64,000 bases of DNA. It comes from Fervidobacterium sp. (GTDB lineage: Bacteria; Thermotogota; Thermotogae; Thermotogales; Fervidobacteriaceae). Numbering within the stretch: position 1 is the stretch's first letter; every line of letters starts with the position of its first letter. Where the stretch lies: positions 62,001 to 126,000 of the forward strand of contig JANZZV010000005.1 in assembly GCA_026419195.1 (NCBI GenBank), read 5' to 3'. Under the pieces are notes generated by a model. That model ran no database searches, was not told the origin of the DNA, and worked only from the letters and a program-made list of their open reading frames with translations. The position numbers were made by a program, and so were the translations under genes. Below are positions 1 to 64,000 of the stretch, piece after piece.

Positions 1-272
1 GTCATGGAATTGGAAAAGCGCTTCACGAGGATCCTCAAGTTCCTAATTATGGGAAGCCAGGTACCGGTGTAACACTAAAAGCAGGAATGACAATTGCAAT
101 AGAACCCATGGTTACCGAAGGCGGCTGGCACGTAGTTGTTTTAGAAGATGGTTGGACTGTAGTAACGGTAGATGGAAAAAGATCTGCTCATTTTGAGCAT
201 ACGGTAGTGATCACTGAGGACGGATGTGATATATTAACCATGTCAGATTCAGGTATTTTGAAAGATCTCTGA
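1..272 (+). CDS. map: Methionine aminopeptidase type I, 3' part
   Basis: C-terminal part of a methionine aminopeptidase, the cytosolic metalloenzyme that removes the initiator methionine from new proteins. The start lies outside the window; the first complete codon begins at base 3. The visible part starts at the conserved HGIG motif, followed by [14 protein letters not shown] and FEHT, which in the family supply the metal-binding His and Glu residues and the substrate His. The protein ends normally about 30 residues after the last metal ligand. It is followed after 8 bases by infA. map before infA in the alpha ribosomal operon is the usual bacterial arrangement. The identity is secure from the motifs; only the N-terminal part cannot be judged. 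Confidence 0.95.
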
Positions 273-280
273 AGCGTGAG

Positions 281-553
281 GTGGTTTGTCTGAAAAACAA
301 GGAAGACGTCATACGAATGGAAGGAACAATAGTTGAAGCACTACCAAATGCTATGTTCAGAGTACAACTCGACAACGGATTCAAAGTACTTGCTCATGTT
401 TCCGGAAAAATGAGAAAAAATTTCATTAGACTTGTTCCTGGCGATAAGGTAGTAGTTGAGTTGACAATATATGACCTAACCCGTGGAAGGATAGTTTACA
501 GGAAAAAGATAGACGCGAAAGGCGAAGAAGAGATATTAGATGACGAAGAATAA
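281..553 (+). CDS. infA: Translation initiation factor IF-1
   Basis: IF-1 binds the ribosomal A site during initiation. The single S1/OB domain is complete: the [17 protein letters not shown] start block, then [25 protein letters not shown] and a conserved [13 protein letters not shown] stretch. The C-terminus has an acidic tail (EEEILDDEE) longer than in many IF-1 proteins. There is no ATG: in frame the candidates are GTG at 281 (90 residues) and CTG at 290. The only Shine-Dalgarno-like stretch, GAGGTGG at 278-284, overlaps the GTG but lies five bases before the CTG. A CTG start would give a protein beginning M-K-N-K-E-D-V, close to family N-termini. The function is certain and the exact start is open. 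Confidence 0.93.
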
Positions 554-590
554 GTTTATTATAAAAACACTTCCGAAAGGAGAGATAAAC

Positions 591-707
591 ATGAAAGTAA
601 AAGCATCTATAGGAAAAAGATGCGAGTACTGTAAAGTTATTCGTAGGAAAGGAAAAGTCTTCGTAGTCTGTAAAGTTAATCCAAAGCACAATCAAAGACA
701 AGGTTAA
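591..707 (+). CDS. rpmJ: Ribosomal protein bL36
   Basis: A 38-residue protein beginning [15 protein letters not shown]. It is the small zinc-binding protein L36 of the large subunit. Cys11, Cys14, Cys27 and His33 make the C-x2-C-x12-C-x5-H zinc ribbon of the C+ type, so this copy should bind zinc. A good Shine-Dalgarno sequence (GAAAGGAGAG) lies just before the ATG. It sits between infA and rpsM, its standard place. It is easily missed because it is so short. Confidence 0.95.
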
Positions 708-728
708 ATAAGTTAAGGAGGGAGATTA

Positions 729-1100
729 ATGGCTCGTATTGTTGGTGTCGAAATACCGAGCAACAAAAAGGTCCACATCGCATTAAGATATCTGTACGGC
801 ATAGGACCAACACGTGCAATGGAAATATGCAAAAATACAGGTGTAGATCCAGACAAGAGAGTCAAGCAGTTAACAGAAGATGAAATTAGCAAGATCTCAT
901 CATTTATTCAACAAAATTACAAGGTTGAAGGAGAACTGAGAACAGAAGTAATGAGGAATATCAAAAGACTAATGGATATTGGTTGTTACCGCGGTTTAAG
1001 ACACAAACTTGGACTTCCTGTGAGAGGACAAAGAACTCGATCAAACGCAAGGACTCGAAAAGGACCAAGACCAAGTAGAATCAAGAAAAAAGGCAAATAA
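729..1100 (+). CDS. rpsM: Ribosomal protein uS13
   Basis: Small-subunit head protein S13, which contacts the large subunit and the P-site tRNA. At 123 residues it has the normal length. It starts [14 protein letters not shown], has the helix-two-turn-helix region with YGIGPTRA, and a basic C-terminal tail with [25 protein letters not shown], the classic S13 signature. The Shine-Dalgarno sequence AAGGAGGGAG precedes the ATG. It is co-transcribed with rpsK, rpsD, rpoA and rplQ downstream. Confidence 0.97.
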
Positions 1101-1163
1101 TAGCTTAGAATCGATTAAAAAGCGCTAAAAGTCTCTAAGGGTTGCTGAAGGAGGGAAAATTAA

Positions 1164-1553
1164 ATGGCAAAAGGTCGGCCAAAAGCAAAACAAAAAAAGA
1201 AGATAGCGGTTGATCATGGTGTGGTACATATAAAATCAACATATAATAACACAATAATCAGTTTAACTGATCCGACAGGACATGTATTAAGTTGGGCAAG
1301 TGGTGGCACCGCTGGTTTTGAAGGGACAAGAAAAGGAACACCATACGCAGCTCAGCTTGCCGCTGATAAAGTTGCAAAAGATGCGGTGAAAATGGGAATA
1401 AAAAGAGTAGACGTTGTAGTTAAAGGACCGGGTGCTGGTAGAGAAACAGCTATAAGAACCATACAAGCCGCAGGACTTGAAATCGATAATATAAGAGATG
1501 CAACACCAATTCCATTTAATGGTTGTAGACCACCGAAAAGAAGAAGAGTATGA
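1164..1553 (+). CDS. rpsK: Ribosomal protein uS11
   Basis: Platform protein S11 of the small subunit, 129 residues. The family core is clear: [39 protein letters not shown] in the first half, the [15 protein letters not shown] stretch, and the C-terminal [18 protein letters not shown]. The start ATG has a strong Shine-Dalgarno sequence (GAAGGAGGG). The 63-base gap from rpsM contains no obvious promoter or terminator, so both belong to one transcript. Confidence 0.97.
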
Positions 1554-1605
1554 AACTATGTGGAAGTAAACAACGTATGTTAACCGACATTAAGGAGGGA
1601 AAATA

Positions 1606-2235
1606 ATGGCACGATATACAGGTCCTTTATGTAGGCTTTGTAGAAGAGAGGGCATGAAGCTCTATCTTAAGGGTGAGAGATGTTTCAGCGAAAAATGTCC
1701 GTTTGATAAAAGACCGTTTGCTCCAGGTCAACATGGTAAGGAAAAGAAAAAGTTAACACAATACGGTCTACAGTTAAGATCTAAACAAACAATGAAAAGA
1801 ATTTATGGTGTACTCGAAAAACAATTTAGAATATACTATGAAAGAGCAGCAAAACAATCGGGAGATACTCGTGAAAACTTGGTTGTTCAAGTTGAGAGAA
1901 GACTTGATAATGTTGTCTACAGACTTGGGTTTGCGATAAATAGGAGAGCAGCAAGACAGCTTGTTTCACATGGTCACATACTTGTCAACGGAAAGAAAGT
2001 TGACATACCTTCTTATCAAGTAAGGCCGGGTGATGTGATATCCATTAAGGATGCGAGTAGAACGATTGAGCCAATTAAACAAGCAATTGAACTCAACAAA
2101 GGTAGAACAAGCGCAAGTTGGCTTGATGTCGATTACGAACAATTTAAAGGAGTTTATGTGAGACATCCAAAACTTGAAGAAGTAACTGATCTTCCAGTTA
2201 ACGTACAGGCTATTGTTGAATTCTACTCGAGGTGA
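1606..2235 (+). CDS. rpsD: Ribosomal protein uS4
   Basis: S4 is a primary 16S rRNA binding protein and in many bacteria an autogenous regulator of the alpha operon. It has 209 residues. The N-terminal domain carries a cysteine cluster (Cys9, Cys12, Cys26, Cys31), so this is the zinc-binding form of S4. The S4 RNA-binding domain follows at about residues 98-160 ([32 protein letters not shown]). The stop codon lies 5 bases before the rpoA ATG, so the two are tightly coupled. Regulation by S4 binding to the leader is known in other bacteria but no such structure was identified here. Confidence 0.97.
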
Positions 2236-2240
2236 TACTA

Positions 2241-3227
2241 ATGATTCAAATTACGTCAAGAAAATTCAGGTTAGAAGAGCAGGTGGAATACGAAGATCGT
2301 TATTATGCAAAGTATACGCTCTCACCGCTTGAGAAAGGTTATGCCGTTACAATTGGCAATACACTTAGAAGAGTCCTGCTATCTTCTATACCGAGTTTTG
2401 CAATAACTGATGTACGGTTTATCAAGCCAGAGAAATATCACGAGTTTGACACTATAGAAGGTGTAAAGGAAGATATAATGTATCTATTACTTAATTTGAA
2501 GAAAGTTCAGTTGAGAGTAGAAGCATATGTTGAATCACCAGTGAAGTTAACGATTTCCAAAAAAGGTCCAGGTATACTTAAAGCAAGAGATATTGAATGT
2601 CCAGCAGGTGTAGTGGTTGTCAATCCTGAACACTATCTTGCAACATTAAACGAAGATGCGGATTTGGAAATAGAACTTTACGCAACATTCGGTAAAGGAT
2701 TCGTACCTGCTGCCGACAGAAACGAAAGACCTGAAATCGGTTGGATCGTCCTTGATGGAGTTTACAGCCCTGTTATAAAAGTAAATTGGCTTGTTGAAAA
2801 CGTGCGTGTCGACAAAAGAACAGACTTTGAAAAACTCATACTCGAGATAGAAACTAAAAAGAGTATAAAACCAGCAGAAGCTCTTAAACATTCTCTAAAG
2901 ATTATTCTGGATCATTTTAACTTTATAGAGCAAAGCCTCAGTGATGTTGAAGAACTACCTATTCCCGCCGTACCAGAAGCAACAGTTTTAGCTGAAGAAA
3001 GTGGTTCTCCTGAGGATGTAATGATGAAAAGAATAGAAGAACTTGATCTTTCTGCAAGATCTCTCAATTGTCTCAAAAGGGATAAAATCGAAACCATTGG
3101 AGACTTGTTATCCAAAACAGAAGAAGACTTGATGAAAATTAAAAATTTTGGATTGAAATCTCTCGATGAAGTCAAAGAAAAACTCCGTGAGAAATTTGGT
3201 CTGTCGTTGAGAAAGGGGGACAAGTAA
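2241..3227 (+). CDS. rpoA: RNA polymerase alpha subunit
   Basis: Alpha subunit, 328 residues from the ATG at 2241. The N-terminal dimerisation and assembly domain covers about residues 1-230, with [26 protein letters not shown] near the start. The C-terminal domain, about 255-325, has the helix-hairpin-helix part ([23 protein letters not shown]), which contacts DNA and regulators. A GTG at 2232 would extend the frame by three codons. GAGGTGA at 2229-2235, five bases before the ATG at 2241, argues for the later start. It lies between rpsD and rplQ, as usual. Confidence 0.96.
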
Positions 3228-3228
3228 A

Positions 3229-3612
3229 ATGAGACACAGGATGAAGAGAAATAAGTTAAATAGATATGGCAGTCATAGACTATCGTTGATGAGAAACCTT
3301 GCCAAGGAATTGATCCAACACGGTACAATTATGACAACAACAGTCAAGGCTAAAGTTGGAAAAGAATATATTGAAAGACTTGTCACGAAGGCTGTTAAAG
3401 CTTACAAAATAAAGAATGAAAACAAAGCGGAGAGTGTTGCCTTAAGAAGGCAGATCTTTGCAGAACTTGGTGATAGAAAGCTCGTTAATAAACTCGTCGA
3501 TGAAATTGCTCCAAAATATGCCGAGAGAAACGGTGGATACACAAGGGTGATAAAAGTAGGAGCAAGAAGAGGAGACGGTGCCGAACTTTCTGTTTTACAA
3601 CTCGTTGATTAA
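3229..3612 (+). CDS. rplQ: Ribosomal protein bL17
   Basis: Large-subunit protein L17, 127 residues, starting [20 protein letters not shown] and including the [13 protein letters not shown] stretch. It is the last gene of the alpha operon: one base separates it from the rpoA stop codon, and a hairpin terminator follows after about 20 bases. The Shine-Dalgarno sequence (AAAGGGGGA) lies inside the end of rpoA. The length is within the family range. Confidence 0.97.
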
Positions 3613-3632
3613 TCCGCATATCGTAGAAGTGT

Positions 3633-3653
3633 AAGGGGCTATATGCCCCTTTT
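3633..3653 (+). terminator. Terminator of the alpha ribosomal operon
   Basis: Inverted repeat AAGGGGC (3633-3639) and GCCCCTT (3645-3651) around a TATAT loop, with four T residues at 3650-3653. It follows the rplQ stop by about 20 bases. The T run is short, but the position at the end of the ribosomal block and before a non-ribosomal gene supports a rho-independent terminator. Confidence 0.7.
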
Positions 3654-3697
3654 AAAAATCAAAAGCATGCTTGTAATAATTAGTTGGAGGTGCAAAG

Positions 3698-4990
3698 ATG
3701 GAAGTAAGAGAATTAAACAAGGACAAGAACGTAATCGAAAAGGAGTACATATTCAACATAAATGATATTAAAAGGTTAGAAGATAAGGCTGTTGATTCTC
3801 TTAATAAGAGAGGATATCAAATAGAAGGCTTCAGAGTTGGAAAAGTACCAAAAGAAATATATAAGCTTAGATTAAAAGATACCTTTTACAGTATTTATGT
3901 TGCAGATGAAGCAATAAAAGAAGTTGAAAACTCCCTCGACAAGGAAGAACTCAGAATTATAATCCCTCCCGTAATAGCAGACGCAAAATTTGATGAAAAT
4001 GGCGGAAAAATCTTAGTTGAACTTCATCTCGAACCTGAGGTTAAAATCGATACATCACAATTAAAACTTAGAAAGGCAAAAGAGGAAGAAGTACTTGATG
4101 GATATATAGATTTAAGAATCAAACACATTGTTGATGAACACGCGGTCCTTGAACCAAAAGAATCCGAAGCCCAAGAGGGAGATCTTGTTAAAGTAAAAGA
4201 GACCGTCTTGTTTGGCGAGAAGAAATTAAGAGACGCAGAAGAGAAAGAATACATACTTTTAAAAGATGATGAAAGAGACGTTGTAAAACAACTTTATGGA
4301 AAGAGAAAGGGAGAAATTGTAGAATTTGATAAAGTGTTTGAAAAAAGTGAAGGCGAAAAGATTGTTTACAAATATGTATTAGAAGTAGATAGTGTATTTA
4401 AAAGAATTCTTCCAGAATTTAACGATGAATTTGTAAAAACACTTGATATCGAAGAAGTCGAAACAGTAGAACAACTCAAAGACAAATTCAGAAAAGAGGG
4501 AAAAGAAATATACGAAAGGGAATTAAATGATTCGTACAAACTGCAAATAATTGACCAATTGTCAACCATAACTGAGATTGAAATCAGTGAAAAAACTATT
4601 CAAAGAGCAATCGAGAATATAATAGAAGATCTCAAAGAAAAAGGCAAGTATGAGGAGTATGTAAAGAGTTATGGAAGCGAAGAAAAGGTCATTGAAGAAC
4701 TGAAAAACTATTATTTGAGCACTTTAAAGAAAGACCTTGCAGTAAAAAAACTTTCCGAGGAAAATGACGTTAAAGTTACAAGCGAAGATATAAAAGAATT
4801 TGCTACAAAAGTTTCTGTTGAATGGGGAGTCAGCCCAGATAGAGCAGAAGCAATCATCAAGCAAAGAAAAGAGCTGAGAAATGAAGTTATTATGGAAATC
4901 GTAGAATCAAAGGTTGCAAAAATTCTCCAAGAAAAAGCACAGGTAGAAGAAGTTTCAATAAAGAAAGAACAAGACATAGCAAAAGAATAA
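3698..4990 (+). CDS. tig: Trigger factor (ribosome-bound chaperone)
   Basis: Trigger factor binds at the ribosome exit tunnel and shields nascent chains; its middle domain is a peptidyl-prolyl isomerase. The protein has 430 residues, normal for the family. The ribosome-docking signature GFRVGKVP is at about residues 44-51. An FKBP-like domain spans roughly 150-235, and a long helical C-terminal chaperone domain follows, rich in Glu and Lys. The start ATG has the Shine-Dalgarno sequence TTGGAGGTG. clpP follows after 48 bases, the common tig-clpP pairing of folding and degradation functions. Confidence 0.95.
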   Translation: MEVRELNKDKNVIEKEYIFNINDIKRLEDKAVDSLNKRGYQIEGFRVGKVPKEIYKLRLKDTFYSIYVADEAIKEVENSLDKEELRIIIPPVIADAKFDENGGKILVELHLEPEVKIDTSQLKLRKAKEEEVLDGYIDLRIKHIVDEHAVLEPKESEAQEGDLVKVKETVLFGEKKLRDAEEKEYILLKDDERDVVKQLYGKRKGEIVEFDKVFEKSEGEKIVYKYVLEVDSVFKRILPEFNDEFVKTLDIEEVETVEQLKDKFRKEGKEIYERELNDSYKLQIIDQLSTITEIEISEKTIQRAIENIIEDLKEKGKYEEYVKSYGSEEKVIEELKNYYLSTLKKDLAVKKLSEENDVKVTSEDIKEFATKVSVEWGVSPDRAEAIIKQRKELRNEVIMEIVESKVAKILQEKAQVEEVSIKKEQDIAKE

Positions 4991-5038
4991 ATAGCAATAA
5001 TTGATAATGGATCAAAAGCATGATTTGAGGTGATAAAC

Positions 5039-5647
5039 ATGGAAATTGACAAAATATTGAATCAGTATGTACCGATAGTAATTGAAACGACAGGTAGATA
5101 CGAAAGAGCGTATGACATATACTCAAGATTACTCAAGGATAGGATAATATTTCTCGGTAGTGCAATAGACGATCACGTTGCAAATCTTGTGGTTGCTCAG
5201 CTACTTTTCCTTGAAGCGGAAAACCCAGATAAAGATATTCAACTTTACATTAATTCCCCTGGTGGACTTGTAACTGCTGGATTGGCAATTTATGATACTA
5301 TGCAGTACGTAAAGTGCGATGTTGCAACGATATGTGTAGGTCAGGCAGCATCAATGGGTGCTGTACTTTTAGCAGCGGGCACAAAGGGCAAAAGATTTGC
5401 ACTCCCAAACAGCAGGATAATGATTCACCAACCACTCGGTGGTGCAGAAGGAAGTGCTAAGGATGTAGAAATACTCACAAAAGAGTTGTTAAGAATAAAA
5501 AGGTTAATTAACGAAATTCTGAGCAAGCACACAGGACAAGACATTGAAAGAATAGAAAAGGACACTGATAGAGACTTTTTCATGAGTGCACAAGAAGCAC
5601 AAGAATATGGTATAATAGATAAGGTCATCAGACCCGGAGAACGATAA
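5039..5647 (+). CDS. clpP: ATP-dependent Clp protease proteolytic subunit
   Basis: ClpP forms the 14-subunit serine protease barrel that works with Clp ATPases. From the ATG at 5039 it has 202 residues. The catalytic triad is visible: Ser105 in GQAASMGA, His130 in MIHQPLGG, and Asp179 in DTDRD. The NSPGG oxyanion-hole region is also present. A GTG at 5030 would add three codons, but the Shine-Dalgarno GAGGTGA overlaps it and is correctly spaced from the ATG. No ClpX gene is next to it in this window; yebC follows. Confidence 0.96.
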
Positions 5648-5717
5648 TAAATCAAATTTAAAAACTGTGAAAGAATTTTTGAGTGATTTTTAATACGTTT
5701 TAAGGGAGGTATAGAGT

Positions 5718-6476
5718 ATGTCTGGTCATAATAAGTGGGCGAATATTAAGCACAGAAAAGCTGCGCAGGATGCTAAAAGATCCAAGATATTTACAAAACT
5801 TATCAGAGAAATAATTGTTGCTGCAAGAGAGGGCGGAGGAAATCCCGACACAAATCCAAGGTTAAGGGCTGTGCTTGAAAAAGCAAGAGAGGCAAATATG
5901 CCAAAGGATACTATCGAAAGATCGATTAAAAAAGGTACAGGAGAACTAGAAGGAGAAAAATACGAAGAAATAATATACGAGGCATACGCACCAGGTGGCG
6001 TAGCACTTTACATACTTGCATTAACAGACAACAAGAATAGAACTGCTCAAGAATTAAGACATATACTGAGCAAAAATGGTGGTTCGCTTGCAGAAAGTGG
6101 TTCAGTTGCATGGATCTTCGAAAGGAAAGGAGTCATAGAAATACCAGCGGAAAAGATATCTGACATGGACGAATTCACTCTCTTAGCAATAGACGCAGGA
6201 GCAGAAGATATCGAAGAAGGAGATCCGGTACTTGTCTACACATCCCCAGAATCTTTGAGTTCACTTAAAGAAACTCTTTCAAAGAATGGTTTTGATGGTA
6301 CAGCAAAGATAACATATAAGCCAAAGAACAGTGTAAAAGTTACTGGAAGCGAAGCTGAAAAGGTGCTCAAACTTATAGATGCTCTTGAAGATAACGATGA
6401 TGTCCAAGAGGTCTTTGGTAATTTCGATATTGACGATGCTGAACTTGAAGCTATAATGGCTAAGCTTGAAGGTTAA
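5718..6476 (+). CDS. YebC/TACO1 family translation or transcription factor
   Basis: A 252-residue YebC family protein starting [21 protein letters not shown], the family hallmark. The three-domain pattern is intact: a basic N-terminal domain with FTKLIREI and [26 protein letters not shown], a middle domain with [13 protein letters not shown] and [21 protein letters not shown], and an acidic C-terminal domain ending [12 protein letters not shown]. The family binds DNA or ribosomes; recent work links members to relief of ribosome stalling, so calling it purely a transcriptional regulator would be unsafe. The ATG has a GGGAGG Shine-Dalgarno sequence. Confidence 0.93.
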
Positions 6477-6519
6477 TCATTAAGTATAGACTTATTCGAA
6501 AACAAAAAGGTGTGGATAA

Positions 6520-7302
6520 ATGTTTGAGAGAAAAATATTAATAAACACCTTTTTCCTTTTTATGTTCATTAATAGTGTGCTCTTATTTGGAGAGACGCTA
6601 TTTTTTAGCGTCTCTCCATTTGATACTGAATACGGTTTATCTTTTAGATATAACTTCAGATTTTGGAAATTTCATGTGGATTTTTACACATCATCAAATA
6701 TAGATTTTTCGAAAGGTTTTCCAAAGCTTAGCTTAAAAGAAGAAAACATAATAAAGCATTTTGCATTTGAGGAATATCCCTATAAAGTGACATACTGCAA
6801 TTTTAATCAATTACCATTCAGCACATTTATAAACCCTGCACAAAAAGCGTGGTATCTCACTTGGCTCGGAACAGGTTACTACAACGATAACCTCTTATAC
6901 ACAGATCAACACATATCGCTAATTGGAAATTATAAAGCACTAAACATCACATTCAGCTTGTTCGGTCTTGATTTATTTGTCGAGCGCCTCGAAGATAAGT
7001 TCAATATTGGAGTAGGTAAACTAATATATGTATTTACTGGTGAGAAGACCGGCTTGGGAATAAATTACCTTAGTAAAAATATGCTCATATATGCCCTCGT
7101 TTTTTTGGATGCTACTAGTGAACTCAAAGCACAATTTGGTTTTACATTAAAAAAGGATGATCTTGAAATAAACTTCGGAAATGAATATACAAATCAAAAT
7201 TCCATCTTTGGTGGTCTTCAGTGGAAGGTAGGTGATATATATGTCATTGGACGACTTCAAGGACAAAAAATTCGCTTGGCTGTCGAATTTCCAGTCTGGT
7301 GA
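6520..7302 (+). CDS. Exported protein with outer-membrane beta-barrel features
   Basis: A 260-residue protein that I do not recognise as a named family. The N-terminus ([24 protein letters not shown]) looks like a signal peptide of about 24 residues. The rest is rich in aromatic residues and alternating hydrophobic/polar strands, with no cysteine or catalytic motif, and it ends in [12 protein letters not shown]-terminal aromatic residue after alternating strand residues resembles the beta-signal of outer-membrane barrels, so it may sit in the toga. That is inference. The start has a good AAAAAGGTG Shine-Dalgarno sequence. Its last 62 bases overlap cheR in another frame, and a strong hairpin lies inside the coding region near the signal cleavage site. 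Confidence 0.7.
6588..6618 (+). repeat. Perfect 13-bp stem hairpin inside a coding region
   Basis: TGGAGAGACGCTA (6588-6600) and its exact complement TAGCGTCTCTCCA (6606-6618) flank a five-T loop. It lies about 70 bases inside the gene that starts at 6520, at the codons after the signal peptide. Only TTTG follows the right arm, so it is not a standard terminator. It could slow ribosomes or attenuate transcription. Confidence 0.75.
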
Positions 7303-8092
7303 ATTTCACGAGCTACCTTGGGAAGAGTTCGAATGGTTTGTAAAAAAGATCAAAGACAGTATGAATTTAGATCTTTCTGGTTATAAACCAGAAAGAATGA
7401 AAAGAAGAATAGAAATGCTCATCAGAAAATATAGCTGTAAATCGTACAAAGAATATTATGAACTTATAATAAAAGACAGCAAGAAAAAAGACGAATTCTT
7501 AGACAAGCTCACTATAAATGTGACGGAATTTTTCAGAAATCCAGAAAAGTGGTTGGAACTTAGAGACAAATTCTTGCCTGAATTACTTAGAGAAAGTGGT
7601 GCAAGATTCAAAGCCTGGAGCGCAGGTTGCTCTTCTGGTGAAGAACCATACAGTATAGCAATCCTACTTGAAGAACTCAAAGCTCCTGCAGCAGTAAAAG
7701 TTTTAGCAACAGACATAGATGTTGGTGTGCTAACAAGAGCACAAGTAGGTGAATACGACGAAAGATCTATGGTAAGCACTCCGCCTGAATATATTCAAAA
7801 GTACTTTATAACAAGGGATGGAAGATACATAGTAAAGCCCAATGTTAAAGCACGTGTTTTATTCAAAAAGCACAATCTTTTACAAGATCCATTTGAGAAA
7901 GGCTTTGACTTGATAGTTTGCAGAAATGTTGTAATTTACTTCGAAATGGAAGCAAAGGAAGAACTGTACAAAAAATTTTCAGAGAGTTTAAGACCAGGAG
8001 GATTATTGTTTGTAGGCAATACTGAAAGGATATTTAGTTATCGAAGTATAGGTCTTGAAGTTGCTTCACCGTTTATTTATAGAAAATTATAA
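7241..8092 (+). CDS. cheR: CheR-type chemotaxis methyltransferase
   Basis: CheR uses S-adenosylmethionine to methylate glutamates on chemoreceptors, setting adaptation. With the ATG at 7241 it has 283 residues. The N-terminal helical domain contains [13 protein letters not shown]. The catalytic domain has the SAM-binding motif [15 protein letters not shown] at about 125-140, then ATDID, the [12 protein letters not shown] motif and the RPGGLLFVG strand. AGGTAGGTGAT precedes the ATG, so the start inside the upstream gene is favoured and gives a 62-base overlap. A GTG at 7232 is possible but lies too close to that site. No cheB, cheA or cheW is adjacent; a chemoreceptor lies 3.2 kb downstream. 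Confidence 0.93.
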
Positions 8093-8117
8093 TTGCGAGC
8101 TTAGAAAGGCTGATCAG

Positions 8118-8819
8118 ATGTTCTGGGTTGTTTTAACTGTCACAATAGATCAAATAACCAAGCATTTAGCAAGTGCCTTCTTACAAGCTCAGTTTATACC
8201 CGTTCTGGATTTTTTCATTTTAACTTATGCAACAAATAGAGGCATAGCCTTTGGATTATTTGCAGGGGTAAAAGAGATCGTTGTTTATCTATCACTTGCA
8301 ATTGTGGTTGCAATATCACTCATACCAGGATTTGTAAAATTAAGAAAAAGCACGGAAATATTTCTCTCGCTCATAGTTGGTGGGGCACTTGGAAATCTTA
8401 TCGATAGAATCAGATTCGGGTATGTAATAGATTTTCTAACGATGAAACATTGGCCCACAGTCTTTAACATGGCTGATATATTTATATTCTTTGGTAGCCT
8501 TTTCTTACTGGTACAACTATTAAGTGCCGAAATTAAGTTGGCTAACAGAAAGCACAAAGCTTATCGGAGGGAAATTTCAGGTGGATATACAGGTTACCTC
8601 CAGAGAAAATGGTTGGCGACTGGACAAGTTTTTGATGGAGAAAACACCAGATTGGGTCTCAAGAACGTTCATACAGAAAGCAATAAAGAATGCGGAAGTA
8701 TTGGTCAATGGAATTTCGAAGAAGCCGAGTTACAAGGTGAAGTCTGGGGATATAATTACATTGAACGTTCCGGAAAAACCACAACTCCCGGAAATTCTAC
8801 CGGAGAATATACCTCTTGA
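8118..8819 (+). CDS. lspA: Lipoprotein signal peptidase with long out-of-frame tail
   Basis: LspA is the membrane aspartyl peptidase that cleaves prolipoproteins. The core is convincing: four membrane segments, DQITK in the first, NRGIAFGLF, then GGALGNLIDRIRFGYVIDFL and FNMADIFIF, which supply the two catalytic aspartates. The family usually ends soon after the fourth membrane segment, near ANRKHKAYRRE, about 150-155 residues from this start. Here the frame stays open for some 80 more codons to 8819, all inside rluD in another frame, and that tail looks like arbitrary polar sequence. Either the stop codon was lost or there is a frameshift near 8560. The ATG at 8118 is chosen because earlier starts overlap cheR; its Shine-Dalgarno sequence is weak. 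Confidence 0.85.
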   Translation: MFWVVLTVTIDQITKHLASAFLQAQFIPVLDFFILTYATNRGIAFGLFAGVKEIVVYLSLAIVVAISLIPGFVKLRKSTEIFLSLIVGGALGNLIDRIRFGYVIDFLTMKHWPTVFNMADIFIFFGSLFLLVQLLSAEIKLANRKHKAYRREISGGYTGYLQRKWLATGQVFDGENTRLGLKNVHTESNKECGSIGQWNFEEAELQGEVWGYNYIERSGKTTTPGNSTGEYTS

Positions 8820-9525
8820 AATAATATATGAAGACAAGGACATACTTGTTATAAATAAGCAACCAGGTATAATTACACACCCTATTCCTTCTCATACCTC
8901 AGGTACTATCGTAAATGCTGTACTCTACCATTGTAAAGATTTACAAGGAATAGGTGGAGTATTGCGACCGGGCATAGTACACAGATTGGACAAAGATACA
9001 AGTGGAGTAATGGTAATAGCTAAAAATGATCTCTCCCATCAATCTTTAACGAAACAGTTTAAAGACAGACTAACAGAAAAACTTTACGTGTGCTTAGTTA
9101 AAGGTGTTCCGAAGAAAAAAGAGGGTGATATACAAATAAGCATCGCAAGAAATCCCGTTTTACGGGTGAAAATGACAACAACACAATCAGAGTACGGAAA
9201 ACCTGCATTGACACACTACAAAGTAATAAGAGAATTTGGCGAAATCGGTGCGGTTGTATTTGCATACCCGAAAACGGGAAGAACTCACCAAATAAGAGTA
9301 CATATGAAATACATAGGTCATCCTCTGATGGGTGACGAGGTGTATGGGCGGGCTAAAGAAGATGAAATATTTGGTATCAAAAGGCAAATGCTACACGCAC
9401 TAAGCCTGGCATTTTACCATCCAAGAACAGGACAAAAAATGAAATTCATAGCGAGAATACCTGAAGATTTTAAAAATGCAATAGAAAAAATTCAAAATTA
9501 CCTATCACAGTCAATTAGTCTTTGA
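8581..9525 (+). CDS. rluD: RluD-family rRNA pseudouridine synthase
   Basis: A 314-residue pseudouridine synthase of the RluA/RluD family. An S4 RNA-binding domain occupies about residues 8-60 (NGWRLDKFLMEKTPDWVSRTFIQK). The catalytic motif HRLDKDTSGVMV follows, with Asp137 as the expected catalytic aspartate, then KTGRTHQIRVHM near 240. By family it probably modifies 23S rRNA, but the exact site cannot be read. The GTG at 8581 is preceded by CGGAGGG ten bases upstream; the open frame extends further upstream only through the lspA region. The 3' end overlaps the convergent HD-GYP gene by 11 bases. Confidence 0.9.
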   Translation: MDIQVTSRENGWRLDKFLMEKTPDWVSRTFIQKAIKNAEVLVNGISKKPSYKVKSGDIITLNVPEKPQLPEILPENIPLEIIYEDKDILVINKQPGIITHPIPSHTSGTIVNAVLYHCKDLQGIGGVLRPGIVHRLDKDTSGVMVIAKNDLSHQSLTKQFKDRLTEKLYVCLVKGVPKKKEGDIQISIARNPVLRVKMTTTQSEYGKPALTHYKVIREFGEIGAVVFAYPKTGRTHQIRVHMKYIGHPLMGDEVYGRAKEDEIFGIKRQMLHALSLAFYHPRTGQKMKFIARIPEDFKNAIEKIQNYLSQSISL

Positions 9526-10885
9526 ATTTTTTGAAAATATCAAGTATATCCCACAATCTCTTCTTAAAAATCTCAATAACCTTTGGATCAAATTGCTTCC
9601 CACTCATATCGTACATGTATTCGATCGCTTTATCAATAGGCCATGCAGGCCTATAGCATCTGTTGTGTGTTAAAGCCTCGAAAACGTCGGCAACTTGAAC
9701 AATCCTCGCCTCTGGGGCAATTTCTTCCCCTTTCAACCCATAAGGATAGCCTGTTCCATCCCACCTCTCATGGTGCTGCAAAGCGATGAGTGCACCAAGT
9801 TCAAATAACCTTAAACGCGAGTTTTTCAAAAGCTCAAACCCTATAAGTGTATGTTCCTTCATAACAGAGAACTCTTGATCGCTTAACTTTCCTGGCTTAT
9901 TTAAAATATGATCTGGTATTCCAACCTTTCCAACATCATGTAGTCCAGATGCACCTTTGATCAACGATGAGTCTTTATCGAATCCGAAATCCAAAGCTAA
10001 TAAATAGCACACTTCCGAAACTCTTTTTACATGTTCTCCCGTTTCTTCAGAACGTGTTTCAACAAGATTCGCCAGTCGGTAAACAAGTTCATTTTCAATA
10101 TCCATTAACTGGGTGTAAAAATATGATTGTTTAAGATTCGAAAGCAAAGCTTTTACGTAATCCTTATCGATATCACTAAGTTGCTTAGAAGATCCTATGA
10201 TAATCTTCACATGCTTGCCAAGAATTTCCTCCTCAAATAAATATCCAAAAGAAATAACGGATTTTTTCTGATGAATCTTACTTGTTTGATTAACTGTCTT
10301 GGGAGGAAATATTTTATGATCATCTAAATATATCTGACCTTCTATCTCAATATTTGAACTTTTCAGTGTTAAGAATGAACGAACTTGAAAGAAGATCTCT
10401 ATAAGCAGTTCTTCCAAGTTCATCTCTTTTGAGCTCTGAATAACATGTTCTATAGAATTAATCGCTTTTTCAAAAGCTATAATATCTTTGTAGGTTTTAA
10501 GCAACGAAATAACTGTCAGTTTCAATAGAAAGTCGTTCATTGACCTTTTCTCTATGTAAGAATTCACATCATAATCTCTTATCAACAATTCTTGTGGAAC
10601 TTTTTCTGGATTAGCAGTCATAAGTACAATTCTTGTCTTTGTGTCATTTACTGTATGTCTTATATGATTTATCACATTTATACCGGAATCTTCTGTTTCC
10701 ATAACCAAGTCAGTTATCACAAGAGCATACTTGTTAGGTTCGTAAACGCTTTTAAATTCCCGATAGCTGTAAACACTTTCAATCTCTATTGGTTTATTTT
10801 CTAAGGTTATATTTTTTATAGCCTTGGTTATTTGATTGTGTACTGTTTTTGAATCGTCAACTATTAACACAAGAAATTTGTCCAT
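9515..10885 (-). CDS. Response regulator with HD-GYP phosphodiesterase domain
   Basis: A 456-residue RpfG-like protein. Residues 1-120 are a receiver domain with Asp10/Asp11 and the phosphate-accepting Asp59 (VITDLVM). A middle region of about 150 residues is of unclear type, perhaps a degenerate sensory domain. The C-terminal HD-GYP domain has HVKRVSEV, LHDVGKVGIPDHILNKPGKL, QHHERWDGTGYPYGLKGEEI and ARIVQVADVFEALT, a full set for cyclic di-GMP hydrolysis. No histidine kinase is next to it. The ATG at 10885 has AGGAGGT 11 bases upstream; a GTG 21 bases earlier overlaps that site and is less likely. The gene faces rluD tail to tail. Confidence 0.92.
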   Translation of the reverse strand: MDKFLVLIVDDSKTVHNQITKAIKNITLENKPIEIESVYSYREFKSVYEPNKYALVITDLVMETEDSGINVINHIRHTVNDTKTRIVLMTANPEKVPQELLIRDYDVNSYIEKRSMNDFLLKLTVISLLKTYKDIIAFEKAINSIEHVIQSSKEMNLEELLIEIFFQVRSFLTLKSSNIEIEGQIYLDDHKIFPPKTVNQTSKIHQKKSVISFGYLFEEEILGKHVKIIIGSSKQLSDIDKDYVKALLSNLKQSYFYTQLMDIENELVYRLANLVETRSEETGEHVKRVSEVCYLLALDFGFDKDSSLIKGASGLHDVGKVGIPDHILNKPGKLSDQEFSVMKEHTLIGFELLKNSRLRLFELGALIALQHHERWDGTGYPYGLKGEEIAPEARIVQVADVFEALTHNRCYRPAWPIDKAIEYMYDMSGKQFDPKVIEIFKKRLWDILDIFKKFKD

Positions 10886-11009
10886 ACTCTCAACGTACCT
10901 CCTCACCTTCAGCTAGAAATTTTATTAAAATTATACCACTTTTTTGAGTTAATTAATAGGAACAATTTCTTTTTCATATGATCGTGGCTGCTCATATTTT
11001 AAACATTAC

Positions 11010-11037
11010 TTGAAAAAAACAGCACTTATGGTAAAAT
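11010..11037 (+). promoter_or_regulatory. Probable promoter of tRNA-Pro
   Basis: TTGAAA at 11010-11015 and TAAAAT at 11032-11037 with a 16-base spacer. Transcription would start near 11044, about 40 bases before the tRNA. It is the only good sigma-A-like pair in the gap between the divergent HD-GYP gene and the tRNA. Confidence 0.5.
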
Positions 11038-11085
11038 ATTAATGGAAAGTATGGAAAAACATTGAAAAAATCCTATCATAATTAT

Positions 11086-11162
11086 CTGGGCGTAGTTCAG
11101 ATGGCTAGAACGCCAGAATCGGGATCTGGTGGTCGTGGGTTCAAGTCCCACCGCCCAGACCA
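11086..11162 (+). tRNA. tRNA-Pro (anticodon CGG)
   Basis: A 77-base tRNA with encoded CCA. The acceptor stem CTGGGCG pairs with CGCCCAG. The anticodon arm is CCAGA, loop ATCGGGA, TCTGG, giving anticodon CGG with G at position 37, as expected for proline. The T arm is GTGGG-TTCAAGT-CCCAC. The first base is C, a known feature of bacterial proline tRNAs. It is a single tRNA with its own promoter and terminator, and reads CCG codons. Confidence 0.96.
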
Positions 11163-11168
11163 TTTTGT

Positions 11169-11199
11169 GGAAGCTTTTTAGCTTCCTTTTTTATTTTTT
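11169..11199 (+). terminator. Terminator after tRNA-Pro
   Basis: GGAAGCT (11169-11175) and AGCTTCC (11180-11186) form a stem with a TTTT loop. A long T tract follows (11187-11199, with one A). It starts six bases after the tRNA CCA end and separates the tRNA from the chemoreceptor gene. Confidence 0.88.
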
Positions 11200-11212
11200 C
11201 TGATTAGCACTC

Positions 11213-11241
11213 TTGACAATAGAGTGATAATAGATTATAAT
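11213..11241 (+). promoter_or_regulatory. Perfect consensus sigma-A promoter of the chemoreceptor
   Basis: TTGACA at 11213-11218 and TATAAT at 11236-11241 with exactly 17 bases between them. Both hexamers match the consensus completely. Transcription should start near 11248, giving a leader of about 42 bases before the ATG at 11290. Confidence 0.85.
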
Positions 11242-11289
11242 GAATGTGACACGAAGCTGGTGCAATATTTTTTGGAAGGAGGGATTTTC

Positions 11290-12681
11290 ATGAGTTTGAA
11301 GTTTAAACTTCTTCTTGTAAGTATTGTGCCAGTTTTTGTGTTATCTTTCATAGCATTTTACGGAGGAGCCTTGTTTAAGCTTTCTGTGAAGGATTTTGAA
11401 AGCGTTTTAGAAAATTATGGTAAGATCATTAGTTCCATTGACAAATCGACTCTTCCTGAAGAAAACTTTGAAAAATTTGAGAATGAGAAAGCAAACTTTA
11501 AAAAAAAGATATCGATCTTTGAAAAGAGGATTTTCATGATTTCTTACGTGGTACCAATTATAGTCTTAGCCTCCAGTATTGGTTCGTCTATCTTTTTCAT
11601 TAGCTATCTGCTGAAGTACCTAAAACCTGTCATTGAAGCTTCACGCTCATTGAGAAACAACGACTTAACAATTCAAATAGAAAGTGTTGAATCAAAAGAT
11701 GAAATCAGTACATTACTTAGAGAATTTAAAGAATCTATACAATACTTGAGCGATAACTTAAAGCAAGTCCAACAGGAAGCTGTTAACGTTGCAAATAGCA
11801 TAAGAGAGTTGGGATCTGAAAATGAATCGATAGCAATCAATATGAAAAACATTGCCAAACAAATGAATGAAATAACAGAGAAGACAGAGAATATCCACGC
11901 TGCTATCCAACAAACAACGGCTGGCGTGGAAGAGATCAGTAGTGCAACCAGAAATATAGCACACAGTTCACAGCAAGCTTCGATGTTTGCAGATAACAGT
12001 ACAAAACTTGCAAAAGATGCCGGTGAAGTATTGAAACAAGTTATATTAACCACAAGAGATATAACAAATTCCGCAAAAAAGGTGGAGAAAGTAGTTGAAA
12101 GCTTTAATAAAGGTGCGGAGGAAATATCTGGTTTTGTTGAAACTATAAATACGATAGCCGAACAAACTAATTTACTTGCCTTAAATGCAGCCATAGAAGC
12201 AGCAAGGGCGGGAGAAGCAGGAAGAGGTTTTGCAGTTGTCGCCGATGAGATAAGAAAGTTGGCAGAAGAAAGTAAAAAAGCATCTGATAATGTCAGAAAA
12301 GTAGTAGGAGAAATAAAAGAAATAGCCCAGAATGCCAATAAGGTTTCCGAAGAAATATTGTTGCGCGTAGAGGAAGGAACAAAGCTTGTGGACAAAGCCG
12401 ATACCATGATAGACGATACAATTGAAGCAATCGAAAAAATTAGTCACATGATGCAAGAAATTGCTGCCGCTGTTGAAGAACAAACAGCAGCCGCAGATGA
12501 AATAGCTCAAACTATGTTTGGAAATGCTAAGAGTGTTGAAGAAATAAATAACAATGTTAAAATAGTGAATGACAGTATTGAAAAAATAACAGCTAATATC
12601 AACGAGATAGCTCTAAGTGTTAAATATATTCTCGCAAATTCGGAAAACTTGAAAGATATTGTTGCAAGATACAAAATTTAA
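11290..12681 (+). CDS. Methyl-accepting chemotaxis protein
   Basis: A 463-residue chemoreceptor. Transmembrane segments lie at about residues 5-25 and 82-107, leaving a sensing region of only some 55 residues outside, too small for a standard ligand-binding domain; it may sense membrane state or need a partner. The cytoplasmic signalling part is long and coiled coil, with the highly conserved hairpin tip [36 protein letters not shown] at about 290-325 that binds CheA and CheW. The start ATG has GGAAGGAGGG just upstream; earlier ATGs in frame lie before this site. cheR at 7241 is a plausible modifier. Confidence 0.93.
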
Positions 12682-12688
12682 GATCTTT

Positions 12689-12730
12689 TAAGAAATTTCT
12701 TAGCAAGGGACTATTAGAGCTTGTTATAAT
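12689..12730 (+). promoter_or_regulatory. Possible promoter region of the membrane HD-GYP gene
   Basis: TATAAT at 12725-12730 is a perfect -10 hexamer, preceded by a 14-base palindrome TAAGAAATTTCTTA (12689-12702) ending where a -35 element would be expected. No good -35 is visible (TTAGCA is 19 bases away). The palindrome could be an operator. Confidence 0.35.
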
Positions 12731-12756
12731 CAATTTTTCCAAAAGTAGGTGTAGAT

Positions 12757-14460
12757 ATGAAATTCAGAAACGTCCTTATGAAGAGATTTATGCTTGTAGT
12801 CATAATAACTGTTGTTGCTGTGACAATAGTTTACACTTCTACGGCGTTTCATATGTTTAGATATTATAGTCAACAAATCAAGAAAAATTACGAATATGCC
12901 GCTAGAGAAGTGGAAAAACTTTCTGCAGACTTCGTATCTAGGCTTGATGCGTCGTTAATAATAGCACTCGATGAGTTAGTTCGTGAGATTTCATTTAAAC
13001 CCGATGATGCAATAAGTATGATTAGCAAATTCTGTAAAAGTCGCTCTTTTAATAATAGTAATCGTTGTAGCCTAAAAAAGACGAGCATCGATCAGATTCC
13101 GAACTGGATAAGTGGCAGATTAAACGATGTTGTGGATTATTTTGTGGCAAAAAGGTTAACAAGAAATGGATTCATACAAGATATATACATTAAAATTTTT
13201 GAAGATTGCTATGTTTTACACTTTAACGAGAGAACAGATTATCAATTATTTGAGAAAATATTGGAATTTGTCAAGGTATTCGAAGTTTCGGATCTGAGGT
13301 TATATACACTTGATCTTGTTGAAGTTTTTTCTTTGAGTAAGACGAAAGATGATATTCTAAACAAAGAAGTTTTAAGATCAATTCTTCAAAAATCAATGCG
13401 AGAAGGAAGACATCAAATTTTACATAGTGGAACAAAGGTTTATTATTCGGGCCTGTTATTTCTTGAAAATGAGAAAACTTCTATAGCACCCATTTTAATC
13501 GTTGCCAAGTTCAATATTAGTAATTTGATCTACCCAATTTTCAGCGGGTTTGTGTTTGTAATCGTCTTGACGTTATTCGTTTTGTTTATAGTTTCTCTGG
13601 TTTCAAGAAGATTCGCTTACGAGTTGTCAGCACCCTTCAGTGCACTTGCTGAAAGTATGAAACGTTCATCTCAAATGAAAGAATTTGTCGACGATACGTT
13701 GCCAAATTCCAAAATAGACGAGATAAACACCTTAGTATCGGAATACCAAACCTTAAGGTCCGAACTATCAGCCACTATGGAAGAACTAAAGGCTACGAAT
13801 GAGGATTTAGAAGAGTCTTACAAAGTGCTTGAACAGCTCTCAAATGAACTTGAAGATACCTATCTTTCTTTCGCAAGGCAACTTGCCGTAATTGCCGAAA
13901 ATTATGATGAAGAAACAGGAAATCACATAGAACGAGTCGGTGAGTTATCAGCTTTTTTAGCTGAAAAATTAGGATTACAAGCCGAGTTGGTCTATAAGAT
14001 AAGATTATTTGCACCTTTGCATGATATCGGTAAGATACTTATCCCAAAGGAGATACTAAACAAACCGTCAAAGCTTTCAAAGGAAGAGTTTGAAACAATG
14101 AAAAATCATACTATCTATGGTGGAAAGATATTAGGCGACAAAAGGTATTTCGATGTAGCAAGGAATATAGCACTGTATCATCATGAAAAATACGACGGTT
14201 CAGGATATCCATTTGGTCTGAAAGGTGAAGAAATACCTATTGAGGCTCGAATAGTTGCTATCGTAGATGTCTACGATGCGTTGCGATCACAGCGACCTTA
14301 CAAAAGGGCGTTAACACATGAAGAAGCTTTGGAAATAATAACAAAAGGGGACGGTATAACCCGTCCCGAACATTTTGATCCAAGATTGCTGAGTATTTTC
14401 ATAAATAACAGTGAACACATAAAAATCCTATGGAATGAAATAAATTATGCTACCTCATAA
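12757..14460 (+). CDS. Membrane-bound HD-GYP domain protein
   Basis: A 567-residue sensor-type cyclic di-GMP phosphodiesterase. Transmembrane helices lie at about residues 7-28 and 258-285, enclosing a roughly 230-residue extracytoplasmic region of unknown type. A linker with a coiled coil (about 330-380) leads to an HD-GYP domain: [52 protein letters not shown] and [20 protein letters not shown]. All metal-binding HD residues expected for activity appear present. It follows the chemoreceptor in the same direction with a 75-base gap holding a -10-like site. AGTAGGTG precedes the ATG. Confidence 0.92.
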
Positions 14461-14578
14461 AATGCCTCTCAAAAAGATAAATCAAAATTATCCTCAAATT
14501 TTTCAAATACCTCGATTATTACCAACAATATGAAAACATACCAAAGACACGTCCTACGCTTTTTCTTCCATGTTATGT

Positions 14579-15721
14579 TTATTTATTTCTTAATTCGTTG
14601 ACAATAGTTTCGAGTAACGAAAGCCTGCCACCTATGCGTTTAAGTTCGTCGGCTAATTTTGCTACTGCATCGTAGAGTTTTATTATATCAATATCCTGAA
14701 TTTTCGTCTTTTCTAAAACTTCTCCAAGTTTCTCCGAGATTGTGTTAACTTCGTTTTTAATCGGTACGATCATTTCTTCAACATCTTCGATAGAGACTTT
14801 TGAGTTTGCAACCTCGTATATCATGTTTGTATATTCTTCGAGAAGAGTGATCCTTGTGTCAAGGTTTTTGTCAATTTGCGAATTTAAGTTAGATCTGAGT
14901 TCTTCAAGTTTCCTCTCAATTTCTTCAACAACAGTTGAGTCTGCTTTGTAAGCAAGCACATCGTATATGTTCACTACATCTTGGTCGTGCAAATTTAATT
15001 TTAAGACAACTTCCTCCAGCTGAGTTTTCATTTCTTCTAAATCTTTGCTCTTTTCAGTAAGCAGATTTACCTGTTCTGAAAGTATTCCAAGCGTTTCGTA
15101 TATTTTAAGTATGTCACTGTCGTGGATATCGAATGAGATTTTTAAATCTTGTATTTGATTTTCCACCTGTTCTTGGGATGACATGATTGGAAGTATTAGC
15201 TCTTCTTCAATCCGTTTAAGTGTTTGACGGATTTCAGGAATATCCCCAAGTGTCTCATATATTCTCAGTATGTCGCTGTCGTGAATATCTATCGTAACTT
15301 TTAACTCACCAACAATTTGCATGAGTTCATCCGAAAGATTAGAAATATCAGCCGAAAAATCGTTTTTCAGTCCTTCAATTACCAAATCTATGTACGAACT
15401 CGTTCTTTCATCAAGAAAGGTTATTTGGTCGGCAAGTGTCATGACCATGTTTCTTAACTCTTCAAATTCCTCGTACGGAACTCTGCTTTCTAAGGCATCA
15501 TACACGAGATTCAAGTTCTCTTCTAATTCTTTCAGTTTTTTGTATGTTTCGATGTTTACGATTCCTAATGGCAACGTACTTGGAGAATCGATTGATAGAT
15601 CTCGTGAATCTGCAATCTCACAGCCACATTCTTCGTTGTGAACATGTTCACTTTCAGCAAACAATACTGTGAACGCAAGAAAAACCAACAATAACGCTAA
15701 TAATCTTTTCAAACTTTTCAT
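14579..15721 (-). CDS. Exported coiled-coil protein with repeated HDxDI..IY modules
   Basis: A 380-residue protein of no family known to me. Residues 1-22 form a signal peptide (KSLKRLLALLLVFLAFTVLFA). The mature start has a small His/Cys patch, HVHNEECGCE at 26-35. The rest is almost all helical, heptad-rich sequence. A module repeats degenerately: IDIHDSDILRIYETLG (144-159), FDIHDSDILKIYETLG (197-212), LNLHDQDVVNIYDVLA (242-257) and KIQDIDIIKLYDAVA (340-354), with weaker copies near 67-80 and 293-307. It could be a periplasmic rod like the Thermotoga Omp-alpha spacer, though no SLH domain or C-terminal anchor is visible. The ATG at 15721 has a GGGGGG Shine-Dalgarno sequence; an upstream ATG at 15760 lacks one. 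Confidence 0.75.
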   Translation of the reverse strand: MKSLKRLLALLLVFLAFTVLFAESEHVHNEECGCEIADSRDLSIDSPSTLPLGIVNIETYKKLKELEENLNLVYDALESRVPYEEFEELRNMVMTLADQITFLDERTSSYIDLVIEGLKNDFSADISNLSDELMQIVGELKVTIDIHDSDILRIYETLGDIPEIRQTLKRIEEELILPIMSSQEQVENQIQDLKISFDIHDSDILKIYETLGILSEQVNLLTEKSKDLEEMKTQLEEVVLKLNLHDQDVVNIYDVLAYKADSTVVEEIERKLEELRSNLNSQIDKNLDTRITLLEEYTNMIYEVANSKVSIEDVEEMIVPIKNEVNTISEKLGEVLEKTKIQDIDIIKLYDAVAKLADELKRIGGRLSLLETIVNELRNK

Positions 15722-15783
15722 ACTCAGTTTCCCCCCTTCGAAGTTGTGGTAGATGTTCAAGAAATCTGCAAATTTCTATGTTG

Positions 15784-15814
15784 ATTATACAACAAAAATT
15801 ACAAAAAATTGCAA
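15784..15814 (-). promoter_or_regulatory. Possible promoter of the coiled-coil protein
   Basis: On the minus strand TTGCAA (15814-15809) is followed after 19 bases by a perfect TATAAT (15789-15784). The spacer is longer than ideal. It lies just after the purine operon terminator and before the gene starting at 15721. Confidence 0.4.
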
Positions 15815-15824
15815 CATGATTTTG

Positions 15825-15856
15825 AAAAAAATATCCTGACTTTGGAGTCAGGATAT
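15825..15856 (-). terminator. Terminator of the purine operon
   Basis: An 11-bp perfect stem, ATATCCTGACT (15831-15841) with AGTCAGGATAT (15846-15856), loop TTGG. On the minus strand the hairpin is followed by six T residues. It lies 26 bases beyond the purL stop codon, so it ends the uraA-pur transcript. Confidence 0.85.
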
Positions 15857-15881
15857 TTTTGCTTTAATTAAAATGTAAAAA

Positions 15882-17681
15882 TCAATATATATGTCCTATT
15901 TTCTCTTTCGGGAGATCTGTCTGAGGTTCGCCAAAAACAAGGATCAATTGATGAACAGGTTCATGTTTTGGCGTTCTGATTCTTGGATTGAAGCCAATTT
16001 TTCTCAATATGGTTTCAAAAGTGATTCTTCTTGAATAATCATGCATACTGAGCACAAAGCATTTTTGGTTGACGATCTTTTCTATTTCACTCCAAAGTTT
16101 CTTTTCACGTTCCATTTGAAAGTCTTTAAACCCCACAGCGTACACAGGTCCTTTCTTAGGTTTGTTTATGAGTTGTGTCTCAACTTTTCCAACCATCCCA
16201 ACTACCAGTGTTGGTGGTATACCTTTACCTTTGTAAGTATTGTAAAGTGAAGCGTTACCGGATGCAACTGGTACATCTGAAAATTCACACGCATCTTTTA
16301 ATCCCCTCATTTGGGCAGCAAGTCCTAAGGGATCGATATCTGGATCTGCGTAGTTTATGCCATCAGTGATAGCGATAGGCTTAGCACCAACAGAAAGTGT
16401 CTTTCTAACACTTTCAAGTACCGTTATATAAGCTCCCCAATAAGGACTTTGTAAACCAATATCTGCCCTACTGTGAATAGATAAAGAATATGCAACCGAG
16501 TTTTTCACTCTCATTACGGCTGGTCCAAATCCCGGGGGTAAAATGGTATCTGTACCAACCATATAGTCGTATCTTTCAAAAACTTGGTTTGCATCAACAT
16601 CTAAAAACCTTATCCATTTGAATTTTGGTATGCTGGATGGTTCGTAATCAAATGTAGGTTCTTCTGGCGATTCTTCTATTAGTTTGGCTGGGACGTTTAG
16701 TACAGCTTCATCTTTGTAAAGTGCGATGTATCTTCCATCACTTGTAACCTCAGCCACCACATCTCCATACAGCAAATGCTTCCTAACTATTCGTAAAATT
16801 TCATCGACTTTCTCAGGCGATGTAACAACTGCCATTCTTTCCTGACTTTCACTTATTAAAATTTCAACAGGATGCATATCTGGTTCCCTAAGAGGTACTT
16901 TATCAAGATGAACGATTGCTCCAAGGTTACCCCGCGCAACTAGTTCACTGGTGGCGGACAGTACACCTCCTGCCCCAAGATCCTGTGCTCCTTCGACCAA
17001 ACCTTTGTCTATCATTTCAAGAAATGCTTCTATTAGGTTCTTTTCTGCAAATGGATCTCCCACTTGAATTGACAATTTTGTTGCTTTTTCACCTGTTAAA
17101 TCTTCAGATGCGAAAGATGCACCGTGTATTCCATCGCGTCCTGTAGCACCACCAAATATGATAATAACTTGACCGGGTCGGGAAGCTTTTGAGGGAATTA
17201 AATTCTCATGTTTTCCTACACCCACTGCCATTACGTTAACAAGAGGATTATGCTTATAGTAATTGGATATTCTCAGCTCACCACCTACGGTGGGGACTCC
17301 AATAGAGTTACCGTAATCAGCTATACCTTCTATTATCCCATCAATAATTTTATGCATGTGTAGCGAGTCAAGAATCGCCGTAGGACGCGCTCCCATGGCA
17401 AGCACGTCTCTTATGATTCCACCGACTCCTGTAGCTGCACCATTAAATGGTTCTATAGCACTTGGATGATTGTGACTTTCTACTTTGAAGGCAAGGAAAT
17501 GATAGTCATCTAAAGTTACTACTCCGGCATTACCTCCGGTACCAATTTTTGGTAACTGCCTTATGTATCCTTTGGTATGCGAATAGCCACAGTGTTCACT
17601 CCACATTACAGTAAAGGCTTCTATTTCCGCCTTCGTTGCCTTTCTTCCAAGTTTTGATTCCAATATTTGAAGGTACTTCAT
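15882..17681 (-). CDS. purL: Phosphoribosylformylglycinamidine synthase, large subunit
   Basis: PurL forms formylglycinamidine ribonucleotide from FGAR, ATP and ammonia delivered by PurQ. This is the short PurL, 599 residues, used with separate PurS and PurQ. Two AIRS-like halves are present. The first contains EHCGYSHTKG, FKVESHNHPSAIEPFNGAATGVGGIIRDVLAMGARP and GATGRDGIHGASFAS; the second has GFGPAVMRVKNS, PYWGAY and SVGAKPIAITDGINY. It is the last gene of the operon and overlaps purQ by 4 bases. The short size matches T. maritima PurL. Confidence 0.96.
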   Translation of the reverse strand: MKYLQILESKLGRKATKAEIEAFTVMWSEHCGYSHTKGYIRQLPKIGTGGNAGVVTLDDYHFLAFKVESHNHPSAIEPFNGAATGVGGIIRDVLAMGARPTAILDSLHMHKIIDGIIEGIADYGNSIGVPTVGGELRISNYYKHNPLVNVMAVGVGKHENLIPSKASRPGQVIIIFGGATGRDGIHGASFASEDLTGEKATKLSIQVGDPFAEKNLIEAFLEMIDKGLVEGAQDLGAGGVLSATSELVARGNLGAIVHLDKVPLREPDMHPVEILISESQERMAVVTSPEKVDEILRIVRKHLLYGDVVAEVTSDGRYIALYKDEAVLNVPAKLIEESPEEPTFDYEPSSIPKFKWIRFLDVDANQVFERYDYMVGTDTILPPGFGPAVMRVKNSVAYSLSIHSRADIGLQSPYWGAYITVLESVRKTLSVGAKPIAITDGINYADPDIDPLGLAAQMRGLKDACEFSDVPVASGNASLYNTYKGKGIPPTLVVGMVGKVETQLINKPKKGPVYAVGFKDFQMEREKKLWSEIEKIVNQKCFVLSMHDYSRRITFETILRKIGFNPRIRTPKHEPVHQLILVFGEPQTDLPKEKIGHIY

Positions 17682-18376
17682 ACTTTTGCACCTTCTTTTT
17701 CTTGAAACATCGCTAGCTTTTTAGTTTTTATATAATTAAAAACACTTAAAAAAATCCTCAGACCATCATCTGAACCAAGAATTTTTTCAATTGCCCTCTC
17801 TGGATGTGGCATTAATCCTAAAATATTCTTTGCATGGTTCGTTATTCCTGCGATAAGGTCTTCTGAACCATTAACATCTTCTGTGTATTTTAAAACTGGT
17901 ATGGTACCATTGACTTTGACATACCTTCCAAAGCCATGAGCAATTGGTAATCTGATGATCTCACCTTTTTGAAAATATGTTGTAAATGGCGTTGTGTTAT
18001 CGACAATTTCAAGCTCAACAATTTTACAAATAAAATGCCCACATGCGTTCTGAAGTAACGCACCGGTTAATAATCCCATTTCAACAAGGATTTGGAAGCC
18101 GTTACATATTCCGATAACAAACCCTCCAGAGTTAACAAAATCTTTTATTTTATAAGCTATTGGTTCTCTTGCTGCCACAGCCCCTACTCTCAAATAATCA
18201 CCATACGAAAAACCTCCAGGTAATACTAAAAGATCAGCATTAATGTCTTGGTATATATCTATGAGTTCGGCATCAAAACCTACATATTTCAACGCCCACA
18301 GCGCATCCCTATCGCAGTTACTTCCAGGGTAGACAACTACTTGTGCTTTTGGTACGTTTGGTGTGGGAATATTCAT
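17678..18376 (-). CDS. purQ: Phosphoribosylformylglycinamidine synthase, glutaminase subunit
   Basis: PurQ is the class I glutamine amidotransferase that hydrolyses glutamine and passes ammonia to PurL. It has 232 residues. The nucleophile is Cys91 in GICNGFQ; the His and Glu of the triad are in LMPHPERAIE near the C-terminus. GSNCDRD near the start and LPGGFSYGDYLR are typical of PurQ rather than other amidotransferases. It overlaps purL by 4 bases and purS by 4 bases, so translation is coupled and the 1:1:2 complex genes stay together. Confidence 0.96.
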   Translation of the reverse strand: MNIPTPNVPKAQVVVYPGSNCDRDALWALKYVGFDAELIDIYQDINADLLVLPGGFSYGDYLRVGAVAAREPIAYKIKDFVNSGGFVIGICNGFQILVEMGLLTGALLQNACGHFICKIVELEIVDNTTPFTTYFQKGEIIRLPIAHGFGRYVKVNGTIPVLKYTEDVNGSEDLIAGITNHAKNILGLMPHPERAIEKILGSDDGLRIFLSVFNYIKTKKLAMFQEKEGAKV

Positions 18377-18621
18377 ATTTCTTTCACCTCAAATGTTTCA
18401 GTAACCGTGTTAACAAGTAACTTTTCGCAAGCTTTCTCTACTTGCCGTAGTGCTTCTTCTTTCGTTTCTGCATCTATTTCCAAGTGTATGGATTTGCCAA
18501 GACGCAGATTCTTCACTGGTATGTCGTATTCCTCGTTTAAGACCCTCTTAATAGTTTCACCTCTTGGATCACGCACATGACTCTTGTATTGGATATCAAT
18601 CATAAATCGATAGATTGGCAT
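18373..18621 (-). CDS. purS: Phosphoribosylformylglycinamidine synthase, PurS subunit
   Basis: An 82-residue PurS protein, the small subunit that bridges PurL and PurQ in the three-part enzyme. The typical pattern MIDIQYKSHVRDPRGETIKRVL is followed by LRLGKSIHLEID and VEKACEKLLVNTVTETFEV. The ATG at 18621 has GAGGTGGTG upstream inside the end of purC, giving a 22-base overlap with purC. An internal ATG at 18603 would shorten the protein by six residues and lacks its own ribosome site. Confidence 0.95.
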   Translation of the reverse strand: MPIYRFMIDIQYKSHVRDPRGETIKRVLNEEYDIPVKNLRLGKSIHLEIDAETKEEALRQVEKACEKLLVNTVTETFEVKEI

Positions 18622-19295
18622 AGTCTTAACACCACCTCGTATTTTTCTAATGGATTACCTAAATCTCTTCTGTATATATCTTTGTCAAATATCTCTCCTG
18701 ATTTTCTCAATCTCATCGTATCTGGTGAGATTTCATCACCTAGGCATACTTTACCTTCAGCATCTATCCCAAATTCAAATTTCATGTCCCACAATTCAAG
18801 ACCATTTTTTTCAAAAAATTCTTTCAAATATCTTCCCGCTTCCCTAGCTTGTAATATTATATTTTCTGCAATTTCCCTTGTTACTATTCCAAGAACCTCC
18901 AGATGTTCTATACACATAAGTGGATCGTGTAGTGTGTCACTTTTGTAAGTAAACTCGACAAGTGGAGATGATAACTCTTCACCTTCAACTCCACCATACC
19001 TTCGCACAAAAGAACCAGCTTTTTTAAACCTAACTATCACCTCAAGTGGAAACATTTTCAGCTTTCTTGCCCTTATTTTGTTGGGTGGTATGTACTCTAT
19101 AAACATTGTATAGATGCCTTTATAGTTCAAGTATTTCATCAATCTTGCTGTAATTTGCGAACATATAAAACCTTTATTATAAAGTACATCATGTTTGGCC
19201 CCATCCCCAGCAGTTATGTCATCTTTAAAATGCAATATAACTTCTGTGCCAAGATCTTCTACTTTCTTTGTCTTCCCTTCAGAGATTATGTTCAT
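18600..19295 (-). CDS. purC: SAICAR synthetase
   Basis: PurC joins aspartate to CAIR with ATP to make SAICAR. From the ATG at 19295 it has 231 residues, starting MNIISEGKTKKV. Family motifs seen are ITAGDGAKHDVLYNKG, IPPNKIRARKLKMFPLEVIVR and the LWDMKFEFGIDAEGKVCLGDEISPDTMRL stretch. The frame is open upstream to 19361, but that part overlaps purE, and GAGGTGA five bases before the ATG fixes the start. It lies between purE and purS. Confidence 0.95.
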   Translation of the reverse strand: MNIISEGKTKKVEDLGTEVILHFKDDITAGDGAKHDVLYNKGFICSQITARLMKYLNYKGIYTMFIEYIPPNKIRARKLKMFPLEVIVRFKKAGSFVRRYGGVEGEELSSPLVEFTYKSDTLHDPLMCIEHLEVLGIVTREIAENIILQAREAGRYLKEFFEKNGLELWDMKFEFGIDAEGKVCLGDEISPDTMRLRKSGEIFDKDIYRRDLGNPLEKYEVVLRLCQSIDL

Positions 19296-19314
19296 GATTG
19301 TCACCTCGTATGTA

Positions 19315-19848
19315 CTAAAATTGTTCTTGCTGGCAGTATTTTTCGTAACCAATCTCTTCAAGTTTCAACGCTTTATCAATCACTTCGTTTCTAAGTTTTT
19401 CTTTATACTTTCTTAGCTTATCTCTTAGTTCCTTATACTTCAAAGACAGCATCTGAACGGCTAGCAAACCCGCATTTTGCGCGTTATTTATCGCAACAGT
19501 TGCAACAGGTACACCCTTTGGCATTTGTACAATCGAAAGCAAAGAATCCAAACCATCAAGTGAAGAACCTTTCACAGGAACACCTATCACCGGGAGAACG
19601 GAAATAGAAGCAACCATACCAGGTAAATGTGCAGCACCACCAGCTCCAGCGATAATTACTTCTATTCCTCTTTGCTCTGCAGATTTTGCATATTCATACA
19701 TCCTTTCTGGTGTTCTGTGCGCTGAAACAATTGTGATTTCGTAAGGTACGCCAAAGTGTTCCAAAACTTCCGCCGCTTGCTTCATAACTTTTAAATCAGA
19801 ATCACTTCCCATTATTATTCCAACTAAAGGTACTGATAAGTTGCTCAT
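19315..19848 (-). CDS. purE: N5-carboxyaminoimidazole ribonucleotide mutase
   Basis: PurE moves the carboxyl group of N5-CAIR to make CAIR. It has 177 residues: [10 protein letters not shown] near the start, [29 protein letters not shown] and [17 protein letters not shown]. These features and the neighbouring purK mark the class I mutase. A basic helical tail of about 30 residues ([17 protein letters not shown]) follows the core and is somewhat longer than usual. The ATG is preceded by GGAGGG; purK ends 12 bases upstream. Confidence 0.95.
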
Positions 19849-19860
19849 AATTTCCCTCCA

Positions 19861-21039
19861 TCATTTGGATATAACTCTTACCCTTGATTTTAAGTAAATG
19901 GCTTTTTGAATTGCCTTTTCAATGTCTTTATCCAAAATCGTTATGTGGCCCATCTTTCTTCTTGGTGAGGTATAGCTTTTTCCATAAAAGTGAAAATAGG
20001 CTCCGTCTGTGCAAAACACATCTTCCAAATTTTCAACGACTGGTCTTCCACTGTATCCTTCTTCACCAAGCAGGTTAATCATAACTGCTGGAGTGTGTTG
20101 GTATGTACTACCAAGCGGAAGGTCAGATATAGCCCTTATGTGCTGCTCAAATTGGCTCGTGTAACATGCCTCTATTGTGTGATGCCCAGAATTGTGAACA
20201 CGAGGCGCAATCTCGTTGATTAATATCTCCTCATTAGATGTGATAAACATCTCCACAGCAAAAATACCAACACCATTTAAACTTCTCACAACTTCCACCG
20301 CAATTTCTTTTGCAATTCTTGCTAAATTATCACTTATCCTTGCTGGACTGATAAGCATATCTAAAATATTCCCAGATTCTGAGAATAACATCTCCACAGG
20401 CTCATAAACTTTTATGTTATCGTTCTTATCCCTTGCTAACAATATCGAGATTTCTTTTGATATTTCGACATACTGTTCGATATAAGATTCCGAACGTATG
20501 ATTTTATCCAGGTCATCTTCATTTTTTAAAATAAAAACACCCCTACCATCGTACCCGCCCCTTTTAGCTTTTTGGACAAAAGGGAAGGTTATTTTATGTC
20601 TCTCAATAGCTTCTATTCTTTTTTGCTTGTTGTTATAGTGCGTCAGGTCTAATTCGTGGATTTTGGTTGTTGGAAATTTATTTGATATGAGATATTTCTT
20701 TTGGCGTAGTTTATCGTTTATTATTTCAAGTATATAAGGTGAGGGTTGGATATTGTAACCTTTATCATAAAGTTCTTTCAAAAATTCAGTGTTTGTGTGC
20801 TCAATTTCGTATGTAACAACATCAGATTTTTCGACTAGTTTGCTCAATGCTTGTTCATCGTATAAACTCCCAACTATTAGTTCATCGCACAAAGTCGAAA
20901 TAGGACAATCGGGGCTTGGGTCAAGTGCTATTATCCTAAAGCCCATACGTTTAGCTTCAAGTGCCATCATTTTCCCCAATTGTCCACCACCGATAAAACC
21001 TAAGGTCTTAAACGGATACAAATGCCTTGAAATACTCAT
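19861..21039 (-). CDS. purK: N5-carboxyaminoimidazole ribonucleotide synthetase
   Basis: PurK is an ATP-grasp enzyme that carboxylates AIR with bicarbonate to N5-CAIR. It has 392 residues. GFIGGGQLGKMMALEAKRMG at the N-terminus, QKAKRGGYDGRGVFIL in the central ATP-grasp part, and INEIAPRVHNSGHHTIEACYTSQFEQH near 265-290 identify it. It is the first purine gene and begins 43 bases after uraA, with no terminator visible between them. GTGGGGGAT precedes the ATG. Confidence 0.95.
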   Translation of the reverse strand: MSISRHLYPFKTLGFIGGGQLGKMMALEAKRMGFRIIALDPSPDCPISTLCDELIVGSLYDEQALSKLVEKSDVVTYEIEHTNTEFLKELYDKGYNIQPSPYILEIINDKLRQKKYLISNKFPTTKIHELDLTHYNNKQKRIEAIERHKITFPFVQKAKRGGYDGRGVFILKNEDDLDKIIRSESYIEQYVEISKEISILLARDKNDNIKVYEPVEMLFSESGNILDMLISPARISDNLARIAKEIAVEVVRSLNGVGIFAVEMFITSNEEILINEIAPRVHNSGHHTIEACYTSQFEQHIRAISDLPLGSTYQHTPAVMINLLGEEGYSGRPVVENLEDVFCTDGAYFHFYGKSYTSPRRKMGHITILDKDIEKAIQKAIYLKSRVRVISK

Positions 21040-21082
21040 CTACAATCCCCCACGGCTTTATGCGTAAGTTTTTTCATCTGTC

Positions 21083-22330
21083 TCACTTTTCCAAATTCTC
21101 AGGTATAACTAAATTTGCTATAATTCCAACTATAGCAGCAAGTGCCATTCCTTTCAATTCTATACCACCTATCTTTATACTCGCGCCACCTATACCAAGT
21201 GTTAAGATAAGTGCAGCTATTATTAAGTTTCGCGATTTTGAAAAGTCAACTTTTGCTTCAACTAAAGTTCTAACACCGATAGAAGCTATCATTCCAAACA
21301 AGATCAAGCTAACTCCACCTATGACAGCTGTGGGAATTGTCTGCAATAAAGAACCGAATTTCGATAGAAAAGCAACTAATGTTGCTAAAACTGCCGCTCC
21401 TCTTAGTATTGATGGATCATATACCTTAGTTATGGCAAGTACTCCTGTGTTTTCACTGTAAGTTGTATTTGCAGGACCACCAATCATTGCGGCAACCATT
21501 GTTGCCAAACCATCACCTAACAATGTTCTATGCGCACCTGGTTTCTCGAAGAAATTTTTCCCAACAACTGCACCGTTTGTTGTTATGTCACCAATATGCT
21601 CCATTACAGTTACAAAAGCAACAGGTGCAATTAAGCTTACCGCAGTCCAATCGAACTTTGGTAATACAAACTTCGGAATGGAAATCCAGGGAGAATTCAA
21701 AATAGGTGAGTAGTCTACAATTCCAGAAAGCATGGAAGTTATATATCCAACAAAAACGCCTGTTAAAACAGGAATTAGTGAGAAAAATCCTCTAAAAATC
21801 GTAGCTGAAGCGATTACAGTTATTATGACAACCATCGCTATGGGCCAATTTGATGATGCCATATTTACCGCAACAGGCGATAACCCTAAACCTATCACCA
21901 TTATCATTGGACCAGTAACCACGGGCGGGAAGAGCTTTTTTATAACACTTGCCCCCACAAGTTTGACAATGAGTGCAAATAGTAGGTAAACAGTTCCAGC
22001 TACGACTATTCCACCAAGCGAATAACGGATGTCTCCATACTTTTCATTGACTAATATTATCGGAGCTATGAATGCAAAGCTTGAACCCAAAAAAACTGGA
22101 ACAATTCCACCAGTTGTAAAATGGAAAAGTAAAGTACCAATTCCTGCGGTAAAGAGTGCTACAAGCGGATCTAGACCTGTTAGAAGGGGAACTAACACAG
22201 TTGCACCAAACATTGCCACAAAATGCTGAAGCGATAAGATGAGCTTTTTAGAGGTGGGAAGTTCAGTTACGTTACTAACACCTTTTGATGAATCCAACGG
22301 AGAAACACCAATAACTTCCGATTTTTCCAT
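21083..22330 (-). CDS. uraA: Uracil permease (NCS2 family)
   Basis: A 415-residue membrane protein of the nucleobase:cation symporter 2 family. QHFVAMFGATVLVPLLTGLDP and VPVFLGSSFAFIAPI are close to UraA, and EHIGDITTNGAVVGKNF with NTTYSENTGVLAITKVYDP forms the substrate and proton region. About 14 membrane segments are expected. The leader contains a PyrR-type hairpin, which supports uracil rather than purine transport. It is followed by the purine genes in the same direction, an unusual pairing. AAAGGAGG is seven bases before the ATG. Confidence 0.9.
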   Translation of the reverse strand: MEKSEVIGVSPLDSSKGVSNVTELPTSKKLILSLQHFVAMFGATVLVPLLTGLDPLVALFTAGIGTLLFHFTTGGIVPVFLGSSFAFIAPIILVNEKYGDIRYSLGGIVVAGTVYLLFALIVKLVGASVIKKLFPPVVTGPMIMVIGLGLSPVAVNMASSNWPIAMVVIITVIASATIFRGFFSLIPVLTGVFVGYITSMLSGIVDYSPILNSPWISIPKFVLPKFDWTAVSLIAPVAFVTVMEHIGDITTNGAVVGKNFFEKPGAHRTLLGDGLATMVAAMIGGPANTTYSENTGVLAITKVYDPSILRGAAVLATLVAFLSKFGSLLQTIPTAVIGGVSLILFGMIASIGVRTLVEAKVDFSKSRNLIIAALILTLGIGGASIKIGGIELKGMALAAIVGIIANLVIPENLEK

Positions 22331-22336
22331 AATACT

Positions 22337-22371
22337 TCCTCCTTTCTCGCCTCACTGGGCGAATTTAAAGG
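22337..22371 (-). promoter_or_regulatory. PyrR-type binding hairpin over the uraA ribosome site
   Basis: Read on the minus strand: CCTTT (22371-22367), AAAT, TCGCC (22362-22358), loop CAGTGA (22357-22352), GGCGA (22351-22347), a bulged G, and AAAGG (22345-22341). The hexaloop fits the CNGNGA consensus of PyrR binding loops and is followed by the purine-rich strand expected for that element. The lower stem pairs with AAAGG, the first part of the Shine-Dalgarno sequence AAAGGAGG (22345-22338). Binding of PyrR with UMP would therefore block translation. No antiterminator or terminator is present in this short leader. Confidence 0.6.
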
Positions 22372-22385
22372 CTGTATCCAGCTAT

Positions 22386-22415
22386 ATCGTACCACAAAAT
22401 TTGACAAAAAGTCAA
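22386..22415 (-). promoter_or_regulatory. Probable promoter of uraA with an inverted repeat
   Basis: On the minus strand TTGACT (22415-22410) and TACGAT (22391-22386) are 18 bases apart. The -35 is one arm of the inverted repeat TTGAC-n5-GTCAA (22401-22415), which could be an operator. The transcript would start near 22379 and begin almost directly with the PyrR-type hairpin. Confidence 0.45.
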
Positions 22416-22457
22416 CTTTAAAATTGTGCAACTTATGTTACAAAATGATGGGTAACT

Positions 22458-23225
22458 TTAGATAATCACTACCGGATAATCATCATCTGGATGCCTTATT
22501 ATTTTGACATTTATGTTGTAAATCTCTTTTATAACATCTTCCCTTATAATTTGTCTCGGTGTTCCTTTTTCTTGGATCTTTCCATCCTTCATTATAGCTA
22601 TATAATCGCAATATTTGGCTGCAAGGGTTATGTCATGAAAAGTACCGACGACTGTCTTCCCCATTAAAGTTAGTGATTTAAGATACCCCATTACTTTTAG
22701 TGCCTGACCAATATCAAGATGGTTTGTTAGTTCATCTGCCACTATAATTGGTGTGTTTTGGTACACTGCTCTGGCTATCAATGTTCTTCTTTGCTGACCA
22801 CCACTAAGAGTTGAAAAAAGCCGCTTTTTGTAATCAAGTAAATCTACTATTTTTAACGCGTTATCAACCTCACTTGGATCAATGTCGCTATCAAAGAAAC
22901 TCTTTGTCCTTGCAATAGCCCCCATTTCAACAATTTCCTCAACTGTAAAATCGTACACAGGATTAAAATCTTGTGCGATGTATGCTATGTTTTTGGCAAT
23001 TTTTTTATGCGACAAGTTTTGAATATTTTCACCGTTTATGAAAATAGCACCACTATGGGGTTTTAAAAATTTTAAAACGAGTGACAAAAGTGTTGTCTTT
23101 CCTGATCCATTTGGTCCGATTATGCCAAAAAATGTACCTTTCTCTATTGACAGAGTTATATTTTCAAGAGAAAAATTATTTCCGTAAGAAAACGATAGAT
23201 CCTTTATACTAATTATTGGAATCAA
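22458..23225 (-). CDS. ABC transporter ATP-binding protein, iron/B12 importer type
   Basis: A 255-residue ATPase like those of siderophore, heme or cobalamin importers (FepC/BtuD group). Walker A is GPNGSGKTT, the Q-loop AQDFNPV, the signature LSGGQQRR, Walker B IIVADELTNHLD and the switch histidine is in TFHDI. All catalytic parts are present. No permease or binding protein lies nearby, so the partner genes must be elsewhere. An ATG at 23234 touches the AAGGG Shine-Dalgarno sequence without space, so the TTG three codons later is preferred. The downstream neighbour is uraA; the upstream one is a lytic transglycosylase. Confidence 0.88.
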   Translation of the reverse strand: MIPIISIKDLSFSYGNNFSLENITLSIEKGTFFGIIGPNGSGKTTLLSLVLKFLKPHSGAIFINGENIQNLSHKKIAKNIAYIAQDFNPVYDFTVEEIVEMGAIARTKSFFDSDIDPSEVDNALKIVDLLDYKKRLFSTLSGGQQRRTLIARAVYQNTPIIVADELTNHLDIGQALKVMGYLKSLTLMGKTVVGTFHDITLAAKYCDYIAIMKDGKIQEKGTPRQIIREDVIKEIYNINVKIIRHPDDDYPVVII

Positions 23226-23282
23226 ATTTATCATCCCTTCGTCAGTGTCTTAAACTTTCTGTTTGTACCGTCTAAGAAGAAT

Positions 23283-23909
23283 TCATTGCGATGAAGTTGA
23301 GGTATCGTTTTTCAATAAACCGAAATAACTTTGATTGTTGTTCTGATTTCCAAAGACTTCTTGTTTGTATCTCAATTCTTCCTCATTCAGACTTTTGTAA
23401 TATTCGTATTGTTTCATCACCATCTGTGCATATGTTGTCTTGTTTTTGCCGTTGTTGTACAACTCAAGAGCTTTTGTTAACGAACCAGTTTTTTTATAAA
23501 GGTATGATAGATACGCTGTACCGTAAGTTATGTTAAGTTTATAATCTGTGAGTAGTAAATCCCAGTTTTCTGGCACTTTTAGATTCAAAAGTTTTGCAAT
23601 ATTTTTTGCAGTCGAGGGAAGAATCTGCATCATTCCAAGAACACCGCCAGGTCCCTTCACATTTGTGAAATTGCTTTCGATTGCTATAACCGTTGTTATA
23701 AAGATCGGGTCCATTTCGTATTTATTACTTATAGAATATATAGTCTCCCAGAGTTCTTCTATGAATTCTTGAGTTGTCTTTTCTTTTACCCCAGATCTTC
23801 TTTGTTTGACAACTGTGGAAAACCAATCTGGAACATCAGCAAACATGTGTGTTACATTTGTTATCAAAAAAATGAAAATTACTAATACCAATCTGTACTT
23901 TATGCTCAA
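23283..23909 (-). CDS. Exported lytic transglycosylase (SLT family)
   Basis: A 208-residue protein with an N-terminal signal segment (RLVLVIFIFLITNVTHMFA). The SLT domain starts near residue 58 with ISNKYEMDPIFITTVIAIESNF; Glu78 is the expected catalytic acid. GPGGVLGMMQILPSTAKNIA and ITYGTAYLSYLYKKTGSLTKALELYNNG match the rest of the fold. It should cut peptidoglycan between MurNAc and GlcNAc. The C-terminal 30 residues are polar and Asn/Ser rich. The start is TTG with GGGGG seven bases upstream. The 48-base gap to the ABC ATPase suggests a shared transcript without proving a shared function. Confidence 0.88.
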   Translation of the reverse strand: MSIKYRLVLVIFIFLITNVTHMFADVPDWFSTVVKQRRSGVKEKTTQEFIEELWETIYSISNKYEMDPIFITTVIAIESNFTNVKGPGGVLGMMQILPSTAKNIAKLLNLKVPENWDLLLTDYKLNITYGTAYLSYLYKKTGSLTKALELYNNGKNKTTYAQMVMKQYEYYKSLNEEELRYKQEVFGNQNNNQSYFGLLKNDTSTSSQ

Positions 23910-23947
23910 ACCTTATCCCCCTTTCTTATACTTTTATATCAACATAA

Positions 23948-24310
23948 TCACTTAAAAATCCTCACTGTTAATACAGCAACGATCCAACCCAAAATAAATC
24001 CGTATATAACTTCCATCAGTGTATGCCCTTTATTTGGATCTACATTTCTCCTTAGTCCAACGGCATCAGCTGTAGTTATTGCTAAAAAAATGGCAGCAAC
24101 AGCTGTGATTGGTGATTGAAACCCTGTCGTATAACCAACTGCCCAGGCTAAAGCGGAAGTAGTAGCCACGTGAGCACTTGGCATTCCACCATATCTTCCA
24201 AAAACTTTTACGTCTTTGTAAATTATAACTTTGATAAATTGGGCTCCAAGAAAACCAAAAAGCGCTGATAAAAAGCATACATTTTTCAACAACTCAACAA
24301 ACCATTTCAT
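23948..24310 (-). CDS. Divergent PAP2 family membrane protein (DUF212)
   Basis: A small 120-residue membrane protein of the divergent PAP2/YuiD group. GGMPSAHVATTSALA, the D-A-x-G-L-R-R motif in TTADAVGLRRNVD and GHTLMEVIYGFILGWIVA are the family blocks, laid out as in lipid-phosphate phosphatases. Four membrane segments are likely. The protein is shorter than the roughly 150 residues common in the family, mainly in the loop between the second and third block. The substrate is unknown. AGGAGTG precedes the ATG. Confidence 0.85.
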   Translation of the reverse strand: MKWFVELLKNVCFLSALFGFLGAQFIKVIIYKDVKVFGRYGGMPSAHVATTSALAWAVGYTTGFQSPITAVAAIFLAITTADAVGLRRNVDPNKGHTLMEVIYGFILGWIVAVLTVRIFK

Positions 24311-24347
24311 GACAATACACTCCTAAATAAGGTAAGCAACCAAAGAT

Positions 24348-24773
24348 TCAGTCTTCTTTTTTTGGTGGGATTAAGTACTTTTTCTTCAAGTAAAGTAAGT
24401 TACCTTCCTTAACATCTCTGAACTCCATGACGTCGAAAATACGCTGAATTATATAAACACCGAGTCCACCAGGTCTAATATCATCCAAATCTCTGGATTT
24501 AATTTTACTTGGATCAACCTTTGGACCAAAATCTTTGAGAAGTATCTCAATCGTATCCGGATTTACCCAACTAACCGTCATTACAATGTATTTAGGTTCG
24601 TTCTTGTACGTATGTTGAATGATATTAGCTATTGCTTCGTTGATAGCTAATTCGGTATCGAATATATCTTTATCGAAAACGCCTCTAAATGTCAAAAATG
24701 TATGTAAAACAGCTCTTGCTATTTTTATGTTTTCAACCAATCCAACGAATGAAAGTGTTAATGTTTGTTCCAA
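24348..24773 (-). CDS. RsbW-like HATPase (anti-sigma kinase type)
   Basis: A 141-residue single-domain GHKL ATPase. The N-box is ELAINEAIANIIQHTY, the G1 box LLKDFGPKVDP and the G2 box RPGGLGVYIIQ. This is the layout of RsbW/SpoIIAB serine kinases, which hold a sigma factor or an anti-anti-sigma partner. Neither partner is next to it, so target and role are open; stand-alone proteins of this type also act in other partner switches. The frame is open upstream, but the TTG at 24773 has GGGAGG eight bases before it and avoids overlap with the preceding gene. Confidence 0.85.
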   Translation of the reverse strand: MEQTLTLSFVGLVENIKIARAVLHTFLTFRGVFDKDIFDTELAINEAIANIIQHTYKNEPKYIVMTVSWVNPDTIEILLKDFGPKVDPSKIKSRDLDDIRPGGLGVYIIQRIFDVMEFRDVKEGNLLYLKKKYLIPPKKED

Positions 24774-24819
24774 AAAGATCGCCTCCCAGTACTCTGTTGA
24801 TATCAATTTAACTACAATT

Positions 24820-25587
24820 TTAGATAAACTCTTCAAATTCAAGCTGTGACAAACTCTGGTCTGATTTGGCAACGCATATACCAAGAGTTATCTTTTCTAT
24901 GTTCCTAACTGGGTCAAAATAAGTTGTTCTTCTAAATTCGTTTAATTTTCTAACCACGTTTGGAAAATACTTATCATCGATTTCAGAAAACAAAAAATAT
25001 TTCAGAAAATTCTCCCATTCCTTGAGTTCCAAGTCTTTTTCTAATGCCAACTTTGGCAACTGTTCGTAATCACCTGTTCCAAACCATTTAAGCACCAACA
25101 AAGCCTGCCTTAAACCCTCTTCAGGTGTCTGTACTACAGATGATAAACAATACCCATCCCTGGGTTTTATTTTGACACTACTTGGTACTATGTGTATATC
25201 CTGGTCGTGGTAGTTAACAACACCAAAAGTTATATTAGAAAGCGAATACCTTGAAAATTCTTTTTCTTCAACATTGTTATATTTTACCACAAGTATTCTG
25301 AATTTTTTCAAATCTGTTTTGAAATGCAATGAGAGCTTTTTTATTTCCTCAGGATAAACAAAATTTTCCATTAACAATTTTCGCAAATAGCTATCAAGAG
25401 TCTGATTAAAAACTTCTTCTTCATTATTTATTTCAACAAGGAGGGTTAATTCACCAAAAGAATAAGGTAAAATAAGATACTTTTCGCCATTGTAATCGTA
25501 CTCAACTCTAACTTTCGACATCATCGCAATTTTTCCATAAATCTGCTTTTCTGGTTCCATATCTTCGATTTGAAAGTATACCTTCAT
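24820..25587 (-). CDS. Conserved-looking protein of unknown function
   Basis: A 255-residue protein I do not recognise. It starts MKVYFQIEDMEPEKQIYGKIAMMSKVRVEYDYNGEKYLILPYSFGELTLLVEI, suggesting an N-terminal beta domain, possibly PilZ-like in outline (two-strand start, RVEY), but the PilZ motifs RxxxR and DxSxxG are not seen. The C-terminal half is helical and acidic. There is no signal peptide and no membrane segment. It starts directly after queH ends and ends 46 bases before the RsbW-like gene, so it may act with that kinase. This is context only. Confidence 0.65.
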   Translation of the reverse strand: MKVYFQIEDMEPEKQIYGKIAMMSKVRVEYDYNGEKYLILPYSFGELTLLVEINNEEEVFNQTLDSYLRKLLMENFVYPEEIKKLSLHFKTDLKKFRILVVKYNNVEEKEFSRYSLSNITFGVVNYHDQDIHIVPSSVKIKPRDGYCLSSVVQTPEEGLRQALLVLKWFGTGDYEQLPKLALEKDLELKEWENFLKYFLFSEIDDKYFPNVVRKLNEFRRTTYFDPVRNIEKITLGICVAKSDQSLSQLEFEEFI

Positions 25588-26184
25588 CTACAGCACCTCA
25601 GTAGTCTTAGAATTGGAGAAGTTAAGGTTATCACGTGAGAATTTTAAAGAATAAACACATCCACAATAATTTTGTCTGTAAATTCCAAGTTGCTTTATAA
25701 GTCTTTGTGCATCGTTGTAAAGAAAGCTTTTTCTATAAACGTTTGGTAGATAAACAACACCACTGCTTTTTCCAAGCTCAAGACCTATTTTGTTTATAAT
25801 TTCTACAGATTTTTTTGGAGAAGCTGTTAAACTAGTCGACAAAGATTTGTAATCAAACTTTTTTGCCACTTCAAAGCTTTTTTGTAGTCTGATTTTTACA
25901 CATATTTCGCATCTTTTACCAAGTTCTGGATCGTTTTCAAAACCTCTCGTTTCTTTGAAAAAGATTTCCGGTTCATATGAAGCATCAAGTACATTCATGT
26001 TAAAAAGCTTTGCAACTTTCAAGACTTCAATATATCTTTTCTCATACTCGTCCTTAGGATGTATGTTGGGATTGTAGAAAAATACGTCGCCACGTGCCCC
26101 TGATAAGTATGATATCACAAGATCTGGTGCGCAACATACATGCAACAAATGACAGTTTTTATGTGTTTGATGAATGATATACAT
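25588..26184 (-). CDS. queH: Epoxyqueuosine reductase QueH
   Basis: QueH makes the last step of queuosine synthesis in tRNA, reducing epoxyqueuosine; it replaces the B12-dependent QueG in many bacteria. It has 198 residues. The expected cysteine clusters are all present: HVCCAPD near residue 17, CEICVKIRL near 92, and NYCGCVYS near 170, the ligands for the iron-sulfur and metal centre. PNIHPKDEYEKR and STSLTASPKK are also family blocks. A homologue in Thermotoga is structurally known. The start ATG follows dtd by five bases, with GAAGGTG upstream. Confidence 0.92.
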   Translation of the reverse strand: MYIIHQTHKNCHLLHVCCAPDLVISYLSGARGDVFFYNPNIHPKDEYEKRYIEVLKVAKLFNMNVLDASYEPEIFFKETRGFENDPELGKRCEICVKIRLQKSFEVAKKFDYKSLSTSLTASPKKSVEIINKIGLELGKSSGVVYLPNVYRKSFLYNDAQRLIKQLGIYRQNYCGCVYSLKFSRDNLNFSNSKTTEVL

Positions 26185-26189
26185 GATAT

Positions 26190-26639
26190 TTAAAACACCT
26201 TCTTAGAATCGATAAGCAAGGTTACCGGTCCGTTGTTATGTATCTCAACTTCCATATGTTCTCCAAAAATCCCGGTCTGAACAAATACACCATAGCTTGC
26301 CACCAACTCAATAAATTTTTCGTACAATTGCTGTGCGATCAACGGGCTGGCACTATCCGTGTAAGATGGTCTTCTACCCTTTCTACAGTCACCGTAAAGG
26401 GTGAACTGAGAAATTATAAGCGCTTCACCATTAACATCTAGTAAAGATAGATTCATCTTTCCATTTTCATCATCAAAAATACGCAAATTAACAATCTTTT
26501 CCGCCATGTATTTTGCGTCGTCTATATCGTCATCTTTTCCAACACCAAGTAGAATAACTATACCTTTGTTTATTTTACCTACGATTACATTATCGACTGA
26601 TACACTTGCCTTTGTAACACGTTGAACAACAGCTCTCAC
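26190..26639 (-). CDS. dtd: D-aminoacyl-tRNA deacylase
   Basis: Dtd hydrolyses D-amino acids wrongly attached to tRNA. It has 149 residues: MRAVVQRVTKASVSVD at the start, SQFTLYGDCRKGRRPSYTDSA (active-site SQxT motif) and the cross-subunit GPVTLLID near the C-terminus (the Gly-Pro motif is NGPVT). The start is GTG and overlaps the stop codon of relA by one base. It is preserved next to relA as in many bacteria. Confidence 0.95.
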   Translation of the reverse strand: MRAVVQRVTKASVSVDNVIVGKINKGIVILLGVGKDDDIDDAKYMAEKIVNLRIFDDENGKMNLSLLDVNGEALIISQFTLYGDCRKGRRPSYTDSASPLIAQQLYEKFIELVASYGVFVQTGIFGEHMEVEIHNNGPVTLLIDSKKVF

Positions 26640-28828
26640 TAAGAACGCACCACCTTTCTAACACCTGGAGCCGTTTTGAAGAAGCCTATTATATTTTCTA
26701 GCTCCTCAAGTGACTTTACATTTACGTTTAGCGATATTATAACATAATCGTCTGATATGCTCTCAAATTTGAAATTTCTTATCTCTATTTTCTTATCCAT
26801 CGCTCTTGAGAGTAAATCAGGTACACGTTCTTTTTTATCGAGTTCCATTTTCACAAGCACACCGAATTGTGCAGTGATATCGGGGCGCCAAATAGCTGGA
26901 AATTTTCTGTCATTTCCAAGATTTGATATATTTACACAACCGGCACGATGAATAACCAGTCCTCTTTTACTTGCTACACCAACTATTCTATCTCCAGGTA
27001 TTGGATTGCAGCATTTGGCAAATACAGTTTCCAAACCATCGACTCCGTCAACAAGGACTAAAGTCCCCGTTGATTTTTTCTTTCTTGTCTCTATCTTTTT
27101 CTTTTGTTGTTCTTTGTAACCGAGAATAGCCATTAGATCTTCTTGTGTTATAGTCTTGTCTCCAAGCCGAGTTATGAATTCTTCTTCATCTATTTGATGA
27201 AGCACCTGATATTTTTTCAATTCTGGTCTTTCAAGCAGTTCTTCTATCGATACGTTAATTCTCTTGGCAACTCTGCGTAGTACATCTTTTCCACGCTCAA
27301 TCAACTGCTCTCTTTCTTTTTCTTTGAAGAATCGTTTTATCTTCGCCTTTGTTCGTGGACTTTTTGCATATCTTAGCCAGTCAAGGCTTGGTCCTGGAGA
27401 TGATTTGTTTACGATTATTTCAACGACATCACCATTGTTTAATTGATAATCTATAGGTACTATTCTTCCATTAACCTTAGCACCCGCGTAATGATGACCA
27501 ACTTCTGTATGAACAGCGTATGCAAAATCAATAGGTGTGGCACCGTAAGGCAAGTGTATTATCTCACCTTTCGGAGTTAACACAAAAACTTCAGACATCT
27601 GGAGTTCTTTTTTCAAGTCATCTAAGCTTGCATAACCTTGCGCTAATTCCTTCCTCCATTCAGCAAGTCTAAGGATCCATTTTTGTTTTATATCTACAGT
27701 TTCTTCACCTTCTTTGTACACCCAGTGCGCTATTAAGCCGTATTCTGCTTCTTCATGCATTTGATAGTCTCTTATTTGTACTTCAAGAGGTTCACCAAAC
27801 TGCGTTATCACCGTTGTATGTATGGAACGATAACCGTTGGATTTTGGAGCAGCTATGTAATCTTTAAATCGACCTGGTAATGGTACCCAAAGATTATGCA
27901 CAATACCGATTGTTGTATAACAACTTGTCACGTCTTTTACAATAGCACGAAGCCCCATTAAATCAAAAAGTTCATTGAAATCTTTGCCTTTCTGCACCAT
28001 CTTTTTCCAAATACTGTAATAGTGTTTATACCTCCCTTCAACTTTCGCATCTATGTTATGCTCCCTGAGGGAATTCAAAAGTTGTTCGATATAAACTTTC
28101 AACCTTTCTTCCCTTTCTACTCTTTTCTGAGCGATTAGCTGCTTTATTTTTTGATATTCTTCATAGTAAAGTACTTTGAAAGATAAGTCTTCAAGTTCTG
28201 ATTTAATAACGTTAATACCAAGTTTATGTGCGATTGGAGCGTAAACTTCCAAAGTTTCCATAGCCTTGTACCTTTTCTTTTCAACATCATCAACAAAGTC
28301 TATTGTGCGCATGTTGTGTAACCTGTCTGCAAGTTTCACGAAAATGACCCTTATGTCTTCTGCCATTGCAAAAAGCATCTTTTGAATAGTCTCTAATTTT
28401 TTCCTTTGTTCTACATTTCCAACAGGTGCATTTATTTTGCTGACCTTTGTTACACCATCGACTATCAGTGCTATACTTTTTCCAAATCTCTTTTCTATCA
28501 TTTCGTAAGTTACTTTACCGTTACTATCTTCTATTGCATCATGCAGTATAGCTGCAATTATGCTATCCATGTCAAGTTTCAACATTGCAACAATCTTTGC
28601 AACTTCAATAGGATGAACGATAAATGGTTCACCTGATTTTCTATACAAGCCTTCGTAGGCCATTTTAGCCATTTCTAAGGCTTGCTCGATTTTGTTCTTT
28701 TCGTCTTTGCTCACTTTTTTATCAAGTAGTCTTTCTAAATCTTTTACAAAATTTTCGCAATCTACACTAAAGTCTTCTTCTTCTGTCACTACTTTTTTAT
28801 CTTCTGAATCTTTTAATCCGCCTTCCAT
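26639..28828 (-). CDS. relA: Bifunctional (p)ppGpp synthetase/hydrolase
   Basis: A 729-residue RelA/SpoT homologue. The N-terminal HD hydrolase domain has VHPIEVAKIV and LHDAIEDS (His96-Asp97), with MAEDIRVIFVKLADRLHNMRT, so hydrolysis should work. The synthetase domain follows (GLRAIVKDVTSCYTTIGIVHNLW, AAPKSNGYRSIHTTV, EVQIRDYQMHEEAEYGLIAHWVYK). A TGS domain is at about 400-460, a zinc-finger-like region with CCNPIPGDRIVG near 620, and an ACT domain at the end. It sets ppGpp levels in the stringent response. It is the long Rel type typical of bacteria with one copy. GAGGT precedes the ATG. Confidence 0.95.
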   Translation of the reverse strand: MEGGLKDSEDKKVVTEEEDFSVDCENFVKDLERLLDKKVSKDEKNKIEQALEMAKMAYEGLYRKSGEPFIVHPIEVAKIVAMLKLDMDSIIAAILHDAIEDSNGKVTYEMIEKRFGKSIALIVDGVTKVSKINAPVGNVEQRKKLETIQKMLFAMAEDIRVIFVKLADRLHNMRTIDFVDDVEKKRYKAMETLEVYAPIAHKLGINVIKSELEDLSFKVLYYEEYQKIKQLIAQKRVEREERLKVYIEQLLNSLREHNIDAKVEGRYKHYYSIWKKMVQKGKDFNELFDLMGLRAIVKDVTSCYTTIGIVHNLWVPLPGRFKDYIAAPKSNGYRSIHTTVITQFGEPLEVQIRDYQMHEEAEYGLIAHWVYKEGEETVDIKQKWILRLAEWRKELAQGYASLDDLKKELQMSEVFVLTPKGEIIHLPYGATPIDFAYAVHTEVGHHYAGAKVNGRIVPIDYQLNNGDVVEIIVNKSSPGPSLDWLRYAKSPRTKAKIKRFFKEKEREQLIERGKDVLRRVAKRINVSIEELLERPELKKYQVLHQIDEEEFITRLGDKTITQEDLMAILGYKEQQKKKIETRKKKSTGTLVLVDGVDGLETVFAKCCNPIPGDRIVGVASKRGLVIHRAGCVNISNLGNDRKFPAIWRPDITAQFGVLVKMELDKKERVPDLLSRAMDKKIEIRNFKFESISDDYVIISLNVNVKSLEELENIIGFFKTAPGVRKVVRS

Positions 28829-28860
28829 ATGGATACCTCTTTAATTTAATATTGTATTTT

Positions 28861-29700
28861 TTAAATAACCAATTTCTTAACGGCATCAAATTTTTCTTTA
28901 TCAGCAACGTGTAAATATATGCTTGTGGTACTCAAATTTGCATGCCCTAAGAGTTCTTGAACGATTTTAACGTTTACGTTGTTCATTATCAAATGTGTTG
29001 CAAAAGAGTGTCTGAGTGTGTGAGGATGTATATGTTTTGTTATTCCAGCCCTCTTAGCAGCTCTCTTGACAATTCTAAAAACTGTTGATGGATGTACGGG
29101 TTTACCTTTGTTCTCTACAAAATAAATCTTGGGTTTATACGTATTTAAATATTTCTCAAGTAATGGAACGATTAACTCGTTGATTGGTACAAGTCTGTCT
29201 TTATTACCTTTACCCATCACAATTTTCAAATACGGTGGATAAAGTGAAATATCTTCAATTCTCAGATTACACAACTCACCAACACGTAGTCCACAAAAGT
29301 AAAGTAGTGAGATTATGGTCTTGTATTTTAGTTCTTTTACTTCATCGTAAGCATCCAACATTAACCTGACTTCCTCCATGGTAAGGAAGTTTGGAATTTT
29401 CTTTCTTAATCTCGGATGTCTTATTCTTTCCGTTGGATTTTCACCTATTAAACCGAGTAACTGTAAGTAATCATAAATAGTTTTTATCGAAGAAATATAC
29501 CGAGAAATAGTGCTCTCTGTAACATTATCGCCTGTTATTTCACCTTTTGACAACGCTTTCACAAAATTCTCCACGTCGGATCTTGTGACATCCTTTGGAG
29601 CTTTTTGGACATACTCGAAGAATCGCTTTATATCTTTTAAATACGCCTTAACTGTGTTTTCGGAACTTCTTCTGACATGTACGAGGTAGTCTTCGTACAT
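28861..29700 (-). CDS. xerD: Tyrosine recombinase of the Xer type
   Basis: A 279-residue integrase-family recombinase, probably the single Xer protein that resolves chromosome dimers. The N-terminal SAM-like domain starts YEDYLVHVRRSSENTVKAYLKDIKRFFEYV. The catalytic residues are visible: Arg in LLYFCGLRVGELCNL, Lys in MGKGNKDRLVP, HTLRHSFATHL, LLGHANLSTTSIYLHV with His and the nucleophile Tyr. The ATG at 29700 has no clear Shine-Dalgarno sequence and the frame is open upstream only to a stop at about 29727, where no usual start codon occurs; coupling to rnc translation may help. No phage or insertion context is present. xerC versus xerD cannot be decided. Confidence 0.88.
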   Translation of the reverse strand: MYEDYLVHVRRSSENTVKAYLKDIKRFFEYVQKAPKDVTRSDVENFVKALSKGEITGDNVTESTISRYISSIKTIYDYLQLLGLIGENPTERIRHPRLRKKIPNFLTMEEVRLMLDAYDEVKELKYKTIISLLYFCGLRVGELCNLRIEDISLYPPYLKIVMGKGNKDRLVPINELIVPLLEKYLNTYKPKIYFVENKGKPVHPSTVFRIVKRAAKRAGITKHIHPHTLRHSFATHLIMNNVNVKIVQELLGHANLSTTSIYLHVADKEKFDAVKKLVI

Positions 29701-29726
29701 TCTAAGTAAAGTTTGTATATCGATAC

Positions 29727-30464
29727 CTAATCACTCCCATTTGAACCTTCCGTATCTTCAACAAGCAGTTCATATGCCTTTTTAGCAGCATCTTTCTCGG
29801 CATCTTTTTTTGAATATCCACTTCCAGTTGATATCTTGCGTCCTTGTATATACAGCTCAACCGTAAACTTCCCATTCTCATCATTTTTAACGGTTCTGTA
29901 TTCCGGCAGTTCTTTGTAACGCTCCTGGGTTATTTCTTGTAAAGCGGTTTTATAATCGAATATTCTCTGACCTGTCAAAAAGATCTCTATCGCCGTAGCA
30001 AAATTTCTACCAAAAACATTTATTACACTTTTAAGTCCGCCATCAAGGTAAATAGCGGCACATAAAGCCTCAAATGCATCTGCAAGAATACTGCTTCTTG
30101 ATCTCCCACCCGTTTTTTCTTCACCTTTGCCAAGGAAGATGTACCTACCAAGCTGATATTCATTTGCTATTTCGGTAAGTACTTCTTCGCTGGCAACGGC
30201 TCCCTTAACTTTTGCCATATCTCCTTCCGTTGCTTCAGGATAGTTTCTGTAAAGCAAATCACAAACTACCAACTCTACAACAGCATCTCCAAGAAACTCC
30301 AGTCTTTCATTGTTTTTAATATTTCTACCAAGCTGATTCACTTCGTATGTGTAACTTGAGTGGCAGAGGGCATTGAACAAGAGCATGATATCTTTGAAAC
30401 GATATCCGAGTTTTTCCTCAAATTCTCCAAGTATTCGTCTTTCTCTATCTCGTATGTCTTCCAT
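29727..30464 (-). CDS. rnc: Ribonuclease III
   Basis: RNase III cuts double-stranded RNA, including rRNA precursors. It has 245 residues. The nuclease domain shows NERLEFLGDAVVELVV (signature) and DAFEALCAAIYLDGG, carrying the acidic metal ligands. The double-stranded RNA-binding domain follows at about 165-235 (DYKTALQEITQERYKELPEYRTV, GSGYSKKDAEKDAAKKAYELL). The first 127 bases overlap the end of the PP-loop gene in a different frame. The family alignment needs the sequence from about RRILGEFEEKLGYRFK, so most of this overlap is real coding for RNase III. Confidence 0.95.
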   Translation of the reverse strand: MEDIRDRERRILGEFEEKLGYRFKDIMLLFNALCHSSYTYEVNQLGRNIKNNERLEFLGDAVVELVVCDLLYRNYPEATEGDMAKVKGAVASEEVLTEIANEYQLGRYIFLGKGEEKTGGRSRSSILADAFEALCAAIYLDGGLKSVINVFGRNFATAIEIFLTGQRIFDYKTALQEITQERYKELPEYRTVKNDENGKFTVELYIQGRKISTGSGYSKKDAEKDAAKKAYELLVEDTEGSNGSD

Positions 30465-31402
30465 TCACGCACCTCCACGACGTGAAATGTTCTAAGTTTA
30501 TTGTTTCTTGATTCGTGCCATTCAACCTTGATCGGTACTGCGAATTCTGGTTTTAATTTTCCTTCGGTAATCCAAAATTTAGATTCTTCCACCCTATATA
30601 TAGATGGATTAGCTACAATTGTCAAAAGAAGTGGCCTATCTGCAACTATGACCTCATCAATAACGCTAAGTTTTTCTATTTCTTTTGTTATTTCATACAC
30701 TTCATTTCTGAATGGTCTTAAGTTAACTACCGCAATGTTCTTCGAAAGCGGACCAACTATCTTCACATTTGCAATCTCGTTATTTGATGGAAAATATCTT
30801 AGTAGAATCTCGTTTGCAAGAGCTGTTGCTTGTCCATGATACGATGGATTTGTCATTGGTTTAAGCAAATGTTTTAATTTGCATCCTTCTCTAAGTGCGT
30901 GTTCTCCTATTCTTCTTATTTTTACTCCAAATCTATCGAGTATATTTCTAATCTCATCTTTTTCCAAATCGCCGAGTGGTGCGTACATTCCATTAAATAT
31001 CCTTAAGCCAGTTTTACCCCATGTGTCCGACGAATTTGAACCAGTTACGACCAAACGTCCATTTGCATATTCAAGTACGCTTTTCATCTTAATTTCCTTT
31101 GTACACATATTGCAAGAAGGACCGTACTTCCAAATTTTCTCTTGACCTAAGTTGGTAACAAATGTCAATTTAAAACCGTATTGTTCAGCAAATTCAGAAA
31201 CTATCTTAATGCTGTTTTCATACGTGTACGGGCCATAGACAACATGAACCAGTTCCACATTTTCTTTACCTACTGCTTCTGCACAAAGCAAAGCTGCTGC
31301 AGTGCTATCCATACCTCCGGAAAAGGCAACAACAAAACTTTGGTTGCACTGAGAAAAAGTATCTTGAATATCTTTGATTATTGATTCAACATTCTTGTAC
31401 AT
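30338..31402 (-). CDS. PP-loop ATP pyrophosphatase, LarE/ExsB-like
   Basis: A 354-residue protein of the PP-loop superfamily, which adenylates its substrate (tRNA base, cofactor or enzyme). The PP-loop SGGMDSTAAALL lies at residues 29-40. A CNMC pair near residue 98 and EGCKLKHLL near 185 could bind a cluster or carry sulfur, as in LarE and TtuA-like proteins. The C-terminal 170 residues hold no motif I know. The last 42 residues are encoded out of frame over the start of rnc, an unusual length of overlap. The start has GGAGGT seven bases before the ATG. The substrate is unknown. Confidence 0.78.
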   Translation of the reverse strand: MYKNVESIIKDIQDTFSQCNQSFVVAFSGGMDSTAAALLCAEAVGKENVELVHVVYGPYTYENSIKIVSEFAEQYGFKLTFVTNLGQEKIWKYGPSCNMCTKEIKMKSVLEYANGRLVVTGSNSSDTWGKTGLRIFNGMYAPLGDLEKDEIRNILDRFGVKIRRIGEHALREGCKLKHLLKPMTNPSYHGQATALANEILLRYFPSNNEIANVKIVGPLSKNIAVVNLRPFRNEVYEITKEIEKLSVIDEVIVADRPLLLTIVANPSIYRVEESKFWITEGKLKPEFAVPIKVEWHESRNNKLRTFHVVEVREWKTYEIEKDEYLENLRKNSDIVSKISCSCSMPSATQVTHTK

Positions 31403-31608
31403 TTTCTCGTACCTCCAAGATCAGCTCTCTCAATGGTCTTAAAATTGCTTTTTTGCCGATTATTATACATATTTTACCATGACTTTGGCTGAAATTGAAC
31501 ATATATTACCTCTTGTGATATCTATCGCACTTGGAAAAAATTTCTACATTGTCGTTAGTTTTGAAAAGATCAAGTATCATGATAAACTTGTGACTGGGGG
31601 TGATAAAC

Positions 31609-33267
31609 ATGTTGTCAGATATCGAAATTGCCAAAAGTGCTAAATTGAAAGATATAACAGAAATAACACGCTATTTGGGAATTCCTGACGATATGATAAA
31701 ACTGCATGGAAGATATATAGCAAAAGTAGACCACAAGTATTTAAAAACCTTGCAAGATAGACAGGATGGTAAACTTATCCTTGTAACCGCGATAACTCCA
31801 ACACCTGCTGGTGAAGGAAAGACCACAACAAGTATAGGACTTTCAATGGCTTTAAACAAGATTGGCAAGCGATCTATAGTTACAATAAGGGAACCTTCAC
31901 TTGGACCTGTCTTTGGGGTTAAAGGAGGAGCTGCTGGCGGAGGTTATTCACAAGTTTTACCAATGGAAGATATAAACTTGCATTTCACGGGTGATATTCA
32001 TGCAGTTACAGCTGCGCACAATTTGATTTCAGCAATGATAGATGCTCATATAAATCATGGTAATGAGCTTGGAATAGACATAAGAAAGGTTTATTGGAAG
32101 CGTGCTATGGACATGAATGACAGGGCATTAAGAGAAATAGTTATAGCCCTAGGCGGTAGCGCAAATGGTTTCCCACGTGAAGATGGATTTATCATCACAG
32201 CAGCTTCTGAAATCATGGCAGCGTTATGCCTTGCAAAAGACTTACAAGATCTGAAAAGCAGAATAGGAGAGATCATAATTGCTCAATCAAATAGCGGATT
32301 AGTAAGAGTAAAAGATCTACACATTCAAGGTGCTGTTACAGCATTGTTGAAAGACGCAATAAATCCTAATTTAGTACAAACAATCGAAAACACGCCAGCA
32401 TTTGTACACGGTGGTCCGTTTGCAAACATTGCTCATGGTACAAACAGTATTGTAGCAACAAAACTTGCCCTTAAACTTGCAGACTATGTGGTAACTGAAG
32501 CGGGTTTCGCAGCGGATCTTGGCGCCCAAAAATTCCTTGATTTCGTTGCACCAGTAGGCAATATCTTTGTTGATGCCGTAGTTATCGTCGCTTCAATCAG
32601 AGCTCTCAAGTATCATGGAGGTGTATCAAAAGATGATCTAACAAAAGAAAACACAGAAGCAGTACTGAGAGGAATGGATAATTTGAAAGTTCACATTGAG
32701 AATATGAAAAAATATGGTTTGCCTGTAGTTGTTGCACTTAATAAATTCTCATCGGATACGAAGTCAGAGATAGACGCTGTGTTGAGTAATTGTCCGGTGA
32801 AATGCGTAATAAACGAAGCTTACTCAAAAGGCTCAGAGGGTGCAATAGATCTCGCACAAGCTGTCGTTGAAATCGTTCAATCCACACCAAGCCAGTACAA
32901 ACCACTTGTGAGCTTAGACTTACCAGTTGAACAAAAAGTAGAGATGATAGCAAAAGAAATTTACAGGGCCGGAAAAGTTATATACACAGACGTTGCAAAA
33001 TCAAAGTTGTCTGTATTAAAAAAGAATGGATTTGGCAACTATCCAGTTATAATAGCCAAAACGCAAAACAGTATCTCAGATGATCCAAAGAAAATAAATG
33101 CACCATCCAATTACGAATTCACCATTCGTGATTTCCAAATTAGCGCTGGTGCTGGATTTGTTGTAGCTTTAGCTGGAGAGATAATGCTAATGCCAGGTTT
33201 GCCGAAAATACCAGCTGCTGTAAATATAGATATCGACGAAAATGGTGAAATCAAAGGATTATTCTGA
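31609..33267 (+). CDS. fhs: Formate-tetrahydrofolate ligase
   Basis: Fhs makes 10-formyl-tetrahydrofolate from formate, ATP and THF, feeding purine synthesis and one-carbon metabolism. It has 552 residues. The P-loop region [17 protein letters not shown] is at about 57-73, [23 protein letters not shown] follows, and the C-terminal [26 protein letters not shown] block is typical. It starts at the ATG at 31609 after GGGGGTGATAAAC; a GTG at 31600 is part of the ribosome site. A degenerate TTGTGA-n6-TCGCAC palindrome lies about 80 bases upstream. It is transcribed away from the minus-strand genes. Confidence 0.96.
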
Positions 33268-33365
33268 TGTTTAAATAAATAACGACAGATAATCGAAAAT
33301 GCATACATGAAGATATCTAAACATATATGAGAAAAAAGAAGATTTTAACTATTTTCCTCAGAAAA

Positions 33366-33392
33366 TGTGATACACTTCACAATAATTATAGT
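33366..33392 (+). promoter_or_regulatory. Rex/CRP-like palindrome and -10 of gdhA
   Basis: TGTGA-TACACT-TCACA (33366-33381), a perfect five-base inverted repeat with six-base spacer, extended to ATGTGA-n6-TCACAA. It differs by one base from the Rex half-site pattern TTGTGA-n6-TCACAA and also fits a CRP/FNR-type site. TATAGT at 33387-33392 follows at once as a possible -10, so a bound protein would cover the promoter. That position suggests repression. Confidence 0.5.
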
Positions 33393-33443
33393 TGCTCATG
33401 GCGACTGCATAAAAGATAATAGAAATGTACTTATCCAAAAAGC

Positions 33444-33460
33444 TGCAGGCCGAACCTGCA
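33444..33460 (+). promoter_or_regulatory. Small hairpin in the gdhA leader
   Basis: TGCAGG (33444-33449) and CCTGCA (33455-33460) form a six-base stem with loop CCGAA. It lies 14 bases before the GGAGGG ribosome site of gdhA and could affect translation or RNA stability. There is no T run, so it is not a terminator. Confidence 0.4.
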
Positions 33461-33487
33461 ACAAAAAAGTCAAGGAGGGTGCAAGAA

Positions 33488-34771
33488 ATGAAACTAAGTA
33501 CTATGGGAAACCTCAAACCGTTTGGTCCGTTGTATGAAAATGCTCAAAAACAGTTTTTGAAAGCAGCTGAATTGATGGACCTTGATCCAAACATCGGTAA
33601 CTTTTTACTTTGGCCCCAGAGGATATTAGAAGTTCACTTCCCAGTCGTAATGGATGATGGTAGAGTTGAAATATTTGAAGGTTTTAGAGTACAACATAAT
33701 ACAGCAAGAGGACCTGCAAAAGGTGGAATCAGGTATCATCCTGACACAAATCTTGATGAAGTTGCCTCACTTGCTTTTTGGATGACTTGGAAATGTGCTG
33801 TTATGAACCTTCCATATGGTGGGGGTAAAGGTGGTGTCAAGGTCGATGTGACCAAGCTTTCAGAGAAAGAGCTTGAAAGACTCAGCAGAAGGTACTTTTC
33901 TGAAATTCAAATATTAGTTGGTCCACAGAAAGATATTCCAGCTCCAGATGTAAATACAAACGCTAAGATCATGGCATGGTATATGGACACATACAGCATG
34001 AACGTTGGTTATACCGCACTTGGTGTTGTAACTGGTAAGCCACTCGACTTAGGTGGTTCGGAAGGTAGACCAGAAGCAACAGGTAGAGGAGTGGCAATAA
34101 CAGCCAATGAAGCTTGTAAAGTACTTGGAAAAGACATCTCTAAAACAACTGTAGCTATCCAAGGTTTTGGTAATGTTGGTTCTTACAGTGCGAAAATACT
34201 CAGCGAAGAATTTGGTGCGAAGATAGTCGCAGTAAGTGACGTAAGTGGTGGCATATACAACGAAAACGGTCTTGATATTAACGATCTAATTGCATACAGA
34301 GATTCAAATAAAGGTATAATTAAGGGTTATCCAAAAGGAAAACCTATTTCAAACGAAGAATTACTCGAATTAGATGTTGATATACTTGTTCCGGCAGCTT
34401 TGGAAAATGCAATAACTGAGAAGAACGCTAACAATATCAGAGCAAAGATAATAGTTGAAGGTGCAAATGGACCAACAACACCAGAAGCCGAAGAAGTACT
34501 CATTAAGAAAGGTATTCTTGTAGTGCCAGATATTCTTGCAAACGCCGGTGGTGTTACCGTGTCTTACTTTGAATGGGTACAAGACCTGCAAACGTTCTTC
34601 TGGGATATAGACGATATTAGAAAGAAATTAACAAAGATGATGGTCAATGCTTTCGGAGAAGTTTACAAGACAAAAGAAAAATACAACACGGACATGAGAA
34701 CCGCCGCATACATCGTTGCAATCAACAGAGTAGCAAACGCTGTAAAAGAAAGAGGATATTATCCAATGTAA
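33488..34771 (+). CDS. gdhA: Glutamate dehydrogenase
   Basis: GdhA interconverts glutamate with 2-oxoglutarate and ammonia using NAD(P). From the ATG at 33488 it has 427 residues, the hexameric class I size. The catalytic lysine is in LPYGGGKGGVKVD, the first domain also has FRVQHNTARGPAKGGIRYHP, and the Rossmann part has VAIQGFGNVGSYSA. Coenzyme preference cannot be read with certainty. In a fermenter of peptides it would link amino acid transamination to reduced cofactor. The start is set by GGAGGG; an ATG 63 bases upstream has no ribosome site. A Rex/CRP-like palindrome lies in the promoter region and a strong terminator follows. Confidence 0.95.
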   Translation: MKLSTMGNLKPFGPLYENAQKQFLKAAELMDLDPNIGNFLLWPQRILEVHFPVVMDDGRVEIFEGFRVQHNTARGPAKGGIRYHPDTNLDEVASLAFWMTWKCAVMNLPYGGGKGGVKVDVTKLSEKELERLSRRYFSEIQILVGPQKDIPAPDVNTNAKIMAWYMDTYSMNVGYTALGVVTGKPLDLGGSEGRPEATGRGVAITANEACKVLGKDISKTTVAIQGFGNVGSYSAKILSEEFGAKIVAVSDVSGGIYNENGLDINDLIAYRDSNKGIIKGYPKGKPISNEELLELDVDILVPAALENAITEKNANNIRAKIIVEGANGPTTPEAEEVLIKKGILVVPDILANAGGVTVSYFEWVQDLQTFFWDIDDIRKKLTKMMVNAFGEVYKTKEKYNTDMRTAAYIVAINRVANAVKERGYYPM

Positions 34772-34802
34772 TACAAAAACTTGAAGATAAAGGTTTTCAT
34801 CG

Positions 34803-34835
34803 AATCCGGAATCCAAAATGGATTCCGGATTTTTT
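34803..34835 (+). terminator. Terminator of gdhA
   Basis: A 13-bp perfect stem AATCCGGAATCCA (34803-34815) with TGGATTCCGGATT (34819-34831), three-base loop AAA, running into six T residues (34830-34835). It is the strongest intrinsic terminator in the window and isolates gdhA from the ABC exporter gene. Confidence 0.93.
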
Positions 34836-34868
34836 AACTCATGCTTAAAGATTGATCATCTTTAGATA

Positions 34869-34897
34869 TTACATTTTCAGCACAGATGTTGTATAAT
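34869..34897 (+). promoter_or_regulatory. Promoter of the ABC exporter gene
   Basis: TTACAT at 34869-34874 and a perfect TATAAT at 34892-34897 with a 17-base spacer, placed between the gdhA terminator and the exporter start at 34947. Transcription should begin near 34904. Confidence 0.6.
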
Positions 34898-34946
34898 TAA
34901 GATAATTAGCATAGCAAATTAATTAGATTTCGGGGTGGTGTTGATT

Positions 34947-36674
34947 GTGTTAAGAGCTTTCCTTAAAAAAAGATGGCACTACTACATTTTTGGAATTATT
35001 TCACTTATCGTTATCGATTTGCTACAGTTATTTGTACCAAAAGTTGTTGCAAAGGCTGTTAACTCGATACAACATATAAAAGACCTGAACGATGTTAGAT
35101 TTTTCGTTTTTTCCATTCTTGGATTGGCATTTGGCATGTTATTTGGGAGATTTTGGTGGCGTTATTTCATATTGGGAAGTTCAAGGTATTTTGATTACTA
35201 TGGTAAGAAAACCCTGTTCGACAAAATACTCTCGCTTGACATGCATTTTTTTGACAAGCATCGTTCAGGAGATATAATGGCCTACTTTACAAACGACTTA
35301 TCCACCGTTGAGCGAATGTTAGGAATAGGTGTAGTCCAACTAACTGATGCACTTTTTATGAGCTCAATGACTGTTTTTTTCATGGCAACATCAACTAATT
35401 GGAAATTGACACTTATAGCACTTTCGCCTTTACCAGGTATAATAATAATCTCCGCGTTATTTGGAAAACTTATTTTTCGACGTTCCAGAAAAGTACAAGA
35501 CGTTTACTCAGAATTAAGTGGCTACACTGAAGAAACGATAGATGGTATAAGGATAATAAAAAGCTTCTCGATAATTCCAAAAATAGAAGAACTTTTTGAA
35601 AGAAGAGCAAAAGATAACTTTGAAGCTACCATTTCACTTATTAGAGTTTGGGGAATTATGTGGCCGCTTGTTCATTTTGTTGGTACACTCGCATTTTTTT
35701 TAGCGCTCACAGTTGGTGGACCTATGGTTGTGAAAGGTACAATTACACTTGGGGACTATATAGCCTTTAATAGTTACATAGGTATGTTAATATGGCCTTT
35801 AACTGCTTATGGTATGGTTATGAATGTGATTCAACAAGGACGTGCTTCCTTGCAAAGGTTAAAAGAGCTTCAGAGTGTGGAACCTTTAGTAACTGAGCCA
35901 AAAAAACCACATATACTTAGCAAAATAGAGCAAATAGACATTAAGAACCTGAGCTTCAAATACCCGGGAACAGAAAGGTACGTACTTAAAGATGTTAATT
36001 TTTCAATAAGGAAAGGACAATTCGTAGGCATAGTTGGTACCGTAGGAAGTGGAAAATCAACACTTGTTAAGATAATAAGCAAACTTTATCCAGTCGAAAG
36101 TGGAACAGTTTATGTAAACGGAATAGACATAAACGATCTGAATTCGAAAGATATAAGAAAACTAATATCTTACGTCCCCCAAGAAACTTTTCTTTTCTCA
36201 AACTCTGTAAAAGAAAATGTTGCATTTGCATTGGAACGGTATGAATTTGAAAAAGTCAAAGAAGTAATAAAGCTTTCAGCAATAGAAGAAGACGTTGAAA
36301 AATTTCCGGAAAAATATGATACAATAGTAGGACAAAGGGGTGTTATGTTATCTGGTGGACAAAAGCAAAGACTTACTATCGCGCGTGCTCTCATGCGTCA
36401 AGCTGATGTTTACATATTTGATGATTGTCTTTCTGCGGTAGACCCTGAAACAGAGCAACAGATAATACAGATGCTCCGTACAAAAATGAAAGGTTCAACT
36501 ATGATCGTTATAACGCACAGACTAAAGGTGCTTCAAGGTGCCGATATCATATATGTACTCGACCAAGGAAGGATAGTAGAAAAAGGAAATCACTACGAGT
36601 TGATCGAAAATGACGGTTTGTATGCCAGAATGTATAGGAAACAGCTGGTAGTTAATGGTTACAGTGATTATTAG
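34947..36674 (+). CDS. ABC exporter half with degenerate Walker B
   Basis: A 575-residue fused membrane/ATPase half transporter. Six membrane segments cover about residues 10-300. The ATPase has Walker A GTVGSGKST, a Q-loop in YVPQETFLFS, signature LSGGQKQRLT, Walker B region VYIFDDCLSAVDPETE and a histidine in VITHRL. The usual catalytic glutamate after Walker B is Asp, as in TM287, the degenerate half of the Thermotoga TM287/288 exporter. So it should work as a heterodimer, but no second half is adjacent. Start: GTG at 34947 after GGGGTGGTG; an earlier GTG at 34935 lies inside that site. The substrate is unknown. Confidence 0.9.
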   Translation: MLRAFLKKRWHYYIFGIISLIVIDLLQLFVPKVVAKAVNSIQHIKDLNDVRFFVFSILGLAFGMLFGRFWWRYFILGSSRYFDYYGKKTLFDKILSLDMHFFDKHRSGDIMAYFTNDLSTVERMLGIGVVQLTDALFMSSMTVFFMATSTNWKLTLIALSPLPGIIIISALFGKLIFRRSRKVQDVYSELSGYTEETIDGIRIIKSFSIIPKIEELFERRAKDNFEATISLIRVWGIMWPLVHFVGTLAFFLALTVGGPMVVKGTITLGDYIAFNSYIGMLIWPLTAYGMVMNVIQQGRASLQRLKELQSVEPLVTEPKKPHILSKIEQIDIKNLSFKYPGTERYVLKDVNFSIRKGQFVGIVGTVGSGKSTLVKIISKLYPVESGTVYVNGIDINDLNSKDIRKLISYVPQETFLFSNSVKENVAFALERYEFEKVKEVIKLSAIEEDVEKFPEKYDTIVGQRGVMLSGGQKQRLTIARALMRQADVYIFDDCLSAVDPETEQQIIQMLRTKMKGSTMIVITHRLKVLQGADIIYVLDQGRIVEKGNHYELIENDGLYARMYRKQLVVNGYSDY

Positions 36675-36711
36675 TGAATATAGAAAATTTGTTGCAAAAG
36701 GGGAAAGCACA

Positions 36712-38169
36712 ATGGCAAATAGTTTCCTTTTTTGCGTTTTTTTGTTGCTCTTAAGTAGTTTGTTCTTCGTGTTTTTAAGTTACAGTAAAAAACTGAAAAA
36801 TCAAAAAAAGATAATTGAGGATAAAGAAGAACTCCTCAATTGCTTTGGAATGATTATTGACACTCAAGGATATGGAGTTGCAATTTGGCAGGCGGAAAAT
36901 TTAATTTACATAAATTCAAAGATATTAGATCATGCTGCCATCTTAGATTTAAATTTGAAAAATAAAGAAGATGTGCAAAGGGTACTCTCAAATCCAGAAA
37001 AGTATTTGGCTTTGCATGACGTGATAAAAGCTTTTCAAGAAAAAGAATTTACTGAAGAAGAGTATTTTCACACCTGGGCAAAAGAGACAGGAAAAAAATA
37101 TTTGCAAATAACTTACCTGAAGAAGAAGATCCACGAAAAAATGTATCGCGCAATTTTAACACGGGATATATCACTTGAATTTCCAAGTGTTGAGAAACAG
37201 ATATTAAGCGAGCTCATCAATATACTTTCTGACGAATTGTCCAAAGAAGAAACCAGCATTTACGACCTTGGTGAACGAATAAAAGATCTCTTAACACATT
37301 ACGGACTCGCTGATACTTTCGGAATAGCTTTCTTGCAACCAAACGGTTATTTGTATTATCCGTACATGAAATACATCGATGATGATAGAAGTGGGATGTC
37401 CCTGGAACCTGAAGTGAAGAATCTAACAAGATATGTTATAGATAAAAGGACAAAATTGCACATTAGAAATTCCTTAGAAGAAACAGATCTACCGAATGGT
37501 TACACAATCTTGAAGCTCCACGGAGGTTTGTTTACTATTTACTGTGCACCAATTGTTTACAGGTCAATTGCTCGAGGTGCTGTTCTATTTGAAAAGCAAG
37601 GTAAAGATCAGTTTTCCGATTCCACGATCATTTTATTCGACAAAATAGTCGATATCATAAATCTGTCACTATATTTTATCGACATATTAAAAGAAGTTGA
37701 GGAAGACAGAAAAAAGCTTTTTGAACTATCGATTAAGGATTATCTGACCGGGGCGTACAGTAGAAGGTTTCTTGAACAGTATCTTGAAAAAGAGATGTAC
37801 AAAAGTAAGAGAATGGGCACTCCTTTGTCTGTTATATTGATAGATATCGACAGATTTAAGGAAGTTAACGATATGTATGGACATGTTTATGGGGATAACA
37901 TGTTAAAAAACTTAGTGAAGATAGTTAATCAAACGATAAGAGCCATGGATGTTATAGCAAGATATGGTGGCGATGAGTTTGTAATAGTCCTTTCCGAAAC
38001 AGATACGGAAAGTGCGCAAAGGGTGGTAGAGAGAATTTTGAAAAATCTTGAGAAGGAAAATATAAAAGTATCCTATGGAATAATAGATGCATCGCAATTC
38101 GAAACTATAGAGCAAATATACAGAGAAGTTGATGCACGAATGTACGAGATGAAGAAAAAGTTATTATAA
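36712..38169 (+). CDS. Membrane-anchored diguanylate cyclase (GGDEF)
   Basis: A 485-residue protein with one N-terminal membrane helix (residues 2-22), two middle regions that look like PAS- and GAF-type sensing domains (about 45-160 and 175-320; inferred from pattern only), and a C-terminal GGDEF domain. The active-site motif GGDEF is intact at about 419-423, and RAMD five residues before the YGGDEF block is the RxxD inhibitory site for cyclic di-GMP. It should make cyclic di-GMP, opposing the two HD-GYP proteins in this window. The ATG at 36712 has AAAGGGGAA upstream, 37 bases after the exporter gene. Confidence 0.92.
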   Translation: MANSFLFCVFLLLLSSLFFVFLSYSKKLKNQKKIIEDKEELLNCFGMIIDTQGYGVAIWQAENLIYINSKILDHAAILDLNLKNKEDVQRVLSNPEKYLALHDVIKAFQEKEFTEEEYFHTWAKETGKKYLQITYLKKKIHEKMYRAILTRDISLEFPSVEKQILSELINILSDELSKEETSIYDLGERIKDLLTHYGLADTFGIAFLQPNGYLYYPYMKYIDDDRSGMSLEPEVKNLTRYVIDKRTKLHIRNSLEETDLPNGYTILKLHGGLFTIYCAPIVYRSIARGAVLFEKQGKDQFSDSTIILFDKIVDIINLSLYFIDILKEVEEDRKKLFELSIKDYLTGAYSRRFLEQYLEKEMYKSKRMGTPLSVILIDIDRFKEVNDMYGHVYGDNMLKNLVKIVNQTIRAMDVIARYGGDEFVIVLSETDTESAQRVVERILKNLEKENIKVSYGIIDASQFETIEQIYREVDARMYEMKKKLL

Positions 38170-38461
38170 ATATATAAATTAATTTCAATACCTATTTCGA
38201 TACCTACCTTTTTCTTTAATTACATGACCGTTACTACCACCTACATAGGCTTCTGACAACTTACATACCTTTTCCTGTCCTCAGTGGATTGTAATTCCCA
38301 ACGAGCATCAGATATATGTAAACATAAATCAGTTTTTATTTACAAAATAAAAACAGAATTTTCTTTTGTGTAAATGTATGTAACAATACAACAAAACAAA
38401 CTACGAAAAGTAGATACATAATAATGCCTGCGCAGGTAAAAAGATTTGGGGGTGTAAAGGC
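38170..38461 (+). other. Non-coding stretch before the small-gene trio
   Basis: No gene was found in these 292 bases. They hold an inverted repeat GTTTTTATTT (38332-38341) with AAATAAAAAC (38345-38354), a small CTAC-gaaaa-GTAG hairpin at 38401-38413, and a ten-base GC-rich palindrome CCTGCGCAGG at 38427-38436, 26 bases before the first small gene. No convincing promoter pair was found, although AT-rich -10-like sequences occur near 38418. Confidence 0.6.
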
Positions 38462-38662
38462 ATGAAAAGATTATCTATAAGGTGGATTATAGGGGAAGAT
38501 GAACAAGGAAAGCCAATTTACAGGAGGCAAACTTTGACTGTTTCAGAAGACTTCTCTGCGACTGCTGCACAGACAGTTGTGAATATTCTCGATAAGTATT
38601 CAAAGTATTTATGCGAAAGTGCACAGATAATCTCTACCGAAAGTGTAGGTGATTCGGAATGA
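38462..38662 (+). CDS. Small DUF1659-like protein
   Basis: A 66-residue protein starting MKRLSIRWIIGEDEQGKPIYRRQTLTVSEDFSATAAQTVVNIL. The D-E-x-G-K-P-I start followed by a short strand and a helix matches the DUF1659 pattern of small proteins common in Firmicutes; function is unknown there too. Two cysteine-free thirds and one Cys near position 51; no signal peptide. GGGGGTG eight bases before the ATG is a strong ribosome site. The stop overlaps the next gene's ATG (ATGA), so the two are translationally coupled. Confidence 0.75.
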   Translation: MKRLSIRWIIGEDEQGKPIYRRQTLTVSEDFSATAAQTVVNILDKYSKYLCESAQIISTESVGDSE

Positions 38663-38877
38663 AAAGATTAACCTTGATTTACAGAGGAGAAGAAAACGGA
38701 CGTAGAAGAATTTACAGAATAAATGTTCCCGAACCAATTGAAAACATAGATATTGCAGAACTAACACAAGATATACAAGCACTAAAATTACTTGGTTTAG
38801 TACCGGATAACTTTGAACCAGATGAAGCAAGAGTAATAGAAAGTAACGTAAATGTGCTTGTCAATCTCGCTGAGTAG
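38659..38877 (+). CDS. Small DUF2922-like protein
   Basis: A 72-residue protein starting MKRLTLIYRGEENGRRRIYRINVPEPIENID, with a C-terminal DEARVIESNVNVLVNL. This matches the DUF2922 outline (strand, loop with VPxP, helix, then a strand with ARxIE), which is found together with DUF1659 in other bacteria. The pair likely acts together; no biochemical role is known to me. It overlaps the upstream gene by four bases. It is soluble by sequence and has no catalytic motif. Confidence 0.75.
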   Translation: MKRLTLIYRGEENGRRRIYRINVPEPIENIDIAELTQDIQALKLLGLVPDNFEPDEARVIESNVNVLVNLAE

Positions 38878-38906
38878 TATAAGAGCCTAGGTGGTTGGTG
38901 ATTAAA

Positions 38907-39101
38907 ATGAAATGGATTTGGGATATTGTTAAACTATTAATGTATCTCGTTGAAAGACCAGGTGATGGTGAAAAGAAAAAGCAAGAAGTTATGGAATTAA
39001 TGGATGAACTTTATGAAGACTTAAATATACAAATCCCTGTAGAAATTTACCATTCCATTGTCTCAGTTGCGATAGATTATTTAGCATTAGTCTTATTTTG
39101 A
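38907..39101 (+). CDS. Small protein of unknown function, third of the trio
   Basis: A 64-residue protein starting MKWIWDIVKLLMYLVERPGDGEKKKQEVMELMDELYEDLNIQIP. A hydrophobic N-terminal helix is followed by a basic GEKKK stretch and a second hydrophobic helix at the C-terminus. In Firmicutes the DUF1659/DUF2922 pair is often followed by a small membrane protein (YvrJ), but this is not that family. The GEKKK plus I-x-I-P pattern loosely recalls LLH-type holin proteins; I give that little weight. ATG chosen because GGTGGTTGGTGAT is just upstream. A terminator follows. Confidence 0.65.
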   Translation: MKWIWDIVKLLMYLVERPGDGEKKKQEVMELMDELYEDLNIQIPVEIYHSIVSVAIDYLALVLF

Positions 39102-39124
39102 ATTTGTATAAGAACTTAAGCAAC

Positions 39125-39157
39125 AAGCCGGTAGCGACAAAGCTACCGGCTTTCTTC
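39125..39157 (+). terminator. Shared terminator of the small genes and the radical SAM gene
   Basis: AAGCCGGTAGC (39125-39135) with GCTACCGGCTT (39142-39152), an 11-bp stem with loop GACAAA, followed on the plus strand by TCTTCATTTCTTT. It lies between two convergent genes and probably stops both. The T tract is interrupted on the plus strand and weaker on the minus strand. Confidence 0.8.
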
Positions 39158-40106
39158 ATTTCTTTACAAAAACGTAAGCATTATCCAATTTCCTAAGTGC
39201 CGTCAAGTGTTTTTGTACATACTGTCCACAATTACTTCCAATCTTGTTTTCCTCAAGTTCGCCTACACTTATGATCACTTCGTATCCGTAATTTTTCAAC
39301 TCTTCGACAAAAGTTCTGTGTTTCAAAACCAGTCCACTATCCGTCACGTCGGAATTTAACCTGTTTTCAATAGCTTTGTAGGTAGGATTAACAGGTGTTA
39401 TTTTTATCAAAAATTTGTTTGGATCGAAATATCTCTTGATTATATTTGAATCTACTATATTCTCCTTTGCAAGTGCAAAGTTTAGGGTTATTTTTCTATC
39501 ACATTTGCTGAAGAATCTTTCACCGTATTTTGCCATCTGTTCAAAACTCCACTTTTTTACGGGAATAATTTCATCTCTTTGTTTTTCATCCGTAGTGTGT
39601 ATAGAAAATTGTAACTGAAATCTACCAATATAATATTTCTCTTTAACTTCCAATAACCTCTCAAACCAAACTTCTCTGCCAGCAGGTGCTACAGTACTTA
39701 TCGAGGGCATCAAACCTGGTGCATTTATTAAACTTGGCAGATCTTCAAGTACACTGATAACATCATCATTCAAAGATGGTTCACCAACTCGGGCAAACTG
39801 AATTTTAAACTTCTTAACGGGTACGCTTTCCTCGTATCTTCTTCTTACTAAGAACAAAATTTGAGCTATTATTTCATCTTTACTTAACTTTCTTTTATAA
39901 TATCCACCGGCATCACACATCATGCAACCTATCGGGCAACCATCCATTGTTGAGACGATTAGCACCCATTTGTCTTCTCTTGGAATAGGAGGTTGTAAGG
40001 ATTCAACAAACTCAACAAAAGATCCTTGAGGCGTCTTTGCCAAATAGACCATCGCAATATCTTCTTTACCATATACTTCAAGAACATCCAAACTTGTATC
40101 TTCCAT
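39156..40106 (-). CDS. Radical SAM protein related to RlmN/Cfr
   Basis: A 316-residue radical SAM enzyme. The cluster motif GCPIGCMMCDAGG (Cys57, Cys61, Cys64; C-x3-C-x2-C) and the following YKRKLSKDEIIAQI resemble RlmN closely, and SNCGQYV near residue 293 resembles the second RlmN cysteine region (CGQL), where a methyl-carrying cysteine sits. The N-terminal helical domain of RlmN is replaced by a short strand-rich part. It may methylate RNA, but the short form suggests another substrate. The ATG has AGGAGGT 11 bases upstream. It stands alone, with its own likely promoter. Confidence 0.8.
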   Translation of the reverse strand: MEDTSLDVLEVYGKEDIAMVYLAKTPQGSFVEFVESLQPPIPREDKWVLIVSTMDGCPIGCMMCDAGGYYKRKLSKDEIIAQILFLVRRRYEESVPVKKFKIQFARVGEPSLNDDVISVLEDLPSLINAPGLMPSISTVAPAGREVWFERLLEVKEKYYIGRFQLQFSIHTTDEKQRDEIIPVKKWSFEQMAKYGERFFSKCDRKITLNFALAKENIVDSNIIKRYFDPNKFLIKITPVNPTYKAIENRLNSDVTDSGLVLKHRTFVEELKNYGYEVIISVGELEENKIGSNCGQYVQKHLTALRKLDNAYVFVKK

Positions 40107-40426
40107 GCGAGAATACTACCTCCTGATTAATTTATTATTTTTATATTTTCAACGTTTGCTATTTCCAAAATATCTTTTCTAACAACATAGCGTAGATCCT
40201 TCTTTTAGTCAAAATCTCTATCGTCTTTTCAAACACACTTAAAGCTAAGTAAACTAAGAATTATTCTGTTGCTCGCTGGTTTCTGATCAAAGATCTTTTA
40301 ATTTCTTCACAAATCCGTTGACATATTAGGCTTTTATCCTATTAAATCAATCCAAGTCAACGTTGAAATGTTTTTTTGATTTTAAATTGTGAATAAATAA
40401 ATTTTTCATGGCTTGTTCTAACTCAT
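40107..40426 (-). other. Non-coding stretch upstream of the radical SAM gene
   Basis: About 320 bases with no gene found on either strand. The part next to the radical SAM gene holds its likely promoter. Farther in, CGTTGAC (40317-40323) and GTCAACG (40357-40363) form a long-range inverted repeat enclosing a small TAGG/CCTA hairpin, followed on the plus strand by seven T residues at 40372-40378. Nothing is obviously transcribed from the plus strand here. Confidence 0.55.
40140..40168 (-). promoter_or_regulatory. Likely promoter of the radical SAM gene
   Basis: On the minus strand TTGGAA (40168-40163) and TATAAA (40145-40140) are 17 bases apart, ending 34 bases before the start codon at 40106. 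Transcription would begin about 25-30 bases upstream of the gene. Confidence 0.45.
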
Positions 40427-41224
40427 TCACTTTTTCTGATTTTTCATAATAATATCCATTGCACATCTGATACCATCACCAACAGCAATAGAGGCTTGAC
40501 GGAATTCTACATGTGCAGCATCTCCAATTATATACACATTACTTGCGTTTCTAATCTCGGGTAAATTAACTTCACGACCAACAGCAACAAGTAAGGCGTC
40601 AAAATAAAATTCACCCACACTCGTAGTAATTTCAACTCCGCACTTAGCATCTTTTACAGACTTGATCTGGCTATTAAGTCCAATTTCTATCCTAAGTTCA
40701 GATGCCTTCTCAACTAATTTTGGTACAGCTTTAATTGAATTCCCTCTTATGAATATTTTAACGTTTATACCTCTCAATTTTGCCTGAATTGCACTGTCGA
40801 AAGCAACGTCTCCACCGCCATAGATTGCAAGACTCTTAACGTCAGAAGGTAGATCCCTGTACTCGTACACAACACGATCGTTAACTTCAAATTCAATAAT
40901 TCTCTTTGGAGCGGTTCCCGTAGCTAAAACAATCACATCAGTGTCGTATGAACCGTGCCTTCCAAGAAGTGTATTTCCGTTCACAGATAAAATTTCGTCG
41001 AAAACTACCTGTATATTATTTTCTTTTACTATCTTTCTCAACCTATTTGCTAATACAACCCCGCTTGACGGCTCTACCAATGGAAAATTCTCAACACACC
41101 ACGCATTTTCAATTAGTCCACCAATGACTCTTTTCTCATATATAATCACATTTGCTCCGTATCTTTTCAAAAAACTTGCACAAGAAACCCCTGCCGGTCC
41201 ACCACCAACAACAGCAATTTTCAA
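40427..41224 (-). CDS. Thioredoxin-reductase-like flavoprotein without CxxC
   Basis: A 265-residue pyridine nucleotide-disulfide oxidoreductase type protein. The FAD site is VVGGGPAGVSCASFL at the N-terminus, VLATGTAP in the middle, LAIYGGGDVAFDSAIQAKLRG is the NAD(P) site, and NVYIIGDAAH near the end is the second FAD motif. The redox CxxC of thioredoxin reductases is missing from its expected place between the two halves of the NAD domain. It is therefore more likely a ferredoxin/NAD(P)H-type or other flavin reductase. It is also about 40 residues shorter than TrxB. Start TTG with AAGGAGTGAT. It follows the FN3 lipoprotein by 50 bases. Confidence 0.85.
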   Translation of the reverse strand: MKIAVVGGGPAGVSCASFLKRYGANVIIYEKRVIGGLIENAWCVENFPLVEPSSGVVLANRLRKIVKENNIQVVFDEILSVNGNTLLGRHGSYDTDVIVLATGTAPKRIIEFEVNDRVVYEYRDLPSDVKSLAIYGGGDVAFDSAIQAKLRGINVKIFIRGNSIKAVPKLVEKASELRIEIGLNSQIKSVKDAKCGVEITTSVGEFYFDALLVAVGREVNLPEIRNASNVYIIGDAAHVEFRQASIAVGDGIRCAMDIIMKNQKK

Positions 41225-41274
41225 CCGATCACTCCTTAAAAGAAAGACGAATGAGATTAAAATCTTGCGTGGAG

Positions 41275-43470
41275 TTATTTTCTGATTTCAAATGTCCAAA
41301 TATCACCTTGAGTTACACCACCATGTGGATCTTTTGCAACAACATACCAATAGTACTTTGCAGGACTTTCCAAACGCAGTTTTAAGTAATTATCTGCTGT
41401 TACTCTTGGAGTTACATTCGTAAAATCGCTGGTTCGACTTATGTACACTTCGTACGTTAATCTATCATTATCAGGATCTTTTCCATCCCAACCAAGAACA
41501 ACTTCAGTCGTAGTTGAACTTGACGTTATGACTGTACCATCTTCCGGACTTGGATTGCTTGGCCACAATGGGGCAGTGTTTGTTCTAGTTGTAAACTTCC
41601 ACGTACTGCTGTAGGCATAATTTCCAAATGGATCTTTTACTTCAACGCGCCAAAAGTACGTTGTTACAGGTTGCAAACCACTAATTGTAATCGAAATCTC
41701 ATCAGCAGTTTGACCAGATAGCATACGAGCCATATTTAATTCATCGGCTCTACCATAGTAAACATAATATTCAAGAGACGCTTTGTCATCGTCTGGATCG
41801 CTACTCGATTTCCATTTTAAAGTTACGCTGTTAAAGTTGAGCTCTTTTTGATTATCAGACGGTGAAATAAGTACGGGAGCCGTTGGCGGAATTTTCGTTT
41901 CCGTAATTCTAAAGCTCCAAACAGGTCCTTCTACTGGATCATTGTAACCATCTCTTGCAACAACTTTCCAGTAGTACCTTTTACCAAATTCAAACAGTTC
42001 CGACGTTGAATATTCATTTTTACGTAAGTCAGATGCTTTTAACTTAAGATTATCAGGACTATCACCCATATACAAATCGTATTTCAGTTCATCGCCATCT
42101 GGATCAGAACAGGTCCATGAAAACAGCGAAATTCTATTTGGTAAATTTTCCTTGTTATTACTCGGGAATGGATTTGATGGTACTGAAGGCGGATTATTTC
42201 TGTAAGTTTCAAAAGTAAAAGTAGCGCTTGTGGATTTCGCTCCATGTTTATCTTTTGCTTCTACATACCACTGATATCTTTCTCCTACTTTAAAAAATCC
42301 CGCGATTTGGCTAAAGTTAATCTGTGTATCATTCACCGGATCCATGAATCTTTCGGAAGAAGAGCCTTTTATTACGAACCTATAGCTTACATAATCTTCG
42401 TCGGGATCCACAACAGCACCCCACCTGAAATTTAAAGAAGAAACCTTTGCGAGATTCACTCTGGAATTATTAGCTGGTTCTTGTAAAACAGGTACCGGTG
42501 GGGGTGTGTTAACCTTTGTCCTAAATGAAAAACGTTGAGATGCCTTCTCATTGTGAGTATCGTAAGCCTCTATTTGAAGTATGTAATTTGTATTCGGTGC
42601 TAATCCTGTAACTTGATATTCCTCTTCTGGTGAGAGACTTATGATTGGATTACTAGGGGCAGTTCCTTCTTGGTAAAGGTAAACTGTGTACCTCAGCTCT
42701 TCAAAGTCCCTGTCTAATCCTTTCCATTTCAATAACAAATTGTTGAATTTTACGTTTGTTGATTTATCTTGCGGAGATATGAGTTCGATCTTTTCCGGTG
42801 GTTCATTAGCTTTGGTAGTAAATTCAGCAAACGGCGAATTTACAACCGCTCCCCATTTGTCTTTTACTTCAACACTCCACCGATACGTAGTAGTTTGCCT
42901 CAAATTTTTTGCTAAATAGGTGTCTGTTGCAACAGATGTTTCTATGTAAGGTTTATCTTTACCTTTTTCGTATATTCTTACAGTGAAGGTTAAATCATCA
43001 TCATCTTCATCAGATGCTTTCCAAGTAAGTCCAAGCATCCCAAAGGGATGACCACTTGTACCATTCGGTAACAATCCAGATACTGTTGGCGGCGTATTTT
43101 TTTTAGTTGTAAACACCCACTGACTACTGGATACAGAGTCGTTGTTTGTTAACCTAATGTACCATTTGTACTTTTTCTCTGGTGAGAAGATCCCTTTTGG
43201 TACAATCACCTGCTCGATTTCCTTTTCGGCTTTTACAGTTTTAGTGAATACCTGCGAATTTGTTGCCGAATCTTTTACAATAATATCATAAGTTTTACCG
43301 ACTGTGGCTTTAAATCTAAGTACAACGTTGTTAAATGGTACGTTTGTTGCATTATTCTCAGGACTGACAAGTTCTGGAGTTATCGAAACTTGTTTCGATG
43401 TACAACCGTAGTTAAATAAAATAGTCAAAAAAGTAATAGCAATTAAGAAGAATCCTCTGATGCGTTTCAT
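41275..43470 (-). CDS. Lipoprotein with seven fibronectin type III-like repeats
   Basis: A 731-residue exported protein. The N-terminus RIRGFFLIAITFLTILFNYGC is a lipoprotein-type signal with Cys23 as the likely lipidated residue (the -3 position is Asn, so the lipobox is not ideal). Then come seven repeats of about 95-100 residues, each with a start like P-x-L-x-SP-x-[DN], WK-x-DPD-D-x-L-x-Y-x-V-Y in the middle, YxWxVxAxD and a final WxFxT, followed by N-x-PP linkers. This is an FN3 stack that may hold a sugar-binding or adhesion role on the cell surface. There is no enzyme domain. It shares a minus-strand run with the flavin reductase. A promoter lies upstream. Confidence 0.9.
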   Translation of the reverse strand: MKRIRGFFLIAITFLTILFNYGCTSKQVSITPELVSPENNATNVPFNNVVLRFKATVGKTYDIIVKDSATNSQVFTKTVKAEKEIEQVIVPKGIFSPEKKYKWYIRLTNNDSVSSSQWVFTTKKNTPPTVSGLLPNGTSGHPFGMLGLTWKASDEDDDDLTFTVRIYEKGKDKPYIETSVATDTYLAKNLRQTTTYRWSVEVKDKWGAVVNSPFAEFTTKANEPPEKIELISPQDKSTNVKFNNLLLKWKGLDRDFEELRYTVYLYQEGTAPSNPIISLSPEEEYQVTGLAPNTNYILQIEAYDTHNEKASQRFSFRTKVNTPPPVPVLQEPANNSRVNLAKVSSLNFRWGAVVDPDEDYVSYRFVIKGSSSERFMDPVNDTQINFSQIAGFFKVGERYQWYVEAKDKHGAKSTSATFTFETYRNNPPSVPSNPFPSNNKENLPNRISLFSWTCSDPDGDELKYDLYMGDSPDNLKLKASDLRKNEYSTSELFEFGKRYYWKVVARDGYNDPVEGPVWSFRITETKIPPTAPVLISPSDNQKELNFNSVTLKWKSSSDPDDDKASLEYYVYYGRADELNMARMLSGQTADEISITISGLQPVTTYFWRVEVKDPFGNYAYSSTWKFTTRTNTAPLWPSNPSPEDGTVITSSSTTTEVVLGWDGKDPDNDRLTYEVYISRTSDFTNVTPRVTADNYLKLRLESPAKYYWYVVAKDPHGGVTQGDIWTFEIRK

Positions 43471-43515
43471 CCTCTAACGCCCCTTTCAGTCCAACCTCAA
43501 TGATATTTTGATTAT

Positions 43516-43544
43516 ATTATACCCAATAATCGAACAAAAAACAA
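43516..43544 (-). promoter_or_regulatory. Promoter of the FN3 lipoprotein gene
   Basis: On the minus strand TTGTTT (43544-43539) and a perfect TATAAT (43521-43516) are 17 bases apart. The leader would be about 40 bases before the ATG at 43470. Confidence 0.55.
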
Positions 43545-43750
43545 ATGTCCATTCGATCAATTACCAGGACTCTCCATCAAAAACTTCTCAATATTTTAGC
43601 CTGTCTGCTTACAATCGTAGTTCAATAACCAAATACTTTTTTATAAAAAAGTCGTATTTCATAAGCCTTTAAAAGCCTTGGTTTTTCGGTCATTGCTTTT
43701 TCAATCTCTTTCTTGCTTATTTATGCGCGCTATTTGTTAATTGTGCAAAA

Positions 43751-43780
43751 TTAGAAAGTAATATTTTTGAATGATATACT
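43751..43780 (+). promoter_or_regulatory. Probable promoter of the lysine fermentation operon
   Basis: TTAGAA at 43751-43756 and TATACT at 43775-43780, 18 bases apart. The transcript would start near 43787 and the first gene begins at 43825 after GGGGGGAA. No lysine riboswitch-like leader fits in the short space. Confidence 0.45.
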
Positions 43781-43824
43781 GATCTTGAAGAATTGAAATG
43801 CCTTAAAGAAGGGGGGAACAAGTT

Positions 43825-44478
43825 TTGAAAGTTGTCAGTTGCGACCAAGTTGTTGAGTTAGTAAGACCTGGCATGGTTGTTATGATAGGTGGTTTCCTAG
43901 GTGTTGGAACACCTGAAAATATCATTGATAAACTCGTTGAAAAGAGAATAGGAAACCTGACAGTCATAGCTAACGATACTGCGTTTGAAGACAAGGGTGT
44001 GGGAAAGCTTGTGAAAAACAAGCTTTGTAAAAAGGTTATAGTATCTCATATTGGTACAAATCCAGAAACTCAAAGGCAAATGATATCAGGTGAGCTAGAG
44101 GTTGAATTGGTTCCACAAGGTACGCTGGCTGAAAGAGTACGTGCCGGTGGTGCTGGGCTTGGTGGTATTTTGACTCCAACAGGAGTTGGAACAATAGTAG
44201 AAAATGGAAAACAAGTTATTGAGATTAATGGAAAAAGATATTTGCTCGAGCTGCCTCTGAAAGCAGATATTGCACTGATAAAAGCAAAGAGATGTGATTA
44301 TTTTGGAAATCTTGTTTACAACTTGACCGCCACTAACTTTAATCCACTGATGGCTATGGCAGCGGATACAGTTATAGTAGAAGTCGAAGAAATAGTACCT
44401 GTTGGTGTGCTTTCACCAGACGAGATAAAAACCCCAGGTGTACTTGTAGACTATGTCGTTGTTTCGGGGGTGAAGTGA
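43825..44478 (+). CDS. atoD: CoA-transferase, alpha subunit (acetoacetate type)
   Basis: Subunit A of a 3-oxoacid/butyrate-acetoacetate CoA-transferase, 217 residues. [19 protein letters not shown] is the family N-terminal block, followed by [14 protein letters not shown] and [27 protein letters not shown]. In lysine fermentation it moves CoA between acetoacetate and butyryl-CoA, giving butyrate and acetoacetyl-CoA. The start is TTG, placed seven bases after a GGGGGGAA ribosome site. It is separated by one base from the beta subunit. The exact acyl substrates are inferred from the operon. Confidence 0.94.
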
Positions 44479-44479
44479 T

Positions 44480-45130
44480 ATGTCAGTTGATCCAAAAGAA
44501 AAAATCGCAAGGAGAGTTGCTCAGGAATTAAAAGAAGGTGACTTAGTTAATCTTGGAATAGGTCTACCTACACTTGTTGCAAATTACATTCCAAAAGGTG
44601 TACATGTTTTTTTTCAAAGTGAAAATGGGATCATAGGGATGGGACCCGAACCTGAAAGTGGTTTTGAAAATAAAGACTTAACAAATGCTGGTGCTGGCTT
44701 TGTTACGGCACTTCCTGGTGCAATGACATTTGATAGCGCATTTTCTTTCGCGCTCATCAGAGGCGGTCATCTTGATGTTACTGTTCTTGGAGGATTACAA
44801 GTAGATGAGGAAGGGCATCTTGCCAACTGGATGATTCCCGGAAAGATGATTCCAGGTATGGGTGGAGCTATGGATTTGGTAACCGGTGCAAAACGTGTTA
44901 TTGTCGCAATGACACATACGGCAAAAGGTGAACCGAAAATTTTGAGAAAATGTACATTGCCACTTACTTCAATAAGAAGAGTAGATTTGATAGTAACAGA
45001 ATTAGCTGTAATAAAACCAACTGATGATGGTCTGGTTCTTGAAGAAATAGCAGAGGAAACAACTCTTGATGAAGTGCTCAAGCTTACAGAGGCACGATTG
45101 ATAGTACCTGATAAATTAAGGAAATTTTAA
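44480..45130 (+). CDS. atoA: CoA-transferase, beta subunit (acetoacetate type)
   Basis: Subunit B, 216 residues, starting [38 protein letters not shown]. Glu48 in the SENGIIG motif is the expected residue that forms the covalent glutamyl-CoA thioester. [30 protein letters not shown] is also a family block. It is paired with the alpha subunit in the right order and spacing, so the two form the heteromeric enzyme. GGGGGTGAAGTGAT inside the end of the previous gene is its ribosome site. Confidence 0.94.
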
Positions 45131-45159
45131 GATTTTGCAGTCATTTTGGAGGTGTCTCA

Positions 45160-45582
45160 ATGAATTTTCCAAAGGCAATGATAAGGGTTAGAATGAGTCA
45201 GGCTGATGCACATTACGGTGGAAATCTTGTTGATGGCGCAAGAATGTTACAACTTTTCGGGGACGTTGCTACCGAACTGTTGATTAGATACGATGGTGAT
45301 GAAGGACTTTTTAGAGCTTACGATAATGTTGAATTCTTAGCACCAGTATACGCAGGTGATTACATAGAAGCTTACGGAGAAATTGTAGAAGTTGGACGTA
45401 CGTCACGTAAAATGAAATTCGAGGCTTACAAAGTGATTAGATCAAGGCCAGATATAAACGACAGCGCTGCAGAAGTAATTGAAAAACCTATATTAGTTTG
45501 TAGAGCAAGTGGAACATGCGTTGTACCACTTGAGAAACAAAGGTACAAAATACAACCAACTAATAATAAGGAATCAGATTAG
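45160..45582 (+). CDS. kal: 3-aminobutyryl-CoA ammonia-lyase
   Basis: Kal removes ammonia from L-3-aminobutyryl-CoA to give crotonyl-CoA. It has 140 residues in a single hotdog fold: [33 protein letters not shown], then [33 protein letters not shown], which is the hotdog thioesterase-like core with the YGG/DGA block of Kal. Identity rests on this pattern together with neighbours kce and kdd. A GGAGGTG ribosome site precedes the ATG. Confidence 0.9.
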
Positions 45583-45671
45583 ACCGTAAGTTCAGTTAGT
45601 CTTAACTTTGAATTTGAGATTTGGTTCTAACACGGTGAATCTGAGAAACCCATTAGTTGAGGTGATACTAT

Positions 45672-46499
45672 ATGGATAAATTAATTATTACCGTTGCTGT
45701 TACTGGTGCTGAAGTTACAAAAGCTCAACAACCCAACCTTCCCATAACTCCTGAAGAAATTGCTGAAGAAGTTTACAAATCTTGGAAAGCAGGTGCTTCT
45801 ATTGCACATATACATGCCAGAATGCCAGACGGCACACCTACGCAATCCAAAGAGGTATATGCGGAAATTAAAAGGAAAATACGCGAAAAAGGTTGCGACA
45901 TAATATTGCAATTTTCAACCGGTGGAGCTGTTTGGCATAAACCAGAAGAGAGAATTCAATGTCTTGATGCGGAACCGGAGATGGCAACACTATCGGCTGG
46001 TTCCTGCAACTTTGGCGAAGATGTTTTTATGAATACCCCATCTTTTATGGAACTTCTTGCGATACGTATGAAAGAGAAAGGAATAAAACCTGAGATTGAG
46101 ATTTTCGAACCTGGAATGGTAGAAAATGCTCTTAGACTCGTCAAAAAAGGCTTACTTGAGCTACCACTTCATTTCGACTTTGTATTGGGCGTTCCCGGAG
46201 CTATGTCTGGCAACATAGAAGATTTGGTCTTCTTAGTTAATAAACTACCAAAAGGATGTACATGGTCTGTTGCAGGCATTGGAAAATATGAATTACCACT
46301 TGCCGTACACGCTATACTGATGGGTGGACACGTTAGAGTTGGATTTGAGGACAATATCTATTACAAAAAAGGCGAACTTGCAACGTCTAATGCACAACTT
46401 GTTGAAAGAATAGTAAGAATTGCTAAAGAAGTTGGTAGAGAGATAGCAACACCTGACGAAGCACGAGAAATGCTTGGAATTAGGAGGGAAAAAGAATGA
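45672..46499 (+). CDS. kce: 3-keto-5-aminohexanoate cleavage enzyme
   Basis: Kce splits 3-keto-5-aminohexanoate with acetyl-CoA into acetoacetate and L-3-aminobutyryl-CoA. The protein has 275 residues of the BKACE fold. Glu14 (TGAE), His46 and His48 (HIHARMPDG) fall at the same numbers as the substrate and zinc ligands of the studied enzyme, and Glu226 in VGFEDN matches the third zinc ligand. SCNFGEDVFMNTP and FDFVLGVPGAM are further family blocks. It overlaps kdd by four bases. The start follows GAGGTGATAC. Confidence 0.95.
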   Translation: MDKLIITVAVTGAEVTKAQQPNLPITPEEIAEEVYKSWKAGASIAHIHARMPDGTPTQSKEVYAEIKRKIREKGCDIILQFSTGGAVWHKPEERIQCLDAEPEMATLSAGSCNFGEDVFMNTPSFMELLAIRMKEKGIKPEIEIFEPGMVENALRLVKKGLLELPLHFDFVLGVPGAMSGNIEDLVFLVNKLPKGCTWSVAGIGKYELPLAVHAILMGGHVRVGFEDNIYYKKGELATSNAQLVERIVRIAKEVGREIATPDEAREMLGIRREKE

Positions 46500-47533
46500 A
46501 AAATGTAAAAGGATGTCCTTTTGGTACTCATAGAGTGATCGAACCAAAAGGTACTTTACCACAGGCGGCGCAAAAAATAGACAATAATATGGATATATAC
46601 ACAAATGAAATGCTGATAGATGTTAAAACACTCAACGTAGATTCAGCGAGTTTTACACAAATAAAAGAAGCATGTCATGGTAACATTGAATGCATAAAAG
46701 ATACTATTCTAAAGATAGTAAGCGAACGAGGGAAGTTGCAAAATCCAGTTACCGGCTCCGGAGGAATGCTAATAGGTGTGGTAGAAGAAATTGGTCCTGA
46801 TTTTCCAACTGATGTAAAGGTGGGGGATAAAATAGCAACACTTGTTAGTCTTTCTCTCACCCCTCTCAGAATTGACAAGATAATAAATGTAAACATCGAA
46901 ACTGATCAAGTAGACATAGAAGGTAAGGCAATACTTTTTGAAAGTGGTATATACGCCAAACTCCCAGATGATATACCCGAAAAACTTGCACTTGCAGTTT
47001 TAGACGTAGCTGGTGCACCAGCTCAAACGAAAAAACTTGTAAAACCTGGTATGACGGTGTGTATCATAGGTGGTGGAGGAAAATCAGGAATATTATGTGC
47101 TTACGAAGCAATGAAAATCCTCAGGAATAGTGGAAAGCTTATCGTTGTAGAATATTCTTCAGAAAATGCAAAACGTATCCAAGACTTAAAATTAGCACAT
47201 CATGTTATCGTTGCCGATGCAACAAAACCAGTAGAAATGTATCATAAGGTAATGGAAGTAACTGGTGGAGAGTACTGCGACGTTGTTATAAACAATGTCA
47301 ATGTCCCAACCACAGAAATGTCTTCGATTTTGATAACAAAAGACGAGGGTATCGTGTATTTCTTTAGTATGGCAACTTCATTCACAAGGGCTGCTCTTGG
47401 CGCAGAGGGAGTTGGTAAGGACATCACAATGATAATTGGTAACGGATATACTAAAGGACATGCCGAAGTGGCACTAAATATCCTCAGGGAATCTAAGCAA
47501 ATAAGGGATTTATTTGAAACAATCTATACATAA
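46496..47533 (+). CDS. kdd: L-erythro-3,5-diaminohexanoate dehydrogenase
   Basis: Kdd oxidatively deaminates 3,5-diaminohexanoate to 3-keto-5-aminohexanoate with NAD(P). It has 345 residues, starting MKNVKGCPFGTHRVIEPKGTLPQAAQKID as in other Kdd proteins. The nucleotide-binding stretch is CIIGGGGKSGILCAYEAMKIL at about residues 183-203. The alcohol-dehydrogenase-like first half has PVTGSGGMLIGVVEEIG. It overlaps kce by four bases; AGGAGGGAAAAAGA is the ribosome site within kce. The kamA gene follows after a 63-base gap with a hairpin. Confidence 0.94.
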   Translation: MKNVKGCPFGTHRVIEPKGTLPQAAQKIDNNMDIYTNEMLIDVKTLNVDSASFTQIKEACHGNIECIKDTILKIVSERGKLQNPVTGSGGMLIGVVEEIGPDFPTDVKVGDKIATLVSLSLTPLRIDKIINVNIETDQVDIEGKAILFESGIYAKLPDDIPEKLALAVLDVAGAPAQTKKLVKPGMTVCIIGGGGKSGILCAYEAMKILRNSGKLIVVEYSSENAKRIQDLKLAHHVIVADATKPVEMYHKVMEVTGGEYCDVVINNVNVPTTEMSSILITKDEGIVYFFSMATSFTRAALGAEGVGKDITMIIGNGYTKGHAEVALNILRESKQIRDLFETIYT

Positions 47534-47537
47534 ACTT

Positions 47538-47574
47538 GCATCTATTGAATTATCAAAAAATAGTTCAAATGTGC
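47538..47574 (+). promoter_or_regulatory. Hairpin between kdd and kamA
   Basis: TTGAATTAT (47545-47553) pairs with ATAGTTCAA (47560-47568) with one G-U pair, loop CAAAAA, and the stem is extended by GCA/TGC and one C-G pair around a small bulge. No T run follows, so it is probably an RNA processing or stability element rather than a terminator. The kamA ribosome site starts 10 bases later. Confidence 0.4.
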
Positions 47575-47596
47575 AATTATTACAGGAGGGATTTTT

Positions 47597-48871
47597 GTGG
47601 CAAGGCATTTTAAAGACATACCACTTTGGAAAAATGTAACAGACGAAGAGTGGAATGACTGGAAATGGCAAATAAGAAATAGAATAATGGATGTTGATAC
47701 ACTAAAACGAGTTATCAATCTAACACCTGAGGAAGAGGAAGGTGTTAGAAATGCTCTCAAAACTTTGAGAATGGCCATTACTCCGTACTATGCCAGTCTG
47801 ATGGACCCAGACAATCCAAAGTGCCCTATTAGAAGACAAGCAGTTCCAACAGCAAAAGAGCTTGTTGTATCACCATGGGATATGACTGACCCATTGCATG
47901 AAGACGAAGATTCACCTGTTCCGGGTTTGACTCATCGATACCCGGACAGAGTGTTGATGCTCGTTACTGATATGTGTTCCATGTATTGTAGGCACTGTAC
48001 ACGAAGAAGATTTGCTGGTCAGCATGACAGGGCAAGAACCAAACAAGAGATAGATGCAATGATAGAGTATGTAAAAGAAACCCCACAAGTCAGAGACGTA
48101 CTTATCTCAGGTGGAGATGGCTTACTTGTAGGTATTGAAATGCTTGAATACATACTTAGGGAGCTCAGGAAGATAAAGCATGTTGAGATAATAAGGATTG
48201 GCACACGCACACCTGTTGTTTTACCACAAATGATAACTCCCGAACTAACAAACATGTTAAAAAAATACCATCCAATTTGGATAAATACACATTTTAATCA
48301 TCCGAAAGAAATAACCCCAGAATCAACAAGAGCATGTGAGATGCTTGCTGATGCCGGAATACCACTTGGTAATCAATCGGTCTTATTACGTGGGATAAAC
48401 GATAGTCCTTACATAATGACTGAACTTGTCCATCAGCTTGTTAAGATCAGAGTCAGACCTTATTATATCTATCAATGCGACTTATCTCAAGGGCTTACAC
48501 ACTTTAGAACATCTGTCAAAAAAGGACTTGAGATAATGGAAGCACTTATTGGACACACTTCAGGATTTTGCGTACCATGGTTTGTTGTAGATGCACCTGC
48601 TGGTGGTGGAAAGATAAGAGTTATGCCAAACTATGTTATATCCATGTCTGACCACACAGTTATATTAAGAAATTACGAAGGAGTTATCGTAGCATACCAT
48701 GAACCTGAAGACACCGAAAGCGATGTTGATGATAGTGAATACAGAGACAAATACAAATTCTCTGGTGTTGCCTCACTGTTCACCGATAAGAAGATAAGCA
48801 TAGAACCTGCACATTTAGAAAGACATGAGAGAATCAAAAACTGGAAAGAAAAAATCAAAGGAGGAAATTAA
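47597..48871 (+). CDS. kamA: Lysine 2,3-aminomutase
   Basis: KamA turns L-lysine into L-beta-lysine, the first step of the pathway, using a radical SAM cluster and PLP. It has 424 residues. The cluster cysteines are Cys127, Cys131 and Cys134 ([13 protein letters not shown]). Lys339 in PAGGGKI is the PLP lysine, and Asp295 (QCDLSQG) and Asp332 (VVDAPAG) match, with a two-residue shift, the two aspartates that bind the lysine side chain in the Clostridium enzyme. That supports real lysine specificity rather than EpmB or glutamate mutase. The start is GTG after AGGAGGG. Confidence 0.96.
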
Positions 48872-48874
48872 AAT

Positions 48875-49282
48875 ATGGTACCAAATATAGATGACATCTT
48901 CGTTGGACAAATTTACGAAGTCAAGAAAACCGTGACAGACGAAATGGTGAAATTGTTTGCCGAGGCAACAGGTGATAAGAACCCCGTCCATTTGGATGAA
49001 GAATTTGCAAAAAATACTATATTCAAAGGTAGAATTGCTCATGGTGTCTTATCGCTTGGAATAATATCCGCTGTACTTGGTATGGAGTTTCCAGGTGCAG
49101 GTACAATATATCTCATGCAAAACGCAAAATTTAAAAAACCAGTTTATGTTGGTGAAGAAGTTACAGTCAAATTGATTGTCAAAGAAATAGATAAGGAAAA
49201 AAGGAGAGTTCTACTTGACACATTCGTAATTAAAGAAAATGGAGATAACGCAATCGAAGGGGAAGCTCTTGTGAAAATTTAA
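48875..49282 (+). CDS. MaoC-type (R)-enoyl-CoA hydratase
   Basis: A 135-residue single hotdog hydratase. The catalytic hydratase-2 pair D-x4-H is Asp34 and His39 in GDKNPVHLDEEFA, followed by FKGRIAHGVLSLGIISAVLG. Such enzymes add water to crotonyl-CoA to give (R)-3-hydroxybutyryl-CoA. It lies three bases after kamA and before the KamB-like gene, inside the lysine operon, where it is not part of the textbook pathway. Substrate is inferred. GGAGG within the end of kamA is its ribosome site. Confidence 0.9.
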   Translation: MVPNIDDIFVGQIYEVKKTVTDEMVKLFAEATGDKNPVHLDEEFAKNTIFKGRIAHGVLSLGIISAVLGMEFPGAGTIYLMQNAKFKKPVYVGEEVTVKLIVKEIDKEKRRVLLDTFVIKENGDNAIEGEALVKI

Positions 49283-49287
49283 CGATT

Positions 49288-50259
49288 ATGGATGACAAAT
49301 CTGTACTCATACAATCGGTTTTAAACGCCAAAATCTTAGCGATCATAGGGCTCGAGAAAAATACTGGCAAAACGGAAACTTTGAATTTCATAGTTAAATG
49401 CTTAACGGGAAAGAAAAATATAGCCTTAACATCCATAGGGACGGACGGTGAGGAAAAAGACATAGTATTTGGAAGCCCAAAACCGTCCGTTTACGTTGAT
49501 GAAGGACAGATTTATACTACAACAGAATTCTTTTTCAAACGAAGAACAGTGCTGTCGGAGATTCTACATGTCTCCACTCAAACAACACCAACCGGTAGAT
49601 TAATCATAGCGCGTGCGTGTGAACCAGGAAAAGTAGTATTATCAGGACCTCCTACCACAGCCTGGATGAAAGAAGTTACAACGTATTTAAGTAACATTGC
49701 AGATCTGGTTATAATCGATGGTGCACTCTCACGATTCAGTCAAGCAAAACCATCGATCGCAGACAGTGTAATACTTGCCACTGGTGCAGCTTATTCCTTA
49801 GAAAAAAGAGAAATTATCAGACATACAAAATATATACATACTCTATGTACATTACCAGTTTTTGAACAAATTCCTTTGGAAGTTGCAACCAGTAACCTTA
49901 TCTGGATATTTGATGGAAGCGAATGGAAAAACTCAAACGTATCATCCGCCCTCAATCTACAAAAACTCAAAGAAATAGAAGGTGACTTTTCCTGCATATA
50001 CATCCCAGGGGCACTCACCGATAGCGTGTTAAGAGCAGTCTATAACAAGCAAATAATCGTAAGAGATTTTACAAAAGTATTCATTTCTTACGAGCAATTT
50101 GTTAAATACAGACCAAATATAAAAGTACTTGAGAAGACAAATGTTATAGGAATAACAGTAAATCCTTACTCACCAAGTGGGTACTTAATTGATTCAGAAT
50201 CTATTATAAATGAACTGAAAAAAGTTATAAATATCCCCATAATCGACGTGCGTAGGTGA
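49288..50259 (+). CDS. kamB: KamB-like P-loop protein of lysine fermentation
   Basis: A 323-residue protein with a Walker A motif GLEKNTGKT at residues 21-29, so it should bind a nucleotide, and a possible Walker B strand in ADLVIIDGAL near 138. A gene named kamB is found at this place in known lysine clusters, next to kamC; I know of no settled function. The structure outline (early P-loop, RRTVLSEILHVS, VVLSGPPTT) looks like a small GTPase/kinase-type NTPase. Chaperone-like reactivation of the B12-dependent mutase is an attractive but unproven idea. It ends inside the next gene's start codon (TGATG). No strong ribosome site precedes its ATG, so coupling with the gene before is likely. Confidence 0.78.
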   Translation: MDDKSVLIQSVLNAKILAIIGLEKNTGKTETLNFIVKCLTGKKNIALTSIGTDGEEKDIVFGSPKPSVYVDEGQIYTTTEFFFKRRTVLSEILHVSTQTTPTGRLIIARACEPGKVVLSGPPTTAWMKEVTTYLSNIADLVIIDGALSRFSQAKPSIADSVILATGAAYSLEKREIIRHTKYIHTLCTLPVFEQIPLEVATSNLIWIFDGSEWKNSNVSSALNLQKLKEIEGDFSCIYIPGALTDSVLRAVYNKQIIVRDFTKVFISYEQFVKYRPNIKVLEKTNVIGITVNPYSPSGYLIDSESIINELKKVINIPIIDVRR

Positions 50260-51725
50260 TGAAATTGTTTGTCTTTTCAACTATACCTTCAAAAACAGAG
50301 GAATTTGAAAGAATAATAGGATTTGACTACGTAAAAACACTCCTTGAACCAAAAACTCCGTTTGGTCGAAAATACTTTAAACATCTCAAACCACTTAGTT
50401 TTGAGCATATTGCTCAACACTTAAACGATATTACTTTGTTTGTGAGACTGATCAAGCAATCTGTAATTACTCAAGAAATTATTAAAGAATTTGAGAATGT
50501 GGTTGACATTTCAAAAAGTGTGGAACGACTTAAGAGTGGAGAAGTATTAGACGAAGTTGAACTATTTGAATTAAAAAATTATGCGCTTGTTGTTGAAAAT
50601 GTACGCGAAAAAATCTCAGGAGAAGTTCCTGAAGATTTACTACCTCCGCAACTTGTAAATGTTATCGACATACTCGACCCAGAGAAAACAAGATTGCCAA
50701 CGTTTTACGTCTATGACACTTACAGCGAAGAACTAAAGGAAATACGCAAAAAAAAGCGCGAACTAATTAAGTTAAAAACTTACGATGAATCACAACTTGC
50801 CGAATTGTCCGAACAAGAGATAAGGTTAGAAAAGCAGATACTGAAAGACATATCAGCAAAGCTTTACGATTACTCGAATATCATTACGGAATCAATAGAA
50901 AAAGTAAAATACCTTGATGTAATAATTACGAAGGCAAAATTGGCAATAAATTGTGAATTAAGCAAGCCAGAGATAGTGAACTTTGAGAAAGATTTTAAAG
51001 ACTTCAACATACACATAGAGAACATGTTTAATCCAAAGCTCAAAGAAGAACTAAAAAGTAAATCGAAAAATTACCAACCAGTGAGCATAGACATACGTCC
51101 TGGTGTTACAATTATAGTAGGAGCAAATATGTCAGGAAAAAGCGTAATACTAAGAACAGTTGCACTTGTACAGTATATGGCACAACTTGGTTTTTTTGTA
51201 CCCGCACAAAGATGTAAAACAATCTTTTTAGACTCGATTGCAATCATTGCAGAAGATTACCAAAAGCCCCTTAGTGGACTGTCTTCCTTCGGCTCTGAAA
51301 TACTAATGATAAACGAAGCATTAAGTAGGGCAAAACTTTCTCGAAGCCTTGTACTTATAGACGAACCAGCCAGGACAACAAATCCATACGAAGCTAACGC
51401 GATTGTCAATGCAATCGTTGATGAATTTGAAAGTACCGGTTCTTATACTTTAATTGTCACACACTTAGATGATATTCGCTCTAAAAAAAGACTGAGAGTA
51501 AAAGGGTTAAGAGAAGACATAGGGTTTTCTTTTTCAGAGCAACCAGAGAAACTGATTGAAAATATTCAAAATTACATAGATTACACCTTAATTGAAAGTA
51601 ATGAATCGACCGTACCAAAAGAAGCTATTAAAATTATGGAATTACTTGGAATAAACCAACAGATAATAAAGAAGGCAAGAGAAAATTTAAATAACAATAA
51701 ATTGGGGAGGTACAAAGATGTCTGA
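50259..51725 (+). CDS. kamC: MutS-like ATPase KamC
   Basis: A 488-residue protein whose C-terminal half is a MutS-type ATPase: Walker A GANMSGKSV at about 288-296, FVPAQRCKTIFLD, SSFGSEI (MutS signature region), Walker B LVLIDEPARTTNP and a histidine in VTHLD. The N-terminal half is helical, with a clamp-like coiled coil around 155-215. MutS mismatch-recognition parts are absent, so it is not a DNA repair MutS. MutS-like proteins occur in other lysine mutase clusters under the name KamC. Its location between kamB and kamD suggests service to the aminomutase. It overlaps kamB at the start and kamD by eight bases at the end. Confidence 0.85.
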   Translation: MKLFVFSTIPSKTEEFERIIGFDYVKTLLEPKTPFGRKYFKHLKPLSFEHIAQHLNDITLFVRLIKQSVITQEIIKEFENVVDISKSVERLKSGEVLDEVELFELKNYALVVENVREKISGEVPEDLLPPQLVNVIDILDPEKTRLPTFYVYDTYSEELKEIRKKKRELIKLKTYDESQLAELSEQEIRLEKQILKDISAKLYDYSNIITESIEKVKYLDVIITKAKLAINCELSKPEIVNFEKDFKDFNIHIENMFNPKLKEELKSKSKNYQPVSIDIRPGVTIIVGANMSGKSVILRTVALVQYMAQLGFFVPAQRCKTIFLDSIAIIAEDYQKPLSGLSSFGSEILMINEALSRAKLSRSLVLIDEPARTTNPYEANAIVNAIVDEFESTGSYTLIVTHLDDIRSKKRLRVKGLREDIGFSFSEQPEKLIENIQNYIDYTLIESNESTVPKEAIKIMELLGINQQIIKKARENLNNNKLGRYKDV

Positions 51726-53289
51726 AGTATTCGAGAGCAAGCTAGGTATAGATCCAAAGAAGGTTGAAAGAGCTCGTCAACTTGCCAAAGATATAGCTGT
51801 CGATGTGGTTAAGTTTGTAAAAAAATACTCAACTGTAAGCGTTGAAAGAACGATTTGTAGATTCTTTGGAATAGATGGTGTGACAAGTGACGACATACCT
51901 TTACCAAACGTAGTTGTTGATCATTTAAAAGAAAAGGGAGCACTGCAGAACGGTGTGACTCTGTATATTGGAAATGCAATGTTAGAAACCGGTATGGAAC
52001 CTCAAGAAATCGCCCAAGAAGTTGCGAATGGTAAGCTGGACCTGACAAAATTACCGATGCACAGCATGAGCGAAATAAAAGATGTTATTGATGAACTTTC
52101 TCAGAAAGCTGTTAAAAAAGTCGATGAAAAAAAATCAGAAAGGAAAATGTTACTCGAAAAACTTGGTGATCCACTCCAACCTTACATATACGTTATCGTC
52201 GCAACTGGTAATATATACGAAGATGTTGTGCAAGCACAAGCTGCTGTACGACAAGGTGCCGACATAATAGCAGTTATACGTTCAACAGCCCAAAGTTTAC
52301 TTGATTACGTACCTTACGGTGCAACAACAGAAGGCTTTGGAGGAACTTTTGCAACACAGGAAAATTTTAGAATAATGAGAAAAGCACTTGACGAAGTGGC
52401 CAATGAAGTTGGCAGGTATATAAGACAAACAAATTACAGTTCGGGTTTGTGTATGCCGGAAATAGCAGCATTAGGTGCACTTGAAAGACTTGATGTTATG
52501 TTAAACGATGCACTCTATGGAATATTGTTTAGGGATATAAACATGATACGCACAATGGTTGATCAATATTTTTCAAGGATCATACTTGGTTACGCCGGGA
52601 TAATAATAAATACGGGTGAAGATAATTATTTAACAACAGCCGATGCCTACGAACAAGGATATACGGTAATATCTTCACAACTTATCAATGAACAACTCGC
52701 ACTTTTGGCTGGAATTCCGGAAGAGCAGATGGGACTTGGACATGCTTTTGAGATGGATCCATCTTTAGAAAATGGATTTTTGTACGAACTTGCACAGGCT
52801 CAACTTTCAAGAGAGCTATTCCCAAAAGCGCCACTTAAGTACATGCCACCCACGAGATTTATGACAGGTAACATTTTCAGAGGACTTGTACAGGATGCAA
52901 TGTTCAATGTCGTGGGAATCTGGACAAAACAAGGAATACAACTACTTGGAATGATGACTGAAGCAATACACACACCGTTTTTATCCGATAGATACATAGC
53001 CATTGACACAGCAAAGTACATATTTAACAACATGAAAAATATCGGTGATGAAATTGTGTTTAAACCGGGTGGAATAATCCAAAGACGTGCACAGGAAGTA
53101 CTCGATCAAGCAATAGAACTGTTGGAAAAAATGAGAGAAGATGGATTGTTTAAGTCACTTGAAAAAGGAGTTTTCGCAAACACAAAACGTTCGATGAAAG
53201 GTGGAAAGGGACTTGATGGAGTATTTGAAAAAGGCAAGTACTACTACAACCCGTTTGAGGAAAAGATGAATCCAAAAGCTGAGATATAA
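51718..53289 (+). CDS. kamD: Lysine 5,6-aminomutase, alpha subunit
   Basis: KamD is the large subunit of the adenosylcobalamin- and PLP-dependent mutase that converts beta-lysine to 3,5-diaminohexanoate (and D-lysine to 2,5-diaminohexanoate). It has 523 residues. The region with YVPYGATTEGFGGTFATQENFRIMRKALDEV and NYSSGLCMPEIAALGALERLDVMLNDALYGILFRDINM forms the barrel that holds the substrates. It starts in the end of kamC with GGGGAGG as ribosome site and is followed by kamE after 26 bases. Identity is strong from these blocks and its partner. Confidence 0.95.
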   Translation: MSEVFESKLGIDPKKVERARQLAKDIAVDVVKFVKKYSTVSVERTICRFFGIDGVTSDDIPLPNVVVDHLKEKGALQNGVTLYIGNAMLETGMEPQEIAQEVANGKLDLTKLPMHSMSEIKDVIDELSQKAVKKVDEKKSERKMLLEKLGDPLQPYIYVIVATGNIYEDVVQAQAAVRQGADIIAVIRSTAQSLLDYVPYGATTEGFGGTFATQENFRIMRKALDEVANEVGRYIRQTNYSSGLCMPEIAALGALERLDVMLNDALYGILFRDINMIRTMVDQYFSRIILGYAGIIINTGEDNYLTTADAYEQGYTVISSQLINEQLALLAGIPEEQMGLGHAFEMDPSLENGFLYELAQAQLSRELFPKAPLKYMPPTRFMTGNIFRGLVQDAMFNVVGIWTKQGIQLLGMMTEAIHTPFLSDRYIAIDTAKYIFNNMKNIGDEIVFKPGGIIQRRAQEVLDQAIELLEKMREDGLFKSLEKGVFANTKRSMKGGKGLDGVFEKGKYYYNPFEEKMNPKAEI

Positions 53290-53315
53290 GAAATAGAGCC
53301 GAGAGGAGGAAATTT

Positions 53316-54107
53316 ATGTCCGGAGGATTGTATTCACTTGACAAAAAAGATTTTGACAAAACGCTGAATCTTCAAGCCATAAAACCCTACGGCGACACAA
53401 TGAACGACGGCAAGGTTCAAGTTAGCTTCACATTACCAGTTCCAGATGGTGATGAAGCAGTCGAAGCCGCCAAACTGCTCATGAAAAAAATGGGGCTTGA
53501 CAATCCGATGATAGTATATCACCACCAACTTACGCCGGGTTTTACATTCTTCATTGGTTATGGGGATTGTGTCTATACGATAGATTACACAGCAATTAAA
53601 GTACCTAAGGTCGAAGTACACAGAATGACAATGGAAGAAATTGACGAGTTCATAGAAAAGAACATTGGAAGAAAGCTTGTTGTGGTTGGCGCAACAACAG
53701 GAACGGATGCACATACCGTAGGACTGGATGCTATACTAAACATGAAAGGTTTTGCCGGACATTACGGACTTGAAAGATACAAGATGTTTGAAGTCTACAA
53801 CATGGGAAGCCAGGTACCAAATGAAGAATTCGTTGCCAAAGCAATAGAAGTCAAAGCCGACGCTTTACTTGTCTCACAAACAGTTACACAAAAAAATGTG
53901 CATATAAAAAACCTAACAAATTTGATTGAAATACTCGAAGCTGAGGGAATAAGAAAAGATGTGATAGTCATTGTCGGAGGTCCAAGGATAACTCATGAAC
54001 TTGCTAAGGAACTTGGATTCGACGCAGGGTTTGGTCCTGGTACATTCGCTGAAGACGTTGGTGCATTCATAGCTCAAGAATGGGTAAGGAGACATAAACA
54101 AGTATAA
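53316..54107 (+). CDS. kamE: Lysine 5,6-aminomutase, beta subunit
   Basis: KamE carries the cobalamin-binding domain and the PLP lysine. It has 263 residues. The B12 motif D-x-H-x2-G is D131-A-H133-T-V-G136; His133 replaces the lower ligand of cobalt, as in the studied Acetoanaerobium enzyme. Lys144 in LNMKGFAG lies at the exact number of the PLP-binding lysine. VIVGGPRITHELAKELGFDAGFGPGT completes the B12 domain. GAGAGGAGG precedes the ATG. It is the last gene of the operon; no clear hairpin terminator follows. Confidence 0.95.
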   Translation: MSGGLYSLDKKDFDKTLNLQAIKPYGDTMNDGKVQVSFTLPVPDGDEAVEAAKLLMKKMGLDNPMIVYHHQLTPGFTFFIGYGDCVYTIDYTAIKVPKVEVHRMTMEEIDEFIEKNIGRKLVVVGATTGTDAHTVGLDAILNMKGFAGHYGLERYKMFEVYNMGSQVPNEEFVAKAIEVKADALLVSQTVTQKNVHIKNLTNLIEILEAEGIRKDVIVIVGGPRITHELAKELGFDAGFGPGTFAEDVGAFIAQEWVRRHKQV

Positions 54108-54134
54108 AAAATGGATGGATTGAGTTAAAAAAAG

Positions 54135-54163
54135 TTGTAAAAAAACACTAACTGAGTTATAAT
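54135..54163 (+). promoter_or_regulatory. Promoter of the surface polysaccharide locus
   Basis: TTGTAA at 54135-54140 and a perfect TATAAT at 54158-54163 with 17 bases between them. Transcription from about 54170 would give a leader of roughly 125 bases before the GTG at 54296. Confidence 0.6.
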
Positions 54164-54295
54164 TAAGAAAAGAAACAAAAAGAGGAATCGCTCAATTTTG
54201 TTCACCGGGGAATGAAAATAGTAAGTACATTCCCAAGTTTTTTTGTTTTACTGTACTGTATTAATTCACACATCTTTGAGAGGAGATGTAATTTT

Positions 54296-55423
54296 GTGAC
54301 AGTGGTAAACATCAACAAAATGTACCCACCTGAAATTGGCGGCGTTGAAGTGGTAACCGAAGCAATTGCAAAAATTGTAGCAGAACATGGATTCAAATCT
54401 AAGGTTTTGACTTTCAACTCCGAAAGACATTTAAAAATAGAACATCTCAACAACATAGAAGTGTGGAGAATCCCTGTGAACATAAAAATTGATCCTGTTA
54501 GAATATCTCTTTTTTATGCAAAGTATTTCAAGAATATTATAAACGACGCTGACAAATTGATTTTCCATTTCCCTTCTTTTCAACCGGAACTGAACTTCTT
54601 GTTACACCAGAGGTATATAAACAAAACCAAAATTTGCTTTTTTCACGCAGAAGTGTCAGGCAGGGGATTGGTTGGTCACTTTTACAATCACTTTTTAACA
54701 GACAAGTTTTTGAATAAAATGGAAAAAATTATTGTAACATCACCAATGATGATAGAAAGCAACGATGTTCTAAAGAAATACAAACATAAGATTGAAATAA
54801 TACCACTTTTTGTAGATACCGAACACTTCTTTTATAGACCCCAAAACAAAAGATCTGTGATCATAGAATCACTTAACTTTAAGCACAGAAACCCAAAGAT
54901 AGTTTTGTACGTAGGTAGATTTGGAAGATATAAAGGTTTGGAATATTTGGTAAAAGCCTTCGCAAAACTTCCAAATAATTATGTCCTTGTTATGATTGGC
55001 AAAGGACCAAAGAAACCTTTTGTCAAAAAGCTTTGTGAAAAATTGATGATACAAGATAGAGTTCTTTTCTTGGAGAATATTCCATATTCTGATCTACCGG
55101 AATTTTATAGCGCTGCCGATGTTTTTGTTTTACCCTCTACGGATAGAGGCGAAGCATTTGGTATTGTGGTATTAGAGGCTATGGCGTGCGGCATTCCAGT
55201 TATAACAACAGAGCTTGGAACCGGTACAACATATCATAATCTTAACAAAGTAACGGGGTTACACGTGAAACCAAGAGATGTAGAAGGAATCTCAAATGCG
55301 ATAAAATTAATCACTACAGAAAATTGGAAGCAAACAAAGAAAGACGAAATAGTAAGTCGCTCGAAAGAGTTTGACTTAAAGATTTTCAAAAAGCGCATAA
55401 TTGAACTCTTGGAAAGCACCTAA
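54296..55423 (+). CDS. Glycosyltransferase family 4 protein
   Basis: A 375-residue GT-B fold glycosyltransferase. MYPPEIGGVEVVTEAIAKIVAEHG at the N-terminus is the acceptor-side start of GT4 enzymes; VLYVGRFGRYKGLEYLVKAFAKLP and EAFGIVVLEAMACGIPVI (the E-x7-E pair) hold the sugar nucleotide. No membrane segment. It probably adds one sugar to a lipid-linked surface glycan. The GTG at 54296 is preceded by GAGAGGAGATG; the frame is open further upstream to 54212 but that extension looks non-coding. It is the first gene of the locus. Confidence 0.9.
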   Translation: MTVVNINKMYPPEIGGVEVVTEAIAKIVAEHGFKSKVLTFNSERHLKIEHLNNIEVWRIPVNIKIDPVRISLFYAKYFKNIINDADKLIFHFPSFQPELNFLLHQRYINKTKICFFHAEVSGRGLVGHFYNHFLTDKFLNKMEKIIVTSPMMIESNDVLKKYKHKIEIIPLFVDTEHFFYRPQNKRSVIIESLNFKHRNPKIVLYVGRFGRYKGLEYLVKAFAKLPNNYVLVMIGKGPKKPFVKKLCEKLMIQDRVLFLENIPYSDLPEFYSAADVFVLPSTDRGEAFGIVVLEAMACGIPVITTELGTGTTYHNLNKVTGLHVKPRDVEGISNAIKLITTENWKQTKKDEIVSRSKEFDLKIFKKRIIELLEST

Positions 55424-55444
55424 AATCTTTTGTGGAGGGGTAAA

Positions 55445-56569
55445 GTGAAGAAAACCATTGTTTTGGATTGTAGAATGTACGGAATGTCAGGTGTTGGAAG
55501 ATACATAGAAAACCTGATAGATGAGATCGTAGAAAAAGAATTAGAAGAATATAACTTCATCCTAATAGGCTATAAGAACAAACTCAAACAATATAGCAAT
55601 TCACCAAATGTACTTGCCGTCGTTAACACTAACCTCAAACCTTTCAGTCTCCGAGAGACTATCTTAGGTTATTTTTTCTTCAGAAGGCTATCAAAAAGAT
55701 CCTCGCTCGTTCATTTCACGCACATCAACCTACCATTCATTGTTCCCAAAAATTCCATACTAACCTTACATGATTTAATTCCTTTCCTTTTTCCTCAGTA
55801 TTTTTCAAAACTTAAGTTATTTGCTTACAAAACAATATTAAAAATAAATAAAAACAGATTTGCCAAATTCATCGTTGTCTCTGAATCTACAAAAAAGGAT
55901 CTAATAAATTTGTTAAAGGTAAAAGAAGATAAAATACATGTAATCTACGAAAAAACATCGTTGTTCAAACGCATTAGAAATATTCAAGATTTGGAGACTC
56001 TCTGCAACAAGTTTGCTTCAACATTACCAGAGAACTACTTTCTTTACGTTGGAAATAGAAAAAAGCACAAAAATCTTGAATTCATGATAAAAGTTATGGA
56101 CATGATATTTAATTTCTTTCCCGACTTCTACTTTGTGATTGCCGGAACTAAAGACAGTAGTTTTGATTTCGTAGATAAATCTCTTCTAAGCGTGAAGAAC
56201 AAGAACAACTTTATCCAAATACTTCAACCATCAGATGATGAATTGATATGTCTTTACAAAAAGGCGTATGCACTTTTGTTGATTTCACAATACGAAGGTT
56301 TTGGTATCCCCATCATTGAAGCTGCTTTCTTTGGAGTACCTGCTGTTGTTTCAAATGTGTCCTCACTACCTGAAGTTGCGGGTGATTCAGGCATTTATGT
56401 AAATCCATACGATGAAAATGAAGCATTCGAAAAAATTTACAATTTTATAATCAATAAAGAATTAAAAAATGAAAAATCTTTAAATGCATTAAAAAATTAT
56501 GAACGCTTCTACAATTATCCACAGTTAGAACTGTTAAAGAAAGTTTACAAAAGTCTCTTAGAAAACTAA
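55445..56569 (+). CDS. Glycosyltransferase family 4 protein
   Basis: A second GT4-type enzyme, 374 residues. It starts VLDCRMYGMSGVGRYIENLIDEIV, a pattern of mannosyl/rhamnosyl-type GT4 proteins, and contains LTLHDLIPF, FIVVSESTKKDLINLLKV, YFLYVGNRKKHKNLEFMIK and SQYEGFGIPIIEAAFFGVPAVVSNVSSLPEVAGD. The donor sugar cannot be told. The start GTG at 55445 lies after TGGAGGGG; the frame stays open for five more codons upstream. It follows the first enzyme by 21 bases. Confidence 0.9.
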   Translation: MKKTIVLDCRMYGMSGVGRYIENLIDEIVEKELEEYNFILIGYKNKLKQYSNSPNVLAVVNTNLKPFSLRETILGYFFFRRLSKRSSLVHFTHINLPFIVPKNSILTLHDLIPFLFPQYFSKLKLFAYKTILKINKNRFAKFIVVSESTKKDLINLLKVKEDKIHVIYEKTSLFKRIRNIQDLETLCNKFASTLPENYFLYVGNRKKHKNLEFMIKVMDMIFNFFPDFYFVIAGTKDSSFDFVDKSLLSVKNKNNFIQILQPSDDELICLYKKAYALLLISQYEGFGIPIIEAAFFGVPAVVSNVSSLPEVAGDSGIYVNPYDENEAFEKIYNFIINKELKNEKSLNALKNYERFYNYPQLELLKKVYKSLLEN

Positions 56570-56592
56570 ATTAAATTTCGGTTAGAAGAAAA

Positions 56593-57750
56593 ATGGAAGT
56601 GAGAATGATGTTAGGTACAATTCTTTGGAATGTTAAAAAATTGCGAAGTCTAATATCTTGCTTTTCCCAAAAAAACATACAAACTTACTTGAATAAAATG
56701 GAACTTTATAAGAAAAAATCACAATCAAATACAGCAAACGTTCAAGAATTAATAATCGATACTACCAAGAACACACCGTTAATAAGTGTAGTGACGCCAG
56801 CTTATAATGCTGAGAGATTTTTACCCTCGCTTGCCGAAAGTTTAAAAAGACAAACAGTCTCTAGAGACATGCAATGGGTAGTAGTTGACGATTGTTCGAC
56901 GGATAATACACAAAGTCTTCTTTTATCTTTGGCAAAGCAATATAAAGATTTTTCAGTAAAAGTTATTAAAAATAAAATTAACAAAGGGGCTTCATTCTCG
57001 TTAAACAGAGGATTCCAAGTTTCAGATGGTAAATATATAGCTTGGATAAGTGCAGACGATGAATATCTTGATACGAAAAAGCTAGAAAAAGATCTACAAA
57101 TCCTCGAAAAAGGCAGCGATGTAGTTTTTTCAAAGTACACCCTGATTAAATACAGCAAAGGTAGCTCAAAGCTGGTCGAAAGCATCATTCCTGAAGACAA
57201 CACTGAACTATTTTTATATCTCACTTTCTCTTCAAATTTAAACGGTTCATCTTTGGTCCTGAAAAAGGAACATTACTTGATGGTTGGCGGATTTGATGAG
57301 AATTTGTGGAATGTCGACAGTGATTATGACCTTTTTGCTAAGCTATCACTCCTTAATCTAAAGTTTGCTTTGAGTGATTCGACGGTGTTACGACGTATCC
57401 ATAAACACCAGACCTCTCAACAAATGCCTATAATGCGTTTGGGAACTTCTTTAACAAGAAGTAGATTTTCAAAGATAGAAACCCTCAGAGAACTTATGAT
57501 TAAAAAGCTCCAGAATATCAGAAATTTCACGGACAGTTTCAACTTGGCTGCAAATTTTTCGTTCTTCTTCTTAGATATATCAGAAAATGCGAAATTACCG
57601 ATACTTTTGCGGTTTTTGAAAAGCCTCTTAAGACCTTATTCAGAAACAACGGCTAATGTAATGCAAATTTACAAAAATTTTGTAGAATACATGACAAACT
57701 TAGATAACTTCTCTGCATTTAAGAAACTTATAGAAAATAAAAAAATGTAA
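56593..57750 (+). CDS. Glycosyltransferase family 2 protein
   Basis: A 385-residue protein with a GT-A domain after a roughly 55-residue N-terminal part: PLISVVTPAYNAERFLPSLAESLKRQT, VVVDDCSTDNTQ, and the metal-binding aspartates in WISADDEYLD, then GGFDENLWNVDSDYDLFAKL. This is the GT2 fold used in O-antigen and teichoic-acid-like glycan synthesis. The C-terminal 100 residues are of unknown type. Starts at 56593, 56605 and 56608 are possible; GGAAGTGAG lies closer to the later ones, so the first 4-5 residues may not be translated. Confidence 0.88.
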   Translation: MEVRMMLGTILWNVKKLRSLISCFSQKNIQTYLNKMELYKKKSQSNTANVQELIIDTTKNTPLISVVTPAYNAERFLPSLAESLKRQTVSRDMQWVVVDDCSTDNTQSLLLSLAKQYKDFSVKVIKNKINKGASFSLNRGFQVSDGKYIAWISADDEYLDTKKLEKDLQILEKGSDVVFSKYTLIKYSKGSSKLVESIIPEDNTELFLYLTFSSNLNGSSLVLKKEHYLMVGGFDENLWNVDSDYDLFAKLSLLNLKFALSDSTVLRRIHKHQTSQQMPIMRLGTSLTRSRFSKIETLRELMIKKLQNIRNFTDSFNLAANFSFFFLDISENAKLPILLRFLKSLLRPYSETTANVMQIYKNFVEYMTNLDNFSAFKKLIENKKM

Positions 57751-57775
57751 TTCTTTAAGAACGGAGGCTGAATTT

Positions 57776-58732
57776 ATGGAAAATATAAGAGTCCTAATCA
57801 CAGGGGGATTAGGTTTCATAGGTAAGTGTTTGAAATCAAAGTTGCAAGAAAAGGGATATGAAGTTGTCGTACTTGATTTGCAGGTTAGAGACTATGATGA
57901 TTACGTTCGGGCCGATGTAACTGAATTTCTTGATTTATGGAAAACAGTTAAGAACTTCGGAAAATTTGATTATGTAATACACATGGCTGGTGAGGTTGGC
58001 AGACTAGTTGGGGAAGAACATCCTCACAAAATGATTTACGTCAATGACATTGGGACTTTGAATGTTATTCATATATGCTTAGAAATGGGAGCTAAGTTGG
58101 TGTACTTTTCAACTTCGGAAATATACGGGAAACTGTTCGAACAGGAAGAAGTTAGTGAAGAGAGTGTAAAACATTTGTCACCTTTTATGCTGACAAATGT
58201 TTACGCTATGAGTAAGTATTTTGGGGAAGCTCTCGTTAATCATTACGTCGTGAATTACGGATTAAAAGCAGTGGGCATTAGACCATTTATGGTTTACGGA
58301 CCAGGTGTCGTTTCGAGCAAATACAAATCTGCTGTTGATCAATTCATATACAACGCACTTAACGGGAAAGAATTTTATGTCCATAAAAACACGGAAAGAG
58401 CATGGTGCTACATAGACGATTTTGTTGATGGGATTATATTAATCATAGAAAAACACAAATTCACTGAACGTATTTACGAGGCGTACAATGTGGGAACACA
58501 GGATTACAAACCCATGGAGGAAGTTGCTGAGATAGTGCTGAGATATACAAATGCACCAAGAAGCTTAATAAAGCTGATAGAACCACCTGACAAGTTTTTA
58601 GTCACTAAGAAAAGATTTTCAAACAAGAAAATTGCAAACTTAGGTTTCAAACAAAAAGTATCGTTAGAAGAAGGTATAAAGAAAACCATAGAATGGCACA
58701 GGAGTGCTATAAATGATAGCAATAATTGGTAG
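57776..58732 (+). CDS. NAD-dependent nucleotide-sugar epimerase/dehydratase
   Basis: A 318-residue extended SDR enzyme. The NAD site TGGLGFIG is at residues 9-16, HMAGEVG at 69-75, and the catalytic Tyr143-x3-Lys147 lies in NVYAMSKYFGE. STSEIYG at 112-118 gives the third catalytic residue. VGIRPFMVYGPG follows. This is typical of GalE-like epimerases and 4,6-dehydratase/decarboxylase enzymes acting on UDP- or GDP-sugars; which one is unclear. It overlaps the next SDR gene by 20 bases. ACGGAGGC precedes the ATG. Confidence 0.9.
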   Translation: MENIRVLITGGLGFIGKCLKSKLQEKGYEVVVLDLQVRDYDDYVRADVTEFLDLWKTVKNFGKFDYVIHMAGEVGRLVGEEHPHKMIYVNDIGTLNVIHICLEMGAKLVYFSTSEIYGKLFEQEEVSEESVKHLSPFMLTNVYAMSKYFGEALVNHYVVNYGLKAVGIRPFMVYGPGVVSSKYKSAVDQFIYNALNGKEFYVHKNTERAWCYIDDFVDGIILIIEKHKFTERIYEAYNVGTQDYKPMEEVAEIVLRYTNAPRSLIKLIEPPDKFLVTKKRFSNKKIANLGFKQKVSLEEGIKKTIEWHRSAINDSNNW

Positions 58733-59594
58733 CGATGGATTTATCGGTAATTATGTAAAAAAATGGGCTGAAAAACTTAATATAGAACACAAGGGAATAT
58801 ACTTTAGTAATAATCTAAAGGGTGATATATCCTTTGAAGAATATTTAAATAGTGAGGAAAAGAAAATCACCACTACTTTGATTATAACTGCAGGAAATTC
58901 TGACCACAATTTACCAAGAACGGACTTTCTTAGCACCTTGGAGAAAGATCTAAGATATTTAGAAAGGTTAGAAAAATCAAAGGTATCAGCAGACGTTGTA
59001 TTTTTGTCCAGTGCAGCTGTCTATTACGGTTGTAAGGGAGATGTTGACGAAAACACCGCAGTGCAACCCTTAGATTATTACGGGCTTAGCAAATTGTACG
59101 CAGAACACATGGTAAATTTCATGTGTAGAAAAGCAAATACAAGGCTAATCATCTTTAGATTGACTAATGCATTTGGAGTTAACGATAAGAGGAAAAGGCT
59201 TTTTGATAATATCTTAGAATGCTTGAAAGAACAAAGAACTTTTAGTTTATACGGGAAAGGCGAGTCTTATGTAAATCCTTTGCGCGTTGACAAAGTTTCG
59301 GAGATAATTCTCAAGAGTGCGCTGAAAATAAACGAATTAGTGAAGGAAAACAATACTGAGATTGTAAACCTATGCTCTTTATCGCCCTACAAGGTTGTTG
59401 ACATAGTAAAATACATAAGCAAAAAATATGGATTAAAATTCCGATTCACTGGGCAAGAAGACTACATAGTAGAATTTAACACAACCACAAAAAAACTCCA
59501 AAAGCTGCTGGACATTTTGTCCGTGAAGATAAGTCCATTATACGATCAAATAGACGAATTATTAGAAAAAGCACTAAAGGGAGAGAATATTTAG
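58713..59594 (+). CDS. NAD-dependent sugar-nucleotide reductase/epimerase (SDR)
   Basis: A 293-residue SDR protein, shorter and more divergent than the one before. The NAD site is IIGSDGFIG (4-12), LSSAAVYYG supplies the Ser, and Tyr123-x3-Lys127 in YYGLSKLYAEHM is the catalytic pair. IFRLTNAFGVND follows in place of the usual RPxNxYGP. It may be a 4-ketoreductase such as those making deoxysugars; substrate unknown. It starts within the end of the previous gene and ends one base before the flippase ATG. Confidence 0.87.
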   Translation: MIAIIGSDGFIGNYVKKWAEKLNIEHKGIYFSNNLKGDISFEEYLNSEEKKITTTLIITAGNSDHNLPRTDFLSTLEKDLRYLERLEKSKVSADVVFLSSAAVYYGCKGDVDENTAVQPLDYYGLSKLYAEHMVNFMCRKANTRLIIFRLTNAFGVNDKRKRLFDNILECLKEQRTFSLYGKGESYVNPLRVDKVSEIILKSALKINELVKENNTEIVNLCSLSPYKVVDIVKYISKKYGLKFRFTGQEDYIVEFNTTTKKLQKLLDILSVKISPLYDQIDELLEKALKGENI

Positions 59595-61016
59595 ATGTCG
59601 TTTTTGAGAAAATATTTCTCCTTTTCAACGGGAGTTTGGTTTAACGCACTAATAGGAATTCTTTGGACAGCTTATATATCCAGACACTTGAATCCTGACG
59701 AACTTGGCATTATAACCATGTACATGTCACTGTATAGCGGTCTGTCAGCGCTTGCACTAATGGGCTCTTCTGATACCATAATGAGATTTTACAGAGAATA
59801 TGAATTGAAAAATTACTTAGTCTGGCTAACAAGTTTACCTTCATTAATAATGAGTCTATTGATTTTTTTGGCCATGTTGTTTCTGCGTAGTAAAGTTAAT
59901 TTTATAATCTGGGGAGAAAAGACTGGTATATTTTTCCTTCTAATACCGATACAAGTGTCTTTAAACGTTGTATTCACGATAAACATGAGTCTGATAAGAA
60001 GTCAAGAAAGAGGATTGATCTATTCAGCTTTTAGTATACTCGATAATTCTTTGTACACTTTATTTACTATAATTGTTTTAACTCTACTTCGTAAAAATTT
60101 TATTTGGGTCATATTTTCAAGTTTTTTGAGTTTATCGATAACTTCGTTTTGCACTTATTTATATTTGGAAGATTACTGGAAGTTTTCAAAAGTCGGCTTG
60201 AAGGATCTAAGAGAGATACTCTCATATAGTTTTCCTCTGACATTTGGCTCTTTGCTATGGTGGTTTACAAATTGGACAGATAGGTTTATGTTAAGAGGAT
60301 TATCAAATTTTAATGAAATAGGTCTGTACAGTGTTGGTTCAAAATTCGCAAGTATTTTGAATTTAATAACAAGTGGATTTTCGACACTTTGGTTTCCGTA
60401 CGCGTATAGTTTATTTCAGTCCGAAAAGGCGAAGGATATGTTTAAAAAAATGTCAATGATGATATCTTTTCTAACTTTCAACATAGCTTTGATAATTAAT
60501 TTAACGAAACATTGGATTTTTCAGCTACTATTTTCAAAAAACTACATCAAAGCAATCAACGTTGTCCCGTTTTTACTCCTGCCTGTTGTTTTAACAACCA
60601 TCTTAGTAGTTGTCGGAAGAGGGATAAATTTCTCGAAAAAAACATACTTATCAATTTATACAAATGGTGCAGCAATAGTCACAAACATAATAATTAACTA
60701 TCTTTTGATACCAAAGCTTGGTGCAATAGGTGCAGCTATAGGCACAGCCATAAGCTTTATAATATTTTTTACTGTAGAATACATATTTTCAATAAAGTTT
60801 TACAAAGTTAATTACCAAATTTGGAAGGTCTATACGTTATCCTTTTTGTTCATTTTTGGAGCCATCTTGGAACTTTTCAACAGCAGGATATTTTATTACT
60901 TTTTAAACTTTGTTATTTTTTTGCTTGCTTTATTATTCTACTACAACGAGTTTAAGATTTTACTTAAGAAATTTCTTTCTATACTAGAAAAAACTGAATC
61001 AAAAGGAGGCGATTAA
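59595..61016 (+). CDS. Polysaccharide flippase (Wzx/MATE-like)
   Basis: A 473-residue integral membrane protein with about 12-14 hydrophobic segments, starting SFLRKYFSFSTGVWFNALIGILWTAYISRHLNPDELG, which is the polysaccharide transporter (PST, MurJ/MOP superfamily) N-terminal pattern: a membrane helix, then a short amphipathic stretch with L-x-P-x-E-x-G. It would move lipid-linked oligosaccharide to the outer face of the membrane. It begins immediately after the SDR stop codon and ends two bases before the ligase gene. No charged pore motif diagnostic of MurJ was seen. Confidence 0.9.
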   Translation: MSFLRKYFSFSTGVWFNALIGILWTAYISRHLNPDELGIITMYMSLYSGLSALALMGSSDTIMRFYREYELKNYLVWLTSLPSLIMSLLIFLAMLFLRSKVNFIIWGEKTGIFFLLIPIQVSLNVVFTINMSLIRSQERGLIYSAFSILDNSLYTLFTIIVLTLLRKNFIWVIFSSFLSLSITSFCTYLYLEDYWKFSKVGLKDLREILSYSFPLTFGSLLWWFTNWTDRFMLRGLSNFNEIGLYSVGSKFASILNLITSGFSTLWFPYAYSLFQSEKAKDMFKKMSMMISFLTFNIALIINLTKHWIFQLLFSKNYIKAINVVPFLLLPVVLTTILVVVGRGINFSKKTYLSIYTNGAAIVTNIIINYLLIPKLGAIGAAIGTAISFIIFFTVEYIFSIKFYKVNYQIWKVYTLSFLFIFGAILELFNSRIFYYFLNFVIFLLALLFYYNEFKILLKKFLSILEKTESKGGD

Positions 61017-61018
61017 AC

Positions 61019-64000
61019 TTGCTTGTAGATATAACAGCATATATAGGGATAATACTTACAGCGTTGTTCTCACATATAAACTATTCAGTTAACATGCGTA
61101 CACCGAAATATGCTATCTTAAGTATTTTTATAGCAGTATTTGCGTTGTATTTATCTATATTCAGTATAGAAAAAAAATCCATCAAGTTTAGGATCACCTT
61201 TGCCCATGTATTGTGGCTTTCATTCTCGTATGTTGCTTTCTTATCATGCATAAACGTGGCAATCAATTATCCAGCTTTTCTTAGAAGATCTGTGGATGTA
61301 GCTTTTTATATATTGCTAAATGTATTACTATCGTTTTTTATAACAAACTTTATGAATGACAAAAAAAGAATAGAAAAATACCTTCTCATATTTCTAATTA
61401 CAGGTTTTGTTATAGCCTTAAACGGTGTTCTTAACTATTATACCTCCTACGACATATTTTTAGGTGTTGTGGAAGGGTTGCTATACAGAGATAGAATAAA
61501 ATCTACTATCGGAAACGTTATATTTGTGGCAAATTACTTGAACATGTTAATACCAATATCTTTTTACTTCATAGTTAAAGGACAACCAGATGAACATACT
61601 AGTTATGGTAAGCTACCTTTTTCTCTGATTGCTGAAAAACTCTTTGCTTTGCTAAACGCCCTACTTTATATCTTTATCCTTACCATTGCCCAAGTGAGAG
61701 CGGAATTTATAGCGTGGTTGTTGCAGACTATTATCCTGGTCACATTAACTATTTGGTTTAGCTTAAATAGGGAAGAAAAACTCATGATTAAAATAAGAAG
61801 CTATCTTAATTACCTGAAAATTGGTCTTTTGACAATCGCACTCCTTTGGTTTGCCATGGTCTCTGTTTTATTTTACCTTGTTCCGTCGGTAGTTAACAAT
61901 TATGGTGATCTTGGTGGTGGTGGAGTAACGTTAACAGAGAGGCTGGAATCGAAAACAATAAATCGTGACTTAACCATACGACTACTCGCATGGATTTCTG
62001 CAATCAAATTATGGCAGAGGCATAAATTATTAGGTAATGGCATAAATACTTATCAGATACTTGGTTCAAACGTCATATCGGATCTTGCAAACAGCAAACC
62101 AGAATACAATTTCGCATGGCAACCTTTCGATAGTGTCCACAATGATTACTTACAAATTCTATCGGAAACAGGAATATTGGGATTTGTTATAATATTAACC
62201 TTGTTTTTATATCTACTAATATATGTTATAAAAAACCTGTCTGTCCTAAGAGAAAATAACAACATGGATGACTTGATCTTATTTGTTTGTTTGATACTAT
62301 CTGTTACTTCGTTTGCAGTCCAGGCGTTCTTTTCTCCCATAGTTCAAGTTTTACCAAGTTCATTGCTTGCAAATTTCATTATAAGTACAGGATTAGGAGT
62401 GTACTTCAACAAAGTTAAAATGAAAGAAATAGAACTGACTGGTAAAATAAAAACAGTAACTTGTTTGGTCATCTTATCAATAGCTTTATCCGGTGCATAT
62501 TTTCGAACAACACACTATCTTTCAGAATATTATTACGGCAGAGCAAGGGTGGCTAATGAATTCCTCTCAACGTTCGAAGATCAGAAAGAAACGACAGAAA
62601 GTAAGTTGGAAGAACTCGAAAACTTAAAAAAGGACAATAAAATTAACTCAAGTGAATACGAGAAAAACAAGAGAGAATTACATACTCAACTGAGTACTAT
62701 TACGAGGGAAATACGGCAAGCATATGTGCATGGGGAAAGTGCCTTTTTGGCGAGTATAAAATTTGACAGAACTAATGGAGCGTCGATGTTTTATTTTTCT
62801 GGCTTTGCGTACCATCCTTTAAGAATAGATAAATTATCACGCGATATGGAAAAACACTACGAAAAGATACTCAATCAAGATTACGACCGACTGCAAAAGA
62901 TAATAGACAAAAACGAAAAAAGAACCGACTTGACGTTTTTATTGGAATACATAAAAAAGCATCCTTACTTGCTCAAAAGTAGAAATTTCACTGAAAACCT
63001 CTCAAAAGCCCAAGCATCACTTGATAGTTTATCCTTATTCTCTATGGCGTTGAAAAGATACGCGGAACCAAACACTTATAGTCTTATTTCAAGAAGATAC
63101 CAGGTTTTGTGCGAATCCTTAGATGAATTAAGGAAATTTACAAATGATGACACGGTAAAGGCAACACTTCTAGAGAAGAAAAACTATTATTTCCAAGAGC
63201 TTACCAAGAATGGACACAGGTTGTTTTACCTTATTAGCGGCGGATGGTTCACTTATCCGGCTTATAAAAACCTTGATATAGAGCTTTCCAGTATATCTAA
63301 TCAAGATATGCACAGAAACATCGCAAGCTTTGTACTAATGAGTAGGGTTGACTCATTTGACCTCTTGTACAAAACTCTGAAAAGCATAGCAGAAAAGGAA
63401 ATACAAACGTGCTTAAATTTAGAAAAACAAAATATTCCCACAATTCCAGATGGAGTATTATCTTACCTCCACGCGTTGGTAGTAAAACAAATTAATAATC
63501 AAGATAAAGAAAAAGCTGAGAAGTTAATAAATGAGATTTTAGACTCATATCGCGAATGTTACTCAATAGCGTGCCAGCGTCTTGAAAATAAGAAAATTTA
63601 CAAAGATTCTTATAAAAAACTCCAAGATGTTGTAATCAAAAGACTTAAAGGCTCGCTGAAAAATAAGTTGGCAAACAATGCTATAAACGAATTGATTAAC
63701 GAATTAGAAGATTCAGGAAAGGAAGCATTCGAAAAGCTCACAAACTATGATTTCAAAAAGTACATAAATAGCTACATCGATTTACTTACAAAGAAAGACA
63801 TCTCACAGTGGCCATTTGTTGGTTTGAACAGCCCTTGGAAATCTTTGATGCAACCACACATACAAAAGATAACATTTTCATCTTTAAGCCTAACAAATTC
63901 CTTAGACATTTTTGGGAAAGTAGGTAACGTACTTTCAGCAATACTCGATAGTAAATCCAATCAATCAGTTTTTGCCCTCGAAAGATACATGATGTTCAAA
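61019..64000 (+). CDS. O-antigen ligase/polymerase-like protein, 3' truncated by window
   Basis: A frame of 994 codons open to the window edge. It begins with TTG at 61019, right after AAAAGGAGGCG. The N-terminal 490 residues contain about 11-13 membrane segments and an O-antigen ligase (Wzy_C type) loop; SVHNDYLQILSETGILGF at about residue 372 is its best-known motif. It would polymerise surface glycan units or attach them to a carrier. From about residue 500 a soluble, charged, mostly helical region of at least 490 residues follows, with strings of Lys/Glu coiled coil (STFEDQKETTESKLEELENLKKD). This tail is far longer than usual for the family and matches no domain I know. The stop codon is outside the window. 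Confidence 0.85.
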   Translation, partial: MLVDITAYIGIILTALFSHINYSVNMRTPKYAILSIFIAVFALYLSIFSIEKKSIKFRITFAHVLWLSFSYVAFLSCINVAINYPAFLRRSVDVAFYILLNVLLSFFITNFMNDKKRIEKYLLIFLITGFVIALNGVLNYYTSYDIFLGVVEGLLYRDRIKSTIGNVIFVANYLNMLIPISFYFIVKGQPDEHTSYGKLPFSLIAEKLFALLNALLYIFILTIAQVRAEFIAWLLQTIILVTLTIWFSLNREEKLMIKIRSYLNYLKIGLLTIALLWFAMVSVLFYLVPSVVNNYGDLGGGGVTLTERLESKTINRDLTIRLLAWISAIKLWQRHKLLGNGINTYQILGSNVISDLANSKPEYNFAWQPFDSVHNDYLQILSETGILGFVIILTLFLYLLIYVIKNLSVLRENNNMDDLILFVCLILSVTSFAVQAFFSPIVQVLPSSLLANFIISTGLGVYFNKVKMKEIELTGKIKTVTCLVILSIALSGAYFRTTHYLSEYYYGRARVANEFLSTFEDQKETTESKLEELENLKKDNKINSSEYEKNKRELHTQLSTITREIRQAYVHGESAFLASIKFDRTNGASMFYFSGFAYHPLRIDKLSRDMEKHYEKILNQDYDRLQKIIDKNEKRTDLTFLLEYIKKHPYLLKSRNFTENLSKAQASLDSLSLFSMALKRYAEPNTYSLISRRYQVLCESLDELRKFTNDDTVKATLLEKKNYYFQELTKNGHRLFYLISGGWFTYPAYKNLDIELSSISNQDMHRNIASFVLMSRVDSFDLLYKTLKSIAEKEIQTCLNLEKQNIPTIPDGVLSYLHALVVKQINNQDKEKAEKLINEILDSYRECYSIACQRLENKKIYKDSYKKLQDVVIKRLKGSLKNKLANNAINELINELEDSGKEAFEKLTNYDFKKYINSYIDLLTKKDISQWPFVGLNSPWKSLMQPHIQKITFSSLSLTNSLDIFGKVGNVLSAILDSKSNQSVFALERYMMFK

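Follow-up and report, generated by a model that had tools for sequence, protein, structure and literature searches.

PyrR has hitherto been known as a pyrimidine regulator. In Mycobacterium smegmatis it reportedly acts by translational repression. In the pyr leader of Thermus, which Van de Casteele is reported to have described in 1997, the PyrR site lies over the Shine-Dalgarno (SD) sequence of a leader peptide whose coding region overlaps with a terminator. Attenuation of the Bacillus and pneumococcus type (Rfam model RF00515) relies on a hairpin with the loop CNGNGA and a lower stem CCUUU...AAGG. In pneumococcus UMP is the corepressor and PRPP the antagonist of PyrR, and a pyrR RNA element precedes the uracil transporter (PMC6296669). 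Sun 2013 (PMC3766115) covers both the pyrR motif and Thermotogales; our search of the literature for PyrR in connection with purine operons in the phylum Thermotogota found none.

The window analyzed here, that is the whole stretch of 64 kb of Fervidobacterium DNA, carries on its minus strand a uraA gene whose leader has the same loop and lower stem as the attenuation systems, and, as in pneumococcus, the element stands before a uracil transporter (PMC6296669). It differs from Bacillus and pneumococcus in that the leader has neither antiterminator nor terminator and the SD is masked directly, and from Thermus in that uraA itself takes the place of the leader ORF, again without a terminator.

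Read on the minus strand from 22371 to 22328, the leader runs CCTTT AAAT TCGCC CAGTGA GGCGA G AAAGG AGG AAGTATT ATG, with seven bases between the SD and the start codon of uraA (22330). The sequence confirms the upper stem closing CAGTGA and the lower stem whose AAAGG opens the SD, both as described in the earlier note, and a terminator scan of the leader found none between the hairpin and the ATG, in line with its statement that no attenuator fits. Translational repression by PyrR, which it considered the best reading, is the natural one since the lower stem includes the SD and the leader has no attenuator. The promoter that it placed just upstream, leaving a leader made almost only of the hairpin, corresponds to TTGACT-18-TACGAT (22415-22386), a consensus match only, in a region where such matches are no more numerous than in shuffled sequences; given this promoter-like match, the leader would be about 50 nt long with the hairpin as nearly its whole content. 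The span 22337-22415 extends from the spacer to the -35 hexamer, the hairpin proper occupying 22339-22371. CNGNGA on at least four pairs occurs at five places in the 64-kb window, but a second stem running into an SD is found only at the uraA leader. The coordinates of all features are collected in table 1.

Table 1. Features of the uraA leader and of the operon that follows it in the window
Feature	Position	Strand	Basis
PyrR-type hairpin CCTTTAAATTCGCCCAGTGAGGCGAGAAAGGAG	22339..22371	-	RF00515 top match in genome; conserved and covarying alignment
Hexaloop CAGTGA (pattern CNGNGA)	22352..22357	-	Loop positions 1, 3, 5 and 6 invariant, 2 and 4 variable, n = 25
Upper stem TCGCC/GGCGA, 5 bp	22362-22358 / 22351-22347	-	Sequence
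Lower stem CCTTT/AAAGG	22371-22367 / 22345-22341	-	Sequence
CCTTT, 5' arm of lower stem, anti-Shine-Dalgarno	22367..22371	-	25/25 invariant (partly by construction); partner always AAAGG or GAAGG
uraA Shine-Dalgarno AAAGGAGG, first five bases forming 3' arm of lower stem	22338..22345	-	Sequence
Putative -35 hexamer TTGACT	22410..22415	-	Consensus scan, 18-nt spacer
Putative -10 hexamer TACGAT, TG upstream	22386..22391	-	Consensus scan
uraA, NCS2 uracil permease-type transporter, 415 aa	21083..22330	-	TIGR00801 above cut-off; 3QE7
purK, 43 nt past uraA	19861..21039	-	NF004679 and TIGR01161 above cut-off
purE	19315..19848	-	TIGR01162 above cut-off
purC	18600..19361	-	TIGR00081 168.7 bits, under cut-off of 189.9; operon position
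purS	18373..18621	-	TIGR00302 above cut-off
purQ	17678..18376	-	NF002957 above cut-off
purL, last gene of operon	15882..17681	-	NF010690 1152.8 bits, above cut-off
15-bp symmetrical terminator-like hairpin past purL	15827..15860	palindromic, reported on +	Terminator scan

To follow the element across the order, uraA genes with their leaders were gathered from 45 genomes. The hairpin lies directly 5' of the start codon in every readable close orthologue of uraA (about 67% identity or more) in f1, the family of the window, and in f2; it is thus kept before uraA in pyrR-bearing relatives, the conservation on which the earlier note had made its reading depend. No such hairpin is seen in the five readable uraA loci of f3, a family without pyrR. 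Twenty-five distinct 33-nt hairpin sequences align without gaps, with standard pairs in 250 of the 250 pair cells. The loop is closed by a C-G pair (CCAGTGAGG), and C15, G17, G19 and A20 are fixed while the N columns 16 and 18 vary (A/T/C and T/C/A), as expected from the PyrR loop rule CNGNGA invoked earlier; the aligned sequences were chosen by a pattern that needs CCTTTAA, CCNGNGAGG and AAGGAG, so that the selection itself accounts for part of the invariance at these places; the variable N columns, the letters of the upper stem and the uniform placement lie outside its constraint. Two pairs of the upper stem are found both as G-C and as C-G, with both sides changed in eight sequences each, and the covariation score is 0.251 (n = 25), versus 0.111 for shuffles and no more than 0.108 when the partners are slid. 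The lower stem varies at one pair only (U-A/U-G), being near-invariant because the SD fixes one of its sides; covariation therefore backs the upper stem and not the SD-masking one, which is backed by the invariance of CCTTT.

The presence of a PyrR homologue in the genome had been set beforehand as a test of the proposal. One such gene was found (L009 1474-2037), coding for a protein of 187 aa that scores 228.7 bits with NF003549 against a cut-off of 138, so that pyrR and the hairpin occur in the same genome; its only strong copy of the hairpin sits at uraA, not at pyrR. Among solved structures the protein is closest to PyrR proteins (195.7 bits, the best HGPRT reaching 48.5 bits), and its stretches LMRIAHEILEKNKG, VDDVLFTGRT and DRGHREFPIRPDYVGKN align with PyrR of 1NON. 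Some of these stretches probably hold residues important for RNA binding by the Bacillus subtilis protein, one of which, a Thr, is seemingly Met here.

A covariance model built on the 33-nt hairpin (hereafter R1) was then run on 103 genomes of the phylum, yielding 32 copies in 28 genomes at 52-60 bits and nothing else above 33; the window hairpin, which is among R1's own sequences, scores 57.7 bits. Of the 45 genomes in the order, 28 have a copy of at least 52 bits, and these are the same 28 that have pyrR; the match follows the tree of related genomes, so the number of independent events behind it is much smaller than 28. The remaining 17 have neither pyrR nor a copy, their best R1 score being 22.7 bits. 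In f10, which was outside the training of R1, the top matches (G090, G099 and G082, with 32.2, 28.1 and 23.5 bits) all lie before uraA and have a lower stem running into the SD. Inspection covered these three, the other f10 matches scoring 19 bits or less; the three belong to the four f10 genomes with pyrR, the fourth being an 80%-complete assembly. With R1, the pyrR-bearing members of f6, f8 and f9 yielded no convincing match.

Taken together, the anatomy, the conservation and the co-occurrence argue strongly for PyrR-dependent translational repression of uraA via its leader hairpin, which we regard as very probable. When uridine nucleotides are plentiful, PyrR-UMP would bind the CNGNGA hairpin of the 5' leader and keep CCUUU/AAAGG closed, so that the SD would be hidden and uraA remain untranslated. 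At low UMP or high PRPP, PyrR would leave, the lower stem, which on its own is predicted to be weak at growth temperature, would open and the ribosome could bind, thereby raising uracil uptake. With loss of uraA translation the downstream pur genes may also drop, by polarity or coupling, since uraA is the first gene of uraA-purKECSQL; this would agree with the relatives whose purE is preceded by the same hairpin, a leader ORF and a terminator.

The identity of the target fits a pyrimidine regulator, uraA coding for a predicted uracil permease and hence belonging to pyrimidine uptake. The closest solved structure of its product is the uracil permease 3QE7 (E 1.5e-94 over 22-408), and the Glu of the EH.G and EN.GV motifs is kept. 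The final His of EHVGH, which presumably has a role in E. coli UraA, is replaced by Asp. The gene heads a purine operon on the same strand, uraA-purK-E-C-S-Q-L, a point absent from the earlier note, as are the copies of the hairpin that relatives have before purE and pyrC. The listed ORF of purC begins at TTG, its true start probably being an internal ATG, and the hairpin past purL probably marks the operon end, in a region where the count of terminator-like sites is not above that of shuffles.

The same hairpin precedes purE-purC-purS-purQ-purL in six relatives, namely G017 and G018, of the same genus and with uraA undetected, and the four g3 genomes G022-G025, which carry the uraA-leader copy as well as the purE-leader copy; the operon was followed to purL in G017, G018, G022 and G025. 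In these purE leaders (L049-L054) the hairpin masks the SD of an ORF of 13-67 codons that starts 6-8 nt past it, and a second hairpin with a T-run (-13 to -21 kcal/mol) comes after the ORF start. In G017 the ORF stops immediately ahead of the terminator stem and in G022 inside it, and in G023, G024, G025 and G018 it runs through the terminator; in three g3 genomes it stops beside the ribosome site of purE. This anatomy points to control of termination: with the SD free, a ribosome would trail the polymerase and prevent the terminator from acting, and with PyrR bound there would be no ribosome and transcription would terminate. With RF00515 the four g3 leaders score 61.3-64.2 bits, above the cut-off of 54, and because of this they may already be listed in Rfam or RegPrecise, which makes the earlier note's remark on the lack of a description in Thermotogales uncertain.

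In g1/g2 genomes the pyrC leaders have a related hairpin with the lower stem GGTT/AACC instead of CCTTT/AAAGG, which opens an ORF of 68-97 codons running through a terminator before pyrC-K-D-F-E. The ORF starts with MVNLVQRGQN / MVNLV(Q/L)RGQN or close variants, coded by the hairpin (L135-L141, L149, L287-L295), and is free of stops from the hairpin to the terminator in nine of nine genomes, the other two frames having 2-9 stops each; the chance of such an open frame in dinucleotide shuffles is 0.004-0.18 per genome, and as the genomes are related these probabilities cannot be multiplied. Past the part coded by the hairpin the peptide diverges between species, so that the open frame rather than the peptide seems to be kept. 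No PyrR element was seen near pyrC at the loci examined in f2, f3 and g3, where another pyr gene may come first. In the window genome (G000; L155) contig C1 ends within pyrC, the genome's own pyr leader falling in an assembly gap, and no second copy was found. Both the purE and the pyrC leaders thus resemble the pyr leader of Thermus in having the hairpin at the start of a short ORF extending up to or across a terminator; unlike in Thermus, the leaders of the six relatives serve purECSQL.

These architectures make it conceivable, and to our mind somewhat short of an even chance, that the site is mainly a switch of the purine operon, with uraA as a passenger that replaces the leader ORF; with comparable reserve, PyrR could then halt translation of the first ORF so that transcription ends, for example through Rho, before purK. 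This reading gains from the order uraA-purK-purE, which is found in all eight g1/g2 genomes with uraA (the window and seven others), from the succession of hairpin, short ORF, terminator and purECSQL in the two same-genus genomes without detected uraA and the four of g3, and from f2, where the N-terminal part of PurH is encoded behind uraA at both loci inspected. However, g3, g4 and the inspected f10 loci have the uraA hairpin with no pur gene behind it, which indicates that uraA is itself a target, and in the window no strong intrinsic terminator was found either within uraA or where uraA gives way to purK. Regarding g4 (G026-G028), pyrC is undetected, yet all three pyrR genomes keep the uraA hairpin, as would fit a pyrimidine transporter under PyrR; here PyrR may serve uptake only.

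The stability of the hairpin bears on whether it might tune uraA without PyrR, as a plain thermolabile or constitutive structure (RNA thermometer). For the annotated fold with both stems, the predicted energy is -10.2 kcal/mol at 37 °C, -2.8 at 65 °C and -1.5 at 70 °C; the upper stem alone, with -3.4 and -2.6 kcal/mol at the latter two temperatures, is there the stabler. A variant that keeps two stems with slightly altered pairing remains the most favorable up to roughly 70 °C (-4.4 kcal/mol at 65 °C, -3.1 kcal/mol at 70 °C) but no longer holds at 75 °C. The energies at 65-75 °C come from extrapolated RNA parameters, and growth at 60-75 °C is assumed. The lower stability of the annotated form at 65-70 °C is what a thermometer might show, but such a device needs no invariant C.G.GA loop and would not vanish exactly where pyrR is missing, and we consider it very improbable. 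A lower stem that is weak at growth temperature would instead leave the SD at least partly open unless it is held, as PyrR would do in the translational repression of uraA that we favor.

The Rfam model gives a divided answer. RF00515 spans both stems in a local scan (31.5 bits), aligning upper stem, internal loop and lower stem, and in a scan of the genome (2.06 Mb) the uraA leader is the best of 17 matches with 34.9 bits, the next reaching 26.3. The check with this model, proposed in the earlier note, hence succeeds as to the rank of the locus and fails as to the score, since 31.5-34.9 bits are under the gathering cut-off of 54; a standard scan of the window at gathering thresholds reports only a tRNA and no PyrR element. 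The model has 115 positions including a downstream terminator, which the uraA leader does not have, and with that terminator included it overlooks SD-masking sites such as this one. The element is therefore filed as PyrR-type by loop, stems and co-occurrence and not by Rfam score. Twelve other loci in relatives (L275-L286), with RF00515 scores of 27-31 bits, were rejected for want of a CNGNGA hairpin, being ordinary terminators (mostly fitting the 3' part of the model) or coding sequence, and two further pattern matches in the window genome were rejected as lying in or near unrelated genes. A site for another regulator or a small-molecule riboswitch such as preQ1-II, with a weak Rfam match of 15 bits at the uraA leader (E 5.4, cut-off 47 bits), can be practically dismissed, as genes, loop and co-occurrence all favor PyrR.

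A broad pattern of the 34-nt form (YYTTTNA...YCCNGNGAGG.....AAGGAGG) retrieved at least 80 loci. Among the 80 matches listed, 58 are followed by a pyrR ORF, mainly in Actinobacteria, two by uraA (in one MAG each of Thermosipho and Thermotogae) and five others by pyrB- or pyrE-like ORFs, judged by eye; none of these 80 has an ORF with likeness to PurK, PurE, PurC or PurL directly behind it. The Thermosipho MAG (L158) shares its 34 bases identically with G028 of g4, so that Thermosipho belongs to f1, the family of the window. The actinobacterial pyrR leaders resemble the uraA leader in this form, their lower stem containing the SD and the start codon following a few nucleotides on, but they mask pyrR itself, whereas the window masks a uraA that heads a purine operon. 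The same hairpin with its SD was also observed before short ORFs in L201 2902-2935, L224 6980-7013 (Tectomicrobia), L176 (Nitrospinota) and L218 (Aerophobetes), two of which are alike (MQGIAANPRVHRPPFRTGWRFFLRPPRP / MHRTSTNLRVYRPPFRTGWRFFLRPFRP); these ORFs may encode leader peptides under PyrR control in further phyla.

A PyrR site that masks the SD is thus a known type; the lineage, the placement at uraA and, most notably, the recurrent link with purine genes go beyond it, and the use of a PyrR site on purine synthesis appears undescribed in the literature searched. The comparison suggests that PyrR control by hiding of the start site is not confined to Actinobacteria. Judging from gene order and leader anatomy, we think it reasonably likely that PyrR regulates both purine and pyrimidine synthesis in the family of the window, one type of hairpin at the first translated ORF governing uraA-purKECSQL, leader-ORF-purECSQL and leader-ORF-pyrCKDFE, and the pyrimidine/PRPP level setting the expression of the purine operon. 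If true, this would represent a direct link at the RNA level between the purine and pyrimidine pathways, made by a conserved PyrR-type site in two architectures.
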